DNA from: Myxococcota bacterium
Lineage (GTDB): Bacteria > Myxococcota_A > UBA9160 > UBA4427
Direction: 5' to 3'
Length of the DNA stretch: 64,000 nt
NCBI GenBank assembly: GCA_028278345.1
Contig: JANQEL010000060.1
Span: 1 to 64,000 of the forward strand
Part shown: one piece after another, positions 1 to 64,000 of the stretch
How the letters are laid out: every line of letters begins with the position of its first letter
Position numbering within the stretch: position 1 is the first letter of the stretch
Position numbers and translations under genes: made by a program
The notes under the pieces: model-generated
Database searches by the model: none
What the model saw: the letters and a program-made list of their open reading frames with translations, nothing else
What the model was told of the DNA's origin: nothing

Positions 1-527
1 CGCTCGGTCTCTCGGCCAGTGTCGAGGCCATACCGAACCTTTCCGTGTCGCTCGGCTACTCCCACGCGTGGACCGACCACGATGTCGACTTCGGCGCCGA
101 CGAGGACGCCAACGGTCGCGACAGCAAGCGCCACAGCGTCAGTCTCTCCGCCCGCTACCGATGGGATGGGAATCGCAGATCCGTCGGCCTCGGGTACGGC
201 TTCTCCCACAACGACGCCGACGGCGACAACTTCGACAGCGACTCACACAGCCTTTCGGCCGAGATCTCCTCGCATCTGATCGCCGCGCTCTGGGGACGCG
301 TCCAGTTCTCCGTGCAGTTCGCGGACTACGACGGGCCGGGCTTCGGGTTCATCGACGAGAACCGCAAGAACCAACAGGTCTTCGGTACCGGCGTTGCGCT
401 GATCTGGGTCTTCACCCAGCGCATCTCGGCGGATGTCTTCTTTCAGCGACAGGACACCGACTCGAACGCAGCGAACTACCGCTCCGATCGCAATCACGTG
501 GGTGGCGGCGTCACCTATCGGTTCTGA
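1..527 (+). CDS. Outer-membrane beta-barrel protein, C-terminal part (5' end outside window)
   Basis: The frame is open from base 3, so only the last ~174 residues are visible. The sequence alternates polar and hydrophobic residues in short strands (SLSARYRW, RSVGLGYGF, GRVQFSVQFADY, RISADVFFQRQ) and ends in GGGVTYRF-stop. A terminal aromatic Phe is the usual C-terminal signal of beta-barrels inserted by the BAM complex. No ligand or family can be named from this fragment. The loops between strands are rich in Asp and Asn, as in many extracellular loops. A lipoprotein gene follows 36 bp downstream on the same strand and may be co-transcribed. Confidence 0.7.
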   Translation, partial: LGLSASVEAIPNLSVSLGYSHAWTDHDVDFGADEDANGRDSKRHSVSLSARYRWDGNRRSVGLGYGFSHNDADGDNFDSDSHSLSAEISSHLIAALWGRVQFSVQFADYDGPGFGFIDENRKNQQVFGTGVALIWVFTQRISADVFFQRQDTDSNAANYRSDRNHVGGGVTYRF

Positions 528-563
528 CGGGGCTGGCCAACGAGACTCGAGGAAACGACCAAG

Positions 564-1733
564 ATGAATTCGAAAGCTCCGATTCTGTGGGTGCGCAGGG
601 CGATGGCGGGCTTCGCCCTCCTCGCCTTCGTGACCATCGGATGTGCAACGCAACCGGAGACCCCCTTCGATGATGATGACGACGACCCGTGGCGGCCCGC
701 GCAGGGGGTGGCCCAGGCGCTCTTCGGCTCGGGGCAGAACAACGCGGTCACCCAGGGAAACGCCAGGAAGGCGGAACAAGCGCTCCATAGGATGGAGGAG
801 TTGGAGTGTCCGGTAGATGAAGACCTCCAGCGCGAGGTTCGCGAACAGGCCGAGCCCGTCGCGGATCTGGCGCGCGAGAGCGGGGACATCCTCGCGAACG
901 TCCAGGAGACCATGGGGCACGCCAACGTCGCCGCACGCCTCTCGGGCACTGCCGCTCAGCGTCGAGATCGGAACCGCGATTCCTTCGCATCGGCCCAAAG
1001 CCATCTGCACCAGATCTCGCAGGTCCAGAAGTGTCCACCCAACCGCGATTGTTGGACCGACCACGATGATATCCCGCGCCACATGGCGGTCGGGGACGTC
1101 TGGACCGCGGCCGAAGACCAGATCAACGCCCTGCGCCTGTTTGCACGAGACATGCTGCGCGCCGTGGAAGACCTTCGGACCGCGATGGAGTCGGAAGAAG
1201 CCGCAGCACTGATCGCCGAATGGGGAGATCCCGACGTGGATCTCGACAGCATGCTCGCGGAGGCGCAGAGCGACGCCGAAGCCCTCAACGACGAGTGGCT
1301 CCGCCTCGTCGCCATCGAAGTCGACCTCCCCACCGACCGCTCGACCGCCGTCGGCGACATGGGTTCCTCCGAGCGCATTGCCCTCCAGGAGCACGTTGGC
1401 TCGTTGGAGGCCGCTGGCACGAGAGCCTATGCGCTCTCCGGCGATCTCACGGACATCTTCGACCAGTTCGAAGCCATGCAGGAACGCATGGGGGACCACA
1501 TCCGACAGCAGACCGAACGAAGCGCAGCCATCGCCAACGAAACCGGGCGCCGCGCGGCGGAAGCCACGCGCCATGCATGGATGGCGGTCGAAGTCTGCGG
1601 TGGTGAGATCCCGGCGGAGCACGAGGCGCTCGTGCGAAACCCCTTCGACGAGTACGATCCCCTCCCGGCCTGGAACAGCACCTTCTGGGACATCTCGTCC
1701 CCCGGCGACGTCGACTACGAGCCTCCGCCTTGA
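564..1733 (+). CDS. Putative lipoprotein of unknown function with helical coiled-coil-like body
   Basis: This is a 389-residue protein. Its N-terminus has positive charges, a hydrophobic stretch and a Cys near residue 27 (FVTIGC-ATQPE), resembling a signal-peptidase II lipobox, although the -3 residue is Thr rather than Leu. A run of six Asp follows. Most of the rest is charged and probably alpha-helical (long Glu/Ala/Arg-rich segments), with few Cys. GAGGAAA precedes the ATG. I recognise no family. It could be a periplasmic partner of the barrel upstream. Two short inverted repeats overlap and follow the stop codon. Confidence 0.6.
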   Translation: MNSKAPILWVRRAMAGFALLAFVTIGCATQPETPFDDDDDDPWRPAQGVAQALFGSGQNNAVTQGNARKAEQALHRMEELECPVDEDLQREVREQAEPVADLARESGDILANVQETMGHANVAARLSGTAAQRRDRNRDSFASAQSHLHQISQVQKCPPNRDCWTDHDDIPRHMAVGDVWTAAEDQINALRLFARDMLRAVEDLRTAMESEEAAALIAEWGDPDVDLDSMLAEAQSDAEALNDEWLRLVAIEVDLPTDRSTAVGDMGSSERIALQEHVGSLEAAGTRAYALSGDLTDIFDQFEAMQERMGDHIRQQTERSAAIANETGRRAAEATRHAWMAVEVCGGEIPAEHEALVRNPFDEYDPLPAWNSTFWDISSPGDVDYEPPP

Positions 1734-1762
1734 TGGAGGCGATCGAAGCTCCGCATTCGATC
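1721..1762 (+). terminator. Two consecutive hairpins at the lipoprotein gene end
   Basis: GCCTCC-N8-GGAGGC (1721-1740) spans the stop codon, and GATCGAA-N8-TTCGATC (1741-1762) follows directly. Both stems are perfect. No T-run follows, so intrinsic termination is only possible, not shown. Confidence 0.3.
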
Positions 1763-1826
1763 ACCGACCGGACTCCGTGGTCTAGGCTCTAAACCAAACC
1801 GCGAGCCCGTACGTCGAAGGAGCGCC

Positions 1827-3776
1827 ATGAGTCGTTCTCTACTCTTCACCGCCCGTCTTGCGGCGTCCATCATCCTGCTGACCGGCACCGGCGACGTGCA
1901 CGCCGCGGGTCCCGACATCGAATGGCCGTCCTACGGAAACGATCCCGGTGGGTCGCGCTACTCGCCCATCGAAGACATCACGCCTCAAAACGTCACGCAG
2001 CTCGAGGTAGCGTGGACGTTCAACACGGGTGACGTCGCGGATGGCAGCGAGCCCTTCCGCGAAACCAGTGCCTTCGAACTCACGCCCATCCTGGTCGATG
2101 GTCTGCTGTATGCATGCACACCCTTCAACCGCGTGCTGGCTCTCGACCCCGAAACCGGAGAGGAACGCTGGAGTTTCGATCCCGGGGTCGACACCACCGC
2201 CGACTACGCGAATCAACTCATCTGTCGCGGCGTCGAGACCTGGCTCGACGTGCAGGCGGAAGAAGGGGCCGTGTGCCGAAGGCGGATCTTCACGGGAACC
2301 CTCGATGCGCGATTGATCGCCCTCGACGGCGCGACGGGCAAACCATGCGCGGATTTCGGTGAGGCGGGGCAGGTCGATCTCTCGGGATCCGTGGGAAGCG
2401 AGCGATGGCGGGGCGAGTATTCGATCACGTCGCCGCCTGCGATCGCCGGGGATGTCGTCATCGTGGGTTCGGCGGTCGGCGACAATCAACGCACCGATGC
2501 ACCGAGTGGCGTGGTGCGCGCGTTCGACGTTCGCACGGGTGCGCTGCGATGGGCGTGGGATGCCGCGCCACCCGATGTCGCACCGGGCGGGCGTTCACCG
2601 GCGGGTTGGGCGCTCTCGTCACCCAATGTGTGGGCGCCCATCGCGGTGGACGAAGCGCGCGGCCTGGTCTTCGTGCCGACGGGAAATCCCACGCCGGATT
2701 ACGCCAGTGCCTGGCGTCAGGGGCTCGAGACCTATGGCAGCTCGGTCGTCGCACTGAACGCAAGGACGGGCGAACGCGTCTGGAGCTTCCAGACGGTGCA
2801 CCAGGATCTCTGGGACTTCGACGTCCCCGCGCAACCGACCCTCTTTCCGTTGCGACGAGGTGGCGTCGAGGTGCCCGCCCTCGTGCAGGCGACGAAGATG
2901 GGTCTGCTGTTCACTCTGCATCGCGAAACCGGGGAACCGCTCTTTCCAGTTGAGGAAAGACCCGTTCCGCAGAACCCCGATCCGGGGCTCGTGCTCTCCC
3001 CGACGCAGCCCTTTCCGCTGAAACCGCCACCGCTGATCCGACACCAGCTCGCGCCCGAAGACGCCTTCGGGCTTCTCTACTTCGATGCCCAGGCGTGTCG
3101 TCGAAGCATCGAGAGTCTTCGCAACGATGGCATCTACACGCCCCCTTCCTTTCAAGGCTCTCTGATGTACCCGGGCAACGCAGGGGGTTCCAACTGGGGT
3201 GGTGTCGCGGTCGATCCCGAGCGTCAACTGTTGATCGCGAATTCGAGCGATCTTCCCTGGGTGGTGACCCTGTTACCGCGTGAGCGCTTCGCCGAGGAGA
3301 AGGCGGCGAACCCCGGTGTCGAGATCTCGCCGCAGGACGGCGCGAACTTCGCGATGCGACGCGAGATGCTGATGTCTCCGCTCGGTCTTCCCTGCAATCC
3401 ACCGCCGTGGGGGACGCTTGCGGCGATCGATCTCGAAAACGGCGACATCCGTTGGCAGGTCCCGCTCGGCACGGTGCGCGACCTCGCGCCGATTCCCATC
3501 CCGTGGCGCGCGGGCACACCCAACCTCGGCGGGCCACTCGTGACGGGTAGTGGCCTCGTCTTCATCGGCGCCGCCATGGACGACTACATCCGGGCCTTCG
3601 ACATCATCACCGGCGACGAACTCTGGAAGGCGAGACTCCCGGCGGGTGGCCAGGCCACGCCGATGACCTATCGCGCCGGAGGTCGGCAGTACGTCGTGAT
3701 TGCGGCAGGAGGCCACGGTCGCGCCAACACCCGGCTCGGCGACGCGATCGTGGCCTACGCGTTGCCGGCGGAGTGA
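1827..3776 (+). CDS. Periplasmic PQQ-dependent dehydrogenase (glucose/quinate dehydrogenase-like)
   Basis: This 649-residue protein starts with a signal peptide (cleavage probably after DVHA, ~residue 26). The mature part opens with WPSYGNDPGGSRYSPIEDITPQNVTQLEVAWTF, the usual start of eight-bladed quinoprotein dehydrogenases. Repeated propeller motifs follow (ALDPETGEERWSF, ALDGATGKPCADFG, ALNARTGERVWSFQTVHQDLWDFDVPAQPTL, AFDIITGDELWKARLPAGGQATPMTY). The family oxidises sugars or alcohols with PQQ in the periplasm and passes electrons to ubiquinone or a cytochrome. There are no N-terminal membrane helices, so it resembles the catalytic part of membrane glucose dehydrogenase. AAGGAG precedes the ATG. 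No PQQ synthesis genes lie in the window. The substrate is unknown. Confidence 0.85.
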   Translation: MSRSLLFTARLAASIILLTGTGDVHAAGPDIEWPSYGNDPGGSRYSPIEDITPQNVTQLEVAWTFNTGDVADGSEPFRETSAFELTPILVDGLLYACTPFNRVLALDPETGEERWSFDPGVDTTADYANQLICRGVETWLDVQAEEGAVCRRRIFTGTLDARLIALDGATGKPCADFGEAGQVDLSGSVGSERWRGEYSITSPPAIAGDVVIVGSAVGDNQRTDAPSGVVRAFDVRTGALRWAWDAAPPDVAPGGRSPAGWALSSPNVWAPIAVDEARGLVFVPTGNPTPDYASAWRQGLETYGSSVVALNARTGERVWSFQTVHQDLWDFDVPAQPTLFPLRRGGVEVPALVQATKMGLLFTLHRETGEPLFPVEERPVPQNPDPGLVLSPTQPFPLKPPPLIRHQLAPEDAFGLLYFDAQACRRSIESLRNDGIYTPPSFQGSLMYPGNAGGSNWGGVAVDPERQLLIANSSDLPWVVTLLPRERFAEEKAANPGVEISPQDGANFAMRREMLMSPLGLPCNPPPWGTLAAIDLENGDIRWQVPLGTVRDLAPIPIPWRAGTPNLGGPLVTGSGLVFIGAAMDDYIRAFDIITGDELWKARLPAGGQATPMTYRAGGRQYVVIAAGGHGRANTRLGDAIVAYALPAE

Positions 3777-3856
3777 GGAGGTTCTGAAGGCGATCCGATC
3801 GCAGGGTCGACCGCTCCCGGATTCGATGCGCGCGGGGTAGAGTTGCCGGACACGCC

Positions 3857-4693
3857 ATGACTTCGGTCGTCCCGTCCACTCCCCACCCCAAGAAAGAAGT
3901 ACCCCCTGTGTCCAAGCGAAAGTTCGATGACGAAGGACGCGAGGTGTGGGGAGGTTGGGCGCTTTCGATTGCGGGCACGAGCCACGCGGGACGCGTTCGG
4001 CTGAGCAACCAGGACGCCTTCGATCGCTTCGATGACCCCGAGCGCGACGAGATCCTGCTCGTGGTCGCGGACGGGATGGGGGGACACCGAGGCGGCGAGA
4101 CGGCGAGCGCGATGGCCGTCGGCACCCTCGGTGGCATGTGCCGGGAAGGCGAGGGCGACGCGCCCGCGCGTCTCTGCGCAGCGATCGAACGCGCCAATCG
4201 CGAGATCTTCGAGCGCGGAAGCAAGTCCAGCATGCTGAAGGGGATGGGAACGACGGTCGTCGCCCTCCTTCTCTCGGCCCGGGGTCCCGCGTTCGTCGCG
4301 CACGCGGGTGACAGCCGTCTGTACCGGCTGCGTGCTGGATCGCTCGATGCGCTCACCGACGATCACTCCCTGGCCGGGCAGCTGCTCCGCAACGGCGAGA
4401 TCACGGAAGAAGAGGCACGCAATCATCCCCGGCGCAGCGTGCTCATCCGATCGGTCGGCGTGCACAAACAGGTCGAGGTCGACGTCGCGCCGGTCGAGAT
4501 CAGCGTGGCCGACACCTTCCTGCTCTGCTCGGACGGGATCTACGAGATGCTCCGCGATAAGGAGATCGCGGAGATCCTCGGCCGAGCGCCCGATGCACAT
4601 ACGGCCGTCGCCTGGCTCCTCGACGCCGCCAACCAGAATGGCGGCAAGGACAACGCGACCGCGGTGGTGGTGCAGGTCTTCCCGGCCGGGTGA
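3857..4693 (+). CDS. PP2C-family Ser/Thr protein phosphatase
   Basis: The protein has 278 residues with the bacterial PP2C (PrpC/PstP-type) motif series: RLSNQDAF, VVADGMGGHRGGETAS, MGTTVVALL, HAGDSRLYRLR, LTDDHSL, LLCSDGIYEMLRD and GGKDNATAVVVQ. The acidic residues that hold two metal ions are all present. It should remove phosphate from Ser/Thr residues of cytosolic proteins. No Ser/Thr kinase lies near it, so the partner kinase is elsewhere. The ATG at 3857 has no good ribosome site. An in-frame GTG at 3908, preceded by an A/G-rich stretch, is a reasonable alternative start that would remove 17 residues outside the domain. Confidence 0.9.
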   Translation: MTSVVPSTPHPKKEVPPVSKRKFDDEGREVWGGWALSIAGTSHAGRVRLSNQDAFDRFDDPERDEILLVVADGMGGHRGGETASAMAVGTLGGMCREGEGDAPARLCAAIERANREIFERGSKSSMLKGMGTTVVALLLSARGPAFVAHAGDSRLYRLRAGSLDALTDDHSLAGQLLRNGEITEEEARNHPRRSVLIRSVGVHKQVEVDVAPVEISVADTFLLCSDGIYEMLRDKEIAEILGRAPDAHTAVAWLLDAANQNGGKDNATAVVVQVFPAG

Positions 4694-4704
4694 TCGTTTG
4701 CCCG

Positions 4705-6603
4705 CTATGAAGCTCCCAGTCGTTCGACCCCTCGTGGGTCGATCGCATGGGCTGCAAGCGCTCCGGAGATCACGACCGCTTCCACGCCCGGACCCGGAAA
4801 CACGCTCGAACCCGCGAGCACCAGTCCGCGAATCGGTGTCTTCGCCGGCGGCCGCTCTGCGCCGATGGCAGGACCGTAGATCGCTCCATTCTCCACCCAT
4901 GCAAAGTGCTCGAACGTGCGGGGGGTGCTGTCCTCACGGAAGATGATGCCCTCTTCGAGACCGGGGATGAGTTTGGCAGCCTGTTCGACCAGGGAGTCGC
5001 ACGCCTTTCGCTTGCGCGCCTCGTAGTCGGGTGCATTGCGGTCCCAGGTGGCGGCCTCCTCGCTGCTCACGAACCCGAGCAGTTCGATTCCGGCGTGGCC
5101 GGGCGGAGCGAGCTGCGGGTCCACAAGCGAGGGAATCGAGATTCCGACGCCGATACCGGCTTGCGACGAAACGATCGTGATTGGTTCCAATTGCGGAACG
5201 AAATCGATCACGAGCTGGACGGCGAGTCCGGAGGTCGATGTTTCGAGACTTCCGAAGCGTGACGTGAACTCCTCGGGAAGCGAGGCGTCGCGAAGCAGAT
5301 GGTTCACGGTGCGCGCCAGGTCGGCGTTGCAGATCACGGCCGGCGCCGTGAGTTCGCTTCCATCGGTCAGACGAATGCCGCGAACCCGACCGCCTTCGAC
5401 GAGGATCCGGTCCACTTCGGCCTTGAAGCGGATCGAGCCGCCCGCTTCGCGAATCGTATCGACGAACGCGTCAGCCAGTCGCTGAGAACCCCCGACCGGA
5501 TATCGCCCCCCGTAGAAGTAGTAACCGAAGATCGGCGCCATGTTGCCGACCGTCAGATCTTCGGGACGGTCGGTGAGGTAGCCCGTCAGAACCGTGAGCA
5601 AGCGCTTGAGTCGCGCATCGCCGAGGAACTTGTCGAGCATCTCGACGAAGCGAACGTTTCGCCACTCGACCATGGTCGGATGCTTCGTGCTGAAGGCCAG
5701 CATGTCCTCGACCGTCCGAGGTGGATTCGGGACGCCGAGGGCCCAATCTGCAGTCGCGTACATGCCCTCGTAGACGGCTTTGATCGTTTCGAACAGCCGC
5801 CCTACACCCTTCGCGTCGGCGGGAAAGCGATCCCCGAGCTCCCGCGCGAACTCCCGCCAGTCGTCGGGTATGCGAAATCGCTCGCCGTCGACGATGTACT
5901 CCTGACTCATCAGGCGCCATTCGATCCGATCGCGCGCCTCGAGCAGGCCAAGCACGTTGTCGATGGTTCCGCCGGAATGCGCACCGCTGATGTCGTGAAC
6001 ACCCGCATCGAACTGCACCCGCGCGCGACCGTCGCGCGTCTGCACCATTCGCTTCCAGGAGTGGCAATAGCCTCCGGGGATCGTGTGCTGTTCGATGACG
6101 GTGACCCGGTGCCCGGCTTTGGCGAGTAGTGCAGCCGCCGTCAGCCCACCCGCACCCGAGCCGATCACGATGACGTCGCAGTCCGTTTCCCTGGAGGTCG
6201 AGAGTTCGGGCGGTGGCCAGTTCCACGGGTTGGCGGCGTCGATCTCGTTCTGTAGCGCCTCGAGAACATTGCCCGACGCGCCGACCTCGATGCCCTGCTG
6301 GGCCAGCCGTCGCTCCGAATACCAGCGACCGATTCGATTCGACCCCAGCCCGAGCGTGGTCAACACCACGCCACTGGCGATGTGCAGCACCGGAGAGCCG
6401 AATTGTGCCACCACGGCTGCGACACCAAAGAGAAGCGCCCAGGCCCCGGAGAGGACCTTGTTGGTTTCGAGGAATACGGGGGTGCCCCAGAGTTCTTTCG
6501 GTTGCGAGCGGCGCGCGATGACCGAGGTCCAGGGGCGATTCAAGGCGACGCTGATGGCCGCGAAGAGGGCCAGGCCGATGTAGATCCAGCTTGCCGTCGA
6601 CAT
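4705..6603 (-). CDS. Membrane-anchored FAD-dependent oxidoreductase, RetSat/CrtI-like
   Basis: The 632-residue protein begins with about 100 residues carrying two or three hydrophobic segments (WIYIGLALFAAISVAL; VLSGAWALLFGVAAVVAQF; VLHIASGVVLTTLGLG). A Rossmann FAD motif follows: DVIVIGSGAGGLTAAALLAKAGHRVTVIEQ, then PGGYCHSW. The layout matches the phytoene desaturase/carotenoid isomerase/retinol 13,14-saturase superfamily, which acts on hydrophobic polyenes or isoprenoids. The near-C-terminal segment RGLVLAGSSVFPGPGVEAVVISGALAA is the usual second dinucleotide-binding element. GGAGG precedes the ATG by 8 nt. No carotenoid genes are adjacent, so the substrate is open. The added membrane domain is not part of typical CrtI. 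Confidence 0.8.
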   Translation of the reverse strand: MSTASWIYIGLALFAAISVALNRPWTSVIARRSQPKELWGTPVFLETNKVLSGAWALLFGVAAVVAQFGSPVLHIASGVVLTTLGLGSNRIGRWYSERRLAQQGIEVGASGNVLEALQNEIDAANPWNWPPPELSTSRETDCDVIVIGSGAGGLTAAALLAKAGHRVTVIEQHTIPGGYCHSWKRMVQTRDGRARVQFDAGVHDISGAHSGGTIDNVLGLLEARDRIEWRLMSQEYIVDGERFRIPDDWREFARELGDRFPADAKGVGRLFETIKAVYEGMYATADWALGVPNPPRTVEDMLAFSTKHPTMVEWRNVRFVEMLDKFLGDARLKRLLTVLTGYLTDRPEDLTVGNMAPIFGYYFYGGRYPVGGSQRLADAFVDTIREAGGSIRFKAEVDRILVEGGRVRGIRLTDGSELTAPAVICNADLARTVNHLLRDASLPEEFTSRFGSLETSTSGLAVQLVIDFVPQLEPITIVSSQAGIGVGISIPSLVDPQLAPPGHAGIELLGFVSSEEAATWDRNAPDYEARKRKACDSLVEQAAKLIPGLEEGIIFREDSTPRTFEHFAWVENGAIYGPAIGAERPPAKTPIRGLVLAGSSVFPGPGVEAVVISGALAAHAIDPRGVERLGAS

Positions 6604-6621
6604 TCGAAAACCTCCAGCGCG

Positions 6622-7038
6622 CTACTCGAGCGCGATCTCCACCACGATGGGCTCATCACTCACGACGAACGAAATGGCCTCGAACGCAGGAGGGCCGAAG
6701 CGGCCTCGAGCGTTGTTGCTGAAGCCGTACGGCTCTTTCGGGATGCCGAGGAAGCTTCGATCCAGTTCCTGATTCGCGTTGGTGTCGAGGAACGCCGAGA
6801 TGCCATACGTGCCGGGTGAAACGCCGGTGAAGACGAGCTCGGCCGCTCCGTTTCGCACGGGAGCGAGCTGTGCGTCGGCTCGTTCGTCCGCTTCGAAGGC
6901 TTCGGCGCTGACGAACAGCGCAGCGCGAACTTCGCCGCTTCCTTCTTCGAGGCCGACGAATCGAACCGTGACGTCGCCAGCGGATGCGAGCGACGAGATG
7001 GAAACGAGTGTGGATACGAGGAGGATGGATGCCTTCAT
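6622..7038 (-). CDS. Secreted DUF2141-family protein
   Basis: The 138-residue protein has a signal peptide (MKASILLVSTLVSISSLASA) and a small beta-sandwich with motifs seen in DUF2141 proteins: VRAALFVSAEAF, VFTGVSPGTYGISAFLDTNANQELDRSFLGIPKEPYGFSNNAR and PAFEAISFVV. The family is periplasmic or secreted and has no established function. It lies 18 bp upstream of the RetSat-like gene on the same strand, so the two are probably co-transcribed. AAGGAG precedes the ATG. In other genomes DUF2141 genes often accompany carotenoid- or lipid-related genes; this is from memory and not tested here. Confidence 0.8.
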   Translation of the reverse strand: MKASILLVSTLVSISSLASAGDVTVRFVGLEEGSGEVRAALFVSAEAFEADERADAQLAPVRNGAAELVFTGVSPGTYGISAFLDTNANQELDRSFLGIPKEPYGFSNNARGRFGPPAFEAISFVVSDEPIVVEIALE

Positions 7039-7100
7039 GGGGTGGTCTCCTTCGATGGGTGGAATGGGTCTTCCGCTCGAGGGCGCTCGAGCGAGGGGGA

Positions 7101-7658
7101 TCAGTCCGACGCCATGGCTCGAAGCTCAGCCAGGACCTCTTCGCACCAGGCGAGTTCGGCCTCTCGTTGGGTTTCGCCGTAGCGAAGGGTCATGAGCCAG
7201 TAGCGTTGGTCGAGTGGCGCGTCCTTGGCCGCTTCGAGCTGCGCGCGGATCTGTGCGTAGTGCTCCTGGGTCTCTTTGAGCTCCACTACGAACCGCTCGA
7301 TCAACTCGATGGTCGTTTCGGGCGGGACACCTGCACTGAAGAAGAGTTTGAGCAGCCGTTCATCGCGAGGCAGCTGGGAAGGCGCCGTCGGGTCTTCGGT
7401 CCACTCGCGAAGGGCGGAGCGGCCAGCGTCGGTCAGCGAGTAGATGTTCCGCGGGCGCCCTCCGTCGGACTCGGTCTTCTCGACACTCGCCAGCCCTTCG
7501 TCGACCAGCTGCGCGAGCATCGGATAGATGCGCCCGTAGCTCTCGCTCCAGAAATTCGAGATGGAGCCATCGATCAGCTTCCTGACGTCGTATCCCGACA
7601 TCGGCCCCCACGAGAGAAAACCGAGCAGCGCCACCTTCGTTCGATTCGGTCGTGCCAT
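7101..7658 (-). CDS. PadR-family transcriptional regulator
   Basis: The 185-residue protein has a PadR winged helix: LGFLSWGPMSGYDVRKLIDGSISNFWSESYGRIYPMLAQLVDEGLASVEK, then GRPRNIYSLTDAGRSALREW. A C-terminal helical part (residues ~95-180) matches the dimerising Vir_act_alpha_C domain. PadR proteins usually repress a neighbouring gene and are released by small aromatic or hydrophobic effectors. The DUF2141/RetSat-like pair lies 62 bp downstream on the same strand and is the likely target, together with its own promoter. The region before its start is unusually AT-rich. Confidence 0.85.
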   Translation of the reverse strand: MARPNRTKVALLGFLSWGPMSGYDVRKLIDGSISNFWSESYGRIYPMLAQLVDEGLASVEKTESDGGRPRNIYSLTDAGRSALREWTEDPTAPSQLPRDERLLKLFFSAGVPPETTIELIERFVVELKETQEHYAQIRAQLEAAKDAPLDQRYWLMTLRYGETQREAELAWCEEVLAELRAMASD

Positions 7659-7663
7659 TCACT

Positions 7664-7709
7664 CATCATAATATATTTGGGAGATATATCTATAGGATAT
7701 GATAGAGTG
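7664..7709. promoter_or_regulatory. AT-rich promoter/operator region before the padR-like gene
   Basis: This is an AT-rich island in a ~65% GC window. It contains ATATAT-N7-ATATAT (ATATATTTGGGAGATATAT) and an imperfect symmetry between TCATAATATA on the left and GGATATGATAG on the right. Self-regulation from such a site is usual for PadR proteins. The exact operator is inferred. Confidence 0.4.
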
Positions 7710-7814
7710 AAATCCGACTTCTCGGGAAGCGCGCAAGGCAGTCCCCTGGTGTCGAGTTTTCTGTGTAAACCCAAGGGTTTACGAACTCGACTCGGGAGCC
7801 CGGGCCGCCGCGGA

Positions 7815-8630
7815 TCAGTCCTTGAAGTCGGGCGGTCGGTTCTCTTTGCGGGCTCGCACCGCCTCTTCGAAGTTCTGCGTCGTCATGCGTACGAACAACT
7901 GCGTGTGGCTTTCGAGTTCGATCGCCGCGCGCAGACTCGCGGTTTCGAGTCCGGCCCACATCATGCGCTTCGTGAGCGCCGTGCCCTGGGCGCTCCAGGT
8001 GTTGATCTGTTTCGCGAGGGCGATTGCTTCGGGCAGGAGGTCGTCGTCGGGAACGACCCTCGAGACGAGCCCGATATCCGCGGCCTCCTTCGCGTCGATG
8101 TCGCGCCCGGAGAGCATGAACTCGAAAGCGCGCGAAGAGCCGATGGCGCGCGGCAGCAGGAAGCTCAGGCCGAGTTCGGTCGCAGTGAGCCCGTTGTTGA
8201 TTCCCGCGGCCCTGAAATAGGCAGACTCCGCTGCGAGGCGAATGTCAGCGCCGAGGGTGAGGCACATCCCGCCTCCGATCGCGGCGCCGTTGATCGCGCA
8301 GATGACCGGTTGGGGCATGCGCTGCATTGCGGGAACGAGATCCGACAGGATCGACATCGACCGTGTCGCGATGCGCGTGAGGGTCAGCCCCTCGATGTTC
8401 GGCGGGGGTTCGGTGTGCTGGGTGTCGGCACCCGAGCAGAAGCCGCGCCCGGTGCCGGTGAGGATGACGCAGGTGGTCTCGTTGTCGGCGGCCACCTCTT
8501 CGAAGGTCTCGTGAAGCGGCACCATCAACTCGAAGGCCATCGAGTTCATGCGCTCGGGGCGGTTCAGGGTGATTACGGAGATGCCCGGTTCGGGCTTCTC
8601 GACCTTGATCATCGACATGGCGAATCCCAT
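7815..8630 (-). CDS. Enoyl-CoA hydratase/isomerase family protein
   Basis: The 271-residue protein has the crotonase fold: ITLNRPERMNSMAFEL, VILTGTGRGFCSGADTQHT (oxyanion-hole segment), PQPVICAINGAAIGGGMCLTLGADIRLAAESAYF and LGLSFLLPRAIGSSRAFEFMLSGRDIDAKEAADIGLVSRVV. Members hydrate or isomerise acyl-CoA thioesters. The catalytic Glu pair of true hydratases is not obvious, so isomerase or other crotonase activity is possible. The product ends in RARKENRPPDFKD, a tail common in short-chain crotonases. Several nearby in-frame ATGs (8630, 8618, 8612) leave the exact start open. Confidence 0.85.
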   Translation of the reverse strand: MGFAMSMIKVEKPEPGISVITLNRPERMNSMAFELMVPLHETFEEVAADNETTCVILTGTGRGFCSGADTQHTEPPPNIEGLTLTRIATRSMSILSDLVPAMQRMPQPVICAINGAAIGGGMCLTLGADIRLAAESAYFRAAGINNGLTATELGLSFLLPRAIGSSRAFEFMLSGRDIDAKEAADIGLVSRVVPDDDLLPEAIALAKQINTWSAQGTALTKRMMWAGLETASLRAAIELESHTQLFVRMTTQNFEEAVRARKENRPPDFKD

Positions 8631-8716
8631 TTCCTTGTATCCAATCGCACTTCAGCGACTCTGGATATCGCCGAGCGGGATCGAGTTCGACTCGCATCTC
8701 GTCGAGGTCGGAGCAC

Positions 8717-9076
8717 TTAGGGCAGGGCTTCGAGGGTTTCCATCAAGCGACCCGACAGGCCGCCGCACACGATCTCGCACAGCTCGACGATGGTGGGGTC
8801 GGCGATGCGATAGAGGGCGCGGTTGCCTTCCGAGCGTCGCTCGACCACGCCCTCGCGCCGCAGCACCGAGAGGTGTCGCGAGACGTTGGGCTGTTCGAAG
8901 CCCGTGGTGGCCACCAGATCCTGAACGCTGCTCTCCCCCTGCATCAGGGTGTTGAGAATGCGCAGGCGGGTGGGGTCGCTGAGAGCCCGAAAGCGTGCAG
9001 CGACGAGGCGGAGGGCCTCGTCGCTGAGGACGGGGTGGGCGCTCGAGGCTCTTCCTTCCTTTTTACGGGCCGGCAT
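8717..9076 (-). CDS. ArsR-family repressor with C-terminal CxxxC pair
   Basis: The 119-residue winged-helix protein has ARFRALSDPTRLRILNTLMQGESSVQDLVATTGFEQPNVSRHLSVLRREGVVERRSEGNRALYRIADPTI. It then has ELCEIVC near the C-terminus. The CxxC and His sets of ArsR/SmtB metal sensors are absent from the recognition-helix region. Cys occurs only in the C-terminal pair, which would fit thiol/persulfide or metal sensing on the dimer helix. It is divergent from a SoxB-like/rhodanese operon, with a 22-bp palindrome between. I infer that it represses that operon and itself and senses a sulfur or redox signal. Confidence 0.9.
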   Translation of the reverse strand: MPARKKEGRASSAHPVLSDEALRLVAARFRALSDPTRLRILNTLMQGESSVQDLVATTGFEQPNVSRHLSVLRREGVVERRSEGNRALYRIADPTIVELCEIVCGGLSGRLMETLEALP

Positions 9077-9113
9077 GGGGCGATTCTAATCGGGCCCTTT
9101 CCATATGTCAATA

Positions 9114-9135
9114 TTCGTGTATGATCATATACGAA
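9114..9135. promoter_or_regulatory. 22-bp palindromic operator between arsR-like and SoxB-like genes
   Basis: TTCGTGTATGA / TCATATACGAA are half-sites with a single mismatched pair. The site lies 38 bp from the ArsR start and 27 bp upstream of the SoxB-like ATG, the expected position for a divergent ArsR operator. Size and symmetry fit one winged-helix dimer. Confidence 0.75.
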
Positions 9136-9161
9136 ACTGTCCAGAGAAAAGGAGCCCGACC

Positions 9162-11006
9162 ATGATCCAGCCGCCGCGAATGACCTCACTTGCCGCTGCG
9201 TGCGTCGCACTCGTCGTGCTGAGCTCGGCGGCCTACGCCGAAGTTTCGGGCGGGGCGCGCAGTAGTGTGGAGGAAGGGAAGACGATCACGCTGATCCACC
9301 TGAACGATCTGCACGCGAACCTGGTGCCGCATGACGACATGGTGCGCATCGCATCCGACGAGGGTGGGGCCGTGGCGACTCGCGTCGAATCGCGCGGCGG
9401 CATCGCCCGCATCGCGACCCTGGTCGATCGGATCCGCCGCGACAACCCGGCCAGCCTGTTGCTCAACGTTGGCGATACCTACCACGGAGGCGTCGAAGCC
9501 CTCTATACGCGAGGCAACGCGATCGTTCCGGCGGTGAACGCGCTCGGCGTCGACGTCGGCGTGCCCGGCAACTGGGATTTCGCGTACGGCGCCATCACCA
9601 CGCGCATGCGATACCAGGAAGAGCCCGCGTTGCCCGCGCGCCTGCTCGAGTGGCTCTTCTTTCCCGGTTCGGTCGAACGCCCGAACTTCCCCAACCTCGC
9701 GGCCAACCTTCGCCAGACCATGCCGCCATTCTCGCGCGGCGATCTTCTGCTCCCCGCAACCCTCGTGCTCGAAACGGGCGGCGTGCGGGTCGGCTTCATC
9801 GGACTCACCTCGGACATCGTGACCCGCATGGCGAGTCCCTTTGCCTGGGGTTTCGAATTCCTGGAAGGGGAAGACGCCTACCGCGAGTTGATCGACGAGG
9901 CGGCGGCCGAGTTGAGGGAACAGGGGGTCGACACCGTGGTGGTGATGAGTGAACTGGGGCTCCATCGCGACCTGCGGCTTGCGAATCTCATCCAGCCCGG
10001 TGTCGACGTCTTCTTTTCCGCGCACACCCATGAGCTGACGCGCGAAGCGATGCGCTCCGCCAGCGGTGCGCTCGTTGTCGAGGCTGGCAACGACGGCAAT
10101 CTCGGCCGTATGGATCTGGTGTTCCGCGACGGCCGACTCGTCGACCATCGCTGGAGCGTGCTCGATGTCGACGCCAGCGTGCCCGAGGATCCGGAAGTCG
10201 CCGCGTTGGTTCGAGAGGCGAGGGCGCCTTTCCTCGCCGAAGACATCGACATGGCCTATCCCGCGCCCTGGGTGGAGATGCCCCTCGATCGTCCGATCGA
10301 TCACGTGATCGGGCACAGCGAGTTCGCGCTGCATCGCAGGGGTGTGCTCCACAATCCCTTCAACAATCTACTCGCCGAAGTGATTCGCCGGGCGGCGGGG
10401 ACGCCGGTTTCGATGACGCCGGGCTTCCGCTTCGACGCCATCGTTTCGCCGGGCGGCGGGATTACCGTCGAACAGGCCTATCGCTACCTGCCCATCGCAC
10501 CTTCGCTGGCCATCGGTGAGATCCGCGGCGCCGATCTGCGGGATATCCTCGAAGTCGAACTCACCCGCGTCTTCTCTCCCGATGCCTTCGAGCACAGTGG
10601 TGGCTGGCTCGGTGGCTTTGGCGGCCTCGACGTCGAAGTCGATCTCGCGCGGCCGGACGGCGAACGCGTCTTGAGCGTGCGCCTCAGCGGAGCATCGGCG
10701 CCGTTGCACGACGACGAGATCGTTCGGGTTGCGAGTTGTGTGCGTCCCTTCGACGACGAGGGCGTGATGTGCAGCAACCCGAACTTCCGCGACATCGAGC
10801 GTCTCGAGAACCCCGCAACCGGCCGCGACTGGACGCCTCTCGAAATGTTCGTCGATGCCTTCGAGTCGGGTCGAGCGAATGAGAGCCGGCCCGTCTCGAG
10901 TATTCGCGATCGCGGCGAGGTGCCGGCCTGGCCCCGGGCGCGCTTCATGCAGCCCCTGCATTCGCACAACGATGAATCGGCGCCACTCGCCCACGTCGGC
11001 CATTGA
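9162..11006 (+). CDS. SoxB-like/5'-nucleotidase-family periplasmic metallophosphoesterase
   Basis: The 614-residue protein has a signal peptide (cleavage ~residue 26, AYA-EV). Metal-site motifs are LIHLNDLHANL (D49, H51), LLLNVGDTYHGG (D105), GVPGNWDFAYG (N137) and FFSAHTHEL (H288, H290). GNWDF-x-YG is typical of SoxB thiosulfohydrolases; nucleotidases have GNHEFD. The later motif reads VVVMSELGLH, with Glu264 where the family usually has a metal-binding His. The C-terminal half matches the 5'-nucleotidase C domain. SoxB releases sulfate from the SoxY-bound substrate, but no soxAXYZ genes are here. AAAAGGAG precedes this ATG; an in-frame ATG at 9105 overlaps the operator and is unlikely. The first gene of a probable five-gene operon. 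Confidence 0.8.
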   Translation: MIQPPRMTSLAAACVALVVLSSAAYAEVSGGARSSVEEGKTITLIHLNDLHANLVPHDDMVRIASDEGGAVATRVESRGGIARIATLVDRIRRDNPASLLLNVGDTYHGGVEALYTRGNAIVPAVNALGVDVGVPGNWDFAYGAITTRMRYQEEPALPARLLEWLFFPGSVERPNFPNLAANLRQTMPPFSRGDLLLPATLVLETGGVRVGFIGLTSDIVTRMASPFAWGFEFLEGEDAYRELIDEAAAELREQGVDTVVVMSELGLHRDLRLANLIQPGVDVFFSAHTHELTREAMRSASGALVVEAGNDGNLGRMDLVFRDGRLVDHRWSVLDVDASVPEDPEVAALVREARAPFLAEDIDMAYPAPWVEMPLDRPIDHVIGHSEFALHRRGVLHNPFNNLLAEVIRRAAGTPVSMTPGFRFDAIVSPGGGITVEQAYRYLPIAPSLAIGEIRGADLRDILEVELTRVFSPDAFEHSGGWLGGFGGLDVEVDLARPDGERVLSVRLSGASAPLHDDEIVRVASCVRPFDDEGVMCSNPNFRDIERLENPATGRDWTPLEMFVDAFESGRANESRPVSSIRDRGEVPAWPRARFMQPLHSHNDESAPLAHVGH

Positions 11007-11028
11007 GCCCACCGCCGAGGAGAGCACC

Positions 11029-11778
11029 ATGACCACCACCACCGCCAGCCAACGCGCCCTCCATCAACAGGGTTACGACTACACGCCCGCCGAGCTGTCG
11101 GAGCTCAGTTGGGGGCTGCGCTTCACTCCGGCGCTGTGCATGGCCGGAGCCGCCATCGGCCTCGCCACGGGGCAGGCGTGGATCCACTTCACCCTCGCGA
11201 TCCTGGGGATCGTCCCCTTCTGGTTCCCGGCGTCGAATCCGCTGGATCGTTTCTACAATCACCTGCTGCGGCCGATGTGGGATGGCGTCGTACTCCCGCC
11301 GAACCCGCTCCCCCGGCGCATCGCCTGTTTGATGGGCGGCGCGATGAATATCGGCATCGGCGCCGCGTTCAGCGCCGGCAACCCGACGCTCGCCTATTCG
11401 CTCGGTGCGATGCTGCTCGGCTTGCAGGCGATCGTGATCACCACGCACTTCTGCGTGGCGTCCTGGATGTACGAGGGGCTGCTGCGGATGCTCGGTCGCT
11501 TCACCGCGCCGATCGATCCAGCACACGCCCGAGAACTCGTCGCAGATGGCGCCGTGCTGATCGACGTGCGCGAACCGGATGAGTTCGCACGCGGGCACCT
11601 CGATGGCGCGATCAACCTGCCTCTCGCCTCCTTCACCGAGCGCGCCCAGGAACTGCCCGGTGGCCCCTTCCTCGTCTACTGTCAGAGCGGTCTACGCAGC
11701 CAACGGGCGCTGCAACTCGCCAAGCGCGATGATCTGTTCAATCTCGGCGCGATGGATCGGTTGGCGCGGGAGAAATGA
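11029..11778 (+). CDS. DUF4395 membrane domain fused to rhodanese
   Basis: The 249-residue protein has two parts. Residues ~25-160 are a membrane domain with DUF4395 traits (WFPASNPLDRFYNHLLRPMWDGVVLPPNPLPRRIACLMGGAMNIGIGAAF, then a further helix). Residues ~165-249 are a rhodanese: DGAVLIDVREPDEFARGHLDGAINLPLASF, then VYCQSGLRSQRALQLA. The active-site Cys is in CQSGLRS. Rhodaneses move sulfane sulfur between thiols, so the protein probably handles sulfur at the cytoplasmic membrane. GAGGAG precedes the ATG at 11029. It follows the SoxB-like gene by 22 bp and overlaps the RND gene by ATGA. The combination supports a sulfur-related operon. Confidence 0.85.
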   Translation: MTTTTASQRALHQQGYDYTPAELSELSWGLRFTPALCMAGAAIGLATGQAWIHFTLAILGIVPFWFPASNPLDRFYNHLLRPMWDGVVLPPNPLPRRIACLMGGAMNIGIGAAFSAGNPTLAYSLGAMLLGLQAIVITTHFCVASWMYEGLLRMLGRFTAPIDPAHARELVADGAVLIDVREPDEFARGHLDGAINLPLASFTERAQELPGGPFLVYCQSGLRSQRALQLAKRDDLFNLGAMDRLAREK

Positions 11779-14489
11779 CGATGGCCCGGCGCACCCTCGG
11801 AGATCGCATCGCACACATCGGGATCGATTCGCCGCGCCTGGTGGCGCGCGTGTTCGCGGCTGCATCGATCTTCTTCGTGATGCTGGCCGTGCTCCCCACC
11901 GTATGGCCGCAGACCTTCTCGATGCTCCACCCGGTCACGGTCGACACCGACCCCGAGAACATGTTGCGCGAAGACGAGCCCGTGCGCGTCTTCCACGACG
12001 CCATGAAGCAGGAGCTCAGCCTCTACGACATGGTGGTGGTGGGCATCGTCGACGAGAGCAGCCCCGATGGAGTCTTCAACCCCGCGGCCCTCGGGCGCGT
12101 GCGCGAACTCACGGAATTCGCCGCGGGCCTGCGCTGGCCTTCCGACGAAGATCCCGAACGCGACGAGGGGGTCGTGTCGGTCGACATCATCGCTCCCTCC
12201 CTGGTCGACAACATCGAGCAGGCGGGGGAGGGCAGCGTGCGTTTCGAGTGGTTGATGCCCGGGGTGCCCGTCGATCGCGAGGCCGCGCTCGCCGTACGCG
12301 AACGCGCCGCGCGCATCCCCCTCTTCCAGGGCACGATGGTGGCGGAGAGTGGCCGCGCGCTCGCTCTCTACCTGCCACTCACTTCGAAGGACGCGAGCTA
12401 TCGCGTCTACCGGGAACTGCTGGAGAAGATCGGGAGCTTCGATGGCCCCGAGTCGTACTACATCACGGGTCTTCCGGTGGCGGAAGACACCTTCGGTGTC
12501 GAGATGTTCATCCAGATGGGCATCAGTGCGCCGCTCGCGATGCTCGTGATCTTCCTCCTCATGCTCTACTTCTTCCGCCGCGCGGCCCTGATCGTGGCGC
12601 CGATGTTGATCGCCCTCGGCGCGGTCATCATCACGATGGGGCTGCTCATCGCGACCGGCAACACGGTCCACATCATGAGTTCGATGATCCCGATCTTCAT
12701 CATGCCGATCGCGGTGCTCGACTCGATTCACGTGCTCTCGGAGTTCTTCGACCGCTATCCCGAGACGCGCGACCGCCGGCGCACCCTCGAAGCCGTGATG
12801 CAGAGCCTGTTCGTGCCGATGCTCTACACCTCGGTCACTTCGTGTGCGGGGTTCGCGTCGCTCGTGCTGACGCCGATCCCGCCGGTGCAGGTCTTCGGCC
12901 TCTTCGTGGCGTTCGGGATCGCGATGGCCTGGCTCCTCACGATCACCTTCGTGCCGGCCTATATCATGATGCTGCCCGAGCGAAGCCTCGAGGGCTTCGG
13001 TGCCGAGCGGCACGAAGGCGAGGGCGAGCATGCTTCTCCGCTGGCGCGGGGCCTGCTTCGGTTGGGCCCGGCCGCAGCGCGAAACGCGCGGACGATCGTG
13101 TTGGCGACGGTGGCCGCGGGCTTCATTGCCGCCGGAGGCATCTCGCTGATCGAAATCAACGACAATCCGATCCGCTGGTTCACCGAAGACCACGAGATTC
13201 GCGTCGCCGACCGCGTACTCAACGAGCACTTCGCCGGGACCTACATGGCGTACCTCGCGCTGCCGACGGCTGAAGACGACGTTTCCGTTGCGCGGTTCGC
13301 GCAAGCGTTGGCAGATCGTGTGCGCGAGCACGAGCGCGCTCTCGACGTCGACCTCGCGGCAGCCCCGGGTGTGTTCGCGCAGCTTGCGGACGAAATCGGC
13401 CGGGTGGCTGACGACGCCGAGAGTGTCGATGCCCTGCTCGAAGCGGTCGACGGATTCGCAGCCGACGCCTACAACGATGCCGACGACTGGGCCCAGGGGG
13501 ATGCGTGGGACGCGGCCGTCACGTTCGTGGGTGCCGAGCGCAGCCGCCGCGAAACCTTCAAACAACCCGAAGTGCTGCGCTACGTCGAACGCCTGGCCCG
13601 CGATCTCGAGGCCAGTGGGGTCGTGGGGAAGACCAATGCGCTTCCCGACATCGTGAAGACGGTCTATCGAGAACTTCTCCTCGGCACGGACGAGAACTTC
13701 CGCATTCCGGATCGCACCGACGCCGTTGCGCAGACGTTGATCACCTATCAGAACAGTCATCGGCCGCAGGATCTCTGGCACTTCGTGACGCCGGATTACC
13801 GCACGTCGGCGCTCTGGCTGCAGCTCAAGAGCGGCGACAACCGGGACATGACGCAGGTGGCGGAGCGAGCCGAGCGTTTCTTTGCCGAGAACCCACCGCC
13901 GGTTCTCCTCGACCCGCAGTGGTTCGGGCTCACCTACATCAACGTGGTGTGGCAGGAGAAGATGGTGGCGGGCATGGCGAACGCCTTCCTCGGGAGCTTC
14001 GTCGTGGTGTTCGCGATCATGTCGCTGCTGTTTCGTTCGCCCTTCTGGGGCGCGCTGTCGATGATCCCCCTCACCATTACGATCGCGTTGATCTACGGCG
14101 TGATCGGGATCGTGGGCAAGGATTACGACATGCCGGTGGCGGTGCTCTCTTCGCTGACGCTGGGGCTCGCGATCGACTTCGCGATCCACTTCCTGGCGCG
14201 ATCGCGCGACCTGCACCGTGCAGGGGAGCCCTTCGCGGCGACGCTGCCCCGCGTGTTCGGCGAACCTGGTCGCGCGATCGCGCGCAACGTGATCGTGATC
14301 GCGCTGGGCTTCTCGCCGCTTCTGGTCGCTCCCCTCGTTCCCTATCGCACGGTGGGCATCCTGATGGCGTCGATCCTCGTCGTCTCGGGCATCGCAACCC
14401 TCGTCATCCTTCCCGCGCTCATGAAACTGGGCGAGCGCTGGCTCTTTCCCGCCGCGAGGGTGCCGTCCGCCCTGGAGGAAACACCATGA
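11775..14489 (+). CDS. RND-superfamily exporter (MMPL/HpnN-like)
   Basis: The 904-residue membrane protein has two repeats, each with one N-terminal helix, a large periplasmic domain and a bundle of about five helices. The first bundle is near residues 245-400 (MGISAPLAMLVIFLLMLYFF, ITMGLLIATGNTVHIMSSMIPIFIMPIAVLDSIHVLSEFFDR) and the second near 735-890 (MVAGMANAFLGSFVVVFAIMSLLF, LSSLTLGLAIDFAIHFLARSRDLH). The D-S-I-H and D-F-A-I-H segments correspond to proton-relay positions in RND proteins. Members move lipids or hydrophobic compounds. The start overlaps the rhodanese stop (ATGA) and the end overlaps the next gene (ATGA), so translation is likely coupled. The LolA-like and barrel genes downstream suggest export to the outer membrane. 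Confidence 0.85.
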   Translation: MTMARRTLGDRIAHIGIDSPRLVARVFAAASIFFVMLAVLPTVWPQTFSMLHPVTVDTDPENMLREDEPVRVFHDAMKQELSLYDMVVVGIVDESSPDGVFNPAALGRVRELTEFAAGLRWPSDEDPERDEGVVSVDIIAPSLVDNIEQAGEGSVRFEWLMPGVPVDREAALAVRERAARIPLFQGTMVAESGRALALYLPLTSKDASYRVYRELLEKIGSFDGPESYYITGLPVAEDTFGVEMFIQMGISAPLAMLVIFLLMLYFFRRAALIVAPMLIALGAVIITMGLLIATGNTVHIMSSMIPIFIMPIAVLDSIHVLSEFFDRYPETRDRRRTLEAVMQSLFVPMLYTSVTSCAGFASLVLTPIPPVQVFGLFVAFGIAMAWLLTITFVPAYIMMLPERSLEGFGAERHEGEGEHASPLARGLLRLGPAAARNARTIVLATVAAGFIAAGGISLIEINDNPIRWFTEDHEIRVADRVLNEHFAGTYMAYLALPTAEDDVSVARFAQALADRVREHERALDVDLAAAPGVFAQLADEIGRVADDAESVDALLEAVDGFAADAYNDADDWAQGDAWDAAVTFVGAERSRRETFKQPEVLRYVERLARDLEASGVVGKTNALPDIVKTVYRELLLGTDENFRIPDRTDAVAQTLITYQNSHRPQDLWHFVTPDYRTSALWLQLKSGDNRDMTQVAERAERFFAENPPPVLLDPQWFGLTYINVVWQEKMVAGMANAFLGSFVVVFAIMSLLFRSPFWGALSMIPLTITIALIYGVIGIVGKDYDMPVAVLSSLTLGLAIDFAIHFLARSRDLHRAGEPFAATLPRVFGEPGRAIARNVIVIALGFSPLLVAPLVPYRTVGILMASILVVSGIATLVILPALMKLGERWLFPAARVPSALEETP

Positions 14490-15304
14490 TTCGCTCTCAT
14501 CACCCTGCTCGCATCGTTGCGTCACTCGTGATGTGGCTCGTCCCGCTCACGGCTACGGCGAACGAGCTCAGCGTCAACGAGATCGTCGAGCGTACGAACC
14601 GTGTCGCCTACTACCAGGGAGACGACGGCCGCGCGCGCGTGAAGATGACCATCACCGACGCCCAGGAGCGCACACGGCTCCGGCAGTTCACGATCCTGCG
14701 GCGCGACGTCGAACGCGGAGACGAGGACACGGCCTCGGGCGATCAGAAGATGTACGTCTACTTCCGCAGACCCTCGGACGTGAACAAGATGTCGTTCCTC
14801 GTCTACAAGCACCCGAGGCGCGACGACGACCGCTGGCTCTACCTGCCGGCACTCGATCTGGTGAAGCGCATCGCCGCGGCCGATGAGCGAACGAGCTTCG
14901 TGGGGTCGCATTTCTTCTACGAGGATGTGTCGGGGCGTAGCCCGGAAGAAGACGCCCACGAACTCATCGAGAGCACCGCGAACTACTACGTGTTGCGACA
15001 CACCCCGAAGGCACCCGACGCCGTCGAATTCGCGCACTACGACATGTGGGTTCATCGCTCGAGCTTCATTCCCGTGAAGATGGAGTACGTCGCCCCCGAC
15101 GGTTCTGTCTACCGCCGCTACGAAGCGCTCGCCGTCGAGACCATCGACGGTCATCCCACGGTGACGAAGGCGCGCATGAGCGATCTGCGAAGCGGGGGTC
15201 ATACCCTGCTCGAGTACGAGGCAGTGAAGTACGACATGGGGCTGCCGGACGACGTGTTCAGCGAGCGCTATCTGCGAAACCCACCGCGCGAGTACCTGCG
15301 GTAG
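14486..15304 (+). CDS. Outer-membrane lipoprotein-sorting protein-like (LolA/LolB fold)
   Basis: The 272-residue protein has a signal peptide (ending ~TATA-NE, residue 22). The body resembles COG2834-type outer-membrane lipoprotein-sorting proteins: IVERTNRVAYYQGDDGRARVKMTITDAQERTRLRQFTI, KMYVYFRRPSDVNKMSFLVYKHPRRDDDRWLYLPALDLVKRIAAADERTSFVGSHFFYEDVSGR and YDMWVHRSSFIPVKMEYVAPDG. This fold carries a lipid or lipoprotein acyl chain across the periplasm. Its constant partnership with an RND exporter of this type in many genomes is known to me from memory. GGAGG precedes the ATG, which overlaps the RND stop. It should act as the periplasmic carrier between the exporter and the outer-membrane barrel. 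Confidence 0.8.
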   Translation: MIRSHHPARIVASLVMWLVPLTATANELSVNEIVERTNRVAYYQGDDGRARVKMTITDAQERTRLRQFTILRRDVERGDEDTASGDQKMYVYFRRPSDVNKMSFLVYKHPRRDDDRWLYLPALDLVKRIAAADERTSFVGSHFFYEDVSGRSPEEDAHELIESTANYYVLRHTPKAPDAVEFAHYDMWVHRSSFIPVKMEYVAPDGSVYRRYEALAVETIDGHPTVTKARMSDLRSGGHTLLEYEAVKYDMGLPDDVFSERYLRNPPREYLR

Positions 15305-15308
15305 ATCG

Positions 15309-16679
15309 ATGGCTGGTGTGATCTTTCGAATACCCGCTGTTCTGGCGCTAGTGATGCTGGTGATCGCTGATCCGGCGGTGGCGCAGGACGAGCCCGCGCT
15401 GCCGCCCGGCCTCGGTGGATCCGACGACGAAGTGGCGACACCGGTCGAACCCGAATCGGATTGGCGCGAATCGCTGCCCTTCGACCTCACGGGTTTCGTC
15501 GACGCCCGCGCGGGTGTGCGAACCCAGGACGATCCGGATCAGGATCAGGCGAGCCTCGGCGAGCTGCGCGCGCAGTTCGAGGCGGAGAAGGCCTGGCCGG
15601 CACTGAACGGGCGACTGACCTTCGATCTGCTCTACGACGAAATCGCGCGTCGGCACCGCCCCAGGCTCGAAACCGGGCAGGGGTGGTTCGATCTTCGGGA
15701 AGCCTTCCTCGCGACACGGGTGGGCGACCACGTCGACCTCAAGCTCGGCCGCCAGATCCTCACCTGGGGGACGGGCGATCTCATCTTCATCAACGACCTC
15801 TTTCCCAAGGATTTCGTCTCTTTCTTCGCAGGCCGCGACACCAGCTACCTGAAGGCTCCCTCCGATGCTCTGAAGGCCTCGTTCTTCAGTCGCGTCGTCA
15901 ATCTCGACGTCGTCTATACGCCGCGCTTCGACGCCGATCGCTTCATCGACGGCGAGCGCATCTCCTTCTACTCCGGGGCCGCTGGGGAACGCGTGGGTCA
16001 TCGCGATCGCGTCTCCACGGCGAAGCCCGACGATTGGTTCGCTGACGACGAGTGGGCCTTTCGCCTCTACGGTCGCGCCGGAGCCTTCGAGCTGAGGGGC
16101 TATGCGTATCTCGGCTTCTGGAAGAGCCCCGGCGGTCTCGACGCGGCCACCGGCAAGGCGACTTTTCCGCGCCTTCGCGTCTACGGTGCGAGCGTTCGAG
16201 GACCGCTGGCCGGCGGGATCGCGAACCTTGAATTCGGCTACTACGACAGTCGCGACGACCGGGACGGCGACGACCCCCTCGTTCGCAACGGCGAGGTGCG
16301 CTTCCTGCTCGGCTACGAGCGCGAACTTCGACAGGATCTCACCGTGGGTCTCCAGTACTACCTGGAAAAACTGCTCGACCACGGCGCCTACCGACGCAGC
16401 CTTCCGGACGGAGCGGCTGAGCGCGACGAGCATCGACACACGGTCACCTTGCGCATCACCCAGTTGTTGCTGCAGCAGAACCTCGAGGTTGGGATGTTCG
16501 TGTTCTACACGCCCTTGGACGACGACGCCCATCTGCGCCCCGCTGCGAGCTACAAGCTGACCGATCAGTGGCGCGTGGAAGTCGGAGCGAACGTCTTCAC
16601 CGGCAAGCGCGACCATACCTTCTGGGCACAGTTCGAAGAGAACTCGAACGTCTGGTTCGCGATCCGATACGGGTTCTGA
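15309..16679 (+). CDS. Outer-membrane beta-barrel protein of the RND/LolA-like operon
   Basis: The 456-residue protein has a signal peptide (cleavage ~AVA-QD, residue 26), an acidic linker, then repeated amphipathic strands: FDLTGFVDARAGV, RLTFDLLYDEIA, VDLKLGRQILTWGTGDLIFINDLFP. It ends in SNVWFAIRYGF, with a terminal Phe. The GRQxLxWG...NDLFP pattern occurs in DUF1302-like and related barrels near RND exporters. Only 4 bp separate it from the LolA-like gene, so it is in the same operon. I infer a role as outer-membrane acceptor or exit for the transported lipid or hydrophobic compound. Confidence 0.75.
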   Translation: MAGVIFRIPAVLALVMLVIADPAVAQDEPALPPGLGGSDDEVATPVEPESDWRESLPFDLTGFVDARAGVRTQDDPDQDQASLGELRAQFEAEKAWPALNGRLTFDLLYDEIARRHRPRLETGQGWFDLREAFLATRVGDHVDLKLGRQILTWGTGDLIFINDLFPKDFVSFFAGRDTSYLKAPSDALKASFFSRVVNLDVVYTPRFDADRFIDGERISFYSGAAGERVGHRDRVSTAKPDDWFADDEWAFRLYGRAGAFELRGYAYLGFWKSPGGLDAATGKATFPRLRVYGASVRGPLAGGIANLEFGYYDSRDDRDGDDPLVRNGEVRFLLGYERELRQDLTVGLQYYLEKLLDHGAYRRSLPDGAAERDEHRHTVTLRITQLLLQQNLEVGMFVFYTPLDDDAHLRPAASYKLTDQWRVEVGANVFTGKRDHTFWAQFEENSNVWFAIRYGF

Positions 16680-16683
16680 AGCA

Positions 16684-16701
16684 CGCGGCCGCGAAGCCGC
16701 G
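16684..16701 (+). terminator. GC hairpin after the operon
   Basis: CGCGGC-CGCGAA-GCCGCG forms a 6-bp stem 4 bp after the barrel stop codon. No T-tract follows. It is a plausible terminator or mRNA-stabilising hairpin between the operon and the amidohydrolase gene. Confidence 0.3.
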
Positions 16702-16720
16702 GCGGCGCTAGGTTGCTGGC

Positions 16721-18220
16721 ATGCGCGCCGTCGATTTCATCGCGAAGGTGTTGGGCGGGGCGATGCTCCTGGCATCGCTGCTCGCGGTCTGTGCCTGGTG
16801 GGTTGCGACTCCCGACGCGATCGATCCCGCTCCTTCGCGTGTCGGCGAACTCGATGGCGTGGTGCTCGTCGAACCGGGGGTTTCTCGCAGGGAGGCGCAG
16901 CGCCTGGTGCTCGATGGTGGCCGCGTGGGAGCGGTGCGTCCCGCGAGAAGTGCAACCTCCGAATTCTCGGGTCTGTTCCTGCTTCCCGGTCTTGCGGACA
17001 CCCACCTGCACATGCCGATGATGTTCTCGCTGCCGGGCGATCAGGAGTACACCGCTCTGCTGCTGCTGGCTCATGGTGTGACCTCCGCAAGGTTGTTGGG
17101 GGGAACGTCGGCGGCCGAGGTCGCGAGCCTGCGTGCGCGGATCGATCGGGGCGAGATCCCCGGCCCGCGCATCTCGACCTGCGGCCTGATCATCGATGGA
17201 CAGGATCCCGTGATTCCGGGTCAGGCCTCGGTCGCGAATGCGCAGCAGGCGCGCGAGCTCGTCGATCGATTGGCGGACGAGGGAGTCGACTGCATCAAGG
17301 CGTACGACAAGTTGTCCCTCGAGTCGGTCGTGGCCCTGCGCGAGGCTGCGCACGCGCGGGGACTTCCCGCGGTGGGACACACACCGCAGGACGTCGCACT
17401 CGAGGACGCCCGGCTCGATGACACGCAGCACCTGCGCGGCGTTCATCCGCCTTTCCTGGACGAAGGCCGGGTGTATCCCGAATACCTGCGGCCCTGGCTG
17501 CGGATGGACGAGGCGCGCCTGCAGCACGTGATCGAGGTGAGCCGCGAGCACGGCATGGCATATACCCCCACCCTGGTGGCGGTCGAATCGATGCCGCGCG
17601 CGCGGGACTGGGCGACATGGAGCGCGAGTGCGACGATGCAGGCGTGGCCATCGCATCTGCGCGAGGCGATCTTCAGCGGTGAAATCGGTTTGAACCCGGG
17701 TCGTTTCATGTCGGACGAACAGGCCGAGATGCTCCGCAAGGCGTTCGCGACGATGCAGCGCACGACGCGCGCCCTGCACGACGCCGGAGTTCGCTTGCAC
17801 ACCGGTACGGACGCCAATGCTCCGAACGTCGTGCCCGGCTTCAGCCTGCATCGGGAGCTTTCGCTCTGGGTCGACGCTGGAATTCCTGCAGAAGCCACCC
17901 TCGCGGCCGCGACTTTGCGCTCACCGGAAACGTTGGGGCGGGTCGATCCCGATCGTTCGGCCTTCGATCCGGGTCAACCGGCCGACTTCGCGCTGTTTGC
18001 AGAAGATCCGACGCGGGACATTGCCGCGCTCTCGAGTCTTGTCGCGGTCGTCGCCGACGGCCGGCTCTACCGGCGCGCGGAACTCGACGCGCGTCTGGCT
18101 CGCCATGCCGCGCACTACGAGAGCGCGAGCTACCGCGCATTCGTCGTCGCGCCGCTGCGGCTGCTCGCCGGCGGCGTCACCCTCGCCATGCAGCTTCGCG
18201 CGGACGATCGGGATGAGTGA
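16721..18220 (+). CDS. Membrane-anchored metal-dependent amidohydrolase (imidazolonepropionase-like)
   Basis: The 499-residue protein has an N-terminal hydrophobic helix (VLGGAMLLASLLAVCAWWVA), probably an uncleaved anchor. Amidohydrolase motifs follow: LFLLPGLADTHLHMP (HxH metal ligands), a Lys in GVDCIKAYDKL, GHTPQ, and HTGTDANAPNVVPGFSLHRELSLW (Asp of the metal site). The C-terminal composite-sheet segment PGQPADFALFAEDPTRDIAAL is typical of COG1228 enzymes. Such enzymes hydrolyse cyclic amides, dipeptides or lactones. The substrate is unknown. The anchor suggests action on the periplasmic side. The gene follows the barrel gene by 41 bp and may be a separate unit. Confidence 0.8.
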   Translation: MRAVDFIAKVLGGAMLLASLLAVCAWWVATPDAIDPAPSRVGELDGVVLVEPGVSRREAQRLVLDGGRVGAVRPARSATSEFSGLFLLPGLADTHLHMPMMFSLPGDQEYTALLLLAHGVTSARLLGGTSAAEVASLRARIDRGEIPGPRISTCGLIIDGQDPVIPGQASVANAQQARELVDRLADEGVDCIKAYDKLSLESVVALREAAHARGLPAVGHTPQDVALEDARLDDTQHLRGVHPPFLDEGRVYPEYLRPWLRMDEARLQHVIEVSREHGMAYTPTLVAVESMPRARDWATWSASATMQAWPSHLREAIFSGEIGLNPGRFMSDEQAEMLRKAFATMQRTTRALHDAGVRLHTGTDANAPNVVPGFSLHRELSLWVDAGIPAEATLAAATLRSPETLGRVDPDRSAFDPGQPADFALFAEDPTRDIAALSSLVAVVADGRLYRRAELDARLARHAAHYESASYRAFVVAPLRLLAGGVTLAMQLRADDRDE

Positions 18221-18372
18221 CGTACGCCCCGGCTCGGCAAGGGGATCGGAAACGCGAATGTCCTGCGCTTCGTAGACCGCTGCCGCGTAGGTTAAGTTCT
18301 CCAGTGCCGCATCGAGGTGCGACGCGAGCACGAAGCGTCGTCTCGCGATCCCACGACCGCCAGGAGCTCCCC

Positions 18373-19479
18373 ATGACCCTCGCCTGCATTTCCGCCGACA
18401 GCCACATCACCGAGCCCGCGAATACCTACGTCGACTTCATCGACCCGAAGTACCGCGATCGGGCGCCGCAGATGCGGTACCACGACAAGTTGGGTGACGC
18501 CTTCTTCATCGATGGCCTCGAGAAGCCCATTCCCATGGGTCTCGTCGCGGCGGCGGGCAAGCCCGCAGAAGAGATCCGCGTGACGGGCGTGCGCTTCGAG
18601 GAGATGCATCCCGGCGGTTGGGATCCGGTCGCCCGCATGGCCGAGCAGGATCGCGACGGTGTCGCGGCCGAGATCATCTACCCGACCGTCGGCATGGTGC
18701 TCTGCAACCACCCCGACTTCGACTACAAGAAGGCGTGCTTCGAGGCCTACAACCGCTGGCTCGCGAGTTACTGCGAGCGCCACCCCACGCGCTTGATCGG
18801 CCTCGGACAAATTTCGATGCGTTCACCCGAGGACGGCATTGCGGAACTCGAAGCCATCGCGGCGCTCGGCTTGCGCGGAGTCATGATGCCGGGCGACCCG
18901 GCCGTCGATGACTACGACAGCCCGGTTTACGACGCGTTCTGGCGGAAGGCCATCGAACTCGAACTCCCCCTCTCGTTCCACATCCTCACCGATCGCAACT
19001 ACGCGTTCGCCGCGAAACCGCGGGGCCCCGCGATGAACGGCTTCCTCTCGATCGTGCGGGGCTGCCAGGACGTGATGGGCACGCTGGTGCTCGGCGGGGT
19101 ATTCGAACGCAACCCCGACCTGAAGGTCGTCTGTGCCGAGGCGGATGCGGGTTGGGTGCCGCACTACATGTATCGGATGGATCACGCCTACAAGCGCCAT
19201 CGATATTGGCTACCCGCGGGCCAGCAGCTCTCGAAACTGCCGAGCGAGTACTTCGCCGAGAACATCTACACGACCTTCCAGGACGATTGGGTGGCCTTCA
19301 AGGTCGCCGACCTGATGAACTGGAAGCGGCTGCTCTGGGCGAACGACTTCCCCCACAGCGATTCGACCTGGCCCTGGAGTCAGGAAATGCTCGCAGAACA
19401 CACGGCGAAACTGAGCGACGAGCAGCGCAGCGCGATCCTGCGCGACAACGTGGTCGAACTCTATGGCCTGAGCGCCTGA
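18373..19479 (+). CDS. Amidohydrolase 2-family (COG2159) metal-dependent hydrolase
   Basis: The 368-residue protein starts MTLACISADSHITEPANTYVDFIDPKYRD, where DSH lies at the first metal-site position. Other motifs are AEIIYPTVGMVLCNHPDFDYKKACFEAYNRWLASYC, GLGQISMRSPEDGIAEL, LPLSFHILTD, DLKVVCAEADAGWVPHYMYRMDHAY and LLWANDFPHSDSTWPWSQ (catalytic Asp). This family covers decarboxylases and hydrolases of aromatic or cyclic acids. GGAG precedes the ATG. The 152 bp before the gene contain no other gene or clear repeat. A second family member lies at 43502-44686. Confidence 0.85.
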   Translation: MTLACISADSHITEPANTYVDFIDPKYRDRAPQMRYHDKLGDAFFIDGLEKPIPMGLVAAAGKPAEEIRVTGVRFEEMHPGGWDPVARMAEQDRDGVAAEIIYPTVGMVLCNHPDFDYKKACFEAYNRWLASYCERHPTRLIGLGQISMRSPEDGIAELEAIAALGLRGVMMPGDPAVDDYDSPVYDAFWRKAIELELPLSFHILTDRNYAFAAKPRGPAMNGFLSIVRGCQDVMGTLVLGGVFERNPDLKVVCAEADAGWVPHYMYRMDHAYKRHRYWLPAGQQLSKLPSEYFAENIYTTFQDDWVAFKVADLMNWKRLLWANDFPHSDSTWPWSQEMLAEHTAKLSDEQRSAILRDNVVELYGLSA

Positions 19480-19531
19480 TCGAACACCACCCCGGGCGGG
19501 CGGGTTGCACCCGGCCACGGGCTGTGATTTA

Positions 19532-19549
19532 TTCAACCAAATGGTTGAA
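19532..19549. promoter_or_regulatory. Perfect inverted repeat overlapping the start of an arsR-like gene
   Basis: TTCAACCA-AA-TGGTTGAA is a perfect 8-bp inverted repeat with a 2-bp centre. The ATG at 19541 lies inside it, so the operator encodes the first residues MVE. Binding of the ArsR product would block translation-start DNA and probably the promoter. It is the expected autoregulatory operator of ArsR genes paired with SRPBCC genes. Confidence 0.75.
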
Positions 19550-19882
19550 CATAACGCAAGCCTGAACCAGACCTTCGCGGCCCTCGCCGACCCGACGCGG
19601 CGCGCGATCCTGGCTCGACTGCGGCAGGGAAGCTGCACGGTCGGCGCCCTGGCCGAGCCGTTTTCGATGAGCCTGGCCGCGGTGTCGAAGCACTTGCGTG
19701 CTCTCGAGCGAGCGGGCCTCGTGGCGCGAGAGGTGGAGGGGAGGGAGCATCACCTCTCCCTCAACGCCGAGCCGCTTCGCGCGGCCGCCGAGTGGACGGC
19801 GGACTACCGAGAGTTCTGGGACGAGCGACTCGATGCGCTCGAGGCCATGCTCGAATCACATTCTGAATGGCGGAAGCGCTGA
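19541..19882 (+). CDS. ArsR-family repressor paired with SRPBCC gene
   Basis: The 113-residue protein begins MVEHNASLNQTFAALADPTRRAILARLRQGSCTVGALAEPFSMSLAAVSKHLRALERAGLVAREVEGREHHLSLNAEPL, a full ArsR winged helix with recognition helix SLAAVSKHLRALE. There is a single Cys (GSCTV) and no metal-site cluster, as in the non-metal ArsR group that accompanies SRPBCC/AHSA1 genes. The ATG at 19541 gives the N-terminus usual for this group and lies within the palindromic operator. The stop overlaps the next start (TGATG). It probably represses the ArsR-SRPBCC-DUF899 operon. Confidence 0.9.
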   Translation: MVEHNASLNQTFAALADPTRRAILARLRQGSCTVGALAEPFSMSLAAVSKHLRALERAGLVAREVEGREHHLSLNAEPLRAAAEWTADYREFWDERLDALEAMLESHSEWRKR

Positions 19883-20334
19883 TGGCACGTTCCCCTCTGG
19901 TCTTCGAACGGATCCTCCCCGCGCCGCCGGAAGTGGTCTTTCATCACTGGAGCGATCCCGCGAGTCTCTCCGTCTGGATGCGACCCGAGCCCTCCATGGA
20001 TGCGGCGAAGGTCGAAGTCGACTTCCGCGTCGGGGGGCGCTTTCGCATCGTGATGTCGGGTGAGCAGGAGTACGTGCAACACGGCGAGTATCTCGAGATC
20101 GATCCAGGCAAGCGCATCGTGTTCAGCTGGATCTCCGAGTGGATGCCCCCGGGCGAGCAGGAGACGCTGGTGAGCGTGTCCCTCTCACCCGTGGGCGACG
20201 AAGAAACGCGGCTCTTGTTGGTTCACGAGTCACTTCCCGATTCCGACTCCTACGATGGTCACGAGGGCGGTTGGAATCACATTCTCGACGTCTTCACGGC
20301 CCATCTCCATCCCGGACAGGAGGTAGAACAATGA
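19882..20334 (+). CDS. SRPBCC/AHSA1-domain protein
   Basis: The 150-residue protein has the START-like fold of Aha1/CalC proteins: FERILPAPPEVVFHHWSDPASLSVWMRPEPS, VGGRFRIVMSGEQEYVQHGEYLEIDPGKRIVFSWIS, ETLVSVSLSPVGDEETRLLLVHESLPD, then EGGWNHILDVFTAHL. It should bind a small hydrophobic ligand in a deep pocket; no reaction can be assigned. The ATG at 19882 overlaps the ArsR stop, and its own stop overlaps the DUF899 start, so all three are translationally coupled. In this gene arrangement the SRPBCC protein may work with the ArsR signal. Confidence 0.85.
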   Translation: MARSPLVFERILPAPPEVVFHHWSDPASLSVWMRPEPSMDAAKVEVDFRVGGRFRIVMSGEQEYVQHGEYLEIDPGKRIVFSWISEWMPPGEQETLVSVSLSPVGDEETRLLLVHESLPDSDSYDGHEGGWNHILDVFTAHLHPGQEVEQ

Positions 20335-20987
20335 GCAGCACCGAATCGGACTATCGCGAAAAGCGCGAAGCCCTCCACAAGGCGGAGGTCGCCCTGCGCG
20401 AACAACGCGAGCGTGTCGCCGAGCTGCGCCGCGAACTCCCGCGCGACACCCCGGTCGAGGACCATGTCTTCGAGGAGCTCGAAAGCGATGCCGTACGCCA
20501 AGTGCGGCTCTCCGAGCTCTTCTCCGACGGCACGAAGCCCCTCGTGTTGTTGCACTTCATGTACGGCAAGGCCCAGGAGAACCCGTGCCCCATGTGCACG
20601 ATGTGGGCGGATGGCTATATCGGCACCGTTCCCCACCTCTCGCGTCGAGTCGACTTCGCGATCCTGGTTGCGGGGGATCTCGGGGAGTTCTCGCGCTACG
20701 CGGAGAGCCGCGGATGGAAGGGGGTGCGCATCCTGTCCGCGGCGGATAGCACGATCAAGCGTGACCTCGGCTTCGAAACCGAAGAGGGCGGCCAGATGCC
20801 CGGCGTATCGGTCTTCGAGAAGAGCGCCGACGGGCAGCTCACCCACTTCTACTCGGTATGCGCCTTCGGCCCCGACGGAGGGCGCATGATGGATCTGCTC
20901 TCCCCTGTCTGGAACTTTTTCGACCTCACGCCGGAAGGCCGAGGCGATTTCATGCCGAGCCTACGATACGCCGACGCATCGGATTGA
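20331..20987 (+). CDS. DUF899-family thioredoxin-like protein
   Basis: The 218-residue protein has a charged helical N-terminus (residues 1-45), then a thioredoxin-like domain: VRLSELFSDGTKPLVLLHFMYGKAQENPCPMCTMWADGYIGTVPHLSRRVDFAILVAGDLGEFSRYAESRGWKGVRILSAAD. The CPMC pair at ~residue 83 sits at the position of a redox-active CxxC. It ends VWNFFDLTPEGRGDF, usual for DUF899. The family is predicted to be a peroxiredoxin-like or dithiol-disulfide protein, without proven function. AGGAGGT precedes the ATG by a few bases. It is the third gene of the ArsR-led operon. Confidence 0.85.
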   Translation: MSSTESDYREKREALHKAEVALREQRERVAELRRELPRDTPVEDHVFEELESDAVRQVRLSELFSDGTKPLVLLHFMYGKAQENPCPMCTMWADGYIGTVPHLSRRVDFAILVAGDLGEFSRYAESRGWKGVRILSAADSTIKRDLGFETEEGGQMPGVSVFEKSADGQLTHFYSVCAFGPDGGRMMDLLSPVWNFFDLTPEGRGDFMPSLRYADASD

Positions 20988-21019
20988 AAGCCCTCAGCCG
21001 CCGCCAGCAGGGCCGACGC

Positions 21020-21778
21020 TCAACGCTTGTGCTCGGGGCTATGGAAATCCGAATGACAACCGGAGTCCCAGACTTCGGGTTGGTTCCCGTGTGCCGGAAT
21101 GCCTCCGGCATCCTTCAGCATGCGTGCCAGATGCAGACAGTTCCAGACCAGGAACGTGGTGTTGCGATTGGTGAAGTCGTTCTCGGGGCCGCCCGAGCCC
21201 GCGTCCATGTAGGACGGTCCAGGGCCCGCTTCTCCCATCCAGCCCGCGTCGGCCTGAGGCGGCACCGTGTATCCGATGTGGGAAAGTGAGAACAGGATGT
21301 TCATCGCACAGTGCTTCACGCCATCCTCGTTCCCCGTGATGAGGCAAGCGCCCACCTTGCCGTAGTCTCGGTATTGCCCCTTGTCGTTGAACTGGTGCGT
21401 GTAGCCGTACATGCGCTCGAGCACGCGGTTACACACCGAGCTCTTCTCGCCGAGCCAGACCGATGTGCCCAGGATCAGGATGTCGCAGGCATCGACCTTG
21501 GCCTGGATCTGTGGCCAGTCATCCCGGTCCCACTCATCGGTCTGCGACATGTCGATTCCGAGACCGGCGGGAAGCTCGTAGTCCACAGGCCTGAGATACT
21601 CGGTCTCGACCCCGTTCGCCTGGAAAATCCTCTCGGCCACGCGAATCAACCCCTCGGTATGAGAGGGCAGCGGCGTTCGGGTCAGGGTGCAGTTCAGGAA
21701 TAGCACCTTCAGGTCGTCATACCGTGCGGGCGGAGCGGCGCATTGGTCGTTGGTGATTTTCTGGAGTTGGTCGGTCAT
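21020..21778 (-). CDS. Flavodoxin-fold (FMN reductase-type) protein
   Basis: The 252-residue protein has a flavodoxin-like core: LKVLFLNCTLTRTPLPSHTEGLIRVAERIFQANGVETEYLRPVDYELP, KVDACDILILGTSVWLGEKSSVCNRVLERMYGYTHQFNDKGQYRDYGKVGACLITGNEDGVKHCAMNILFSLSHIGYTVPPQADAGWMGEAGPGPSY. The LNCT...SHTE segment is the phosphate-binding loop for FMN. It is probably an NADPH-dependent FMN reductase or WrbA-like quinone reductase. The ATG at 21778 is chosen because the domain starts just after it; the open frame upstream has low-complexity composition. Confidence 0.85.
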   Translation of the reverse strand: MTDQLQKITNDQCAAPPARYDDLKVLFLNCTLTRTPLPSHTEGLIRVAERIFQANGVETEYLRPVDYELPAGLGIDMSQTDEWDRDDWPQIQAKVDACDILILGTSVWLGEKSSVCNRVLERMYGYTHQFNDKGQYRDYGKVGACLITGNEDGVKHCAMNILFSLSHIGYTVPPQADAGWMGEAGPGPSYMDAGSGGPENDFTNRNTTFLVWNCLHLARMLKDAGGIPAHGNQPEVWDSGCHSDFHSPEHKR

Positions 21779-21999
21779 CGCTGTGTGTGCCTTTCGAAGT
21801 GGCCGGAGTCCATGGTGTGAGCGGTCGGTGCGAGCGTGTTTCTTGGGTCGCGTGTTCCAGCACGCAGCGGCCGCCTGCGTGGGACAGATGCGACTGCCGG
21901 GCGTTCGGTTACGAAAAAACCGTCGCGGTGAATCCTTTTCGTCGCCCGTGCATCTGTTGTCCGGCCGAACATCGCGCGCACCGGCGCGCAAGGAGATCA
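21779..21999. promoter_or_regulatory. Divergent intergenic region, flavodoxin / DUF2721 genes
   Basis: This is 221 bp of shared upstream DNA. On the minus strand a GGAAC at 21856-21860 resembles the -35 element proposed for the ECF promoter at 23866-23890 (both read GGAA then CGCGAC nearby), but no clear CGTC lies at the right spacing. AGGAG at 21991-21995 is the ribosome site for the DUF2721 gene. I see no other motif. Confidence 0.3.
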
Positions 22000-22395
22000 A
22001 TGGAAGGCGGACTCGGAACGCTGGCCGTGATGCCGGGGATCGGATTGCTCATTCTCTCCACGAGCAATCGGTTCATTCATCTCTCGAACATCGTCGCATC
22101 GCGGCCGAATGAGCCGGGTGTTCGGAAGCACCTGCAGCATCGCGGTCGGCTGTTGCACCGCTCGCTCGTGGCCCTTTACGTGACCCTGGCCGGGGTCGTT
22201 GGCGCTGCGTTCGTTCAACAGATCCCATTCACGGGAACTGCGCTCGCCGTGCAGATCCTCTGGCCGACATCGTTGGCCTGCCTGGCCGCCGCTGCCTTCG
22301 GACTGGTGCGCGAGTCTGCCCTGGCGCGCGAGATGCTGCAGTGGGGCTTCGGCCCGGGAGCGAAACCCGCGGGCGCTCCGAAGGAGATTCGATGA
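22000..22395 (+). CDS. DUF2721-family membrane protein
   Basis: The 131-residue protein has an N-terminal helix (AVMPGIGLLILSTSNRFIHLSNIVASR), a charged linker with an Arg/His-rich repeat (KHLQHRGRLLHRSLVALYVTLAGVVGAAFV), and a last hydrophobic region (ILWPTSLACLAAAAFGLVRESALAREM). The TSNRFIHLSNIV segment matches the DUF2721 start pattern. The family is uncharacterised. AGGAG lies 5 bp before the ATG. It is followed 57 bp later by a DUF1622 membrane gene, so the two small membrane proteins are probably co-expressed. Confidence 0.75.
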   Translation: MEGGLGTLAVMPGIGLLILSTSNRFIHLSNIVASRPNEPGVRKHLQHRGRLLHRSLVALYVTLAGVVGAAFVQQIPFTGTALAVQILWPTSLACLAAAAFGLVRESALAREMLQWGFGPGAKPAGAPKEIR

Positions 22396-22452
22396 GAAGT
22401 TCGACCCGCACCGGCCGAAGCAGTCTCCCTCCAGAAGAACCAGGAGAAACGG

Positions 22453-22803
22453 ATGCCCGAATTCCTCGAACTCATCCTCGAGGTCATCACCGTGGCCGTG
22501 GATGGCGTCGGTTTGTCGATTCTCGTCGTTACGGCCACGAGATTCGTGGTTCGCTACGCCGTCTTCGAGGTCGAGCGTGTCAGGGGACAGGAGTGCGCCC
22601 GCCGCTTTCGCGACATTCGACTCGAACTCGGGAGTCGCATCATCCTCGCGATCGATTTCATGGTCATCTCGGACGTAATCCACTCTTCTTTCGTGCATAC
22701 CCGCGAGAGCCTGATCAACCTGGGCCTCTTCGTCCTGATCCGGTCGGCACTGGCGTTCTTCATCGGTCTTGATATGAAGGATGTCCGAGAGGAGGCGGAG
22801 TGA
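22453..22803 (+). CDS. DUF1622-family membrane protein
   Basis: The 116-residue protein has three predicted helices: LILEVITVAVDGVGLSILVVTATRFVV, LGSRIILAIDFMVISDVIHS and LINLGLFVLIRSALAFFIGLDM. The LGSRIILAIDFMVISDVIHS segment followed by a helix rich in Leu/Ile matches DUF1622. The function is unknown; the family has been noted with stress or ion-related genes (memory only). GAGAAACGG precedes the ATG. It ends 30 bp before the 3' end of the convergent anti-sigma gene. Confidence 0.8.
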   Translation: MPEFLELILEVITVAVDGVGLSILVVTATRFVVRYAVFEVERVRGQECARRFRDIRLELGSRIILAIDFMVISDVIHSSFVHTRESLINLGLFVLIRSALAFFIGLDMKDVREEAE

Positions 22804-22832
22804 TTCATCTATCGGAGCGCTCGACCCCGGTT

Positions 22833-23186
22833 CTACGGATCGTCGCCCTCGATGGCGAGGAGGATGGCTCCGGCGAGTTCGGGGGGCATCTCGTCGGGGG
22901 TCTCATCCTCTTCGAACACCTTGCGTCCGAGTTCGATCGCCCGGACGTACCCGTCGAAGTGGACGCGGCACATCGGGCACATCGCCAGATGCATCTCGAA
23001 CTGCTTGCGTTCCCTCTCGGAGAGCCGGCCCTCGTAATAGTCGAAGATGAACGCTTCGACCTGCTCGCACGTCAGCATCCCCGGGACGTTCCTCAACATC
23101 CACGAACCGATACGCATCCCCATTGGACCCGGATTTCGATTCCACCAGAATTGCAGGAGGATCGCGAGTAGGCCTCGACGAATCAT
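22833..23186 (-). CDS. Anti-sigma factor with zf-HC2 zinc finger
   Basis: The 117-residue protein is built around the zinc-binding anti-sigma domain: LTCEQVEAFIFDYYEGRLSERERKQFEMHLAMCPMCRVHFDGYVRAIELG. The HxxxCxxC set (HLAMCPMC) with the earlier Cys (TCEQ) is the ZAS motif, which holds zinc and in some members senses thiol oxidation. No clear membrane helix is present beyond a short hydrophobic N-terminus (RGLLAILLQFWW), so it may be soluble. The start overlaps the stop of the sigma gene by ATGA. It should bind and silence that sigma factor. Confidence 0.85.
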   Translation of the reverse strand: MIRRGLLAILLQFWWNRNPGPMGMRIGSWMLRNVPGMLTCEQVEAFIFDYYEGRLSERERKQFEMHLAMCPMCRVHFDGYVRAIELGRKVFEEDETPDEMPPELAGAILLAIEGDDP

Positions 23187-23812
23187 GATGCGTCCTCCGC
23201 GAACAGCGACTCGAGCTGTTCTTTGAGTCGCGTCCGCGCCCGATGCAGGCGCGTCTTCACGGTCCCTTCCGATACATCGAGCATCTCGGCGGCCTCGGCG
23301 GTGGAGTGGCCTTCGATGTCGCGCAGAAGCAGGACAGCGCGATACGGCTCGGGAAGTCGGTCGACTGCCCGACGTACGAGGTCGGTGGTTTCGGCGCGTT
23401 CGAGGATCTCGTCGGGAGTCAACGCATTCGCGCGGCGGGGCCCCTCACGGAACGCGAATTCGTCGTATGTGGGACCCTGCGGATCGATGGCATCTTCGGG
23501 TCGCGAGCGCCTCGAGCGGATGCGCATGAGCGCCGCGTTCGTCGCAATCCTGCGCAACCAGGTCTGCAGCCGGGCGCGTCCCTCGAAACGGTCCGCGGAG
23601 CGGTAGACCGAAAGAAACGTCTCCTGCACGCAGTCGCGCGCGTCGGCCTCATCGCGCAAGAAGCGACGTGTAACCCCGAGCACCATCGGGCCGTAGCGCT
23701 CTATCAATACCCGATACGCCTTCGGATCGCGCGCGCGGAGCCCCTCCACGAGCTCCTGCTCATCGACATTCGATTCTGCGGGGTTGTCGGGCGCCTTGGG
23801 GTGGCTGGTCAC
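23183..23812 (-). CDS. ECF-type RNA polymerase sigma factor
   Basis: The 209-residue protein has sigma region 2 (YRVLIERYGPMVLGVTRRFLRDEADARDCVQETFLSVYRSADRFEGRARLQTWLRRIATNAALMRIR) and region 4 (AVDRLPEPYRAVLLLRDIEGHSTAEAAEMLDVSEGTVKTRLHRARTRLKEQL), joined by a short linker, with no regions 1 or 3. This is the group 4 (ECF) layout. The next gene, overlapping by 4 bp, encodes a ZAS-type anti-sigma factor, so activity is likely released by stress. A candidate autoregulated promoter lies upstream. Targets in the window are not proven. Confidence 0.92.
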   Translation of the reverse strand: MTSHPKAPDNPAESNVDEQELVEGLRARDPKAYRVLIERYGPMVLGVTRRFLRDEADARDCVQETFLSVYRSADRFEGRARLQTWLRRIATNAALMRIRSRRSRPEDAIDPQGPTYDEFAFREGPRRANALTPDEILERAETTDLVRRAVDRLPEPYRAVLLLRDIEGHSTAEAAEMLDVSEGTVKTRLHRARTRLKEQLESLFAEDAS

Positions 23813-23865
23813 CAGCTGGCCTCATCCAATGCGCTTGAGTGCGGTGGTTTCGTCACGGTAGCGCG

Positions 23866-23890
23866 GACGCTCGAGCCATGTCGCGTTTCC
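23866..23890 (-). promoter_or_regulatory. Candidate ECF promoter for the sigma/anti-sigma operon
   Basis: On the minus strand GGAAA (23890-23886) is followed after exactly 16 bp by CGTC (23869-23866). This fits the GGAAC-N16-CGTC type of ECF promoter. Transcription would start ~45 nt before the ATG at 23812, consistent with autoregulation. Confidence 0.35.
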
Positions 23891-23946
23891 AGGATCGTGT
23901 GTAACGGATTCGGATCCCGTGCATCGGTAGGGCGGCAGCGCGCACA

Positions 23947-24807
23947 ATGCGTGCGGAGGACTTCGTGAACCGGCAATTCCTGGGAGTGATCTCCCCTTCA
24001 GCGCTCGTCGACGCCCGAAATGCGACCCACCGAGCGGCTCAAGTTCTGGCGGCCGTGGGTGAAACGCACCTCGAACACGAAGCCGATACCAGCCATACGG
24101 CGATGGCCTACGACCCGACGTTGGGAGCGCTGGTCAACGCGAGGCCCATCGAAGACGGTCTCCGCGGTGTTCTATGGCTCGACGATCTGGCGATCGGCGT
24201 GACACGGCGAGATCATGTGGTCGATCGGATCCCACTTTCCGGTCGCACTCTCGATGATGCGTTCGATTGGATGCAAAGGTCGGTTGCGATTCACTCGGAC
24301 GGAGAAAGGCGTGGAGCCCTGCGACGTCCTACGTATCCACTCCCTGACCATGGCCTCGAACACGGGGACGCATTCGATTCCTCGGACCCCGGTTCGATCG
24401 AGTTGGGGAAGTGGTTCCGCTCCGCCCATTCGGCCCTCGAGTCTCTTCCGAGCCATCCAGATGACGGCCCAATCGTGTGTTGGCCACATCACTTCGACCT
24501 GGCGATTCTACGAACGGTCGCGCGCGACGCGAGCGACGTCGCAACGAAGACGATCGGAGTCGGTCTGTCGCCCGGAGACGATCAGATTCCCGAGCCCTAC
24601 TGGTACGTGAACCACTGGCCGACCACCACGCGGGGCACCGGCTCACTCGAACCATTGCCCGTCGGAGAGTGGCACGATGACGGATTCGTCGCCGCGGTGT
24701 TGCGAGGAGGGGAGATCATCGAGGCCAGATCGACGCAGGCCCAGTCCGATGTCGTGGCATCATTTCTCGAGCATGCCATGCGCTCGAGTGAGGAGTTGCT
24801 CTCATGA
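23947..24807 (+). CDS. Unrecognised 286-residue protein translationally coupled to a Rieske-TPP enzyme
   Basis: I do not recognise the family with confidence. Visible traits are a central WPHHFDLAILRTVA segment, then a SPGDDQIPEPYWYVNHWP segment rich in aromatic residues and His, and EWHDDGFVAAVLRGGEII near the end. Similar WPxHFD and SPGD-x-P-E-P-Y motifs occur in uncharacterised bacterial proteins (memory only). There is no signal peptide or membrane helix. The stop overlaps the start of the next gene by ATGA, so the product is probably made in a fixed ratio with the Rieske-TPP protein and may be its partner. The start ATG lacks a clear ribosome site. Confidence 0.6.
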   Translation: MRAEDFVNRQFLGVISPSALVDARNATHRAAQVLAAVGETHLEHEADTSHTAMAYDPTLGALVNARPIEDGLRGVLWLDDLAIGVTRRDHVVDRIPLSGRTLDDAFDWMQRSVAIHSDGERRGALRRPTYPLPDHGLEHGDAFDSSDPGSIELGKWFRSAHSALESLPSHPDDGPIVCWPHHFDLAILRTVARDASDVATKTIGVGLSPGDDQIPEPYWYVNHWPTTTRGTGSLEPLPVGEWHDDGFVAAVLRGGEIIEARSTQAQSDVVASFLEHAMRSSEELLS

Positions 24808-26780
24808 GTCCCGTCCGACCCTCGAGCGAAACCACCTGGAAGAAGGCACTCGACCTCGGCGAACTCGAAGAGGGCCGCGTCAAGTCGGTTACCCTCGATG
24901 GACTGACGGTGTGCATGACGCACTGGGAAGGCCGGTACGGCGCCCTCGACGATCGCTGCCCCCACCAGGGTGGCCCACTGGGAGAGGGTTCGATCGAAAA
25001 CGGTCACCTCCGCTGTCCATGGCATGGTTGGGATTATTGTCCGCTGACGGGCCAACCGCCGGATGGTGGCTATGACGACGGTGTCGCCACCCATCCAGTG
25101 CAGGTGCGCGATGACGGCATCTACGTCGAATTGCCCCTTCGCCTGGAGCGAGATCGCACGGTGTCGGACGTCGTCGTCGAGACGCTTGCGAACTGGGATG
25201 TCCGCTGGGTGTTCGGAATGGTGGGTCACTCGAATCTGAACGTCGCCGAAGCCATTCGTCTTCAACAAGAAGCGGGTTCGATGCGCTACATCGGGATCCG
25301 GCATGAAGGGGCGGCAGCGTTCGCCTGTTCAGCCTATGGCAAACTCACCGGGCGTTCCGCCGCCTGCCTTGCGATCGCCGGGCCGGGGGCCACGAATCTG
25401 CTCACGGGCCTGTGGGATGCGCATGTCGACCGTTCCCCGGTGATCGCTCTGACAGGTCAAGTCGCCACGCAGGTCCTGGGCACCGGTAACTTCCAGGAAC
25501 TCGATCTCAAGGCCGCATACGGTCAAGTCGCCGCGTTCGCGCAACCCGTATTGGCAGACTCGCCACACGCCGAGCTCGCAGGAAGAGCTGTCAAGACGGC
25601 CGTCCTCGAGCGAACCGTTTCGCAGTTGATCTTCCCCGACGAAGTCGCGGGACACGCCAGCGAATCACCTGCGGGTTCGCCCGTTGGCCGCGTCGCTTCA
25701 CTCGAGTCACCACCTCCGGAATCCGAACTCGAACGCGCCGCAGCCGCGCTGAGAGAGGCTCGGCGTCCCGTGATCATCGTGGGGCATGGCGCGCGATTCG
25801 ACATGCCCCGCGTCATCGCATTGGCGGAGGAACTCGGAGCACCGGTTCTCACGACCTTCAAGGCGAAAGGCTTGATTTCCGATCACCATCCCCTCGGCTG
25901 CGGCGTACTCGGTAGGAGTGGTACACCCATCGCGAGTTGGTTCATGAACGAATCCGATCTGCTTCTGGTGCTCGGCGCGAGCTTCTCGAATCACACGGGC
26001 ATCACACCCAAGAAGCGGACGATTCAGATCGATCGCGATCCCATGGCCCTCGCGAAGTTTCATTCCGTGGACATGCCGATCGTCGGGGACCTCGGCGTGG
26101 CGACGGCCCAGCTGCTCGATCGGGTGTCGGGCCAACGCGCTTCAATCGGTCAGGTCGACGAGGTCGCAGCGCGATGGTCGATCTGGCGAAAAGAGAAGGA
26201 GCGCCGTCGAGAGGACGACCGGGGTCGGGGAATCAATTCAGCGGCGCTCTTCGAGGCGCTGACCCGCTGTGTCCCACGTGACGCCATCATGCCCGTCGAT
26301 GTTGGCAACAACACCTATTCGTTCGGACGCTACTTCGAGTGCGCGGAGCAAGCCGTCCTCATGTCCGGCTACCTCGGCTCGATCGGGTTCGCGTTTCCAG
26401 CCGCGCTCGGAGCCTGGTGTGCGACGCAGGAGCAGGGCACTCCGTTCAGTGGTCGTTCGGTCGTCTCGATCTCGGGGGACGGTGGCTTCGGTCAGTATCC
26501 CTTCGAACTGACGACTGCGGTGAAGTACGGAATGAATCTCACCCACGTTCTCCTTCACAATGGTGAACTCGGAAAGATCTCGAAGGAGCAACGATTCGGG
26601 CAATGGCCCGTCTGGGAGACCTCTCTCCACAACCCCGACTTCTCGCAGTACGCCGAGCTGTGCGGTGCCAAGGGAGTGCGAATCGAGTCTCTTGGGAATC
26701 TCGAAGCCGGCCTCAACGAGGGCCTGGAGCATGAGGGCCCTGCGCTCGTCGAGGTCATCTGCGACGCGAATCTCGTGTGA
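24804..26780 (+). CDS. Fusion of Rieske [2Fe-2S] domain and thiamine-diphosphate enzyme
   Basis: The 658-residue protein joins two domains. Residues ~1-112 form a Rieske domain: RCPHQGGPLG (C52, H54) and LRCPWHGWDY (C71, H74), the full ligand set. Residues ~118-655 form a ThDP enzyme of the acetolactate synthase/pyruvate oxidase type: RHEGAAAFACSAYGK with catalytic Glu168, a central domain (ARRPVIIVGHGA, TFKAKGLISDHHPLGCGVLG), and the cofactor motif ISGDGGFGQYPFEL...LLHNGELGK (GDG 558-560, N586). Such enzymes act on 2-oxo acids. The Rieske centre could pass electrons from the ThDP adduct or an oxidation step to a carrier. I know no characterised protein of this layout. Confidence 0.88.
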   Translation: MSPVRPSSETTWKKALDLGELEEGRVKSVTLDGLTVCMTHWEGRYGALDDRCPHQGGPLGEGSIENGHLRCPWHGWDYCPLTGQPPDGGYDDGVATHPVQVRDDGIYVELPLRLERDRTVSDVVVETLANWDVRWVFGMVGHSNLNVAEAIRLQQEAGSMRYIGIRHEGAAAFACSAYGKLTGRSAACLAIAGPGATNLLTGLWDAHVDRSPVIALTGQVATQVLGTGNFQELDLKAAYGQVAAFAQPVLADSPHAELAGRAVKTAVLERTVSQLIFPDEVAGHASESPAGSPVGRVASLESPPPESELERAAAALREARRPVIIVGHGARFDMPRVIALAEELGAPVLTTFKAKGLISDHHPLGCGVLGRSGTPIASWFMNESDLLLVLGASFSNHTGITPKKRTIQIDRDPMALAKFHSVDMPIVGDLGVATAQLLDRVSGQRASIGQVDEVAARWSIWRKEKERRREDDRGRGINSAALFEALTRCVPRDAIMPVDVGNNTYSFGRYFECAEQAVLMSGYLGSIGFAFPAALGAWCATQEQGTPFSGRSVVSISGDGGFGQYPFELTTAVKYGMNLTHVLLHNGELGKISKEQRFGQWPVWETSLHNPDFSQYAELCGAKGVRIESLGNLEAGLNEGLEHEGPALVEVICDANLV

Positions 26781-26810
26781 GCGACTCGGCCATCTCGGCC
26801 CCGTACCGAA

Positions 26811-28112
26811 CTAGAACTTCAGCTCGGCCTGCATCCAGACTCGCCAGATGTCGGCCAGTGTGTCCTCTTCGCTCTCGAAGATCGCAGCCTTGGTCAGCAG
26901 GGTGAGGTGTTGATTGATCGGCTTCTTGAGCAGCATGTCGTACTCGTTGCCGAGTTCCTTGCTGTCGTGATCCGAGCGGAAGTTGTGCCAGGTGAAGGCG
27001 CCGCTGAGTCCGCACGGGAGCTTCGGTGCCACGGTGACGAAGAGGTCGCGTAGCCCCTCCGGTCCGCCGTTGGTCGCGGGACCGGCGGCAAAGACGTCGG
27101 CCCAGCCGTTGAACTTGTGCGCGGTCGCTAGCGGCGTCAGGAATTGCTGTTCGCCGTCGTCGCTGCCGAGCATCTCCCAGCCCACGCCAATGGATCCGAG
27201 ATCGCTCTGGGCGAGCTTGGCCTGCGCCATCACGTAGTGGGCGCCGTAGCTCTTGCCCGCCGCGGCGGTCTCGTAGTCGGCGAAATCCGACTGATACGCG
27301 TAACTGCCTTCGTAGATCACCTTCCAAGTCTCGTCGAACGCGTGGTCGCCGGTGAGCCGCAGCCCGTAGCTCGCGGAGGAGAGCGCGTCGGCGTCGACGA
27401 CGTCCAGCAGGTAGACGAAGGCGGCGACGTTCGCGAAGTCGAGCCCCGAGTAGCTGCCGTGAATGAGGTGGGCGTTCGTCTTCAGGTCGCCGAACGCTGC
27501 GGGTTCGGCCTGATCGCTTTCGCCGAAGATGCGCCGCACGTACCGAACATAGCCGTAGGCTGCGTTCGTGTTCTCTACGCCGAGCCCACTCGAAACCAGG
27601 GCCGCATCGTACGTCTGTTCGTTCTGGCGCCACCCGACGTTGCCGACGAAGCGGTCGTCGTCGAGCTTGACGCGCTGTCGGCCCACGATGAACGTCGAAT
27701 CGACTAGATCTTCGTTGCTGTAGGTCAGGGCGGCGCGGTTGACCTCGGTGTTGGTCGGATCCGCGATGGGGGTCTGACCCGTCGCGGGTTCGGTCACCTT
27801 GAAGTACTGCCGCGTTGCGACCGCGGCGGTGTTCTCGGCTTCGATGAACACCGATGCGCCGTGCCAGGGTTTCGTGCCGTATCCGAGGCGCGTGCGCAGG
27901 GTGTAGGCCTCGGATTGCTTCAACTTCGCAGCGCCATCCGGCGCGGCATCCGCGATCTCGATGCGCGCGCGCATGTCGAGGCTGGGCTTTCCATTCGTGA
28001 TCGCGTGCCAGATCGTGCCCTCGTCGTCGTGATCCGCGGCCGTGGCGAGGCTCGCGACCGGGGCTGTGCAGAATACGAACAGGGTCGCGGCAACGGCTCG
28101 ATGGAAACTCAT
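26811..28112 (-). CDS. Outer-membrane porin-like barrel, alginate-export type
   Basis: The 433-residue protein has a signal peptide (cleavage ~ATA-AD, residue 25). The body resembles alginate-export/porin barrels: KPSLDMRARIEIADA, EAYTLRTRLGYGTKPWHGASVFIEAENTAAV, NRAALTYSNEDLVDSTFIVGRQRVKLDDDRFVGNVGWRQNEQTYDAALV, and a C-terminus ADIWRVWMQAELKF with terminal Phe. It is the last gene of the nap-type operon, 6 bp after the ferredoxin gene. Co-location suggests it admits the reductase substrate or releases product across the outer membrane. That is inference; barrels of this fold carry various anions and sugars. Confidence 0.75.
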   Translation of the reverse strand: MSFHRAVAATLFVFCTAPVASLATAADHDDEGTIWHAITNGKPSLDMRARIEIADAAPDGAAKLKQSEAYTLRTRLGYGTKPWHGASVFIEAENTAAVATRQYFKVTEPATGQTPIADPTNTEVNRAALTYSNEDLVDSTFIVGRQRVKLDDDRFVGNVGWRQNEQTYDAALVSSGLGVENTNAAYGYVRYVRRIFGESDQAEPAAFGDLKTNAHLIHGSYSGLDFANVAAFVYLLDVVDADALSSASYGLRLTGDHAFDETWKVIYEGSYAYQSDFADYETAAAGKSYGAHYVMAQAKLAQSDLGSIGVGWEMLGSDDGEQQFLTPLATAHKFNGWADVFAAGPATNGGPEGLRDLFVTVAPKLPCGLSGAFTWHNFRSDHDSKELGNEYDMLLKKPINQHLTLLTKAAIFESEEDTLADIWRVWMQAELKF

Positions 28113-28118
28113 GATGAT

Positions 28119-29102
28119 TCATTCCCCCTTGAGGCCGACCGGCTGGATCGGTGCGGCCATGCGGACCACGCGAAAAGCCTGCGGGGTCGCGATGATGGTG
28201 TCGCTCCAGAGTTCGTCTTGGTAGCGGTATCGGACCTGCACTCCTCGGACCTTACGATCGAGGAGCTGAGCCAGGGCCTCGGCCGCCGTCACGGAAGCGA
28301 CTTCCGCTCGGCGGTCGGGTGCCCCCTTGCAGCGGACGTCTTCGATCTCGGCCGCGGCTTCGATATCGAGAAACAGCCTGCGGAGATCGTCTTCGTCGAG
28401 TTCGGCTTCCCGCAGCTCGGGGAGTTCGATCTCCTGCGGTCCCGCGGTCGAGAGGTCGAGTGCCCTCGTCGTGGGTCGATCGGTATTGGGCAGGATCAGG
28501 ATCGCGTTCTGTGGGGCTGGGCAGACGTGCTGGCAGAAGCCGCAGCCGGTGCAGAGGCGCTCGTTCACCTCGGGCAGGTTGTCGACGAAGTGGATCGCAC
28601 CGGGTACCGGGCAGCGCTCGATGCAGACGCTGCACGTCGTCGAAAGCCGGTTGAGACAATCCATCTGCGAAACCCGCGCCGTGCCGAGCGCTGCGGGTGC
28701 TTCGTCGCGCAGTGCTCCGGTTTCACATGCGGCGATGCACGGCATGTCTTCGCACATGCGACACGGCGAGCGCGCGGGATCGATCATTGGAGTGCCCGTG
28801 GCTTCGCGCATGCGTTCGGGCGCTTCGAAGATCACGTCGTGGGGACACGCCTCGGCGCAGTCGCCGCAGCGCGTGCATGCTTCGAGGAAGTCGACTCCGG
28901 CGACGGCACCCGGTGGGCGCAACAACGCCAAAGCTTCTGCGCCGTGGCCCCGCCTGGGCGTCGCGCCCATCTGCGGGTCGAGCCACGAGATCACATCGGG
29001 AAGCGATTGCCCCGGCTTCGTGACTTCGCCCTCGTACCCCTTCGGCCGCCGCCCCAGGCGTCCGCGCAGGAGATCGCGCCGGCTGATTTCGTCCTTCGCC
29101 AT
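28119..29102 (-). CDS. NapF/NapG-type ferredoxin with four [4Fe-4S] clusters
   Basis: The 327-residue protein has Cys groups CTRCGDCAEACP, CRMCEDMPCIAACE, CLNRLSTTCSVCIERCP and CTGCGFCQHVCPAP, enough for four [4Fe-4S] clusters. The CxMCEDxPC form is typical of NapG, while the N-terminus SRRDLLRGRLGRRPKGY resembles NapF and lacks a Tat hydrophobic core, so a cytoplasmic place is likely. About 120 extra residues follow the clusters. It lies between the duplicated NapB gene and the porin gene. No napH neighbour exists. It may help insert cofactors into NapA or carry electrons. Three tandem 14-bp units precede the start. Confidence 0.8.
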   Translation of the reverse strand: MAKDEISRRDLLRGRLGRRPKGYEGEVTKPGQSLPDVISWLDPQMGATPRRGHGAEALALLRPPGAVAGVDFLEACTRCGDCAEACPHDVIFEAPERMREATGTPMIDPARSPCRMCEDMPCIAACETGALRDEAPAALGTARVSQMDCLNRLSTTCSVCIERCPVPGAIHFVDNLPEVNERLCTGCGFCQHVCPAPQNAILILPNTDRPTTRALDLSTAGPQEIELPELREAELDEDDLRRLFLDIEAAAEIEDVRCKGAPDRRAEVASVTAAEALAQLLDRKVRGVQVRYRYQDELWSDTIIATPQAFRVVRMAAPIQPVGLKGE

Positions 29103-29138
29103 CGTCAGCCCGCCATCGTCAGCCCGCCATCGTCAGCG
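29097..29138 (-). repeat. Three tandem 14-bp units at the napB-like/napF-like junction
   Basis: On the minus strand TGACGATGGCGGGC occurs twice, then TGACGATGGCGAAG. The first unit carries the TGA of the NapB-like gene and the third carries the ATG of the ferredoxin gene. The first two units each encode a three-codon mini-frame ATG-GCG-GGC ended by the next unit's TGA. Confidence 0.85.
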
Positions 29139-29882
29139 GCTCGCGCGAAGCCCGAGCGCACCCTCCGACGGGTGGCACTGCAGGCAGCTGCGTCGATCGG
29201 GGTGTGGCGTTCGCAAGGCTGCGCGTCCTTCGGGGCCGTGACAGGATTCGCAGTTCTCGCGCATCCAGGTCGGGTGCGGAACGGAGGGCGGTGCGCCCAT
29301 GTACGCCTCGGCCCCACTCGTCGGCGAGCGAAGTCCCCTCCAATCCAGCGCCGCTGAAGCAGCGGGGTTCGGGGTGAGCACGGTGAACAGGGCCGAGTCG
29401 GTCACATGGCACTGCGTGCAGCTCGCATACTCGGCGTGGGGTACGCGACTCGCGCTGCGCCGGCCGAGGGTGAAGCCGTCGGCATGGCAGGCCAGGCATT
29501 CGGCGGCTCCACTCGCTCGAACCGGATGGGGAATCACGGGAGGCGCCCCGTCGAAGGCTCGACGCGCAGCGCGATCGAGCACCGCCTCCTCGGCGGGAAC
29601 GTCTTCGCGCTCGTCACGCAGCGCGGTCTCGCTCGCGATCTCCTTCGATGTCGCCCAACCCGACGCATCGACTCCGCCCTCCCACGGCCGACGCTCGAGT
29701 TCGGCGTGGCTTCGAGCAGGCGGAATCTTGCCGGGTTCCGGGCGCTCGCGTAGCGGCGGCTGTTCGGCGCGATAGGTACGGGGTGCCGTACCCGTCGCGA
29801 AGCCGATCGCAACCACGGCCGCTACCGCCGCAATCACCATGAAGACCGCACGCGCCGGTGCCTTGCGAAGCGGATCAGGCAT
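29133..29882 (-). CDS. napB-like: Tetrahaem cytochrome c made of two tandem NapB-like domains
   Basis: The 249-residue protein has one N-terminal hydrophobic segment (FMVIAAVAAVVAIGFATG), probably a signal anchor, then four haem sites: CLACH (129-133), CTQCH (155-159), CESCH (211-215) and CLQCH (233-237). Two copies of a NapB pattern are visible: APPVIPHPV...CLACH...PHAEY..CTQCH and APPSVPHPT...CESCH...PHPDR..CLQCH. NapB, the small subunit of periplasmic nitrate reductase, normally has one such unit with two haems. The duplicated form should carry electrons to NapA over a longer path. The start overlaps the NapA stop by 8 bp. Confidence 0.85.
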   Translation of the reverse strand: MPDPLRKAPARAVFMVIAAVAAVVAIGFATGTAPRTYRAEQPPLRERPEPGKIPPARSHAELERRPWEGGVDASGWATSKEIASETALRDEREDVPAEEAVLDRAARRAFDGAPPVIPHPVRASGAAECLACHADGFTLGRRSASRVPHAEYASCTQCHVTDSALFTVLTPNPAASAALDWRGLRSPTSGAEAYMGAPPSVPHPTWMRENCESCHGPEGRAALRTPHPDRRSCLQCHPSEGALGLRASR

Positions 29883-32289
29883 GGCCGCTCGCGCCGATGC
29901 GCTTCACCCGGGCCGCGCACTTCTTGAAGTCGGGCTGCTTCGAGAACGGATCGTGGGCATCGAGGGTGAGGTCGTTGATGAGGCGCCCCTCGTCGAAGAA
30001 GGGCACGAAGACGGTTCCGCGCGGAGGTGAGCCACGGCCGTCGATCCAAACGGGCAGCTCGATGTCGCCGCGTCGCGTTTCGATCCGCACCACCTCTCCG
30101 TCCTGGATCGACAGGGCTCGCGCATCGTCGCGATGCATCTCGACGTACGCGTTCGGCATGGCGCGTCGCAGGGGCTCGACGCGCATCGTCATGCTTGCGG
30201 TGTGCCAGTGCTCGAGCACGCGGCCGGTGCACAGCCACAGCGGGTAGTCCTCGTCGGGCGCCTCCGGAGGCGCTTCGTAGGGCCGGAACCAGATCTGTGC
30301 GCGGCCGTCCTTCGTCGGTGAATGGTAGAAGTCGTACTCCTCGCCCTTGGCAACGTAGGGATCGTCGAAGCCCGAGAAGCGGAACCGCGTCTCGCGCCAG
30401 GTGCCGTCTTCCTGCTCGACGACTGGCCAGCGCAGGCCCCGCGCCTTCACGTAGACGTCGTAGGGGGCGAGATCCTTGTGCTTGAGCGTGGAGAATTGGC
30501 GGTACTCCTCGAAGAGCACGCGGTCGACGTTGATGTCGCGCCAGCGCGACCACTGCCACACCGGTACCTCGCCGCCATTCTTTCCGGGGAAGCGGAAGAG
30601 GAAGCCGCCGTCCTTGTCCTTCATCGGCTCGAAGCCGCGGTCGAAGAGCCGTCGCGCGACGGCGATCGTCTGCCACACGTCGTCGCGCGCCTGACCGGGC
30701 GGGTCCACCATCTTGAACCACTGTTGGGTGCGGCGCTCGGAGTTGCCGAACATGCCGTTCTTCTCGACCCACATGGCCGAGGGCAGCACCAGGTCGGCGT
30801 CGCGGGTGGTCGGTGTCGGATAGACATCGGAGACGATCAGGAATTTGTCCTCGTCGGCGACGCCGGGATCGAAGAGCTTGTGGCGATTCGGCAGCGTCTG
30901 TCCCGGGTTGGTGACCTGCACCCAGATGGTGGAGATGTCGCCGCCCTCTGCTGCGGGCTTGCACCACTGCTCCCACATCTTCACGGTGTGGTAGCCCGGC
31001 TTCTTGTTGATGCGGCCTTCCGGCAGGTTCCAGATCTCCTCGGCTTCCTTGCGGTGGGGGTCCTTTGCCACCAGACGTCCGCCGGGAAGCAGGTGCGCGA
31101 GGGTGCCGACTTCGCGCGCGGTGCCGCACGCCGAGGGTTGCCCGGTGAGGCTCGTGGGCGCGTCGCCCGGTTGACCGAAATGACCGGACAGCAGATGGAT
31201 CCCGTGGACGAGGGTGTTCATCGCGGTGCCGCGTGTGTGCTGATTCATCCCCATGCACCAAAGGCTCGTGATGCGGATGTCGCGACGACCGAAGAGATCG
31301 CCGAGCATGCGGATGTCCTTCGCCGGGACTCCGGAAATCTCCTCGACCCGCGCCGGGGTGTACTCGGCGATGGCCTGCTTGAACTCTTCGAAGCTGATCG
31401 TCTTGCCGTGCAGGCCGGGCGGATCGCTATCCGCCTTGAACGCGCAGTGCTGCTCGACGAATTCCCTGTCCCAGGTGCCATTGGCGATCAGCAGGTGGAG
31501 GATGCCGTTCGCGACGGCGAGGTCGGTGTGCGGCTTGAACTCGAGGTAGTGCTGCGCGTGGGCGGTCGAACGCGTGCGGCGCGTCGAGATGTCGATGATC
31601 TGGATCTTCTCGCCGCGCGAGCGTCGGTCGATCACGCGGGAGAAGAGCACTGGGTGCATCTCGGCCGGGTTGTTCCCCCAGTTGATCAGGACGTCGCAGT
31701 GATCGAGGTCGTCGTAGCAACCGGCGGGTTCGTCGACGCCATAGGTCGCGAGGAAACCCGTCACCGCCGACGCCATGCAGAGCCGAGCGTTGGGATCGAT
31801 GTGGTTGTTCGCGAGCCCGCCCTTGATGAACTTCTGGGCCGCGTAGCCTTCGGGGATCGTCCATTGGCCACTGCCGTAGATCGCGAAGCCCTTTGGATCC
31901 GCTTCGACGCGGTCGGCCACGATGTCGAGGGCCTCGTCCCAGGAGATTGGAACCTGCTTGCCATTCTTCTTGAGCAGGGGTTGGGTGAGGCGATCCTTTC
32001 CGTAGAGGGCGAGGCCGACGTGGTAGCCCTTCACGCAGAGCAGGCCTCGATTCACGTCCGCTTCGGGATCTCCCGCGATCGCGACGACGCGCCCCTCTTT
32101 GGTGCCCACCTGCACGTGGCAACCGGTTCCGCAGAAGCGACAAGGGGCCTTGTCCCACGAGACGTCAGCGCGGGGCGACGGGGAGGGCGGGTTGGACGCG
32201 CGGGCGTCGCCGGGCTTCAGGCCGTGGGCCGCCGCAGTAGCCGCCGCCATGGCGCTCAACTTCACGAAATTGCGTCGATCGATTTCCAT
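29875..32289 (-). CDS. napA: Periplasmic nitrate reductase catalytic subunit
   Basis: The 804-residue protein has a Tat-type N-terminus (RRNFVKLSAMAAATAAAHGL), a [4Fe-4S] set CRFCGTGC...LLC (C50, C53, C57, C85) and the Mo-ligand Cys171 in ARLCMASAVTGF. The segments MGMNQHTRGTAMNTLVHGIHLLSGHFGQPGDAPTSLTGQPSACGTAREVGTLAH and NRGLLCVKGY are characteristic of NapA. Length is near the usual ~830. It reduces nitrate to nitrite in the periplasm with a bis-MGD molybdenum centre. The preferred ATG at 32289 overlaps the NapD stop (TGATG); a GTG one codon earlier is possible. It lies in an eight-gene minus-strand operon. Confidence 0.93.
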   Translation of the reverse strand: MEIDRRNFVKLSAMAAATAAAHGLKPGDARASNPPSPSPRADVSWDKAPCRFCGTGCHVQVGTKEGRVVAIAGDPEADVNRGLLCVKGYHVGLALYGKDRLTQPLLKKNGKQVPISWDEALDIVADRVEADPKGFAIYGSGQWTIPEGYAAQKFIKGGLANNHIDPNARLCMASAVTGFLATYGVDEPAGCYDDLDHCDVLINWGNNPAEMHPVLFSRVIDRRSRGEKIQIIDISTRRTRSTAHAQHYLEFKPHTDLAVANGILHLLIANGTWDREFVEQHCAFKADSDPPGLHGKTISFEEFKQAIAEYTPARVEEISGVPAKDIRMLGDLFGRRDIRITSLWCMGMNQHTRGTAMNTLVHGIHLLSGHFGQPGDAPTSLTGQPSACGTAREVGTLAHLLPGGRLVAKDPHRKEAEEIWNLPEGRINKKPGYHTVKMWEQWCKPAAEGGDISTIWVQVTNPGQTLPNRHKLFDPGVADEDKFLIVSDVYPTPTTRDADLVLPSAMWVEKNGMFGNSERRTQQWFKMVDPPGQARDDVWQTIAVARRLFDRGFEPMKDKDGGFLFRFPGKNGGEVPVWQWSRWRDINVDRVLFEEYRQFSTLKHKDLAPYDVYVKARGLRWPVVEQEDGTWRETRFRFSGFDDPYVAKGEEYDFYHSPTKDGRAQIWFRPYEAPPEAPDEDYPLWLCTGRVLEHWHTASMTMRVEPLRRAMPNAYVEMHRDDARALSIQDGEVVRIETRRGDIELPVWIDGRGSPPRGTVFVPFFDEGRLINDLTLDAHDPFSKQPDFKKCAARVKRIGASGHA

Positions 32290-32567
32290 CACGTTTCCTC
32301 GCGAGCGTCCGCGGTTGCGGGACGCTCGAGCAGATCTTCGAAGTCGGCGTAGACCACATCGACATCGGCGATGCCGGGTACGCGTCGCAGGCCGTCGATG
32401 CGCGCTTCGGCTTCCTGCTTTCCGGGTGATTCGAGAACGACAGGCCAGCGGTGATCGGCGGGATCGCCGAGTTCGAGATCCGCCGCGTTGCCGAGCCGCG
32501 CTTCGACCCCCTTGCGGGTACTCGTCGCCTGGTCTTCGAGTACCAGGACCATTCCCAGGATCGGCAT
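32289..32567 (-). CDS. napD: NapD-like Tat-signal chaperone
   Basis: The 92-residue protein has the small ferredoxin-like fold expected of NapD: MPILGMVLVLE at the first strand, WPVVLESPGKQEAEARIDGLRRVPGIADVDVVYADFEDLLE with the GVxxxxVVY-type last strand. NapD binds the Tat signal of NapA and holds it during cofactor loading. Position fits: it lies directly between the NrfD-like gene and napA, overlapping both by TGATG. The sequence is divergent from enteric NapD, so naming rests on length, motif and place. Confidence 0.75.
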   Translation of the reverse strand: MPILGMVLVLEDQATSTRKGVEARLGNAADLELGDPADHRWPVVLESPGKQEAEARIDGLRRVPGIADVDVVYADFEDLLERPATADAREET

Positions 32568-33841
32568 CAGGTGTCCCTCCCGTTGCCGAGGCTCATGCGA
32601 CCCGTGAGCGCACGACTCGCGACCTTCACGCTGATCGTGAACAGGCCCAGGCCCATCGCCCAGATCCCCGCCGTCACCTTCCACTCGGTCAGGCTCGGCA
32701 CGTATTCCACGATCTCGTGCATCGTGCTGGGCACGAAGCCGGGGACGATCATCCCCATGCCCTTTTCGATCCACACGCCGGTGAAGGTCATCATGCAGGC
32801 CAACACGACCCAGTTCTGGTTCGCACGCGTGATCGGGCTCAACAAGAGTATCGCGGCCGCGACGTTGAGTGTGATCGCAGTCCAGATCCACGGCACCAGC
32901 GCGGCCTTCCCGTCGATCCCGAAGTAGAGGTAGTGGGCCGCGGCGGCGTGGGAGCCCCCGGTGTACATCTGGGTGAAGACCTCGGCGCCGAGCAGGAAGA
33001 GATTGATCCAGATCGTGACGCGCAGGATCGAGGTCAGGCGGTCGATCGCGCCCTGGGGCACGTCGAGCTTCATGATCCGGCGGATCACACCGAGCGCGAT
33101 GATTAGGAAGGCCGGTCCGGTGACGAACGCCGAGGCGATGAAGCGCGGTGCAATGATCGCGTCGTTCCAGAAGGGTCGCGAACCCAGGCCCTGATAGAGG
33201 AAGGCCGTCACCGTGTGGATCGAGATGGCCCAGACCACGGAGACGAAGACGAAGGGGATGTACCAGCGCGGGTTCAGCGGCTTGCCGATGTAGCGCGAAT
33301 AGACCATGTAACCGGTGATGTGCAGATTCAGCAGCAGGTAGCCGTTGAGCACGAGCACGTCCCAGGTCAGCATCGACATCGGCCAGTGGAAGCGGCCGAT
33401 GAACGGGATCATGTGCCACAGCCGCTCGGGTCGGCCCATGTCGACGATCACGAAGGCGAGGCAGACCGCGATCGCCGAGATGGCGAGCAGTTCGCCGAAG
33501 ATCACCACCTCGTGCATGTCCTGGTCGTCGTAGAGATAGGCGGGGATCACCATCATCACGCCGCCAGCCGCGAGGCCCACGCCGAAGGTGAAGTTCGCGA
33601 TGTAGAGCCCCCACGAGACGTGGTCCGTCATGTTCGTGAGGACCATCCCATCGGCCATCTGGTTGGCCCAGCCGTTCAGGCCCACCAGGGCGATCGCGGT
33701 GAGGATGGTCATCCAGGCGTAGAACGCGGGGCCGCTATCGAAGGAGACCTTCACGCACTCCCACAGGAAACGCGGATAGGTGACGAGGTGGGAGTCGTCG
33801 TCGGGTGCGCTCGGGCGCGGAAGATGCGATTCGACGGCCAT
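32567..33841 (-). CDS. NrfD/PsrC-family integral membrane quinol-interacting subunit
   Basis: The 424-residue membrane protein has about ten helices (FYAWMTILTAIALVGLNGW, WGLYIANFTFGVGLAAGGVMMVIPAYL, VVIFGELLAISAIAVCLAFVIVDMGRPERLWHM, IPFVFVSVVWAISIHTVTAFLYQGLGSRPFWNDAIIAPRFIASAFVTGPAFLIIAL, TGVWIEKGMGMIVPGFVPS). The WGLYI, DMGRPER and RPFWNDAIIAPRFIASAF segments are NrfD/DsrP/ActC-type. These proteins exchange electrons between the quinone pool and a periplasmic ferredoxin subunit. The ferredoxin gene lies 7 bp upstream. As no NapC or NapH is present, it is the best candidate for the quinol dehydrogenase of this operon. Confidence 0.88.
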   Translation of the reverse strand: MAVESHLPRPSAPDDDSHLVTYPRFLWECVKVSFDSGPAFYAWMTILTAIALVGLNGWANQMADGMVLTNMTDHVSWGLYIANFTFGVGLAAGGVMMVIPAYLYDDQDMHEVVIFGELLAISAIAVCLAFVIVDMGRPERLWHMIPFIGRFHWPMSMLTWDVLVLNGYLLLNLHITGYMVYSRYIGKPLNPRWYIPFVFVSVVWAISIHTVTAFLYQGLGSRPFWNDAIIAPRFIASAFVTGPAFLIIALGVIRRIMKLDVPQGAIDRLTSILRVTIWINLFLLGAEVFTQMYTGGSHAAAAHYLYFGIDGKAALVPWIWTAITLNVAAAILLLSPITRANQNWVVLACMMTFTGVWIEKGMGMIVPGFVPSTMHEIVEYVPSLTEWKVTAGIWAMGLGLFTISVKVASRALTGRMSLGNGRDT

Positions 33842-33848
33842 CGTTGCC

Positions 33849-34748
33849 TCAGTCGAAGAAGTAGAAGAAGCGCGGTCGGGTCGCGAGTTCTTCCTTCAGT
33901 ACGAACACGCGCTTGTTGTCGAGTACCCAGCGGATCGGCGAATCCGGATCGAGCAGGTTGCCGAACACACGTGCGCCGGTGGGGCAGGCCTCGGCGCAAG
34001 CGGGGAGCTTTCCCTTGCGCGTGCGGTGGAGGCAGAAGTGGCACTTCTCCATCACTCCCTGCGGCCGCACGCGATTCGAGAGGTAACCCTGGTCGGGATT
34101 GATCTCTTCGGCGTCGATCTCGGGCTTCGTCCAGTTGAAGCGTCTTGCGTGGTAGGGGCACGCGGCCTCGCAGTAGCGGCAGCCGATGCACCAGTCGTAG
34201 TCGACCACGACGATACCGTCCTCTTCCTTCCACGTGGCCTCGACCGGGCACACGGAGACACAGGGTGCCGAGTCGCACTGCTGACACTGGACCGGCATGT
34301 AGTACTTGCCCGGTGCGGGCACCGCGTGGTCGTAAGTGGTGTTTGCGTGCTCGAAGTCGAAGCTCCCCTGGTCCATCTCGAATACGCGGATGTAGCTCTG
34401 GTTGCTGGCCCGATCGTGGTTGTTCTCCACATGGCAGGCTTCCGCGCACTTGCGGCAGCCGTTGCAGACCGAGAGGTTGAGGGCGTAGCCGAACTGCACG
34501 CCGGGGATGGGCTTGTCGTCGGAGACCGAGACGTGCGCACCGCGCTCTTCGAGGGTGTCGCGCTCGACGCGACGGAGCACCTGCTCGATCTCGCCGGGGG
34601 AGAGTTCGCGATAGTGGCGCTGCAGGAACTCGTCGAGGCTGATGTCGGCGGTGAAGCGCTTGATCGGCTCCATCGCCTTGGCGAAGGCGGCGGCTCCGAG
34701 GGTGGCGCCGATCCCCGCGATGGCGGTACGCCGGGTGATGTCACTCAT
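33849..34748 (-). CDS. Tat-type four-cluster ferredoxin (DsrO/NrfC/HybA-like)
   Basis: The 299-residue protein begins with a Tat-like segment TRRTAIAGIGATLGAAAFAKA. Four Cys groups follow: CNGCRKCAEACH (95-106), CQQCDSAPCVSVCP (155-168), CIGCRYCEAACPYHARRFNW (187-198) and CHFCLHRTRKGKLPACAEACPTGAR (236-255). This matches periplasmic ferredoxins that pair with NrfD-like membrane proteins. It should relay electrons between the NrfD-like subunit and the tetrahaem cytochrome or NapB-like protein. The segment before the clusters (~residues 30-90) is longer than in NrfC. It overlaps the cytochrome gene by 8 bp and lies 7 bp before the NrfD-like gene. Confidence 0.9.
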   Translation of the reverse strand: MSDITRRTAIAGIGATLGAAAFAKAMEPIKRFTADISLDEFLQRHYRELSPGEIEQVLRRVERDTLEERGAHVSVSDDKPIPGVQFGYALNLSVCNGCRKCAEACHVENNHDRASNQSYIRVFEMDQGSFDFEHANTTYDHAVPAPGKYYMPVQCQQCDSAPCVSVCPVEATWKEEDGIVVVDYDWCIGCRYCEAACPYHARRFNWTKPEIDAEEINPDQGYLSNRVRPQGVMEKCHFCLHRTRKGKLPACAEACPTGARVFGNLLDPDSPIRWVLDNKRVFVLKEELATRPRFFYFFD

Positions 34749-35343
34749 GGTTTGGGCCTTCCTCCGTCGTCTGCTTGCTCGGAAGTGGCATGAAGCGGTC
34801 GTTCGGCGGCGGTGCGGGCATCACGAGAGGATACGCGGGTGCGTGCGCACGGTGGCACGCCACGCAGCTGTTCCGGATCCACGGCCCCTTGCTGCGATCC
34901 CAGTAGCCGCGTCCCCCGCCATGACTTCCCTTGTTGAAGTCGCGCAGTTTCGGACCGTGGCACTGACCGCAGAGTTCGAGCACGTCTCCCATCGCCACGC
35001 TCTCACCGTGAGCGAGGCGAAGCCTCGTGAGGTCTTCGGGATCGTGGCAGCTCTCGCATCGGAGCTTGCCGTGCTCGATTTCGATGCCCGCGTGGAAGTC
35101 GTCGGGCACTTCGTTCTTGCGCGCGAGTGCTCCCTCATCGCCCGGTGCGTGACAGGTGACGCAGGCGATCCCTACCGAGGCTCCCTCGGCATCGCGCAGC
35201 CCCGTGTCGACAGTCCCGAGCGAAGGCGGGTTGCGGATTTCGACGGGGTGCAGTGGAGGCTGGACGCCGGGCGACCCGTCGTCGGCAAGAGAAGTGGCCG
35301 CGAGCCCAGCGATCGCAAGCGTCATCCAGGATCGTCGCAACAT
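34741..35343 (-). CDS. Tetrahaem c-type cytochrome, first gene of the nap-type operon
   Basis: The 200-residue protein has a signal peptide (WMTLAIAGLAATSLA) and four haem sites: CVTCH (61-65), CESCH (96-100), CGQCH (125-129) and CVACH (160-164). Further His residues (H32, H84, H91, H112, H141, H167) could be distal ligands. It is too short to be NapC/NrfH and has no membrane anchor apart from the signal. It resembles small multihaem subunits that go with NrfD/Fe-S modules, such as NapM- or Hmc-type cytochromes. The ATG at 35343 is chosen because the signal peptide starts there. It probably takes electrons from the ferredoxin subunit. Confidence 0.85.
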   Translation of the reverse strand: MLRRSWMTLAIAGLAATSLADDGSPGVQPPLHPVEIRNPPSLGTVDTGLRDAEGASVGIACVTCHAPGDEGALARKNEVPDDFHAGIEIEHGKLRCESCHDPEDLTRLRLAHGESVAMGDVLELCGQCHGPKLRDFNKGSHGGGRGYWDRSKGPWIRNSCVACHRAHAPAYPLVMPAPPPNDRFMPLPSKQTTEEGPNHE

Positions 35344-35526
35344 CTCGCTGAAATCTTCCCCCTCCGCATCGTCGCGGAAACGCATACTGCCACATCTACG
35401 CGCAAACTTGGGAAGAATTCGGTGTGATCTACACGGCACAGTCGATGGCGCTGCTGAACCACTCGCGTCGCATGTGTCGCAGGCCGTGCACGAGCTCGTC
35501 GAGTTCTGTGTGACTCGATGACTCGA
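35344..35526. promoter_or_regulatory. Upstream region of the nap-type operon
   Basis: 183 bp without a gene, between the first cytochrome gene and the 3' end of the Omp85 gene; both lie on the minus strand. The operon promoter must lie here. I find no TTGAT-N4-ATCAA FNR box. GTGT-GATCT-ACAC (35422-35434) is a short inverted repeat with a CRP/FNR-like TGTGA half, too weak to name. Confidence 0.35.
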
Positions 35527-37137
35527 TCAGAACTGCTGCTCGGCGCCGACGGTGAGGGCGAAGCCGCCTTCAGTCAACGGCCAACCGAAATCGATGCGAC
35601 CGATCGGTTCGTTCGGCGCGCGCGTGAACCCGAGCCGTAGCCCGAAGCCGGCGCTGGTTGCGAGTTCGTCGAGGTCGATCGACGAACCGCGTGCATACGC
35701 ACGTCCGGTATCGAGGAAGACGACGGAACCGAAGCGAACGGCCAGGATCTCGATGGGCGAGTGGACTCGGGCCTCGGCGTTGATCAAGAGCGACTTGTTG
35801 CCGTTGAAGCGACGCGCGGGGAAACCGCGAAGCCCTGAGTTGCCACCCAGGGAAAACTGCCGAGACGATTCGAGCTTCCAGGCGCGTGCGAAGCGCACGT
35901 TGAACGCGAAGGTCTGCCACTCGAAGCCATTGAGGTAGTACTCGCCTCGGGCGAAGACCACGGTGTTGCGGTCGACTTCGCTCCTCACGCCACTCGAGAA
36001 GAAGAGATACTGATGGTGGCTCGGCGACACCGCGTGGCGATAGGACCCACTCAGTTTCCAGCGTTTCTCTCCTTCCGGAACGGGAAAGCCGGCGCGCCCC
36101 ACGCGACCGCCTATGTTGAAGCCGAGTTCGAGATCCTCGGTGATCGTCATCTTGCGAATGCGCTCCGCCTCGACCCAGCGCTCCTCCCGCAGGAAGAGTC
36201 CGGCGGATGAGGTGAGGGTGTACTCGTCGTCCCGCGGCACGAGGGGGTCGCCGCTGATCACTCCCGTTTCGTATTCCTGATAGGCGAACCGCATCTCGGC
36301 CGTGAGCTTGTTGAACCTCTTTCCCATCGCGCGTGCGACGAACGCCTGCGCGTTCTGACGCGTTTCGCGCAGGCGCCCGGCCTCGTCGCCGTCTTCGAAG
36401 GTGCGGACCTTCTCTTCGCGCCACCCGCCGGATGCGCCCCAGGCCCACTTCGTGTCGGGTGAATAGAAGGGGCGAACGATCGAGAGGTGGATCGAATCGA
36501 CCAGGGGACTGGTTCGACCGCTCGAGCTCGCAATCCACCGCGAACCCCAAACCTGCGGATCCTTGTAGCCCGCTGCGAAGCCCGTCCCCTCGTCGGTCTT
36601 GTGGGTGCCCTCGAACCAGATCTCCTTGCCGAAGCCCGCGAGGTTCGTCTCCCGACCGGTCAGGCCGACGTTCGTGATCCCACCCCCACTCTCGAAGAGG
36701 ATGCCGGGCACGATCGTCCACGCGTCGCGCGTGGTGACCTCGACATCGACGATTCCGTCTTCGACGGGAACGACCTCGACGCGCGCTTCGTTGATGAACT
36801 CGAGCCCGCGCAGGGCGCGCTCGGTCGCGTCGACCAGTTCGCGGTCGAGTACCTCCCCCTCGCTGAACAACAGCTCGCGCCGAACGACGTGCTGCCGGGT
36901 CGTGATGTGCAGATCGTTCGCGATTGCGAAGATCCGGATCCGCTCCGCTTCTTCGTCCGTGAAGACGGTCTCGCGAACGAAGCGGATCTCGCGAATGCGC
37001 GGTGCCTCCTCCGCGCTCGCAACTGTTGCGAACCCTCCGACGAACGAAGACGCCAGGAGCAGGGTGGCCAATCCACGACCGATCGGTCCCTGTACCCGAT
37101 GAACGACGAGGGGCCGCCTATCCTCGATTCTCCGCAT
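35527..37137 (-). CDS. Omp85-family outer-membrane protein with POTRA-like N-terminus
   Basis: The 536-residue protein has a signal peptide (cleavage ~ASA-EE, residue 43), a periplasmic part of ~110 residues with POTRA-like strands (RIREIRFVRETVFTDEEAERIRIFA, VVRRELLFSEGEVLDRELVDATERALRGLEFINEARVEVVPVEDGIVDVEVTTRDAWTIVPGI), and a C-terminal barrel. The barrel contains FSLGGNSGLRGFPARRFNGNKSLLINAEARV, with the L-R-G-F motif of Omp85 proteins, and ends FALTVGAEQQF. It is smaller than BamA (~800) and has one or two POTRA units. It may insert or secrete outer-membrane or lipid components. No BAM genes are near. Confidence 0.8.
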   Translation of the reverse strand: MRRIEDRRPLVVHRVQGPIGRGLATLLLASSFVGGFATVASAEEAPRIREIRFVRETVFTDEEAERIRIFAIANDLHITTRQHVVRRELLFSEGEVLDRELVDATERALRGLEFINEARVEVVPVEDGIVDVEVTTRDAWTIVPGILFESGGGITNVGLTGRETNLAGFGKEIWFEGTHKTDEGTGFAAGYKDPQVWGSRWIASSSGRTSPLVDSIHLSIVRPFYSPDTKWAWGASGGWREEKVRTFEDGDEAGRLRETRQNAQAFVARAMGKRFNKLTAEMRFAYQEYETGVISGDPLVPRDDEYTLTSSAGLFLREERWVEAERIRKMTITEDLELGFNIGGRVGRAGFPVPEGEKRWKLSGSYRHAVSPSHHQYLFFSSGVRSEVDRNTVVFARGEYYLNGFEWQTFAFNVRFARAWKLESSRQFSLGGNSGLRGFPARRFNGNKSLLINAEARVHSPIEILAVRFGSVVFLDTGRAYARGSSIDLDELATSAGFGLRLGFTRAPNEPIGRIDFGWPLTEGGFALTVGAEQQF

Positions 37138-37254
37138 CCGACCCCCATCCGGTGCACTGGACCAGACCGACGGTTACGAGATCGTCACGTTCGCCCTCGA
37201 ACGAGAGCGTGTGATGGTCGTATTCGGGGATGGACGGCGGATTCCGCCATCACT

Positions 37255-38568
37255 TCAAGGCGTCGCTTGGTTCTCATTAGAGGAGGGACGGATCTTGTAG
37301 CGCATGGGGAGCTTCTTCAGGCCGACGACGAAGGCCGAGTGGATCTGTTCGGCCTCTCCCGCGAGTTCCATGTACTCGACGCGGTCGGCGAGTTCGGCGA
37401 GCAGGGCGCGCTGGGAGCGGCGGGCGAGGTTGGCTCCGAGGCAGAAGTGTTCGCCGATACCGAAGCCGAGGTGGCGGTTCGGGTTGCGACCGATGCGGAA
37501 CTCGAAGGGGGCTTCGAAGACCTCCTCGTCGCGATTCGCCGAGGCGTAGAACATCACGAGCCAATCGCCGGCCCGCAGCTTCTGCCCTCGCAGTTCGTAG
37601 TCCTGCATCACCCGGCGCTTCATGTGGTTGACGGGGGTGGTCCAGCGGACGACCTCCTCCACCGCCGAGTCGAGGAGCGTTCGATCCTTCTTCAGCTTCT
37701 CGAACTGATCCGGGTTCTCGGCGAAGGCCTTCATGCCGCCCACGAGGGAGTTCTTGGTGGTGTCGTGTCCCGCGGTAAAGGTGATGAGGAAGTAGCCGAG
37801 GGTCTCCATCATCGGCATCGATTCGCCATCGATCTGCGCGTTGGCGAGCAGGCTCGCGAGATCGTCGCGCGGGTTCGAGCGGCGATCCTGGATGACCTTG
37901 TCGAAGAGCTGGTAGAGCTCCATGCCGAGGGCAGCGAGGGATGCGTTGCGATCTTCGCCTTCGCGTTGCAGGTCGGGGTCGTCCGAGGCAAAGAGCTCGT
38001 TGGTGAGGCGCAGGATGTCCGGTTCGCTCTCGCGCGGAACACCCAGCATGGTGGAGAGGATGCGCAGTGGATGCGCCGCAGCGACGTCGTTGGCGAAGTC
38101 GCATTCGCCTTCTCGGGTCTCGCCGGCAAGGCGGTCGACGATCTCACGAGCGCTCGTTTCGATGACTTCGTCCATGGCCTTGATGGCGCGCGGAGTGAAG
38201 ACCGGGCTCGTTACAGCGCGGTAGCTGCGGTGTTCCGGCGGGTCCATCTCGATGAGCACGCGCATGGCGCCGAAGCCCTGGTTCTGTTGGCGGATCGCCT
38301 CGTCCTGGGCCTTCGCGATCATCGCGATGCCGGTCGCCGAAGAGAAGATCTCCGGCTGCTTCGAGATCTCGCAGATGTCGGCGTGGCGGGTGATCGCCCA
38401 GAAGGGGTCGAAACCCTTGGGCGTGCAGTAGTGCACGGGGGCCTCGGCGCGCATCTGCGTCCAGAGTTCGTGGGGAACGCCTTTGTCCGCGTAGGCGTGC
38501 GAGCTGACGAGATCGAGGCCGTCGGTGTTCACCGTTGTGCCCTCCGTGTTTCTGACTTCAGGATTCAT
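37255..38568 (-). CDS. Cytochrome P450 (steroid/alkane CYP type)
   Basis: The protein is 437 residues long from the ATG at 38568. It has the I-helix TAGHDTT (~265-271), ExxR in EEVVRW (~305-308), and the haem-Cys loop FGIGEHFCLGANLAR (Cys ~376). The N-terminal EAPVHYCTPKGFDPFWAITRHADICEISKQPEIFSS resembles CYP125/142/124-type enzymes that hydroxylate sterol side chains or branched lipids. A longer frame back to a TTG at 38616 would overlap the upstream gene by 59 bp. The enoyl-CoA hydratase and double acyl-CoA dehydrogenase genes upstream on the same strand support a catabolic operon. The redox partner is not adjacent. Confidence 0.9.
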   Translation of the reverse strand: MNPEVRNTEGTTVNTDGLDLVSSHAYADKGVPHELWTQMRAEAPVHYCTPKGFDPFWAITRHADICEISKQPEIFSSATGIAMIAKAQDEAIRQQNQGFGAMRVLIEMDPPEHRSYRAVTSPVFTPRAIKAMDEVIETSAREIVDRLAGETREGECDFANDVAAAHPLRILSTMLGVPRESEPDILRLTNELFASDDPDLQREGEDRNASLAALGMELYQLFDKVIQDRRSNPRDDLASLLANAQIDGESMPMMETLGYFLITFTAGHDTTKNSLVGGMKAFAENPDQFEKLKKDRTLLDSAVEEVVRWTTPVNHMKRRVMQDYELRGQKLRAGDWLVMFYASANRDEEVFEAPFEFRIGRNPNRHLGFGIGEHFCLGANLARRSQRALLAELADRVEYMELAGEAEQIHSAFVVGLKKLPMRYKIRPSSNENQATP

Positions 38569-39568
38569 CCACTTCGGGATCGCGGGTGTCGCGATCGGAG
38601 CGGTAGCGATTGCCAAAGGTCTCCTCGCGCCACTCGAGGGCGGCCTTCAGGCCGTCGCGATGGGAACGCTCGAGGAATTCGTCTCCACCGCGGCCGTCTT
38701 TCGATCGTCGCGCATAGAGACCTCCTTCGCGGAAGCTCGAGAGCGCGAGCAGGTCGACACTCGAGGCGATACCCGTCCGCATGCCCATCACCTCGAACTG
38801 CCGATTGATGCTGCGCTTGGTCAACATGATGAGATCGGTCGGCGTCAGCGCGATCTGACGCGCGAGTTCTTCGGTGCGTTCTTCGAGGCGTTCGGGGGGG
38901 ACCGTTTCGGAAGCCCAATGGGCCTCGTGCGCTTCCCTTCCACTCATGGGCTCGCAGGTGAACATGTAGTGCTTGGCGCGGGTCATGCCGATCAACCACG
39001 GGATGTACTGCAGGTTGCCCGGCGACCAGTTGCGCCCCACGGGCCAACCGATCTGTGCGTCGTCGGCCACGACCCGCAGATCGCAGAAGCCCGCGAGTTC
39101 GGTTGCGCCGGCGAGACAGGCCCCGTGGATCTGAGCGATCACCGGCTTCTGGAGATCGAAGAGCGTCCAATAGACCCGCGCGTGTTCGAGGTCGTAGGAT
39201 TGCCAGAGCCGATCGCGCTCGGGGTGGATGTAGCCCCCGGACGGCATGTTGCGTTGGCGTTCGCCCTTCTTCACGGGCGTGATGTCGTAGCCGGCCGAGA
39301 AGCTCGGGCCCTGGCCCTTGATGATGATGACGCGAACCTCTTCGTCGAGTTCGAGCAGCTTGGCCGCCATCTCGATCTGCAGGAGCCGCTCGTAGCCCAG
39401 GGGGTTCCGCTTTTCGGGCGTGTTGAGGATGATGCGCCCGACGGCCCCGTCGCGCTCGATCTCGACGAGGTCGAACTCCGGCTCTTCGACGGTTTCGCGC
39501 CGGTAGGGGGGCGACCACTTCACCATGCGGTGCCCGCGCGGCTTTCCTTCCTTGGGGTCGGATGACAT
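38558..39568 (-). CDS. Enoyl-CoA hydratase/isomerase family protein, long form
   Basis: The 336-residue crotonase is longer than the usual ~260. Core motifs are VGRIILNTPEKRNPLGYERLLQIEMAAKLLEL, VIIIKGQGPSFSAGYDITPV, DLQKPVIAQIHGACLAGATELAGFCDLRVVADDAQIGWP and GMTRAKHYMFTCEPMSGREAHEAHWASETVPPERLEER. The first 30 residues and last 40 residues are extensions. The Glu residues of classical hydratase catalysis are not clearly placed, so the reaction is open. It overlaps the P450 gene by 11 bp and follows the double acyl-CoA dehydrogenase gene by 36 bp. I infer a role in side-chain or branched fatty acid beta-oxidation. Confidence 0.88.
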   Translation of the reverse strand: MSSDPKEGKPRGHRMVKWSPPYRRETVEEPEFDLVEIERDGAVGRIILNTPEKRNPLGYERLLQIEMAAKLLELDEEVRVIIIKGQGPSFSAGYDITPVKKGERQRNMPSGGYIHPERDRLWQSYDLEHARVYWTLFDLQKPVIAQIHGACLAGATELAGFCDLRVVADDAQIGWPVGRNWSPGNLQYIPWLIGMTRAKHYMFTCEPMSGREAHEAHWASETVPPERLEERTEELARQIALTPTDLIMLTKRSINRQFEVMGMRTGIASSVDLLALSSFREGGLYARRSKDGRGGDEFLERSHRDGLKAALEWREETFGNRYRSDRDTRDPEVDES

Positions 39569-39604
39569 GCGAGGTCCTCGTCCGCTCTTCTTTCTTCTAT
39601 ATAC

Positions 39605-41767
39605 CTACTTGATCAGGGGATCGCGGGGCAGGCCGAGGATGCGTTCGGCGATCTGGTTGCGATTGATCTCGGAGGTGCCGCCGCCGATCGTGGCTCCCAT
39701 GGTGGCCATGAGCCAGGTGCCGATGCGGCGCTCGTCGCCTTCTCTCAGCGCGGCGGCCGGCCCGATCATGCGCGCGGCCAGCGCGCCCTTGCGCTGTCCG
39801 AGTTCGGCACCGAGGAGCTTCTTGACGTTGCCCTCGGCCCCGGGTTCTACGCCTTCGACGGCGCGAATCACCCCGCGCAGGTTCATCAGCACGATCGAGT
39901 CGGACTCGGCGAGCAGCGCCCCAGCCTCGCGGATCGTGCCCGAATCATCTGGCGCGTACTTCGCGACGAGTTCGAGCAGATCGGGGCCGCCCGGCATGCC
40001 CCCGTCGGTCCCGCCGCCGATCGACACGCGCTCGTTGCCCAGGGTGTTGCGTGCGATCGTCCAACCCTGATCGATGGGGCCGACCACGTCCTCATCGGGT
40101 ACGAAGACATCGTCGAAGAAGACCTCGTTGAAGTGCGAGTGCCCGGTGATCTGCCGCAGCGGACGCACCTCGACCCCCTTCGCCTCGAGATCGATGATCA
40201 TCATGGTGATCCCCGCGTGCTTCGCGGCGTCGGTGTTCGTACGCACGGTCGCGAACCCGTGGGTGCTGAACTGCGCGTTGCTCGTCCACACCTTCTGGCC
40301 CGTGACGCGCCAACCGCCGTCGACCCTGATGCCCCGCGTCTGTACTGCAGCGGCGTCGGAACCCGCCGACGGTTCGCTGAAGAGCTGACAGAATTCGATG
40401 TCGCCTTCGAGGCTGGGACGCACGAAGCGTTCGACCTGCTCGGGGCTTCCGTGTTGAGAGATCGTGAGGGTGTTCCAACCGCTGATGCTCAGGTCCGGTC
40501 GTCGGGCGCTCTTGAACTCCTCTTCGATCACGAGCTGTTCGATCGGACCGGCGTCGCGGCCCCACGGCTTCGGCCAGTGGGGAACGAGGTAGCCGCTATC
40601 GCTGAGCGCCTTGCGTTGTTCTTCCCTCGGGAGCTCGTTGTACGAAGCGACGAAGTCGCGCACCTCGCCGCGATACTGCTCGGCCTCGCTCGGCAGGGCC
40701 ACCGTTCTCTTCGTGCCTACCCCTGCGCTCATCAGCCGCACGACGTCCTCCTGCGCGCGAGTCACCGGACCGATCAACGACTCGAGTGCGATGGCGCGCC
40801 GCAGGTAGAGGTGGGCGTCGTGCTCCCAGGTGTACCCGATGCCGCCGTGCACCTGGATGTTCTGTTTGGCGCAGAAGGAGAAGGCGGGGAGGGCGAGACT
40901 CGTTGCGATGGCGGCGGCGAGGTTCGCTTCGTCGGGTTCGAGATCCTCTCGCGCCGCTCCCCATGCTCCTGCCGTGGCTTGTTCGGTGGCAACGAGCATG
41001 TTCGCGCAGTGATGTTTGACGGGCCCGAAGGTGCCGATGGGGCGTCCGAATTGAACGCGCTCCTTCGCGTACTCGGTCGCCATCTCGGTGCAGGCGCGGG
41101 CACCGCCGGCCGCTTCGGCGGCGGCGAGGGTGCGTGCGATGCGTTCGAGGGCTGTGCGCGCGCCGGGGAGTCGGTGCGAATCCGGTACCTCGACATCGCT
41201 GCAACGAACCTCGGCGGCGCGGCGACTCAGATCGAGATTCTTGAGCGGGTCGATCGAAACGCCGGACTGGTCGGCTGAAAGGATCGCGACATCGTCTTCG
41301 ACACAGACCGCGATCACCCCGGCGAGTTCGGCGCCGAGCACCGCTCCGGCCGATCCCGTGAGCCGTCCATCCAACGTCCACGCAAGATCACCGCCGAGCC
41401 CCATCGCTCCGACGAGTGTGCCTTCGGCCAGTCCCGGAAGGAACTCCTTTCGAGCGGTGTCGCTTCCGCATTGCGCGATCGAGCCCGCCGCAATCGCACT
41501 CGGTAGGAAGGGGCCGGGTGCAGCCGCGAAACCCATGGCTTCGGCGACCACCGAGAGTTCCAGGAGCCCGAAGCCCTGACCGCCGTGGGCTTCGTCGATG
41601 TGAAGACCCATCCAACCGAGCTCCGCCATCTCCTTCCAGAAGTCGGGCAGACGGTCGCCCGGGGCTTCGAGTTGCGCGCGCGCCGCATCGCGGGCCGCGT
41701 TGGAGTCGAGGAAGGAGGTCGCGACCCGGGCGAGCTCCTGGTGTTCTTCGGCGAGGGCGATCGACAT
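39605..41767 (-). CDS. Fused double acyl-CoA dehydrogenase (FadE34-like layout)
   Basis: The 720-residue protein has two acyl-CoA dehydrogenase units. Unit one (~1-365) has DFWKEMAELGWMGLHIDEAHGGQGFGLLELSVVAEAMG and ERVQFGRPIGTFGPVKHHCANMLV, then IQVHGGIGYTWEHDAHLYLRRA. Unit two (~385-720) has FCQLFSEPSAGSDAAAVQTRGIRVDGGWRVTGQKVWTSNAQFS and GATIGGGTSEINRNQIAERILGLPRDPL. Length and layout match mycobacterial FadE34, which works on cholesterol side-chain CoA esters. The ATG at 41767 starts the domain directly. The gene shares a divergent promoter with a GntR regulator and leads the ACAD-ECH-P450 set. Confidence 0.88.
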   Translation of the reverse strand: MSIALAEEHQELARVATSFLDSNAARDAARAQLEAPGDRLPDFWKEMAELGWMGLHIDEAHGGQGFGLLELSVVAEAMGFAAAPGPFLPSAIAAGSIAQCGSDTARKEFLPGLAEGTLVGAMGLGGDLAWTLDGRLTGSAGAVLGAELAGVIAVCVEDDVAILSADQSGVSIDPLKNLDLSRRAAEVRCSDVEVPDSHRLPGARTALERIARTLAAAEAAGGARACTEMATEYAKERVQFGRPIGTFGPVKHHCANMLVATEQATAGAWGAAREDLEPDEANLAAAIATSLALPAFSFCAKQNIQVHGGIGYTWEHDAHLYLRRAIALESLIGPVTRAQEDVVRLMSAGVGTKRTVALPSEAEQYRGEVRDFVASYNELPREEQRKALSDSGYLVPHWPKPWGRDAGPIEQLVIEEEFKSARRPDLSISGWNTLTISQHGSPEQVERFVRPSLEGDIEFCQLFSEPSAGSDAAAVQTRGIRVDGGWRVTGQKVWTSNAQFSTHGFATVRTNTDAAKHAGITMMIIDLEAKGVEVRPLRQITGHSHFNEVFFDDVFVPDEDVVGPIDQGWTIARNTLGNERVSIGGGTDGGMPGGPDLLELVAKYAPDDSGTIREAGALLAESDSIVLMNLRGVIRAVEGVEPGAEGNVKKLLGAELGQRKGALAARMIGPAAALREGDERRIGTWLMATMGATIGGGTSEINRNQIAERILGLPRDPLIK

Positions 41768-41812
41768 TCTTCTCTCGAGACCTCCAGACGGTTGCCTGCG
41801 CTGGCTTCGCGA

Positions 41813-41828
41813 AACTATGATACTAGTT
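41813..41828. promoter_or_regulatory. Candidate operator between ACAD and GntR genes
   Basis: AACTA-TGATAC-TAGTT is a 5-bp inverted repeat with a 6-bp centre, in the 119-bp divergent region between the two starts (41767 and 41887). FCD-type GntR regulators often bind near TNGTNNNACNA-like sites; this site resembles but does not match that pattern exactly. Confidence 0.4.
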
Positions 41829-41886
41829 GCGGCGCCACCCACCACGGTCGTGTCGTGTCCTGGTGAATCGAGGAGCCCTCCCGCCG

Positions 41887-42621
41887 ATGAGCCGATCGCG
41901 AACCCGAGAACGCGCCGCCATCCGGATCGCTCGCAAGATCGTCGAGCAGATTCGCCGTCGACGGCTTCGGCCCCGTACGCAGCTCGCCTCCGAGCACGTG
42001 ATGGTGGAAGAGTTCGGCGTATCGCGAGCAACCGTTCGCGAGGCGCTGCGTTTCCTGGAACTCCAGGGCGCGTTGCAGATCAAGGCGGGCCCCGGCGGCG
42101 GTCCTGTCGTCAACACGCCGGGCGCCGAGCACCTCGCGAGTGTGCTCTCGCTCCACCTGCAGTTCGCCGACGCGTCTTTCTCCTCCGTGGTCGAAGCGCG
42201 CCGTTCGATCTATCCGGTGCTGGCCGCGGAGGCCGTGGCGAACGCGCACGAGGAAGACATCGCGATGCTTCGCGAATGCGTCGCGAGGCTTCGCGAAGGG
42301 CAGAGCGACCCCGATCTCTTTCGCGATGAGGCGCGACGCTTCATGAGTCTGATCGCCAGCGCGTCGGGCAATCGCGTGCTGGCACTCCTGGTCGGCGCGC
42401 TGCATCGCATGTCGGGTGAGAAGAGCGCCGCGTGGACCGAACGCCAACGGCGTCTGGCGATTCGCGCCTACGAAAGCGTGATTCGCGCCATCCAAGAGGG
42501 CGATGCAGAAGGGGCCCGCCGCGTGATGGCCGAGTCGATGGCGGCGGCACAGCGGAGCGCCGAACGCATGGCGCCCGACGATTTCAAGCGACCGATCTCC
42601 TGGATGGCGACGGATGGATGA
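41887..42621 (+). CDS. GntR-family regulator with FCD (FadR-C) domain
   Basis: The 244-residue protein has an N-terminal winged helix (IARKIVEQIRRRRLRPRTQLASEHVMVEEFGVSRATVREALRFLELQGALQIKAGPGGGPVV) and a C-terminal all-helical ligand domain with VVEARRSIYPVLAAEAVANAHEEDIAMLREC, FRDEARRFMSLIASASGNRVLALLVGALHRM and AYESVIRAIQEGDAEGARRVMAESMA. FCD domains bind acids or CoA esters, often with a metal. It is divergent from the double ACAD gene and followed on its own strand by an enoyl-CoA hydratase gene 27 bp away, so it probably controls both units. The ATG at 41887 gives the usual start; an earlier in-frame start at 41827 would overlap the operator. Confidence 0.88.
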   Translation: MSRSRTRERAAIRIARKIVEQIRRRRLRPRTQLASEHVMVEEFGVSRATVREALRFLELQGALQIKAGPGGGPVVNTPGAEHLASVLSLHLQFADASFSSVVEARRSIYPVLAAEAVANAHEEDIAMLRECVARLREGQSDPDLFRDEARRFMSLIASASGNRVLALLVGALHRMSGEKSAAWTERQRRLAIRAYESVIRAIQEGDAEGARRVMAESMAAAQRSAERMAPDDFKRPISWMATDG

Positions 42622-42648
42622 TCGAGACGAAGTGAGGATGAGAGCACG

Positions 42649-43479
42649 ATGACGAATCCAGAGGAAGCGACGAACGAGGCGCCAGTGCTCTTCGACCTGA
42701 CCGGCGGCGTGGTCACCCTGACCCTCAACCGCCCCCAGGCGCGCAACGCGCTCACCACCGAGAGCTTTCTCGAGATCGAACGGATGCTGCTCGAGATCGA
42801 AGCCGATGACGCCGCCCGTGTGGTCGTCATCACCGGCGCGGGCAGGGGTTTCTCCGCGGGAGCGGACTTGAAGCCGGTATCGAAGGAGGAGGCTCGTCGA
42901 ACGGAAGCGGTTTCCTTTCCCGGGGACGTCGGTGGGAACATCCTCGACCGCGCCAATCGCTGCATGATTCGCTTGCGCGCCCTCGCGAAGCCCGTGATCG
43001 GGAGCATCAACGGCGATGCCGTCGGCATCGGTTGCAGCCTCGCCCTGGCGACCGACCTGCGCATCGCATCGGAGGCCGCGCGCTTCGGTGTCGTCTTCTC
43101 CCGGATCGGCCTCGGCCCGGACGGAGGCGCCTCGGCCCTGCTGCGCGAGCTCGTCGGCAGTGCGAAGGCCCTCGAGCTGTTGTTCACCGGCGACATCGTC
43201 GGCGCCGACGAGGCGCTGCGCCTGGGCCTGGTGAATCGCGTCGCCGCCGCGGACGAACTTGCGGACGCGACGGGCGGCCTGGCCGAGCGGCTCGCGGCGG
43301 GTCCGCCTCTCGCCTACGGGGCCGCCAAGGCGGCCGTCTACGAGAGCGCCCACCTCTCCTTCGAGAACCTGCTCGACTTCGAGGCGCGCAACCAGCGCGT
43401 CGTCGGTCGTTCGAAAGACGTGAAGGAGGGCATCCACGCCTTCCTCGAGCGTCGCGAGCCCGAATTCCGCGGCCGCTAG
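42649..43479 (+). CDS. Enoyl-CoA hydratase
   Basis: The 276-residue crotonase has VVTLTLNRPQARNALTTESFLEIERMLLEIEADDAARVVVITGAGRGFSAGADLKPV, AKPVIGSINGDAVGIGCSLALATDLRIASEAARFGVVFSRIGLGPDGGASALLRELVGSAKALELLFTGDIVGADEALRLGLVNRVV. The GLGPDGGA segment matches 2-(1,2-epoxyphenyl)acetyl-CoA isomerase and methylglutaconyl hydratase-like enzymes, in which Asp or Glu at this place is catalytic. It lies 27 bp after the GntR gene and 22 bp before an amidohydrolase gene, so these form one operon. The CoA substrate is unknown. Confidence 0.9.
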   Translation: MTNPEEATNEAPVLFDLTGGVVTLTLNRPQARNALTTESFLEIERMLLEIEADDAARVVVITGAGRGFSAGADLKPVSKEEARRTEAVSFPGDVGGNILDRANRCMIRLRALAKPVIGSINGDAVGIGCSLALATDLRIASEAARFGVVFSRIGLGPDGGASALLRELVGSAKALELLFTGDIVGADEALRLGLVNRVAAADELADATGGLAERLAAGPPLAYGAAKAAVYESAHLSFENLLDFEARNQRVVGRSKDVKEGIHAFLERREPEFRGR

Positions 43480-43501
43480 CGCCGCAAAGCATGGAGTCCC
43501 C

Positions 43502-44686
43502 ATGGAGACATACGACGGTCCGCTCTTCGATTGTGACAACCACTACTACGAGGCCGAAGACGCCTTCATGCGATACGTGCCGCGGCGCATGCAGAAGCGC
43601 TGCGTCGAGTGGGTGGAGATGAACGGCAAGCGTCGTCATCTCGTCGCCGGCAAGCTGAACCATGCGGTTGGCAACCCGACCTTCAATCCGATCTCGAAGC
43701 CCGGTGTGCTGCGCGGGTACTACCGCGGAAACCCGGACGGCAAGAAGTTCACCGATCTCATTCGCTCATCCCTCGAACCGATGCCGCCCGAGTACATGGA
43801 CCGAGACGCGCGAGTGGCCCGCGTCGAAGAACAGGGGCTCGCGGGAACCTGGCTCTTCCCGACCGCGGGTGTGTTGTACGAACAACCGATGTCGCACGAT
43901 ATCAAGGCGCTGTGCGTGATGACCGAGGGCTTCAATCGCTGGCTCGATGACGATTGGGGGCTCACCTACAAGGGCAAGCTCTTCGCCGCGCCGTACCTCA
44001 CCCTCGCCGATGTCGACTGGGCCTGCAGTGAACTCGAATGGGCCCTCGAGCGCGACGCGCGCGTGATCGTGATGCGCCCCTCGCCCGTGAAGACGAAGGA
44101 TGGCTGGCGTTCGCACTGCGACGAACGCTTCGATCCCTTCTGGGCCCGCGTGAACGAAGCCGGCATCACGGTCGTTGCCCACGTCGGGAGCACGGGCTAC
44201 ACGGCGAACGGCTACGGGGGCAACGCCGCTCTCGATGCGTTGGGGGGCGGGCTCAAACCGAGTGTCGCGAGCCTGATTCCCGAGCGCGCGATCAACGACT
44301 ACCTGCTCACCTTCGCCTTCGACAAGATGTTCGAGCGCTTCACGAACCTGCGAATCGCCTCGGTGGAGAATGGCTCGGGCTTCCTGCGCGATCTCTTCGT
44401 GAAGCTCGAGCAGTCCAAGGTGCGCATGCCCTGGTACTACGACGAGGATCCCTGCGAGCTCTTCCGAGAGCACATCTGGATCAACCCGTTCTGGGAAGAC
44501 GAGCTGACCGAGGTGATCGAACACATGGGGGCCGCCCGCGTGATCTACGGCTCCGACTGGCCCCACATGGAAGGCATGGAGCACCCCCGCGACATCCTCA
44601 AAGAAGTCGACGGCGTCTCTCTCGCCGACCAGGCGAAGGTGCTCTACGAGAACACTGCGGGGTTGAACGAACGACGACCCGCTTGA
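43502..44686 (+). CDS. Amidohydrolase 2-family metal-dependent hydrolase
   Basis: The 394-residue protein starts METYDGPLFDCDNHYYEAEDAFMRYVPRRM. DCDNHYYE takes the place of the DxHxxE metal motif of COG2159 enzymes. Later elements are TWLFPTAGVLYEQPM, RDARVIVMRPSPVKTKDG, WARVNEAGITVVAHVGSTGY, NLRIASVENGSGFLRDLFVKLEQ and VIYGSDWPHMEGMEHPRDIL (catalytic Asp). Relatives of this type are frequent next to acyl-CoA genes and may decarboxylate or hydrolyse ring acids. It shares family, but only modest similarity, with the gene at 18373-19479. It follows the enoyl-CoA hydratase in one operon. Confidence 0.85.
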   Translation: METYDGPLFDCDNHYYEAEDAFMRYVPRRMQKRCVEWVEMNGKRRHLVAGKLNHAVGNPTFNPISKPGVLRGYYRGNPDGKKFTDLIRSSLEPMPPEYMDRDARVARVEEQGLAGTWLFPTAGVLYEQPMSHDIKALCVMTEGFNRWLDDDWGLTYKGKLFAAPYLTLADVDWACSELEWALERDARVIVMRPSPVKTKDGWRSHCDERFDPFWARVNEAGITVVAHVGSTGYTANGYGGNAALDALGGGLKPSVASLIPERAINDYLLTFAFDKMFERFTNLRIASVENGSGFLRDLFVKLEQSKVRMPWYYDEDPCELFREHIWINPFWEDELTEVIEHMGAARVIYGSDWPHMEGMEHPRDILKEVDGVSLADQAKVLYENTAGLNERRPA

Positions 44687-44703
44687 GCGGCGAGGGGATT
44701 CCC

Positions 44704-45603
44704 ATGAAGATCGCGTTGTTCGTCCTGCTCGTGCTGGTCGTCGTAGCGCTGGGTGCCGCGACCTGGCAGCACCTGCGCTACCTCGGCGTGCGACGCGATG
44801 CCGCCCAGGACCGCCAGCCCTTGATCTACGGGAAGGACACGTTCCACGTGATCCTGTTTCTGCGTACCGAGGACGACTCGGATGACGCCGTGCTCGCAGC
44901 GCTTCGGGCGTTCAAGCAGGCGACGGAATCCATCGACGGGCTCAGCTGGATCTATGCGGGCAAGGTGGCGGCCAACGGCGGCTCCTCCCAGCAGCTCGGA
45001 GAGATCGGCTGGACTGCATGCCTGCTCCTGCAGTTCGACTCCCGGGCCGACTACGAGAAGGCGGCTTCGGATGCGTTGGGGGCGGCGCTCGCGGCCTTCC
45101 CGGAAGTCCACGCGCACGGATTCGATCGTCCCGTCGCCCCCAACCTGCTTCTGCCGCAAGGGTTGGGCGCCCGCCGCCTGCTTGCGATCCTGCGTCGTGA
45201 GCCCTCGAACTTCCCGTTCGTTCCGCGCGAGGGTGACTTCACCATGCCCGAGGTCGTGCAACTGGCGGAGCGCATGTTGGAAGGCGAAAGGCTCAACACC
45301 GAAGCAGCAGTCATCTTCAATCTGATCGCCGCGGGCACGCCGGAGCAGCAGAAGAACGATGCCGCCTACGTCGGGCGGATGATGGCCTCGATGGCCGAAG
45401 GCGGCTATGGGCCCATCCACATGGGCCGCGCCGTCCGGGTCGCAGGGAACGCCGAGTTCGACAACGTCGCAATCGTCTTCTACCCGGGCGTGCGCTTCTT
45501 CAGCGAGATGATCCAGAGCGACTTCTTCCAGGGCATCATCGGCGACAAACAACTCGGCGACAACCAGTCGACCATCACGGTCCCGGTGCTCGATCGACTC
45601 TGA
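44704..45603 (+). CDS. Membrane-anchored protein with DUF1330-like alpha/beta-barrel domains
   Basis: The 299-residue protein has one N-terminal helix (KIALFVLLVLVVVALGAATW). Two parts follow that look like dimeric alpha-beta barrel folds. The C-terminal one has YGPIHMGRAVRVAGNAEFDNVAIVFYPGVRFFSEMIQSDFFQGIIGDKQLGDNQSTITVPVLDRL, where 'the strand, YPG..FF.EM..S..F....G.K.L' pattern recalls DUF1330 and related ABM proteins. The function is unknown. It lies 17 bp after the amidohydrolase gene and may be its operon partner. The amphipathic N-terminal helix suggests a periplasmic or inner-membrane site. Confidence 0.6.
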   Translation: MKIALFVLLVLVVVALGAATWQHLRYLGVRRDAAQDRQPLIYGKDTFHVILFLRTEDDSDDAVLAALRAFKQATESIDGLSWIYAGKVAANGGSSQQLGEIGWTACLLLQFDSRADYEKAASDALGAALAAFPEVHAHGFDRPVAPNLLLPQGLGARRLLAILRREPSNFPFVPREGDFTMPEVVQLAERMLEGERLNTEAAVIFNLIAAGTPEQQKNDAAYVGRMMASMAEGGYGPIHMGRAVRVAGNAEFDNVAIVFYPGVRFFSEMIQSDFFQGIIGDKQLGDNQSTITVPVLDRL

Positions 45604-45614
45604 TGGGCCGGGGT

Positions 45615-45890
45615 TCAGCCCCCCGCGACCGCCGGTGCGATGTCGACCACCTGGCCGGGTTCGATCACGGTGTCCTCACCGCCGGGCAGATGCCTCGCGC
45701 TGCGGCCGTCGAGGAAGACATGCGCGCGGCGCGACAGCGTTCCGTCGTCGAGCAGCGTTTCCGCGAGGTCGGGCCAGCGCGTCACCATCTCGTCGATCAG
45801 CTTGCGCACCGTCGCGCCCGGAGGCATCTCGACCTCGACCGACTTCCCGCCGACGATCGGGCGGAGCGTCGCGTAGACGCGAACGAGCAT
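45615..45890 (-). CDS. MoaD/ThiS-family sulfur-carrier protein of the AOR locus
   Basis: The 91-residue protein has the beta-grasp pattern LVRVYATLRPIVGGKSVEVEMPPGATVRKLIDEMV, TVIEPGQVVDIAPAVAGG. It ends in Gly-Gly, the site where MoaD/ThiS proteins carry thiocarboxylate sulfur. It lies 26 bp after the aldehyde ferredoxin oxidoreductase gene on the same strand. Such a MoaD-like gene commonly follows AOR genes, where it likely supplies the dithiolene sulfur of the pterin cofactor. No ThiF/MoeB-type adenylation enzyme is in the window, so activation must occur in trans. Confidence 0.85.
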   Translation of the reverse strand: MLVRVYATLRPIVGGKSVEVEMPPGATVRKLIDEMVTRWPDLAETLLDDGTLSRRAHVFLDGRSARHLPGGEDTVIEPGQVVDIAPAVAGG

Positions 45891-45916
45891 GGCCTTCGAA
45901 CCTCGCGAAACCCGCG

Positions 45917-47731
45917 CTAGGGGATCTGCAGCGCTGCGCGCTTGTCGTCGCTGACGACACCGTCCTTCCAACCGCGCACTGCATAGTACTCCTCGAGCAT
46001 CTGGTCGAGCTCGCAGACGTGGCCCTTCGAGCCCGCGGCGTCCGACGGTTCTTCGAGGAAGCGCGCGGGGAGGGTGTCGGAACCGGCGCCGAAGCCCGCC
46101 ATGTTGTTGTAGAGACGCTCGAGGTTGTAGATGCGCTCGCCCGTCTCCATCACGTCCTCGGCGCTGACCGGCCGACCGACCGCGACCGAGTACTGCTTCG
46201 CGTACTCGTCGGCGCCTTCGGCAAACGAACTGAACTTGCACAGGTCCATGCTGTCGCCGAAGGCGAGCAGATCCTGGAAGGTCTTCATCAGTTCGCCCTT
46301 GCCCTTCCAGGCGAGGGGGTCGGCCTCGATCGGCACCACACCGAGTTCGGCCGCGGCGACGTAGCCGCGCAGGTGGCAGGCGCCGCGATTGCTCGTCGCG
46401 TAGCCGAGCCCCATTCCCTTCATGCCGCGCGGGTCGTAGGCGGGCACCGCCTGGCCCTTCACCGTCATGGCGATCTCGGGATGGCCGAGGCGTTCGGCGG
46501 CGAGGGCCGGGCCTTCGGCGAGGAGGTCTCCATCGCCTTCGCGCACCGCGATGGCATCCGTCATGGCGACCATGCCCTGGGTGTCGCCCCAGGCCAGGCC
46601 TGCCCCTTCGACCCAGCCGCGCTCGGTGGCTTCCATGTACATCGAGAGGGCGTTGCCGAGTTCGATCGGGTCGAGGCCGAGGTCGTTGCACTGGTCGATC
46701 AACTTCGCGATCGAGCCGAGGTCGTCGTTCAAGCAGTTCGACCCGAGAGACCAGGCCGGCTCGTACTCGACACTCTCCATCTTCAGGCCCTTCCACGGGC
46801 CTTCCTTTACCTCGACTTCCTTCTTGCATGCGACGGGGCATGCGTGACACGTGGGATTGCTCGTGAGGATGGTGTCGACCACGGTCTCGCCACTGATCGC
46901 CTCGGCGCGATCACCGAACGACGTGCTCTGGCTGTTCTTCGTGCCGAGTGCGCCGATCGTGTTCGTGATGTTCGTGATCACGTTGGTGCCGTAGACCGAG
47001 AGCCCGCCCTTCTTGGGGCTCGTGATGTTGGCTTCGTCGCGAATGCGCTCGAGCGCCTCGTTGCGCGCTTCGCGCCATGCGTCGGGGTCGCCCACCTCGC
47101 TCTTCTTGCGAGCGGCCTTGATCACCATCGCCTTCAGGTTCTTGACCCCACCGACGGCGCCCGTGCCTCCGCGCCCGAAGGCGCGATCGTCTTCGTTCAC
47201 CCAGGCGGCGAAGCGGCTGCGATTCTCGCCCGCCGGCCCGATGGCGTTGACCGAGACGTCCTTTCCTCCGTGGCGTTCGCGCAGGATCTCGATCGTCTCG
47301 TGAATGCCCTTGCCCCAGAGGTCCGAGGCGTCGTGGAAGGTGATGCTGCCATCTTCGATCAGCACGTAGGTCGGCTGCGCCGCCGCGCCTTCGAAGATCA
47401 CGCCGTCGAAACCCGCCCAGCGCAGGCGAGCCGCGGTCCAGCCACCCTGGTGGCTATCGGTGACGGTGCCCGTGAGCGGCGACTTCGTCACGCAGGCCCA
47501 GCGGCCACTCATGCTCACTTCACTGCCGCTGATCGGACCATTCAAGAAGCACAGCGGATTCTCGGCCGAGAGCGGGTCGATCTCGGGACCCGCTTCGAAT
47601 ACGTACCGGACGCCGAGCCCACGACCTCCGACGTATTTCTGCAGCCACTCCTCGGGCGCGGGTTGCATCCGGACGCTCTGGGATGCGAGGTCGACGTGGG
47701 CAATCGCTTCACCGAATCGGTCGAGTTGCAT
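45917..47731 (-). CDS. aor: Aldehyde ferredoxin oxidoreductase (tungsten-type)
   Basis: The 604-residue protein has the AOR domain order: N-domain with YVGGRGLGVRYVFE, PLTGTVTDSHQGGWTAARLRWAGFDGVIFEG and GENRSRFAAWVNEDDRAFGRGGTGAVGGVKNLKA; middle domain with the cluster Cys set CHACPVAC (C295, C298, C302); and DSMDLCKF (C498), completing a [4Fe-4S] site. These enzymes oxidise aldehydes to acids at a tungsto-bispterin centre and reduce ferredoxin. The ATG at 47731 has GGAGAAG before it; a longer frame upstream adds 13 residues outside the domain. A MoaD-like gene follows. An acetylene-hydratase-like gene lies ~3 kb away. Confidence 0.92.
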   Translation of the reverse strand: MQLDRFGEAIAHVDLASQSVRMQPAPEEWLQKYVGGRGLGVRYVFEAGPEIDPLSAENPLCFLNGPISGSEVSMSGRWACVTKSPLTGTVTDSHQGGWTAARLRWAGFDGVIFEGAAAQPTYVLIEDGSITFHDASDLWGKGIHETIEILRERHGGKDVSVNAIGPAGENRSRFAAWVNEDDRAFGRGGTGAVGGVKNLKAMVIKAARKKSEVGDPDAWREARNEALERIRDEANITSPKKGGLSVYGTNVITNITNTIGALGTKNSQSTSFGDRAEAISGETVVDTILTSNPTCHACPVACKKEVEVKEGPWKGLKMESVEYEPAWSLGSNCLNDDLGSIAKLIDQCNDLGLDPIELGNALSMYMEATERGWVEGAGLAWGDTQGMVAMTDAIAVREGDGDLLAEGPALAAERLGHPEIAMTVKGQAVPAYDPRGMKGMGLGYATSNRGACHLRGYVAAAELGVVPIEADPLAWKGKGELMKTFQDLLAFGDSMDLCKFSSFAEGADEYAKQYSVAVGRPVSAEDVMETGERIYNLERLYNNMAGFGAGSDTLPARFLEEPSDAAGSKGHVCELDQMLEEYYAVRGWKDGVVSDDKRAALQIP

Positions 47732-47829
47732 GGGGGCTTCTCCCTGGCCTGGGGTTCGACGCTCCCCCAATCGTACACCGCACCGCGCAGTGGATGGAAG
47801 CCTGCGAATTCGCCCCGCTCCCAGCGCGA

Positions 47830-48789
47830 TCAGCCCTCTCTCATGTCGAGCAGGATCTTGCCGCGTTTCCCCGGCCGCAGTTGCCGTTCGAAGGCGGCGT
47901 CTGCGTCGGCGAGGGGGTGGATGCTGTCGATCGTCTCACTGAAGGCCCCATCGGCGACGAGGCCGCGAAGCCGCTCCATTCGGGCTTCGTCCGTGTCGTG
48001 TTCCAACAGGAAGCCCCACTTCTTCGAAGAGAAGAGACTGCGGGCCCAACCCGCCACGTCGCGATGGGGCATGGTGGTGATGTAGTGGCCGCGTTTCTTC
48101 AGGAAGGGCCCCGCCTTCGAGAACGAAAGCGAGGGTGCCGTGTCGAAGACGACATCGAAGGAGGCGCCTGCTTCGGGCAGTTCCTCCTTGTCGTAGGCGA
48201 GGGCGTGGGTCGCTCCCTGGGAGCGCGCGAAGTCGAGCTGCGATGAATGGCAGATCGCCGTGACTTCTGCGCCGATGTATCTCGCGAGCTGTACCGCCGT
48301 GATTCCCACGCTTCCCGTAGCGCCGGTGATCAAGACCTTCGCTCCGCGCTTCAGGTGCACGATGCGTTCCAGGGCGTTGATCGACGTCAGGGCACCGCCG
48401 AGAATCGACGTCGCCGCTTCGAGGGATGTGTCTTCCGGCACCACAGCGAGGTTGTGCTCGGGGGTGGCGACGACCTGCGCGTGATACCACGGGCCCTTGT
48501 AGATGTTCGTGTAGCCGAAGACGCGATCGCCGGGTCGGATCCGCTCGCCTCCGGTTTTGGCGACGCCCGCCATCTCGATCCCCGACACCATCGGTGAATT
48601 CTTCAGCGCGCGGGCGACCGTGCGCTGGTGCTCGCCGTTCGAGATCTCGAGATCGATGTAGTTCAAGCCCGCGTAGTGAACGCGAACGAGGATCTCGCCG
48701 GGCTTCGGCTCCGGGGGAGGCACGTCGACGAGGGTGCGTTTCGGCGCTTCGCCGCGTGATTCGGGGGTTGTGAAGGAGATGGCTTTCAT
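47830..48789 (-). CDS. MDR-superfamily NAD(P)H-dependent oxidoreductase
   Basis: The 319-residue protein has the medium-chain dehydrogenase fold: PKPGEILVRVHYAGLNYIDLEISNG, SGIEMAGVAKTGGERIRPGDRVFGYTNIYKGPWYHAQVV, then Rossmann VLITGATGSVGITAVQLARYIGAEVTAICHSSQLDFARSQGATHALAYD. The catalytic zinc Cys/His set is absent, so it is probably a quinone oxidoreductase or enoyl reductase type. The gene is divergent from a TetR regulator, with two operator-like repeats in between, and lies ~60 bp from the AOR gene's start on the same strand. It may be the main target of that regulator. Confidence 0.88.
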   Translation of the reverse strand: MKAISFTTPESRGEAPKRTLVDVPPPEPKPGEILVRVHYAGLNYIDLEISNGEHQRTVARALKNSPMVSGIEMAGVAKTGGERIRPGDRVFGYTNIYKGPWYHAQVVATPEHNLAVVPEDTSLEAATSILGGALTSINALERIVHLKRGAKVLITGATGSVGITAVQLARYIGAEVTAICHSSQLDFARSQGATHALAYDKEELPEAGASFDVVFDTAPSLSFSKAGPFLKKRGHYITTMPHRDVAGWARSLFSSKKWGFLLEHDTDEARMERLRGLVADGAFSETIDSIHPLADADAAFERQLRPGKRGKILLDMREG

Positions 48790-48856
48790 CGGGCACCTCT
48801 CGTGGGCGCGAGATTCCGTGGCCGGCGCGGCGCTTCACCGAGTGTGTCGATTCCTG

Positions 48857-48875
48857 AAGTTGCCATTGACAACTT
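48857..48875. promoter_or_regulatory. TetR-type operator, distal site
   Basis: AAGTTGCCATTGACAACTT is a 19-bp palindrome with one mismatched pair. It lies between the MDR oxidoreductase start (48789) and the TetR start (48960). Its centre is 33 bp from that of the second site. Confidence 0.7.
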
Positions 48876-48889
48876 AGCTTCCCCGTGAC

Positions 48890-48908
48890 AAGTTGCCAGC
48901 GACAACAT
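48890..48908. promoter_or_regulatory. TetR-type operator, proximal site
   Basis: AAGTTGCCAGCGACAACAT repeats the pattern of the site at 48857 (AAGTTGCCA...GACAAC) with weaker symmetry. Related sites lie before the paralogous TetR gene at 58936. Confidence 0.6.
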
Positions 48909-48959
48909 TCTTGGCCCCGAGGTCCCGCCCGGTGTCGCGGCCCCAGGGAGATCGACGAC

Positions 48960-49550
48960 GTGCCCTACCACCACGGAAATCTGCGGGCCGAGCTCCTCGA
49001 ACGTGCGGCCGAGGTCGTCGCGGAGTCGGGCGTCGAGGCCTTGTCGCTGCGATCGCTCGCGCGGGATCTCGGCGTTTCGCACAACGCGCCGCGCAAGCAC
49101 TTCGCCTCGCGCGCCGCACTGCTCACTGCGCTGGCCACCGAGGGTTGCCACCGGGCCCTGGCCGCGATGGAGAAGAGCGCCGAGGCGGCAGGACGCGATC
49201 CCGTCGACCGCCTCCGCGCGCGCGGGCGCGCGTACGTGCGGTTCGCATTCGAACAACCCGCCTTCTTTCGGGCGTCGAACCATCCCGAAGTGCAGCGCGC
49301 GTCCGACGAGGAGCTCTATGCCGCCTTCGGCGCATGGTGCAACGAGCTGCGCAAGAACGCCGAAGCCGCGCAAGCGGACGGGTGGATGCCGGACATCGAT
49401 CCCGACACGCTCGTCGCGATCGTCGTTGCCGGTGCGGTCGGGGTGGCGACTGTGCTCTGCGACGAAGGTTGGCGCGAGGTCCTCGCTGTCGACGACATCG
49501 ACGCCGTGGCCGATGCCATGTTCGAACGCCTGATTCAATCGCGCAGGTGA
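48960..49550 (+). CDS. TetR-family regulator (paralogue 1)
   Basis: The 196-residue protein starts with GTG: VPYHHGNLRAELLERAAEVVAESGVEALSLRSLARDLGVSHNAPRKHFASRAALLTALATEGC, a TetR HTH at residues ~10-56. The C-terminal part (RLRARGRAYVRFAFEQPAFFRASNHPEVQ) belongs to the TetR_C group of YP-HHGN proteins. It is closely similar to the protein at 58936-59598. The GTG at 48960 matches the start of that paralogue. It probably represses the divergent MDR oxidoreductase gene and itself through the two sites upstream. A GNAT gene follows 56 bp downstream. Confidence 0.9.
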   Translation: MPYHHGNLRAELLERAAEVVAESGVEALSLRSLARDLGVSHNAPRKHFASRAALLTALATEGCHRALAAMEKSAEAAGRDPVDRLRARGRAYVRFAFEQPAFFRASNHPEVQRASDEELYAAFGAWCNELRKNAEAAQADGWMPDIDPDTLVAIVVAGAVGVATVLCDEGWREVLAVDDIDAVADAMFERLIQSRR

Positions 49551-49606
49551 TGAACCGGCGCGTTCCGACCCAACCCCGAAGACGGAGAGAGAGAAGGGAG
49601 CACACC

Positions 49607-50236
49607 ATGGAGATCCTGCAGGCCGAGGGCGACCTCATCGACGAGCACGCGGGCGACATCGCGCGACTCGTCTGGTCCACGGGCCCGAGTTCATACGAGT
49701 TCTATTTCGAAACGTTCGACTTCTTCGATGAGATCGTGCGCGAATCCTGGGCGACCCCCGGGACCCTGTTCGCGGCGGACGGGGCGCGCCTCGCCCTCGA
49801 AGGCGACGAACTACTCGGGATCGAGATCGGCTTTCACGCTCCGGAGTTCCTGGAGAGGAGGAAGGCCATGGCTCCGTGCTGGCAGGTGTTGATGGAGCGG
49901 GGAAGTCTCGCTCCGGATCGACTCCCCGCGCTTCTCGAGCGTGCGGAGCAGGCGAGTTGGCTCAATCCCGTCACGAGGCCGGGGCGGTACTACATCCACG
50001 CGATCGCGGTGAAGCCCGAGCACCGGGGCAAGCAGATCGGGGTCGCGCTCATCGAAGATGCCATGCGCCGGGGTCGCGAACAGGATCTTCGCTTTCTCGA
50101 ACTCGACGTCCTCTCGGACAACCCGGCCGTACGTTTCTACGAATCGATGGGCCTCGAGCTCTACGCCGAAACGCGCGCACCCGTACCGGAGAAGTTCGGC
50201 GTACCTCCCGAGTATCGAATGGGTCGCGCCCTCTGA
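49607..50236 (+). CDS. GNAT-family N-acetyltransferase
   Basis: The 209-residue protein has a GNAT core: RYYIHAIAVKPEHRGKQIGVALIEDAMRRGREQDLRFLELDVLSDNPAVRFYESMGLELYAETRAPV. The HRGKQIG segment is the acetyl-CoA pyrophosphate loop (Q/RxxGxG/A type), and NPAVRFYESMGL is motif B. The N-terminal half (FETFDFFDEIVRESW, EFLERRKAMAP) would form the substrate side. The substrate is unknown. AAGGGAG precedes the ATG at 49607. It is the second gene after the TetR regulator, on the same strand. Confidence 0.85.
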   Translation: MEILQAEGDLIDEHAGDIARLVWSTGPSSYEFYFETFDFFDEIVRESWATPGTLFAADGARLALEGDELLGIEIGFHAPEFLERRKAMAPCWQVLMERGSLAPDRLPALLERAEQASWLNPVTRPGRYYIHAIAVKPEHRGKQIGVALIEDAMRRGREQDLRFLELDVLSDNPAVRFYESMGLELYAETRAPVPEKFGVPPEYRMGRAL

Positions 50237-50245
50237 TCGCGATCT

Positions 50246-50449
50246 TCAGTCGATCGGTCGATCCCAGTCGTCCGGGTGTTCGAGTTCGGGATCGGGCTCG
50301 CCAGCTTCGCCGGTCTGACGGACGAGCATGGATTTCGCGAACCCGTCGAGGCCGGTCGTGCGCGTCGTGAGCGCGCGTCGGGCGACGCGCGTCATGAGCG
50401 CCGCCTTCAGCTCGCGCAGCCATTGATCTCGTTCGTTGCGCGTCGTCAT
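50246..50449 (-). CDS. Small 67-residue protein after the acetylene-hydratase-like gene
   Basis: The protein reads MTTRNERDQWLRELKAALMTRVARRAL... and ends EHPDDWDRPID. The N-terminal half is basic and helical, the C-terminal half acidic and likely disordered. It has no Cys and no membrane helix. Its ATG is 4 bp after the stop of the molybdopterin enzyme gene, so it is surely in the same mRNA. I recognise no family. Small proteins in this position can be chaperones or subunits of the enzyme upstream, but there is no direct evidence. Confidence 0.55.
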   Translation of the reverse strand: MTTRNERDQWLRELKAALMTRVARRALTTRTTGLDGFAKSMLVRQTGEAGEPDPELEHPDDWDRPID

Positions 50450-50453
50450 CGCG

Positions 50454-52667
50454 TTAGCCCAACGTCGTCGAGGACATGCCCTCGGGCGGATCGCACGGGA
50501 CGAGCCTTCCGGGGTAGCCCTTGAAGTGGGGGATGCCCTGCTCGTGGTCGAGCAGTTCATCGGTGTCGATCGTGAGCACCGCATCCGACGAGACGAAGGC
50601 CCCGGCGAGGTCGACGCTGCCGCGCGTTTCCGGGTACCACCAGCCGTGGGGGACGCGAACGTGTCCGGGTCGCATGCCATCCTGGACGCTGACCTTGGCA
50701 TGGACGTGGCCGTGCTCGGTCTCGAGTCGCGCCCACGCTCCGTCTTCGAGCCCATCGCGCGCCGCATCGACCGGATGCACGAAGAACTCCGGAGCCGGTG
50801 AACGTCGACGCAACACGCCGATGTTGCGTTGGCCCGTCTGGAAGAAGGGATCCTCCCGAACGCCGGAGAAGACGAGGTACGGGTATTCCGCAGTCGGCGC
50901 AGGTGCGGGCCGGTGGTAGGGCAGCGGATCGAAACCGAGATCGGCGAGGATCGACGACGCGAGTTCGACCTTGCCCGACGGCGTTGCGAACCCCTTCTTG
51001 CGGTACTTGCGGAACTCCGGCACCGGCATGTCCATGAACTTGCTGGCGCGGAACTCATCGAAGGTGCTTCCCGAGGGCTCGAGGCGGTAGTCGATCAACT
51101 CTTCGACGGTCTGCCACGGAAAGTGTTCGGCGAGATCCATCCGGTGGGCGAGATCCGTCCAGAAGCGGAACGTCGAACTCGCTTCTTCCGGCGCGTCGGC
51201 GACCTGCTCGTTGAGCGAGAGGCGTGCCGCCCACGCCCAGCCGTCGGCGAGGTGGTTGCGCTCGCTGAAGACGTCGCCCGGGAGAACGTAGTCGGCGAGC
51301 ATCGCGGTCGGCGTCATGAAGATCTCGTGAGCCACGATGAGATCCTGATTCATCATGGCGCGATAGATCTGGTGCTGGTTCGGGTAGGAGAGCAGCGCGT
51401 TGTTGCCCAGCACGAAGAACGCCTTGATGGGGTATGGATCGCCGTCCGCCATGGCGCGGAAGACCTCGCTCGGGTTGGCCATGTGGCAACCCATCACCTG
51501 GTCGACCCAGGGTTCGCCCCAGACGCGTTCGAGGTGGGGCTTCAACATCTCGGCCGTGCGATAGGTGTAGACGGGGTGCTTTTCGTAGCCGAGTTGCTTG
51601 GCGCGCTGCGACGCCGGGATCGCGTCGTGCAGATGGAGTTCCGCCTCGGTGCGGTACGAGGGGTTCGGTCCACTCAGCATTTCGCCACCGACGACATCGA
51701 GATTACCCGTGATGGCGCGCAGGATCGATTGCAGGCGAATGCCCGAAGTCGAGTCGAGCTGTTGGTCGGTGATCGGCGTCCACGGAATCACCGCGCCATC
51801 TGCGTTGGCATACATGCGCGCGGCTTCGGCGATCTGTTCGGCAGAGACGCCCGTGATCTCGGCGACCCGCTCGAGGGGGTATTCGTCGACGCGTTCGCAG
51901 AGTTCCTTGAAGCCCACGCAGTGGTCGCGCACGAAGTCCTTGTCGTAGAGGCCCTCGTCGATGATGACCTTCGTCCAGCCGAGGAGCAGCGCTGCGTCGG
52001 TGCCCGCGCGGATCTGCAGGTGGATCGTTGCGCGCTCCGCCTGTTCGGAGACGCGCGGATCGACGACGATCGTCTTCGCGCCGCGCTTGCGCGCGCCCTC
52101 GATCTGGTTGTAGATCGGCGTCCACGAGTGTTTGCGCGGGTTGTGGCCGAGCAACACGACGCAATTGGTGCTGCCGATGTCGGGGAAGGGCATCCAGCCG
52201 TAGGTCAGTCGATTCACCGCGGCGGTATTGCCCGCGCAGAGCGACACCCCGGAGATCCAGTTCGGGGCGCCGAGCAGGTTCATGAAGCGGCGATCGAGCC
52301 CTTGGGTCACCTGGGTGTTCCAACCCGAGGTCGATACCGCGAACGCTTCCGGGCCGTGCCGATCGATCACGCCGCGAAGCCGCTCGGCGATTTCGTCCAT
52401 GGCCTGCTCGTACGAGATCTCCTCCCAGCGATCTTCGCCCCGCGCGCCCACGCGCTTGAGCGGCACGCGCAGCCGATCGGCGTGGTTGTGGATGTGCGGT
52501 GCGGCCGTGCCCTTGTAACAGATGTTCTTCGCGAGGGCAGGGGAGTCGTGGGCCTGGACGCGCTCGACGCGGCCGTCTCTCGCGGTCGTGCGAAACTGGC
52601 AGCCGATGTCACAGATCGAGCAGATCGAATAGCCGCTGCGCGCGTTGGATTCGTGCGGGGTCGTCAC
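50454..52667 (-). CDS. Acetylene-hydratase-like Mo/W-bis-pterin enzyme
   Basis: The 737-residue DMSO-reductase-family protein has a [4Fe-4S] set C16-SI-C19-D20-IG-C23 with C50. The cofactor-ligand position is Cys144 in SLCAGNTAAVNRLTYG. Asp directly after the second cluster Cys is the catalytic Asp13 position of acetylene hydratase. The spacing also places Trp182 and Trp296 at its Trp179 and Trp293, while Ile142 is replaced by Ala145 (numbering of acetylene hydratase from memory). Other segments such as RRFMNLLGAPNW, GTDAALLLGW and VPHGWWYPE also fit that subgroup. No Tat signal is seen, so it is cytoplasmic. The substrate is unproven. The start overlaps the TetR stop by 4 bp. Confidence 0.82.
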   Translation of the reverse strand: MTTPHESNARSGYSICSICDIGCQFRTTARDGRVERVQAHDSPALAKNICYKGTAAPHIHNHADRLRVPLKRVGARGEDRWEEISYEQAMDEIAERLRGVIDRHGPEAFAVSTSGWNTQVTQGLDRRFMNLLGAPNWISGVSLCAGNTAAVNRLTYGWMPFPDIGSTNCVVLLGHNPRKHSWTPIYNQIEGARKRGAKTIVVDPRVSEQAERATIHLQIRAGTDAALLLGWTKVIIDEGLYDKDFVRDHCVGFKELCERVDEYPLERVAEITGVSAEQIAEAARMYANADGAVIPWTPITDQQLDSTSGIRLQSILRAITGNLDVVGGEMLSGPNPSYRTEAELHLHDAIPASQRAKQLGYEKHPVYTYRTAEMLKPHLERVWGEPWVDQVMGCHMANPSEVFRAMADGDPYPIKAFFVLGNNALLSYPNQHQIYRAMMNQDLIVAHEIFMTPTAMLADYVLPGDVFSERNHLADGWAWAARLSLNEQVADAPEEASSTFRFWTDLAHRMDLAEHFPWQTVEELIDYRLEPSGSTFDEFRASKFMDMPVPEFRKYRKKGFATPSGKVELASSILADLGFDPLPYHRPAPAPTAEYPYLVFSGVREDPFFQTGQRNIGVLRRRSPAPEFFVHPVDAARDGLEDGAWARLETEHGHVHAKVSVQDGMRPGHVRVPHGWWYPETRGSVDLAGAFVSSDAVLTIDTDELLDHEQGIPHFKGYPGRLVPCDPPEGMSSTTLG

Positions 52668-53260
52668 CTGGAGTCTCCTTCGTGCCCGATGCGGGCGTCG
52701 TGTTCGTCGGCGAGCCGGAGTAGTTGTTCGAGAACGCGCTCTTCGTGGTCGAGGGGTCCCTTGTTCGTGGCGCGCCCGAGTGCGAGGCCGAGCATCGTCT
52801 CGCGTGCCAGCAGGAAGAACGACTGCGCGGCCTCGTCGCTGAGCAGGTCGGGGCGTTGTTCCGGATGGACGAGCTTCGCGAAGCGTTCGATCACCGGTCC
52901 GAGAGCCGCGCCGAGTTCGTCGTCGTTCGCCGCCGCGAGCCAGGCCTCGATCACGACCTTGAAGTCGATGCCGATCATCGTCTGCCAGGCGTGGGTCACG
53001 AGATCGGTCACGGACGTAGGTCTGGGTTGCGATTGGGCAACGCTTGCAAGCGCCGCATAGCGATGGTCGAGGGCCGCCGCGAAGAGTGCGGGCAGGCCGT
53101 CGAAGTGGTGGACGAACGCGCCGCGGGTCAGCCCCGCGCGCGCGCAGACCGCGACGGAGGTGACGCCCGCCCAGCCGTGTTCGACGAGCAATTCGAGGGT
53201 CGCCTGCACGAGGGCCTCGTGGGTCGCCGCCGATCTCTCTGCCTGGGTTCGTCTGGCCAT
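52664..53260 (-). CDS. TetR-family regulator of the acetylene-hydratase-like operon
   Basis: The 198-residue protein has an HTH in AATHEALVQATLELLVEHGWAGVTSVAVCARAGLTRGAFVHHFDGLPALFAAALDHRYAAL (residues ~10-65) and a helical C-terminal ligand domain (MIGIDFKVVIEAWLAAANDDELGAALGPVIERFAKLV). It is first in a three-gene minus-strand operon (TetR, molybdopterin enzyme, 67-residue protein); its stop overlaps the enzyme start. Cys39 (VAVCARAG) lies in the HTH. Co-translation suggests that the enzyme's substrate or product is the effector. Confidence 0.9.
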   Translation of the reverse strand: MARRTQAERSAATHEALVQATLELLVEHGWAGVTSVAVCARAGLTRGAFVHHFDGLPALFAAALDHRYAALASVAQSQPRPTSVTDLVTHAWQTMIGIDFKVVIEAWLAAANDDELGAALGPVIERFAKLVHPEQRPDLLSDEAAQSFFLLARETMLGLALGRATNKGPLDHEERVLEQLLRLADEHDARIGHEGDSR

Positions 53261-53274
53261 CTGCCGACCTTAAC

Positions 53275-53303
53275 AGATAAATTCATCGATGTATGTATTT
53301 TTT
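53275..53303. promoter_or_regulatory. AT-rich promoter/operator region, TetR / VOC divergent genes
   Basis: An AT-rich stretch centred on the palindrome CATCGATG (53284-53291) lies just before the TetR start at 53260, in GC-rich surroundings. It is the likely promoter and TetR binding region. The exact operator is not clear. Confidence 0.4.
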
Positions 53304-53379
53304 GTTCTCGGGCCCCTGAGATGCGCCTGGAGCGGCCGGAGGGCGGAATCGTTGGCATCTTCGGGGGTAGAGGAGAACG

Positions 53380-53790
53380 ATGACCCAACGATTTCACTTC
53401 GGACGGCTCTTCGACCACGTGCACATCAAGGTGCGAGATCTGGGGGCGTCGAAAACGTTCTACTGCGCGGTCCTCGAGCCGCTGGGGATCGAGGTGGAAG
53501 ATCGAGGCTCCTATCTACAGGCGGACGAGCTCTCGGTATCCGAGGGCGAACCGCTGACGACGGGTTTGCACCTTGCGTTTCAGGCGCGCGATCGCGATGC
53601 GGTGCACGCGTTCTACGAGGCTGGACTCGCATCCGGCGGGAAGGATTACGGTGCGCCCGGACCGCGTCCGTACAAACCCGGCTATTACGCGGCATTCGTA
53701 CTTGATCCGGACGGGAACAATGTCGAAGCCGTGATGGACGGCACGCCCAGCCGCTCCGCCGATTCGGTCGTCATGGAGTGGGACAGCTAG
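53380..53790 (+). CDS. VOC-superfamily (glyoxalase/dioxygenase) protein
   Basis: The 136-residue protein has one pair of beta-alpha-beta-beta-beta units: LFDHVHIKVRDLGASKTFYCAVLEPLGIEVEDRGS and GLHLAFQARDRDAVHAFYEAGLASGGKDYGAPGPRPYKPGYYAAFVLDPDGNNVEAVMDG. His in DHVHIKV and Glu in NNVEAV are metal-ligand positions, as in glyoxalase I and fosfomycin resistance proteins. It could be a small lyase or a thiol transferase. The gene is divergent from the TetR regulator and may be controlled by it. Confidence 0.85.
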   Translation: MTQRFHFGRLFDHVHIKVRDLGASKTFYCAVLEPLGIEVEDRGSYLQADELSVSEGEPLTTGLHLAFQARDRDAVHAFYEAGLASGGKDYGAPGPRPYKPGYYAAFVLDPDGNNVEAVMDGTPSRSADSVVMEWDS

Positions 53791-53803
53791 CCACGCTCCC
53801 GAA

Positions 53804-53821
53804 GCGGGTGCAGGCACCCGC
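53804..53821 (+). terminator. GC-rich hairpin after the VOC gene
   Basis: GCGGGTG-CAGG-CACCCGC is a perfect 7-bp stem with a 4-nt loop, 13 bp after the stop codon. There is no T-run. It is a likely end-of-gene hairpin. Confidence 0.4.
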
Positions 53822-53903
53822 CTCGCTATGCTCTTCGCGCTGACCTCCCCCGGAATCCGAAGCTCGCTCCCCCCGCGAGACCCAAGGGGATCGAGAGAAC
53901 CGC

Positions 53904-55406
53904 ATGCTGAGACGAACCAGGTTGCAGCGCCTCGAGCGCAAGATGGCCGAGGCCGAAAACTACGACGACTGGGCTTCGCTTGCCGCAGAGCACGACGAAG
54001 CCACGGGCATGGATCGCTGGAAGTCGCGCGACCACACGCGTCTCTACGACTACGACGCGATTCGCGAGCGCCTCGATCGCCTGCGCGCGCTGCGGGTACG
54101 CGGTGACGATGTCGGGCTGCTCTACGCGCTGAACGAAGGCATCCACGGAAACATGGGCGGGATGGGCAGCGCGAAGCTGCAGGGCCGCGCCATGCTCGGG
54201 ACGAAGAAGCTGATCGAGAGCTATGTCGACGAGATCGTCGACGCCCTCGAGTACATCGCCGACCTCGAGTCCGACGAGATCAGCGAAGCCGAGAAGATCG
54301 ACTTCTTCTACCGCGCCAACCACTGCTACGGCCGCACGGCGTTGATGCTCTCGGGGGGTGGCACCCTCGGCATGTATCACCTCGGCGTGGTGAAGGCCCT
54401 GTACGAGAAGGGGCTGCTGCCGCGCGTGATCTCCGGCGCGAGCGCAGGTTCGGTGGTCGCCGGCACGATCGGCACCCGCACCGACGAGGAACTCGAGGTG
54501 TTCTTCGACATCGAGTCGCTCACCTCCGAAACCCACGAAGACGCCCACATCATGCAGAGCATGCTGGGCGACTCGAGTTCGACGATCGAAGTCGGCAGTA
54601 TCCGCGAGATCGTCGAGCACCTGATCCCCGACCTGACCTTCCAGCAGGCCTTCGAGAAGACGGGCCGGCAGATCAGCATCTCGGTGGCACCCGCGGAACT
54701 CCACCAGACGTCGCGGCTGCTCAACTCGATCACCTCACCGAACGTCTACGTGCGTTCGGCCGTGATGGCCTCGTGCGCGGTGCCCGGTGTGTATCCGCCC
54801 GTGGTGCTCATGGCGAAGAACGTGCACGGCGAACCGCAGCCCTATCTGCCTTCGCGCAAGTGGGTCGACGGTTCGATCAGCGACGATCTGCCCGCGACGC
54901 GCCTCGCGCGTCTCTACGGCACGAATCACACCATCGTGAGTCTCGTGAACCCGATCGTGCTGCCCTTCGTGAAGCGCGTCGGGGAGCAGAGTCGCCTGGT
55001 GTCGAGCGTTGCGCGCCTCGGTCTCGAGATCACGCGCGAGGTGCTCGACTACCAGCGCCACCAGCTGATGAACTATCCCCAGTACATCACGCTCAACTCG
55101 ATGGTGGCCGGTCTCCACGGTCTTGTGGGGCAGACCTACTCCGGCGACATCAACATCCGCGCCGGTTTCCATTGGATCAACCCGCTTCGCTATCTGAGCT
55201 TCCTCAGCGAAGAGGAGATGATGACCCTGATCCGCGACGGCGAGCGCAGCACCTGGCCCCGCATTCGCGCGATCGAGGTGGCGAGCAAGATCAGTCGCAC
55301 CCTCGATCACATCCTCGAACGCTACGAGGTCTCGGGCCCGATCCCGCGCGCGGCACGCCGACGCCCGAAAGCGGGTGCACGCAAGCCGGACGTGCGAGCC
55401 GCCTGA
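53904..55406 (+). CDS. Patatin-like phospholipase with DUF3336 domain
   Basis: The 500-residue protein has an N-terminal helical part of ~145 residues of the DUF3336 type (LERKMAEAENYDDWASLAAEHDEATGMDRWKSRDHTRLYDYDAIRERLDRL) and a patatin domain. Patatin motifs are LMLSGGGTLGMYHLGVVKALYEKGLLPRVISGASAGSVVAG (oxyanion GGG; GASAG with the nucleophile Ser) and KWVDGSISDDLPATRLARLYGTNHTIVS (DGS with the catalytic Asp). This layout matches yeast Tgl-type and bacterial relatives that cleave triacylglycerols or phospholipids. The Ser-Asp dyad is complete. A basic, Pro/Ala-rich tail ends the protein. Confidence 0.9.
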   Translation: MLRRTRLQRLERKMAEAENYDDWASLAAEHDEATGMDRWKSRDHTRLYDYDAIRERLDRLRALRVRGDDVGLLYALNEGIHGNMGGMGSAKLQGRAMLGTKKLIESYVDEIVDALEYIADLESDEISEAEKIDFFYRANHCYGRTALMLSGGGTLGMYHLGVVKALYEKGLLPRVISGASAGSVVAGTIGTRTDEELEVFFDIESLTSETHEDAHIMQSMLGDSSSTIEVGSIREIVEHLIPDLTFQQAFEKTGRQISISVAPAELHQTSRLLNSITSPNVYVRSAVMASCAVPGVYPPVVLMAKNVHGEPQPYLPSRKWVDGSISDDLPATRLARLYGTNHTIVSLVNPIVLPFVKRVGEQSRLVSSVARLGLEITREVLDYQRHQLMNYPQYITLNSMVAGLHGLVGQTYSGDINIRAGFHWINPLRYLSFLSEEEMMTLIRDGERSTWPRIRAIEVASKISRTLDHILERYEVSGPIPRAARRRPKAGARKPDVRAA

Positions 55407-55451
55407 AAGACCGGGCTGCGCACCCAGCGCGCGAATCGCGATCGTGTGCGA

Positions 55452-57137
55452 TCACTCCGCGGCGTAGAGTGCCTCGATCTCGCCTGCGTACTTCTCGGCA
55501 ATCGGCTTGCGCTTGAGCTTCGAAGTGGGCGTCAGCTCGACGCCACCCGGCTGCCAATCGGTCGGCAGGATCGTGAAGCGCTTGATCTGCTCGACGCGCG
55601 CCATGCGGCCGTTGGCGGTTTCGACCGCGGCAGCCACCGCCGCCTGAACGCCATCGTCGTTGGCCAGGGCCGCCGCTGAGGCGTCCACCAGACCGTGCTG
55701 CTTTGCATAGGCCGCCGAGTTGTCTGGGTCGAGGACGAGCAGCGCCACGTTGTACTTGCGCCCATCGCCGATGGTCACGGCCTGGCCGATCAGGGGACTC
55801 GCCGCCTTGAGCTTCTGCTCGATGTTCGCCGGCGACATATTCTTGCCCGCGGCGTTGATGATCAGCTCCTTCTTGCGATCGACGATCTTCAGGTAGCCGT
55901 CGGAGTCGATCTCGGCGATGTCACCCGTGGCGAGCCATCCATCCTTGTCGATCGTTTCCGCGGTCTTCTCGGGTTGCCCGCGATAGCCGCGCATCACGAT
56001 CGGGCCGCGGCACAGGAGTTCGCCATCCTCGGCGAGCTTCAGCTCGGTCTCCGGAACCGCGATGCCCACCGAACCGATGCGAACCGCATCGCGCGGATTG
56101 ATCGTCGCAACCCCCGTCAGCTCCGACATGCCCCAGACCTCCTGCACGGGGATGCCCAGCGCGAGGAAGAACTCGAGCACCTCCGTGGGTACCGGTGCGG
56201 CACCGCAGACCGACGAATAGACCTGATCCATGCCGATCTTCTCGAGTGCACCACGGCGTGCATCCTCGGGTAGGGCGCTCGGATCGGTCACGCCGGCCGC
56301 TTCGAGACCGGCCATGAGTTTCTCCCAGATCCGCGGCACGCCACCGAAGAAGGTGGGGCGAACGTCGAGCAGCGCCGGGACGAGCCCGGCCGGGTTTTCG
56401 AGGGTGGTGACCTCCATGCCGTAGGCGGCAGAGAAGTAGTGGAAGAGCAGCCGGTCGGCGATGTGGGCGGAGGGCAGGTAGGAGACGCCGCGATCATCGG
56501 GGCCGAGGGGAAGCAGGCCGGTGAGCGCGCGGAGTTCGGCAAGCAGGTTGCCGTGGGTGAGTTCCACGCCCTTCGGCGGCCCCGTGGTGCCCGATGTATA
56601 GATCAGGGTGGCGACGTCGCCGTCGTCGACTGCCCCCCACGCAGCTTCGAAGTCGAAGTCGTCGCGCCCGCGCGCTTCGAGATCCGAAAGCGAGAGCGTC
56701 CCATCGGGCGAGCCATCGATGCAGACCACGTGCTCGACGTTCGTCTGCCCGCGGGCTTCGAGGATGCGGGGTACGAACTGCTCCTCGCAGACGACGACCC
56801 TGTTCTCGGCGTTTCCGAACAGGTAGGCGATCTGCTCCGGTGCCGATGTGTTGTAGATCGAGAAGGGGGTGGCGCCGAGATGCAGGGCCGCCATGTCGAC
56901 GAGGTGGAACTCGGGTCGGTTGACCATCATCAACCCGACCGTGTCACCCCGGGCAACGCCGAGTTCGGCCAGGCCGCGTGCGATGCGTTCGACCCCGTCC
57001 CTGTATTCCGACCATTTCAGCGTCGTGCTGCCGCCCGGCGTTCGCACCGCCGTCCTTTCGGCCAGCGCGTTGGCGGAGTTCTGGAAGGCCTCGCAGAGGC
57101 TGGCGACCTGGAGGTCGGGGGGCGCGGTGGGGGGCAT
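55452..57137 (-). CDS. Long-chain acyl-CoA synthetase (AMP-binding)
   Basis: The 561-residue ANL enzyme has the P-loop segment TLIYTSGTTGPPKGVELTHGNLLAELRAL, QEVWGMSELTGVATINP, YRGQPEKTAETIDKDGWLATGDIAEIDSDGYLKIVDRKKELIINAAGKNMSPANIEQKLKA, and a C-terminal Lys region ELTPTSKLKRKPIAEKYAGEI. It ligates a fatty or related acid to CoA through an acyl-AMP. It resembles FadD15-type long-chain synthetases. The ATG at 57137 has AAGGAG before it. It follows an enoyl-CoA hydratase gene on the same strand, separated by 145 bp with two inverted repeats. Confidence 0.9.
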   Translation of the reverse strand: MPPTAPPDLQVASLCEAFQNSANALAERTAVRTPGGSTTLKWSEYRDGVERIARGLAELGVARGDTVGLMMVNRPEFHLVDMAALHLGATPFSIYNTSAPEQIAYLFGNAENRVVVCEEQFVPRILEARGQTNVEHVVCIDGSPDGTLSLSDLEARGRDDFDFEAAWGAVDDGDVATLIYTSGTTGPPKGVELTHGNLLAELRALTGLLPLGPDDRGVSYLPSAHIADRLLFHYFSAAYGMEVTTLENPAGLVPALLDVRPTFFGGVPRIWEKLMAGLEAAGVTDPSALPEDARRGALEKIGMDQVYSSVCGAAPVPTEVLEFFLALGIPVQEVWGMSELTGVATINPRDAVRIGSVGIAVPETELKLAEDGELLCRGPIVMRGYRGQPEKTAETIDKDGWLATGDIAEIDSDGYLKIVDRKKELIINAAGKNMSPANIEQKLKAASPLIGQAVTIGDGRKYNVALLVLDPDNSAAYAKQHGLVDASAAALANDDGVQAAVAAAVETANGRMARVEQIKRFTILPTDWQPGGVELTPTSKLKRKPIAEKYAGEIEALYAAE

Positions 57138-57159
57138 GCGGATCTCCTTGGTTCGTCGA

Positions 57160-57202
57160 TGGGAGATCGCTGGTTGCGAAGCCGTCGCCCAGCGATCTCC
57201 CA
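57160..57202 (-). repeat. Perfect 14-bp inverted repeat before the acyl-CoA synthetase gene
   Basis: TGGGAGATCGCTGG (57160-57173) and CCAGCGATCTCCCA (57189-57202) are exact reverse complements separated by 15 nt. They lie 22 bp upstream of the start codon at 57137, so they would form a long hairpin in the 5' leader or bind a protein dimer. Confidence 0.7.
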
Positions 57203-57251
57203 CGATCATAGATCCCGCGTCCCAAGGGGCCAAAGGAGTGTCTCCCCGGAG

Positions 57252-57267
57252 CTGGATTCGAATCCAG
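57252..57267. promoter_or_regulatory. Perfect 16-bp palindrome in the ECH/acyl-CoA synthetase gap
   Basis: CTGGATTCGAATCCAG is self-complementary over 16 bp. It lies 16 bp after the stop of the upstream enoyl-CoA hydratase gene. It could be an operator for the acyl-CoA synthetase promoter or part of a terminator hairpin. Confidence 0.5.
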
Positions 57268-57282
57268 TCCCAGGGGGCCCGC

Positions 57283-58083
57283 CTAGATCGATTCGAAGTC
57301 GCCGTGTCGCCCGAGCCCGGCCGAGAAGCGTCCCGCCCCGTGCGTGCCTTCCTGTCGGATGGCCTCCTTGCCGTTGGCCCATTCGAGTTTCAGTGCGTCG
57401 TGCACGGGCATCCCATGGGTCTCGATGATCGATCGACGATCCGCGACCACGGCTTGTTGCGGAAAGCGCGCGATCTCCCGCGCGATGGATTCGGCGAACG
57501 CTCGCGCCGAGCCATCGGGGACGACGTGTTCGCACAGGCCGAGGCGCAGACACTCTTCCGCGGGCACCTTGCGCCCGGTCAACGCGATCTCGAGGGCTCG
57601 CCCCTGGCCCACCAGACGTGGCAGCCGAACCGTTCCTCCATCCATCAATGTGATGCCCCAACGTCGGCAGTAGACACCCAGGTAGGCGCTCTCCCCCATT
57701 ACGCGGAAGTCACACCACAGTGCGAGTTCCATGCCGCCGGCGACCGCGGGCCCCTCGATGGCGCCGATGACCGGTTTTCTGAGTTCCGTGCGAGACGGTC
57801 CAAGAGCGCCCCGCGGCGCGGGCGCCGCGCCGACCGGGAAGTCGAGCTCGTCCATTTCGGCGGCGTTGGTTTCGGCCAGGGACGCGGCGTACTTCAAGTC
57901 CCAACCCGCGCAGAAGCAGCGGTCGCTTCCTGTGAAGACGCCGACCCGCGCGTCCGAGGCCTCGAATTCCTCGAAGGCCGCGACCAGAGCGTCGGCGCTC
58001 TCGGGGTCGACGGCGTTCCGGGCCTCGGGGCGGTCGTTGATGATGGTCCAGACGTGTTCCTTCTTGTCGATGTGGACGGCCAT
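57283..58083 (-). CDS. Enoyl-CoA hydratase/isomerase family protein
   Basis: The 266-residue crotonase has VWTIINDRPEARNAVDPESADALVAAFEEFEASDARVGVFTGSDRCFCAGWDLKYAASL, RKPVIGAIEGPAVAGGMELALWCDFRVMGESAYLGVYCRRWGITLMDGGTVRLPRLVGQGRALEIALTGRKVPAEECLRLGLCEHVV. The GGxELALWCDFRV..AYLGV.CRRWG form is common in uncharacterised crotonases near TetR genes. AAGGAG precedes the ATG at 58083. A TAACACTGTTA site 31 bp upstream links it to the TetR regulator at 58150. Confidence 0.9.
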   Translation of the reverse strand: MAVHIDKKEHVWTIINDRPEARNAVDPESADALVAAFEEFEASDARVGVFTGSDRCFCAGWDLKYAASLAETNAAEMDELDFPVGAAPAPRGALGPSRTELRKPVIGAIEGPAVAGGMELALWCDFRVMGESAYLGVYCRRWGITLMDGGTVRLPRLVGQGRALEIALTGRKVPAEECLRLGLCEHVVPDGSARAFAESIAREIARFPQQAVVADRRSIIETHGMPVHDALKLEWANGKEAIRQEGTHGAGRFSAGLGRHGDFESI

Positions 58084-58111
58084 GCCGTTTTCTCCTTTCG
58101 TCTCTATGGTT

Positions 58112-58126
58112 GGTAACACTGTTATC
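58112..58126. promoter_or_regulatory. TetR operator before the enoyl-CoA hydratase gene
   Basis: GGTAACACTGTTATC contains the palindromic core TAACAsTGTTA. The same core occurs at 58800-58810 before the TetR gene at 58150-58782. The site lies between the TetR stop and the hydratase start. Confidence 0.65.
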
Positions 58127-58149
58127 AGTTGCTGAAAAAAACGCAGGGC

Positions 58150-58782
58150 TCAGCGGAAGCGCTCTACGAGCCCGCGCTCGACGGTGGCCCAGAGGGTCTG
58201 GGCGTCGGTTCCGATCGAAGTGGTGCGGCGGCTTCGCTCGAGCAGCAGGATGCCGACGAGGGTCGCGAAGAGCGCGTCGCGCTCGGCCCGGGCCCAGGCC
58301 TCGATCTCGGCAGGGTCGTCGAGACCGGCCGGCGGAATGCGCATGAAGCACACCTTGAACACGTCGAGGGTTCGCACGAGCAGGGCGTTCAGGTGCTCGT
58401 CGCGCTCCTTCCCGAGTCCCTTCACCGTGCCCGAACCGTGGAGATACAGCCCGAGGTCGCTCTCTGCGGGCCTTTCGAGGTAATACTCGAACCAGGCGCG
58501 GGCCGCGCCGCACAGCGATGCCAGCGGTTCGACTTCGCTCGCGCTGGTTTCCGCCACCGCGGAGAACAAGCGCTGCAGGCTCCCTTCCAGTAGCTGCGCG
58601 TAGATGTGCTCCTTGCCGTCGAAGAGCGGGTAGATGGCGCCGGTGGTGCAGCCTGCTTCGAGCGCGATCGCACGCATGCTCGCATCGGCGAGGCCCCTGC
58701 TCTCGAACACGCGCAGGGCGGCCTGCAGGATCGCCTGTCGGCGATCTTCGGAGGTTCGAGTCTGTTCCGATGATCTCGGCAT
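58150..58782 (-). CDS. TetR-family regulator of the enoyl-CoA hydratase/acyl-CoA synthetase genes
   Basis: The 210-residue protein has an HTH in RRQAILQAALRVFESRGLADASMRAIALEAGCTTGAIYPLFDGKEHIYAQLLEG (residues ~14-67). The C-terminal domain follows, with WFEYYLERPAESDLGLYLHG and IEAWARAERDALFATLVGILLLERSRRT. The ATG at 58782 gives a usual TetR N-terminus; the frame stays open far upstream but runs antisense to the next gene. Identical core operators on both sides of the gene suggest that it represses itself and the hydratase gene. Effectors are probably acyl-CoA-related. Confidence 0.88.
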   Translation of the reverse strand: MPRSSEQTRTSEDRRQAILQAALRVFESRGLADASMRAIALEAGCTTGAIYPLFDGKEHIYAQLLEGSLQRLFSAVAETSASEVEPLASLCGAARAWFEYYLERPAESDLGLYLHGSGTVKGLGKERDEHLNALLVRTLDVFKVCFMRIPPAGLDDPAEIEAWARAERDALFATLVGILLLERSRRTTSIGTDAQTLWATVERGLVERFR

Positions 58783-58799
58783 GATGTCGATGTCGGATG

Positions 58800-58810
58800 T
58801 AACAGTGTTA
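58800..58810. promoter_or_regulatory. TetR operator before the tetR-like gene at 58150
   Basis: TAACAGTGTTA is palindromic except at its central base and is followed by TC, as in the site at 58112-58126. It lies 18 bp upstream of the ATG at 58782. Confidence 0.65.
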
Positions 58811-58870
58811 TCGACCTTGCGCAAGCCCTGGAGGGCGATCGGAATCGAGACCCGATGCCGTGGACGCAAA

Positions 58871-58885
58871 CTTGCCATTGACAAG
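58871..58885. promoter_or_regulatory. TetR-type operator, distal site (paralogue 2)
   Basis: CTTGCCATTGACAAG is a 15-bp palindrome with one mismatched pair. It matches the inner part of the site at 48857 (TTGCCATTGACAA). Confidence 0.65.
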
Positions 58886-58901
58886 ATTGGGCCGAACCGC
58901 A

Positions 58902-58920
58902 ATCTTGCCGCTGACAAGAT
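58902..58920. promoter_or_regulatory. TetR-type operator, proximal site (paralogue 2)
   Basis: ATCTTGCCGCTGACAAGAT is a 19-bp near-palindrome. Its centre is 33 bp from that of the distal site, the same spacing as before the TetR gene at 48960. It ends 15 bp before the GTG start. Confidence 0.7.
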
Positions 58921-58935
58921 CATCGGAGGAGCTGC

Positions 58936-59598
58936 GTGGCCTACCACCACGGCAATCTGAGAGAAGCGCTGCTCGAGCGAGCGGCCGACGTGATCGCGGA
59001 GCACGGGATCGAGGCGTTGAGCCTTCGCGGCCTGGCGCGCGATCTCGGCGTATCGCACGCCGCGCCGCGCGCGCACTTCTCCGATCGCAAGGCATTGCTG
59101 TCGGCCCTCGCCGTCGAAGGCTTCCGACTCTGTGTCGATGCGATGAAGGAGGGAGCGGACGCCGCCGGCCCCGATCCCGTGGCGCGCTATCGCGCACTCG
59201 GCCGCTCCTACGTTGCGTTCGCCCGGGCGAATCCTTCCTGCTTCCGCGCCATCACCCATCCGGAAGTGCAGGCCCATGGTGATCGCGTACTCGCCGGCGC
59301 GCGCGCGGCGTACTACGAGACGCTTCGCAAGGGCGTCGAGGCCGCGCAGGCCGCGGGTTGGCATCCCGAGGTCGATACCGAAACGCTTCTGGCCTTCAGC
59401 TGTGCCGCGACCATGGGCGCGGCGCAACTCGTCAACGACGGAAGTTTCGATTCGATCTTCGAGGTCGAAGACGCCGAGAGCTTCATGGATCGCCTCTTCG
59501 ATCTCGTGGTGTTGCGCAGCGAGACGACGGCGCTTCCCGACCTCGATCCAGCTGCACAGAACCGCGAAGCCGACACCAGCGAAAGGAATGCATCATGA
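58936..59598 (+). CDS. TetR-family regulator (paralogue 2)
   Basis: The 220-residue protein starts with GTG: MAYHHGNLREALLERAADVIAEHGIEALSLRGLARDLGVSHAAPRAHFSDRKALLSALAVEGF. Over the first ~65 residues it is very close to the protein at 48960. The C-terminal domain keeps SYVAFARANPSCFRAITHPEVQ. GGAGGA precedes the GTG. It leads an operon: its stop overlaps a small membrane protein gene (ATGA), which overlaps a desaturase gene (ATGA). It should repress this operon through the two sites just upstream. Confidence 0.9.
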   Translation: MAYHHGNLREALLERAADVIAEHGIEALSLRGLARDLGVSHAAPRAHFSDRKALLSALAVEGFRLCVDAMKEGADAAGPDPVARYRALGRSYVAFARANPSCFRAITHPEVQAHGDRVLAGARAAYYETLRKGVEAAQAAGWHPEVDTETLLAFSCAATMGAAQLVNDGSFDSIFEVEDAESFMDRLFDLVVLRSETTALPDLDPAAQNREADTSERNAS

Positions 59599-59795
59599 GA
59601 TTCACCCGTTCCAACGCCGCGTCGAGAGCGGCGGGCCCCATTTTGTTCGGAGTGGCCTTCCTCGCTCCGTTGATCGCGCAATCTCTCGAAGCCGTGGGTT
59701 GGCCTGCACGTTTCGGCCTCGTGCCCATCCACTTCGGGTTGGGGCTCGGGCTCAGCCTCGGCGTCGTCGCCGCGCTGCGGGGGCGATGGATATGA
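59595..59795 (+). CDS. Small two-helix membrane protein
   Basis: The 66-residue protein has two hydrophobic segments (GPILFGVAFLAPLIAQSLEAVG and FGLVPIHFGLGLGLSLGVVAAL) and a basic N-terminus (MRFTRSNAASRAAG). It has no recognised family. Its start overlaps the TetR stop and its stop overlaps the desaturase start, both by ATGA, so translation of all three is coupled. A role as partner or stabiliser of the desaturase is possible. AAAGGAA lies before the ATG. Confidence 0.65.
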   Translation: MRFTRSNAASRAAGPILFGVAFLAPLIAQSLEAVGWPARFGLVPIHFGLGLGLSLGVVAALRGRWI

Positions 59796-60688
59796 GTGCC
59801 GCCGCCGTGACGCCCGATTCGACGGAACCCGATGCGCGCACCCAACGGGCCTGGCGCCGCGAAGAAGCTGCGATCGCGAAGAAGTACCTCGGTCGCGTTC
59901 CCTGGGAGATGGTCGCCTGGGGGCTCGGCAACTTCGTCTTCTGGCTCTCCCTCTGGCCCCTGACGTTGAGCGGCGTGCTTCCGCTCTGGCTTGCATTCCC
60001 GCTTGCGACGTTCTCGGCCGCGATCTGTTATCTGCCTTCGCACGAGGCGCAGCACTCGATCATCGCCGAAGAAGGGCATCGACTGCGCTGGCTCAATGAA
60101 CTCGTCGGGCACGTCTCGACGATTCCAATGCTGTTCCCGTATCGCATCGCCTGGATCACCCACAAGCAACACCACGCCCACGCGAACGATCCCGAACTCG
60201 ATCCCGATCACCACAACAAGGGCGACACCTGGTGGCAGGCCGCCTGGAACGGCATCCAGGCCCGCCAATTCGGCGCGGGTAGTGGCTATCGGAACGCGCT
60301 CGCCCGGAGTGACGATCCGAATCTCGGCAAGGCCATGCGCGAGGGCATGCTGCTCAATTTCACCTACCTGGCCGTGCTGACGGGCTGCGCGTGGTCGGGA
60401 TACGCGATCGAGGCTGCACTCTTGTGGTGGCTGCCGCGGCACATTGCGACCACCTACCTCCAGCTCTTTCTCAGCTGGGCGCCGCATCATCCCATGGAGG
60501 AGACGGGGCGCTACCGCGATACGCGCGCCTGGAAGTCGCCGCTCGGCACCGTCCTGTCGATGGGAATGGAGTACCACATCATTCATCATCTCTTCCCGCG
60601 GATCCCGCTGATGCAGACCGGCCCGGCGTACCGTGAGATGCGACCGCTGCTCGAAGCACGCGGGTGTCGCAACGATCGGCCGGATTGA
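59792..60688 (+). CDS. Membrane fatty-acid desaturase/hydroxylase-like protein
   Basis: The 298-residue membrane protein has three His boxes of the desaturase superfamily: HEAQHS (first), HKQHHAHAND (second) and EYHIIHHLFPRIP (third). Hydrophobic pairs of helices lie between (WGLGNFVFWLSLWPLTLSGVLPLWLAFPLATFSAAICYLP; LLNFTYLAVLTGCAWSGYAIEAALLWWLP). The boxes hold a di-iron site that desaturates or hydroxylates lipids with O2. Members also include beta-carotene and alkane enzymes, so the substrate is open. The ATG at 59792 overlaps the stop of the small membrane gene; another ATG at 59786 is two codons earlier. Confidence 0.88.
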   Translation: MSAAAVTPDSTEPDARTQRAWRREEAAIAKKYLGRVPWEMVAWGLGNFVFWLSLWPLTLSGVLPLWLAFPLATFSAAICYLPSHEAQHSIIAEEGHRLRWLNELVGHVSTIPMLFPYRIAWITHKQHHAHANDPELDPDHHNKGDTWWQAAWNGIQARQFGAGSGYRNALARSDDPNLGKAMREGMLLNFTYLAVLTGCAWSGYAIEAALLWWLPRHIATTYLQLFLSWAPHHPMEETGRYRDTRAWKSPLGTVLSMGMEYHIIHHLFPRIPLMQTGPAYREMRPLLEARGCRNDRPD

Positions 60689-60724
60689 TCACCGGCCCAC
60701 CCCCGAACCCCCAGGGAGAACGAG

Positions 60725-62170
60725 ATGAAGGCTGAGGAATACGTCGCACACGACGCCACGGCGTTGGCGGAGAAGGTTCGCTCTCGCGAGGTGAAGCGCA
60801 GCGAGGTCTTGGCGGCTGCGATCGAAGTTGCAGAGCGCCGCAATCCAGAGATCAATGCGATCTGCCACGCGCCGTACGAAGAGGTGATGGAACAGGTCGA
60901 GGCGCGCGACGACGCGCCCGCCAGCGATGCGCCCTTCGACGGTGTTCCGTTCCTGCTGAAGGATCTCGGTGCCGAGTATGAAGGTTGGCCGATGCGCCTC
61001 GGCAGCCGCGCACTGGCCGAAAACGTCTGCAGCTATACCGACACGCTCACACAGCGCTATGTCGATTCCGGGGTCAGCATCTTCGGCCGTACCACGACGC
61101 CGGAGTTCGGCCTGATCGCCGTCACCGAATCGGAACTCTACGGCGATACCCGCAACCCGTGGGATCTCGGGCATACACCCGGTGCTTCTTCGGGCGGTGC
61201 GGCGGCGTCGGTCGCGGCGGGGATCGTCCCCTTCGCACACGCCAACGATGGGGGCGGCTCGATTCGCATTCCCGCTTCGTGTTGCGGTCTCGTCGGCATG
61301 AAGCCTTCTCGCGGTCGCACGCCCTCGGGCCCGGTGGCGGGCGAACTCGTCTCGGGCTTCGGCTATCAGCACGTCGTCGCTCGCACGGTACGCGATTGCG
61401 CGGGCATGTTGGATGCCACTGCGGGGCCCGAGGTCGGTGACATCTATGCCGCTCCCCCGGCATCGGGCTCCCTCGCTGCAGAAGTGGGTCGGGATCCCGG
61501 CACGCTTCGCGTGGCGTTCTGGACGAAGTACTGGCAGAACGACGAACCCACCGATCCCGAATGCGTCGAAGCGGTGCAGGGCGCCGCCAAGCTGCTCACG
61601 GGCCTGGGCCATCAGGTCGAAGAGAAGCGACCGGATGTCGACTTCGATGCACTCGGCAAGGCTTTCGGTGTGCAGTGGGGCGCACTGGCCGCCGCCGGCG
61701 TCGAGACGGTGCGTCGGGCGATTCCCGACCTCGACGAGGAACGCCTGCTGGAGCCTTTCACGCGCGAACTCGCCGAGGCGGGCCGGAAGCGTTCGGCCCT
61801 CGACCTGACAGTCGCGCGCGATCTCCTCTTCGCGAACGCGCGAGACATGGGGCGCTTCCACGAGACCTACGACGTTCTCGTCACGACCGTGTTGGGCACG
61901 CCGCCACTTCGCATCGGAGAGTGGAGCCGCGAATCGGCCCGCTTCCTCGACGACGATTCACGCGCGAACCGATTCATGTTGACGACTCCCCTCGCCAACG
62001 CGAGCGGGCAGCCCGCCATCACCTTGCCCCTGCACATGACCCAGGATGGCCTGCCCGTCGGCGTGATGTTCACGGCCGCGTACGGACGCGAGGACCTGCT
62101 GTATCGGCTCGCCGGCCAGATCGAGCAGGCCGCACCCTGGATCCAGCGTCGCCCCGCCGTCTTCGGCTGA
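60725..62170 (+). CDS. Amidase (amidase-signature family)
   Basis: The 481-residue protein has the amidase signature [47 protein letters not shown]. The Ser-cisSer-Lys triad is visible: Lys in FLLKDLG, Ser in GASSGG, and Ser in GGSIRIP. It hydrolyses amides to acids in the cytoplasm. The lower region ([52 protein letters not shown]) is also usual. AGGGAGAA precedes the ATG. It follows the desaturase gene by 36 bp and may be in the TetR paralogue 2 operon. Confidence 0.92.
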
Positions 62171-62211
62171 TCGCCTGACAGAACGCGCCCGCAAACGAAG
62201 AGGACAACCCC

Positions 62212-62850
62212 TTGGATGCCATCGAGCTGTTGACCACCACGAAGGGGGTGCGACGTCGTATCGACTTCGACCGGCCCGTTCCGTACGAGACCCTCGAAGA
62301 GTGCGTCAGGATTGCCGTGCATGCGCCACTCGGAGGCGAGGAGTGGAAGCCGCACTTCCTCATCGTCGACGATCCGTCGCTGAAGGAGCAGATCGGCGCC
62401 CTCTACAACGAGATCAACGCGCCCTACATCGACGACATCGAAGGCAAGGCATTGGCGGCCGCCGACGAATCCTCCCGCGCTCGCATCCGCAAGGTTCACG
62501 ACACCTACCGGTGGCACGGCGACCGGATGGCCGAGATGCCGGCCCTCGTGATCGTCGGCGTGCGGGGTCGCTACGAAGACCAGGGCCAACTCATGCAGGC
62601 TTCGGCCTATGGATCGATCCTGCCGGCAGCGTGGTCCTTCATGCTGGCGGCGCGGACGCAGGGTCTCGGCGCCACCTGGACGACGCTCCACCTCGCGAAC
62701 GCCGACCGCGTCGCCGAACTGTTGAAGCTGCCCGAAGACTTCACCCAGGCCGTGATGCTGGCGGTTGACTACTACAAGGGCGACACCTTCAAGCCAGCGA
62801 CACGGCAGCCCGCCGCCGACTACATCCATCGGAACGGTTGGGCCCGGTAG
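62212..62850 (+). CDS. Nitroreductase-family FMN enzyme (TTG start)
   Basis: The 212-residue protein begins at TTG: MDAIELLTTTKGVRRRIDFDRPVPYETLEECVRIAVHAPLGGEEWKPHFLIVDDP. The SVRRR-like segment and the G-x-N/E-W-x-P-H-F site fit nitroreductases. The later AWSFMLAARTQGLGATWTTLHLANADRVAELLKLPEDFTQAVMLAVDYYKGD contains the second FMN contact. AGAGGA lies 9 bp before the TTG, and no in-frame ATG precedes the domain. It uses NAD(P)H to reduce nitro groups, quinones or enones. It follows the amidase gene by 41 bp. Confidence 0.87.
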   Translation: MDAIELLTTTKGVRRRIDFDRPVPYETLEECVRIAVHAPLGGEEWKPHFLIVDDPSLKEQIGALYNEINAPYIDDIEGKALAAADESSRARIRKVHDTYRWHGDRMAEMPALVIVGVRGRYEDQGQLMQASAYGSILPAAWSFMLAARTQGLGATWTTLHLANADRVAELLKLPEDFTQAVMLAVDYYKGDTFKPATRQPAADYIHRNGWAR

Positions 62851-62892
62851 CAGGTCGCTGACAGGACGGTCTGCGGGCCCGTGGCGCATCAC

Positions 62893-62909
62893 GTGCGTAT
62901 GCACTAGTG
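62893..62909. promoter_or_regulatory. Overlapping short palindromes before the MarR gene
   Basis: GTGC-GTAT-GCAC (62893-62904) and CACTAGTG (62902-62909) overlap, 7 bp before the MarR start. They may form the MarR operator. The evidence is positional only. Confidence 0.35.
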
Positions 62910-62916
62910 TGCCCAC

Positions 62917-63357
62917 ATGTATCGAGACTGCAGCGCATTCAAGATTCGTCGTCTCTCCCGGCAGGTCACCCAGCTCTACGATCAGGCCCTTCGCAAGGAG
63001 GGGCTGAAGTCGACCCAGGTCCACCTGCTCACGCTGATCCGTGAAGAGGGACCGCTCACCGTCGGCCGGTTGGCCGAGCTGATCGGGGCGGACCGCACTT
63101 CCGTGACTCGGGCAGTGCAGGCGACCGTCGCAGAGGGCTGGGTCGAAGTCGGACCGGGGCCCGACGGGCGTTCCAAGTCGGTCGACCTCACCGCCGAGGG
63201 ACGCGAACTGCTCGAGCGCGTGGAGCCCCTTCGCGCCAGGCAGGAGGCGGCCTTCCGGCGCGCCCTCGAAGGCGTGACCTCGAAGCGCTTCGTCGACGAC
63301 CTGGTGCGCGCCGCGGATCGGCTCCAGGAGCTGGTCGAGCAAGGCGAACAGCACTGA
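62917..63357 (+). CDS. MarR-family regulator
   Basis: The 146-residue protein has a MarR winged helix: TQVHLLTLIREEGPLTVGRLAELIGADRTSVTRAVQATVAEGWVEVGPGPDGRSKSVDLTAEGRELLERV. The recognition helix is RTSVTRAVQATV; the wing is GPGPDGRSK. Helices at both ends (KIRRLSRQVTQLYDQALRKEG; FVDDLVRAADRLQELVEQGEQ) form the dimer. MarR proteins respond to phenolic acids, oxidants or drugs. The glutathione transferase gene 46 bp downstream and the nitroreductase gene upstream fit a detoxification role. Cys5 (RDCSAF) might be redox-sensitive. Confidence 0.9.
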   Translation: MYRDCSAFKIRRLSRQVTQLYDQALRKEGLKSTQVHLLTLIREEGPLTVGRLAELIGADRTSVTRAVQATVAEGWVEVGPGPDGRSKSVDLTAEGRELLERVEPLRARQEAAFRRALEGVTSKRFVDDLVRAADRLQELVEQGEQH

Positions 63358-63403
63358 AACCCCATCGCGCTGCGCCCAGCGCCGCACGAGCAAGGAGATC
63401 CCC

Positions 63404-64000
63404 ATGGAACTGTTGACTTCCCCGACTCCGAACGGCTGGAAGGTGACGATCATGGTCGAGGAACTGCGCGAAGCCGGTTACGACCTGGCGGACCTGACGC
63501 TGACCACGGTCGACATCATGAAGGGCGACCAGTTCACCGAAGCCTTCACCGCGGTGAACCCGAACCAGAAGATCCCGGCGCTGGTCGACGGCGATCGCAA
63601 CGTGATCGAGAGCTGCGCGATCCTGCAGTACCTGGCCGAGAAGTTTCCGTCTCCGCTACTTCCCGAAGGCGAAGCGAAGTGGGACGTCCTGCCGTGGGTC
63701 TATTGGCAGGCGGCAAACGTGGGGCCAATCTTCGGCAACAAGCTCGCCTACACGCGCTACATGGATGACGTGCCCGACGAGGCCAAGGCGCATCCCCTCG
63801 AGCGCTTCGGGAAGGAAGCACGCCGGCTCACCCACGTACTCGACAAGAAGCTCGAAGGAAACGACTACGTCTGCGGAGATGACTTCACGATCGCGGACAT
63901 TGCGCTGTATCCCTGGTTGCGCGGTTGGAAGTGGAGCAAGGTCGACATCACCGATCGACCGAACGTGATGGCCTGGGTCGATCGCGTGCGCGAACGACCG
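63404..64000 (+). CDS. Glutathione S-transferase, 3' end outside window
   Basis: The frame runs 199 codons to the window edge without a stop. It begins MELLTSPTPNGWKVTIMVEELREAGYDLADLTLTTVDIMKGDQFTEAFTAVNPNQKIPALVDGDRNVIESCAILQYLAEKFPSPLLP, a thioredoxin-like GST N-domain (NPNQKIPALVDGD with cis-Pro; ESCAILQYLAE, the glutathione-binding ES motif). The C-domain GNDYVCGDDFTIADIALYPWLRGWKWSKVDITDRPNVMAWVDRVRERP matches Ure2p/YfcG-like GSTs. These use glutathione for disulfide or conjugation chemistry. AAGGAG precedes the ATG. Most of the protein (~200 of ~210-230) is present. Confidence 0.9.
   Translation, partial: MELLTSPTPNGWKVTIMVEELREAGYDLADLTLTTVDIMKGDQFTEAFTAVNPNQKIPALVDGDRNVIESCAILQYLAEKFPSPLLPEGEAKWDVLPWVYWQAANVGPIFGNKLAYTRYMDDVPDEAKAHPLERFGKEARRLTHVLDKKLEGNDYVCGDDFTIADIALYPWLRGWKWSKVDITDRPNVMAWVDRVRERP

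Follow-up and report, generated by a model that had tools for sequence, protein, structure and literature searches.

A widespread periplasmic nitrate reductase operon with a DsrJOP-like module as its putative quinol dehydrogenase

Gene organization of the locus

The window, a 64,000-nucleotide stretch of DNA from a Myxococcota bacterium, lies on a contig of 81.8 kb; the draft genome from which it comes has 7.26 Mb, with 96.8% completeness and 5.9% contamination. Using a list of its open reading frames together with Pfam and NCBIfam, we identified a minus-strand operon of eight genes (35343-26811), which encode, in this order, a tetrahaem cytochrome c, a ferredoxin, an NrfD-type protein, NapD, NapA, a double NapB, a NapF/G-like protein, and a porin. 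Adjacent frames are separated by 6-30 bases or, in most cases, overlap by 1-8 bases. All eight genes of the Nap/NrfD operon described in the original prediction were confirmed by reading frames and family matches, and the gene content bears out its claim that the operon lacks napC and napH. An Rfam search of the window returned no families.

The catalytic subunit NapA (29875..32289, with an alternative in-frame GTG at 32292) scored 905.8 bits against the NCBIfam model NF010055 (cut-off 904) and 873.9 bits against TIGR01706, below the cut-off of 930.6. Its best PDB matches were the nitrate reductases 2nya (E=1e-217), 3ml1, and 1ogy, and it keeps the residues expected of Nap, namely the Mo-ligand Cys172 and the cluster cysteines of the CxxCxxxC motif. 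In the tree, it grouped with NapA and not with another kind of reductase, within a clade that sits on a long branch apart from E. coli-type NapA. The Mo-ligand cysteine is present in 61 of the 63 members of this clade, and 155 columns that are at least 97% invariant within it, including those of the cluster cysteines, hold the residue found in E. coli NapA. Two divergent relatives of NapA, at loci L234 and L235 (genomes G200 and G215), have Ser or Ala in place of the Mo-ligand cysteine. Their gene clusters also encode a distant NrfD, a NapB homologue, and a cytochrome and ferredoxin of the kind seen in the window operon; they possibly represent a different reductase derived from the window-type Nap.

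The dihaem NapB partner of Nap systems occurs here as a tandem duplication. This tetrahaem protein (29133..29882; Pfam NapB, E=3e-7) has a hydrophobic N-terminus as a probable membrane anchor and two PPxxPH..CxxCH..H..CxQCH repeats, with eight His residues invariant in 118 aligned rows, as expected for the double NapB that had been predicted. A sequence search of the PDB with it gave no matches.

Immediately before napA, and overlapping both of its neighbours, lies a frame for a NapD-like maturation chaperone (32289..32567) that is retained in close relatives; its Pfam NapD score of 22.9 bits (E=9e-5) is short of the cut-off of 28. The NapF/G-like four-cluster ferredoxin (28119..29102) matched the NCBIfam models NapG (108 bits) and NapF (58 bits), both below cut-off, and the same type of gene was found in relatives. 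As read from the sequence, its core resembles NapG and its N-terminus resembles NapF (SRRDLLRGR); since this N-terminus has no hydrophobic stretch, the protein is probably cytoplasmic. Its C-terminal domain of about 90 residues (28158..28424) belongs to a new conserved family, with no counterpart in Pfam or NCBIfam, which is found fused or as a separate gene (for example L093:13165-13419, L098:12607-12873, and L216:7239-7505) and has its own gene in many relatives. It was present in 102 of 122 loci of the window Nap type and in three loci that have the cytochrome/ferredoxin/membrane protein module only; a Tyr and an Asp are invariant, and a Trp, Gln, Thr, and Arg are nearly so. An AlphaFold model of the domain was of moderate quality (pLDDT 74, pTM 0.58), and a fold search with this model gave no significant PDB match. 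The last gene encodes an outer-membrane porin of the Alginate_exp family (26811..28112; Pfam E=3e-6). Because a homologue lies near the Nap system in just a few relatives, the porin is not a constant component; it is a possible entry route for anions, and its membership in the system is uncertain.

The three-gene module is DsrJOP-like

The first gene of the operon encodes a periplasmic cytochrome c (34741..35343) with a signal-like N-terminal stretch and four CXXCH motifs, in place of the trihaem DsrJ; the cytochrome of the module is tetrahaem in nearly all relatives. An alignment of 52 sequences revealed four other invariant His residues besides those of the four motifs, so the haems are apparently all bis-His ligated and the cytochrome would be purely an electron carrier. 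A fold search with a model of the cytochrome, built without haems, gave no significant PDB match. The second gene product (33849..34748) is a ferredoxin with a twin-arginine N-terminus and four [4Fe-4S] sites, whose best NCBIfam model was DsrO at 187 bits, slightly below the cut-off of 200. Of its 16 cysteines, 15 are conserved throughout the 152 aligned rows, and the remaining one occurs in 82% of them.

The third gene product (32567..33841), an integral membrane protein and the proposed quinol dehydrogenase subunit, matched the NCBIfam model DsrP at 408 bits (cut-off 350), and the second-best model, QrcD, at 37 bits. Calisto and Pereira tabulated 20 residues of D. vulgaris DsrP1 (PMC8076601), and we compared these with 105 Nap-linked homologues. 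The quinone-site residues Y80, D134, S156, and D161 and the gate residue K360 of the window protein (Y52, D106, S124, D129, and the gate lysine in D. vulgaris DsrP1 numbering) are invariant in all 105. As for the remaining 15 channel residues, 12 are retained in at least 93% of the homologues, T194 is mostly Ser or Thr (Asp in the window protein), and R152 and K162 are replaced. As the DsrP reference, we used dsr-locus sequences from the window's phylum (L157-L162) in lieu of named sulfate reducers. The four of these that were compared have 18-19 of the 20 residues with matching spacing, and one locus, L162, encodes DsrM, DsrK, a trihaem DsrJ, DsrO, DsrP, and DsrC, as read from the translations.

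The tree of the NrfD-type subunit that the original prediction had called for placed the Nap-linked proteins in a DsrP-like clade distinct from the dsr-locus DsrP, which form a separate, fully supported clade of their own. The window-type module is likewise a single clade in the module tree (support 100/100). Other families fitted poorly. The NrfC model gave 118 bits against a cut-off of 378 and the NrfD model was unmatched; ActC structures of alternative complex III matched at just 21-36 bits, and the ORF list and Pfam showed no ActA, ActB, ActD, or ActE gene in the operon. Model scores and the tree together rule out an Act, Psr, Qrc, or Nrf type for the membrane subunit. The kinship with Psr- or Act-type complexes that had been suggested for the module must therefore be replaced by kinship with DsrJOP. 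Like DsrJOP of the DsrMKJOP complex, which is known from sulfate reducers, the module consists of a periplasmic cytochrome, a four-cluster ferredoxin, and a DsrP-type protein that keeps the quinone-site residues, with the genes in the same order. It differs from DsrMKJOP in that its cytochrome has four bis-His haems where DsrJ has three haems, its ferredoxin scores below the DsrO cut-off, genes for DsrM and DsrK are missing from the operon (ORF list, Pfam), its partner is NapA, and its DsrP-like protein belongs to a separate clade.

Linkage of the module with napA

The neighbourhoods of NapA homologues, whose survey had been proposed with the original prediction, were compared in the 80 best genome relatives, with NapA 67-85% identical to that of the window. 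They belong to Myxococcota, Planctomycetota, Verrucomicrobiota, Acidobacteriota, Sumerlaeota, Eiseniibacteriota, and unplaced metagenome-assembled genomes (MAGs). In 75 of them the contig extends at least 1.4 kb upstream of napA, and in all 75 the cytochrome and ferredoxin genes lie beside it; the membrane protein gene is also visible in 70 and is lost to the contig end in the remaining five. In the other five of the 80, the contig stops within 0.9 kb of napA. In 58 of the 75, the module and napA are divergently oriented; in 17 they are colinear.

We also drew 294 Planctomycetota genomes evenly, 56 of which had a NapA match. Where NapA was about 58% identical or more, all 26 uncut loci have the module, or a truncated part of it, next to napA; below about 58% identity, 7 of 30 do. 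Because the layout is shared by all close relatives that could be assessed, in several phyla, the neighbourhood is conserved far beyond chance, and its recurrence in the relatives and the Planctomycetota sample rules out a fortuitous arrangement. For one NapA lineage in Planctomycetota, about 48-54% identical (L297, L298, L301, L302, L304-L306, L308, and L310), neither the module nor NapC or NapGH was detected nearby.

A DsrP-type protein was found in 113 of 379 genomes of the window's phylum. The 80 DsrP-type loci retrieved comprise 6 dsr loci, 38 beside a window-type NapA, 4 beside an E. coli-type NapA, and 32 in which napA was not visible in the stretch, some of them on cut contigs. The relative, Planctomycetota, and DsrP-type locus sets partly overlap, so that these counts are not independent. 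Related modules also adjoin E. coli-type NapA, often with NapGH, both in the window's phylum (L029, L031, L038, L164, L185, and L224) and in Planctomycetota (L307 and L314); these modules fall on separate branches of their tree. Since related modules adjoin other NapA lineages, the pairing with Nap has recurred, and the module seems to have joined Nap on several occasions, in one of which it apparently became the only donor.

Several module copies had no napA nearby. One lies beside 10- and 12-haem cytochromes (L223), another close to apparent cytochrome oxidase genes (L221), and three beside a gene for the small domain described above (L202, L208, and L216); L230 holds a further related copy. 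The module looks like a plug-in that serves several acceptors.

Absence of the usual quinol donors

Nap systems usually, not universally, have NapC or NapGH as the electron donor. The draft genome of the window contains no member of the NapC/NrfH family, and the one NapH above cut-off is encoded together with a NapG-like gene beside nosD and nosZ. This cluster (L040, C185:68000-84000 of the same genome) carries a Sec-dependent, clade II type nosZ, nosD, and the NapGH-like pair. A NapC or NapGH elsewhere in the genome, which would have refuted the original prediction if it served NapA, was therefore found in no place that suggests service to this NapA, and the position of NapH beside nosZ disfavours such a role. 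In addition, neither NapC nor NapH was found in the retrieved stretches of 122 window-type loci (duplicates between collections included), and NapH was over cut-off in none of 50 relatives' genomes. NapC-family matches in these 50 exceeded 200 bits in two, ranged from 20 to 65 bits in 38, and were lacking in 10; the weak ones may be NrfH or different multihaem proteins. In genome G080, which holds the close relative L044, a strong NapC-family gene is found away from the Nap locus. NrfA-family matches in the window's genome were weak, and no convincing NrfA or NirK was found there.

Proposed electron route and its alternatives

From these sequence comparisons, we propose that the operon probably represents a Nap subtype in which a DsrJOP-like quinol dehydrogenase takes the place of NapC or NapGH. 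The quinol dehydrogenase role, already put forward in the original prediction, is the best-supported reading of the module, given its linkage with napA, the lack of NapC and NapH, the quinone-site residues, and the bis-His cytochromes. The DsrP-like protein would oxidise menaquinol. Electrons would then cross the DsrO-like protein by way of its four clusters, reach the tetrahaem cytochrome, and flow through the four haems of the membrane-anchored double NapB into NapA, whose cluster and molybdenum site would receive them for the periplasmic reduction of nitrate to nitrite. On the cytoplasmic side, maturation may be served by NapD together with the NapF/G-like protein and the 90-residue domain. 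Stand-alone cytochrome/ferredoxin/NrfD modules are known quinol:cytochrome reductases (PMC11434368), and SirCD partly substitutes for CymA in Shewanella (PMC4954811), with nitrate as an exception (PMC11434368). Against this reading, modules exist without napA nearby, and a draft genome with 5.9% contamination could miss a gene.

By analogy, the DsrP-like subunit may couple menaquinol oxidation to proton movement and so build a proton motive force, although we hold this somewhat short of an even call. NrfD-type subunits have been proposed as ion translocators (PMC8076601), and QrcABCD is described as electrogenic (PMC13059093). If such translocation is valid here, the window-type Nap would conserve energy.

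A less probable reading is that the module and NapA cooperate as an electron overflow valve for redox balancing in aerobic growth and not in anaerobic nitrate respiration. Cultured Planctomycetes and myxobacteria, generally known as aerobes, account for several of the carriers; cultured hosts among the relatives include Rhodopirellula, Archangium, Pyxidicoccus, and Pelagicoccus. A Novipirellula reported to be strictly aerobic has a napA of unspecified type, and its authors saw no support for anaerobic respiration (PMC12910023). On the other hand, the clade II nosZ in the window's genome suggests denitrification steps, and a deep-sea planctomycete induces napAB, again of unspecified type, with nitrate (PMC10945688).

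It is improbable that another donor, such as a bc1-type complex, the NapGH linked to nos, or, in genomes that have it, NrfH, feeds NapA while the module serves a different acceptor. The NapGH-like pair, the weak NapC-family matches in 38 of the 50 relatives, and the module-only loci would fit this idea, but the location of NapH in the nosZ/nosD cluster, its absence over cut-off from all 50 relatives, and the inseparability of the module and napA across phyla argue against it. More improbable still is a substrate other than nitrate for the window clade, because the long branch, the match to one of two NapA models, and the cysteine-less L234 and L235 are outweighed by the residues shared with E. 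coli NapA, the nearly universal Mo-ligand cysteine, the nitrate reductases as top PDB matches, and the NapD and NapB homologues in the operon.

Relation to known systems

The proposed Nap fed by a DsrJOP-like module shares NapA, NapD, a NapB-type cytochrome, and a NapF/G-type ferredoxin with NapFDAGHBC of E. coli, NapMADGH, and NapEDABC. It differs in lacking NapC and NapH, in the duplication of NapB to a tetrahaem form, in the DsrJOP-like module, and in the extra 90-residue domain. In Thermosulfurimonas, NapMADGH is likewise without NapC, but it includes NapGH (PMC5276818). Cbc4 (CbcSTU) of Geobacter and SirCD of Shewanella, which we liken to the module by their description, are likewise cytochrome/ferredoxin/NrfD-type quinol dehydrogenases, stand-alone and not described with Nap (PMC11434368). 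NrfBCD of E. coli follows a shared logic, with electrons passing from NrfD through NrfC and a multihaem cytochrome to a periplasmic reductase (PMC12285233), but its NrfD falls far outside on the tree and its partner is NrfA, not NapA.

The literature, mostly without subscription titles, describes Nap with NapC, NapGH, or NapMADGH, and the NrfD review PMC8076601 leaves Nap unmentioned. A cytochrome/4Fe4S/NrfD cluster near Nap was noted in the planctomycete MAGs OFTM8 and OFTM33 (PMC10732223), and MAGs of the same names hold our loci L090 and L091; that study links its cluster to an Act-like cluster and Nxr, without the DsrP type, the constancy, or the missing NapC and NapGH. An earlier description of a Nap with a DsrJOP-like donor may exist elsewhere in the subscription literature. 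The window-type Nap is conserved and hardly described, and occurs in many Myxococcota, Planctomycetota, and other bacteria. The layout is indeed outside the textbook types in having neither NapC nor NapGH, as originally noted, but it is a widespread subtype and not a peculiarity of one genome.

According to a 2025 review, how NapC is replaced in organisms without it is less understood, and another protein of the nap operon is suspected (PMC12285233). The window-type Nap offers a concrete donor candidate for NapA in such organisms, connects a module known from sulfur respiration with nitrogen cycling, and makes energy conservation by a Nap testable. If the proposed coupling is true, a large share of Myxococcota and Planctomycetota would gain proton motive force from Nap, unlike the textbook NapC-fed enzyme.

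Elsewhere in the window, on the plus strand (24804-26780), a single 658-residue frame, as read from its translation, apparently fuses a ferredoxin domain of the Rieske type with an acetolactate synthase-type thiamine-diphosphate enzyme, an unusual combination.

Follow-up and report, generated by a model that had tools for sequence, protein, structure and literature searches.

An acetylene hydratase-subfamily enzyme with a co-changed substrate ring, encoded with an overlapping TetR-family regulator gene in a Myxococcota bacterium

The Myxococcota contig JANQEL010000060.1 (assembly GCA_028278345.1), of which the whole stretch of 64,000 nucleotides analysed here is called the window, encodes a real and well-supported member of the acetylene hydratase (AH) subfamily, which shares a regulated cassette with one other gene, and a co-changed pocket sets the large branch to which the enzyme belongs apart from AH itself. 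AH is described as the only known molybdenum (Mo) or tungsten (W) enzyme with a non-redox reaction (PMC12096430), and the enzyme of Pelobacter acetylenicus as the only well-characterised AH (PMC7858054). With a probability of about 0.45, we read the window protein as an inducible Mo/W hydratase that stands alone, carries out no redox reaction and has a reshaped pocket. The gene and its active-site codons lie as follows.

50454..52667, minus strand: AH-subfamily bis-MGD Mo/W, [4Fe-4S] enzyme (homology, alignment, tree, predicted fold)
52599..52622, minus strand: cluster motif C-x-x-C-D20-I21-x-C23, codons 16-23, with the AH-type catalytic Asp (Asp13) (alignment)
52320..52322, minus strand: codon 116, Trp replacing AH Ile113 (alignment)
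52233..52238, minus strand: codons 144-145, the metal-ligand Cys (Cys141), then Ala replacing Ile142 (alignment)
52122..52124, minus strand: codon 182, corresponding to AH Trp179 (alignment)
51780..51782, minus strand: codon 296, corresponding to AH Trp293 (alignment)
51237..51239, minus strand: codon 477, corresponding to AH Trp472 (alignment)

The intact ORF encodes 737 amino acids from a GTG start at 52667, and no signal peptide is visible by eye. Because an antisense ORF of 743 aa (50829-53060, plus strand) overlaps the gene in this GC-rich DNA, ORF length is insufficient to call it, and it is homology that identifies the gene. The protein has three Pfam molybdopterin-enzyme domains, and its top sequence match in the PDB was AH (2e7z, 633.6 bits, E = 3.7e-189), followed by a thiosulfate reductase at 219 bits; its identity to AH is 45% in the multiple alignment. 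Among the 25 of 27 NCBIfam matches listed, no model reached its cut-off, and none of the matches listed names an AH-type subfamily; the formate dehydrogenase alpha model scored 299 bits against a cut-off of 666.25, and the thiosulfate reductase model 263 bits against 694. An AlphaFold2 model built from 43 sequences (mean pLDDT 90.3) had 2e7z as its top Foldseek match (TM 0.92), and in VIA-align it matched 2e7z with Z 50.3 and an rmsd of 1.7 over 709 residues, the next entry reaching Z 37.3.

In a 56-row tree, the 39 AH-type proteins formed one clade (SH-aLRT 100), and in a 32-row tree the AH-type clade of 28 rows was recovered with UFBoot 98 and SH-aLRT 94. In the latter tree the protein of a Rhodococcus opacus plasmid diverges first, and the remaining 27 rows (100/98) fall into two groups: one joins AH to two Actinomycetota proteins (92/86), and the other, of 24 rows (98/92), includes the window protein's own clade of 13 rows (100/100). 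Long branches occur in these trees, and because of them the exact placement of L110 (R. opacus), L111, L135 and L144, among others, is unsure. The first-pass annotation of this DNA had likened the protein to AH, and the PDB search, NCBIfam scores, trees and modelled fold agree in placing it there and not with formate dehydrogenases; its membership in the AH subfamily of the DMSO-reductase (MopB) superfamily is confirmed.

Kinship alone is no proof of hydration, because the reported relatives of AH include catechol dehydroxylases, which are redox enzymes (PMC7028382), and a metallopterin-dependent ergothioneine synthase, which transfers sulfur (PMC9516567). The window protein could be a MopB enzyme with redox chemistry, such as reductive dehydroxylation or the dehydrogenation of a small molecule, which draws on a soluble electron carrier and has kept the Asp and Trp residues for another purpose. 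We consider this unlikely. Catechol dehydroxylases are reported to be closest to AH (PMC7028382), and MopB proteins are the nearest rows beyond the AH-type clade in the 56-row tree (both trees being built without catechol dehydroxylases), but the formate dehydrogenase and thiosulfate reductase scores of the window protein fall far below the cut-offs, and its gene neighbourhood, described below, also speaks against a redox partner.

The residues on which the comparison with AH had first been based, namely C16-x-x-C19-D20-I21-G-C23, C144-A145 in LCAGNTAAV, W182 and W296, are all present and align on AH positions in both the pairwise and the multiple alignment with 2e7z, Asp20 and the Trp residues mapping to the hydratase positions at the predicted offsets of 7 (cluster) and 3 (beyond). 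The 2e7z chain is numbered 3 below the literature, such that C138, I139 and W469 are Cys141, Ile142 and Trp472. The four cluster Cys are C16, C19, C23 and C50, the metal-ligand Cys is C144, and Lys48 of AH is kept as K52. According to the AH structure paper, the substrate ring reportedly consists of Ile14, Ile113, Ile142, Trp179, Trp293 and Trp472, which we take to be Ile21, Trp116, Ala145, Trp182, Trp296 and Trp477 in the window protein. Four of the six ring residues of AH proper (EC 4.2.1.112) are therefore kept, and two differ (Ile113 to Trp116 and Ile142 to Ala145). Ile113 and Trp472 had not been among the residues listed in the first-pass annotation. Around Trp116 the alignment is gapless, from the invariant V111-S112 to N117.

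Out of 147 rows examined, 121 carried Cys144, Trp182 and Trp296, and these were reduced to 100 AH-type representatives below 98% identity. Asp13, Lys48, Cys141, Trp179 and Trp293 are invariant where scorable in this set, which was itself selected by Cys141, Trp179 and Trp293, and Asp occupies position 20 in 98 of 98 scorable representatives; in the 26 other MopB rows, Asp was found in 0 (three being gapped there), Trp179 in 1, Trp293 in 8 and Lys48 in 17. The Trp472 position is less uniform among the 100 (Trp 78, Phe 12, Tyr 6, others 4). Trp116 and Ala145 occur as a pair in 92/100 representatives. The other pairs at these positions are Trp/Leu in two, and Ile/Ile (AH), Ile/Leu (R. opacus), Tyr/Met, Leu/Met and Ala/Met in one each, and one representative is gapped at 116. 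Within these 100, wherever residue 116 is visible, Ala145 is always accompanied by Trp there. One protein with the Trp/Leu pair, L126, splits off immediately below the Trp/Ala group (98/92), which suggests that Trp116 may have arisen before Ala145; L131 (Ala/Met), which sits within the Trp/Ala group, is an exception.

The replacement of Ile142 by Ala145 had been read in the first-pass annotation as a wider pocket. This replacement is real, while the paired change of Ile113 to Trp116 had been overlooked, and a simple widening was rejected, since Ile142 to Ala accompanies Ile113 to Trp in the alignment of 100 representatives. Room is thereby shifted from one side of the ring to a different one; in side-chain volume the two changes nearly cancel, and "reshaped" is a safer word than "wider" because one ring residue grows and another shrinks. 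The structural model is weakest around Trp116 (mean pLDDT 70 for residues 111-120). In mutant work on P. acetylenicus AH, the change of Ile142 to Ala is said to reduce activity. AH is reported to be specific for acetylene (PMC4653830, PMC6308299), and propyne and ethylene are reported not to be hydrated by it (PMC6308299); the changed ring therefore suggests a changed substrate. No paper printing the Ile113 ring of acetylene hydratase was found among the matches listed in a literature search.

Some relatives depart further from these patterns. One Pseudomonadales genome (G040) has three AH-type copies (L120, L131 and L132), and the ring of L131 is divergent, with Ser, Ala and Met at the Ile14, Ile113 and Ile142 positions. 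In a related MopB group (L119, L136 and L138), the residue following the second cluster Cys is His where AH has Asp (CRMCHGGC or CKMCHGGC), and the Trp293 position is occupied by Trp.

A tblastn search of plasmids returned five records at E 1e-50 or better. The top record, which names Tuebingen, is a plasmid of 745 kb from R. opacus DSM 44186, and its protein, WP_120661552.1, has the same catalytic residues as the window protein at 42% identity; the second match, from Rhizobium, is without the AH residues, and the other three show 26-31% identity. Unlike the window protein, WP_120661552.1 has an AH-like ring (Ile14, Ile113, Leu142, Trp179, Trp293 and Trp472), branches outside the group of AH and the window clade, and has Mo-cofactor and ferredoxin genes nearby: ferritin-like (AurF-like), FdxA and MoeZ genes lie downstream, the ferredoxin gene two genes away, and a molybdenum cofactor guanylyltransferase gene is found 13 kb away among transposases. 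The AH-like gene itself is held in a plasmid region (14980-31344 of L110) with transposases and integrases. Strain DSM 44186 is presumably one of the acetylene-degrading R. opacus isolates; no paper tying it to acetylene was found among the matches listed in the literature search. Genes similar to AH are reported in the R. opacus genome (PMC7858054), and the similarity as such is therefore already in print; the gene itself, its plasmid location and its ring composition were read from the sequence here. Judging from its sequence, this gene is a candidate for an aerobic, Mo-dependent acetylene hydratase.

This homologue also bears on the possibility that the window protein and its clade are simply the acetylene hydratases of aerobes, in which the substrate is acetylene, the Trp/Ala swap is a neutral route to the same small cavity, and the acetaldehyde is left to ordinary aldehyde dehydrogenases. 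Every catalytic residue is kept in the alignment of 100 representatives, the R. opacus protein branches just outside the group of AH and the window clade (100/98, on a long branch), and R. opacus is reported, with the strain unnamed there, to live aerobically as an acetylenotroph and to have a Mo-dependent AH (PMC7858054). In Mycobacterium persicum, the gene before the AH-like copy encodes an aldehyde dehydrogenase, but an aldehyde dehydrogenase domain occurs in only 1/71 upstream genes. In addition, the AH-like ring (Ile113, Leu142) belongs to the R. opacus protein and not to the window clade, and the reported acetylene specificity of AH (PMC4653830, PMC6308299) argues against one substrate for two different rings. 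We regard this explanation as a real contender, though less likely than not, and keep to a hydratase with a changed substrate as our preferred reading.

Two further features stand upstream of the enzyme gene.

52664..53260, minus strand: TetR-family regulator, 198 aa (Pfam; same arrangement in relatives)
53279..53296, no strand: palindromic operator-like site, 14/16 match to ACATACATNNATGTATGT, 18 bp upstream of the TetR start codon

The stop codon of the TetR gene overlaps the GTG start of the enzyme gene by 4 bp (GTGA). A TetR gene of the same group is found within 1.5 kb upstream at 19 of 80 loci, in addition to the window; it shares the strand of the enzyme gene at 18 of the 19 and is divergent at one. 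These loci come from records named as Myxococcota, Actinomycetota, Pseudomonadota and Binatia. At 61 of the 81 loci, TetR was not found beside the gene. Among immediate upstream genes, Pfam TetR_N is the commonest family (17/71), and MarR occurs in 5/71. With at least 13/16 matches to the consensus ACATACATNNATGTATGT as the criterion, the palindrome is present at 16 of the 18 TetR loci with enough DNA (window included), a rate that is partly circular because 16 TetR loci had served for drawing the consensus by eye; the site fell short of the criterion at L034 (12/16) and L031 (8, its TetR hit being a fragment). It was found at 0/61 loci without TetR, 54 of which have 700 bp or more of upstream DNA, in 0/900 shuffles, and at two other places in 1.34 Mb. 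An independent check used six further loci with TetR hits, none of them a copy of any of the 80: those with strong hits (L014, L113, L117 and L133) gave 13-16/16 matches, and those with weak TetR hits (L124 and L143) only 10/16.

At up to 2 mismatches, the palindrome occurs once in the 7.26-Mb genome of the window's bacterium, before the TetR-enzyme operon. Six of nine genomes searched at this threshold have one site each, about 0.6-0.7 kb upstream of an AH-like gene (in G010, of a gene fragment at the end of a contig), and three (G002, G016 and G536) have none; a reversed control pattern had no match in the nine. Given this single genomic site, the switch seems to serve no operon other than the TetR-enzyme one. 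Such a dedicated switch fits detoxification, or a reaction of a single step with a product that passes into general metabolism. The G010 fragment (G010:C93) is part of a second AH-like copy (78% identity, residues 3-90) and has a palindrome of its own.

Immediate neighbours were scanned with Pfam for 71 of 72 upstream genes, with the enzyme start fixed and one gene at a contig end left out, and for 75 of 76 downstream genes, from greedy gene calling without the enzyme fixed. Among the 25 families with the most members, of 51 upstream and of 72 downstream, no Fe-S or membrane-anchor family matched more than one immediate neighbour, and no family exceeded 5/75 downstream. The biggest neighbour clusters after TetR cover 17, 13 and 12 of the 81 loci, at scattered distances and on both strands, and the representatives scanned (short-chain dehydrogenases, a cytochrome P450 and a PhyH-type dioxygenase) are common catabolic genes. 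The absence of partner genes is negative evidence; it fits AH, which is a monomer, and a reaction without an electron partner, and counts against the redox enzyme considered above. In contrast, Fe-S protein genes are reported near all but one of the putative and reference AH genes of another study (PMC7858054), and the R. opacus homologue has a ferredoxin gene close by.

The window also contains an aldehyde ferredoxin oxidoreductase (AOR) gene (45917-47770) and a zinc-type dehydrogenase gene (47830-48789) on the same strand as the enzyme gene and less than 3 kb from it. A local pathway in which the aldehyde made by the hydratase is oxidised by AOR, both with tungsten, is chemically attractive and yet very improbable: an opposite-strand gene intervenes, relatives of this AOR occur at 0/80 enzyme loci and relatives of the dehydrogenase at only 3/80 (29-33% identity), and AOR-family genes are present in only 3/10 carrier genomes, the window's included. 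As a general context for the enzyme, this pathway was rejected on these counts. Within 45615-47770 (minus strand), the end of the AOR gene is overlapped by an ORF in another frame, and the last 89 residues of this ORF form a ThiS/MoaD-like domain. Elsewhere in the window, a second molybdopterin oxidoreductase (29875-32292, minus strand) is accompanied by a multi-cluster 4Fe-4S protein (28119-29102, minus strand), a pairing usual for redox members of the superfamily, and in a 658-aa protein (24804-26780, plus strand) a Rieske [2Fe-2S] domain at the N-terminus is fused, unusually, to a complete thiamine-diphosphate enzyme of the acetolactate-synthase-like kind.

A profile scan of GTDB contigs with the AH multiple alignment gave 512 relatives of any MopB kind, the best 80 of which have 54 to 86% identity. 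By record name, these 80 come from Pseudomonadales and other Gammaproteobacteria, Acidimicrobiales and other Actinomycetota, Myxococcota, Binatia, a Thermoanaerobaculia bin, Alphaproteobacteria, Trinickia, Mycobacterium persicum and a few others. Prevalence is patchy across the groups surveyed. In the window's phylum, 21/329 genomes matched at E 1e-80, 20 of them (the window's own included) at 54% or more; the remaining one (G595) has only a 35% relative without the AH residues. The order of one Pseudomonadales carrier gave 10/293 genomes, among which G647 is without the AH residues. Searches with the R. opacus protein gave 1/301 in the Mycobacterium carrier's family (the carrier itself), 6/396 in that carrier's phylum (four with AH residues), and 5/274 in the class of the Trinickia carrier (three with AH residues).

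Haem-copper oxidase family genes (PF00115, a family that includes nitric oxide reductases as well) scored above cut-off in 12/12 carrier genomes tested, and the window's bacterium is probably oxygen-respiring. ModA was above cut-off in 7/10 carrier genomes, the window's own not among them; together, the ModA and AOR counts make Mo likely for most carriers and leave either metal possible for the window's organism. The window's own genome gave 33 tblastn matches to MopB proteins on many contigs, some being pieces of one gene, which is a rich Mo/W enzyme set for a bacterium that carries haem-copper-oxidase-family genes.

Homology, residues, predicted fold, gene overlap and conserved site are direct observations, and from them we infer the chemistry, cofactor, metal, substrate, repression and ligand in the following proposal. 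The protein would be a cytoplasmic single-subunit enzyme in which a [4Fe-4S] cluster accompanies a bis-MGD site with Mo or W, bound through Cys144. Asp20, above a metal-bound water, may activate water or substrate, and water would be added to a carbon-carbon multiple bond of a small unsaturated compound with no net redox change; for this non-redox hydration we rely on the residues, the phylogeny and the absence of partner genes. In the rearranged ring (Ile113 to Trp116 and Ile142 to Ala145), the substrate would probably have another shape or entry direction. Expression would be on demand, the upstream-encoded TetR repressor binding one palindrome before its own operon and releasing it when substrate or product is present.

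Among known systems, the AH of the anaerobe Syntrophotalea (Pelobacter) acetylenica (2e7z) is the closest in fold, Asp13 cluster motif, Lys48, Cys141 ligand and the kept Ile14, Trp179, Trp293 and Trp472, and no partner subunit is evident in either case. The window protein differs from it in the Trp for Ile113 and Ala for Ile142, in its TetR operon, and in carriers with haem-copper-oxidase-family genes (12/12). The catechol dehydroxylases (Dadh, Cldh and others), compared here by description only, share the superfamily and are described as reductive (PMC7028382). In the metallopterin-dependent ergothioneine synthase, an N-terminal module distantly related to AH (27%) is described as fused to a cysteine desulfurase for sulfur transfer (PMC9516567), and the window protein is without such a fusion.

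A broader proposal, possible but tentative, is that this multi-phylum family comprises Mo-dependent hydratases of oxygen-respiring bacteria that would act on a non-acetylene unsaturated substrate with no redox partner, part of the family being organised as a self-contained, inducible operator-TetR-enzyme unit. A large AH-related family in bacteria with oxygen-respiration genes offers natural variants for testing ring residues against substrate choice, and the TetR/operator pair is a potential reporter for the inducing compound. With the R. opacus plasmid gene there is also a candidate, at the sequence level, for the Mo-dependent AH of aerobes. If true, the non-acetylene reading would mean a second hydration activity for Mo/W pterin enzymes, in many marine lineages.
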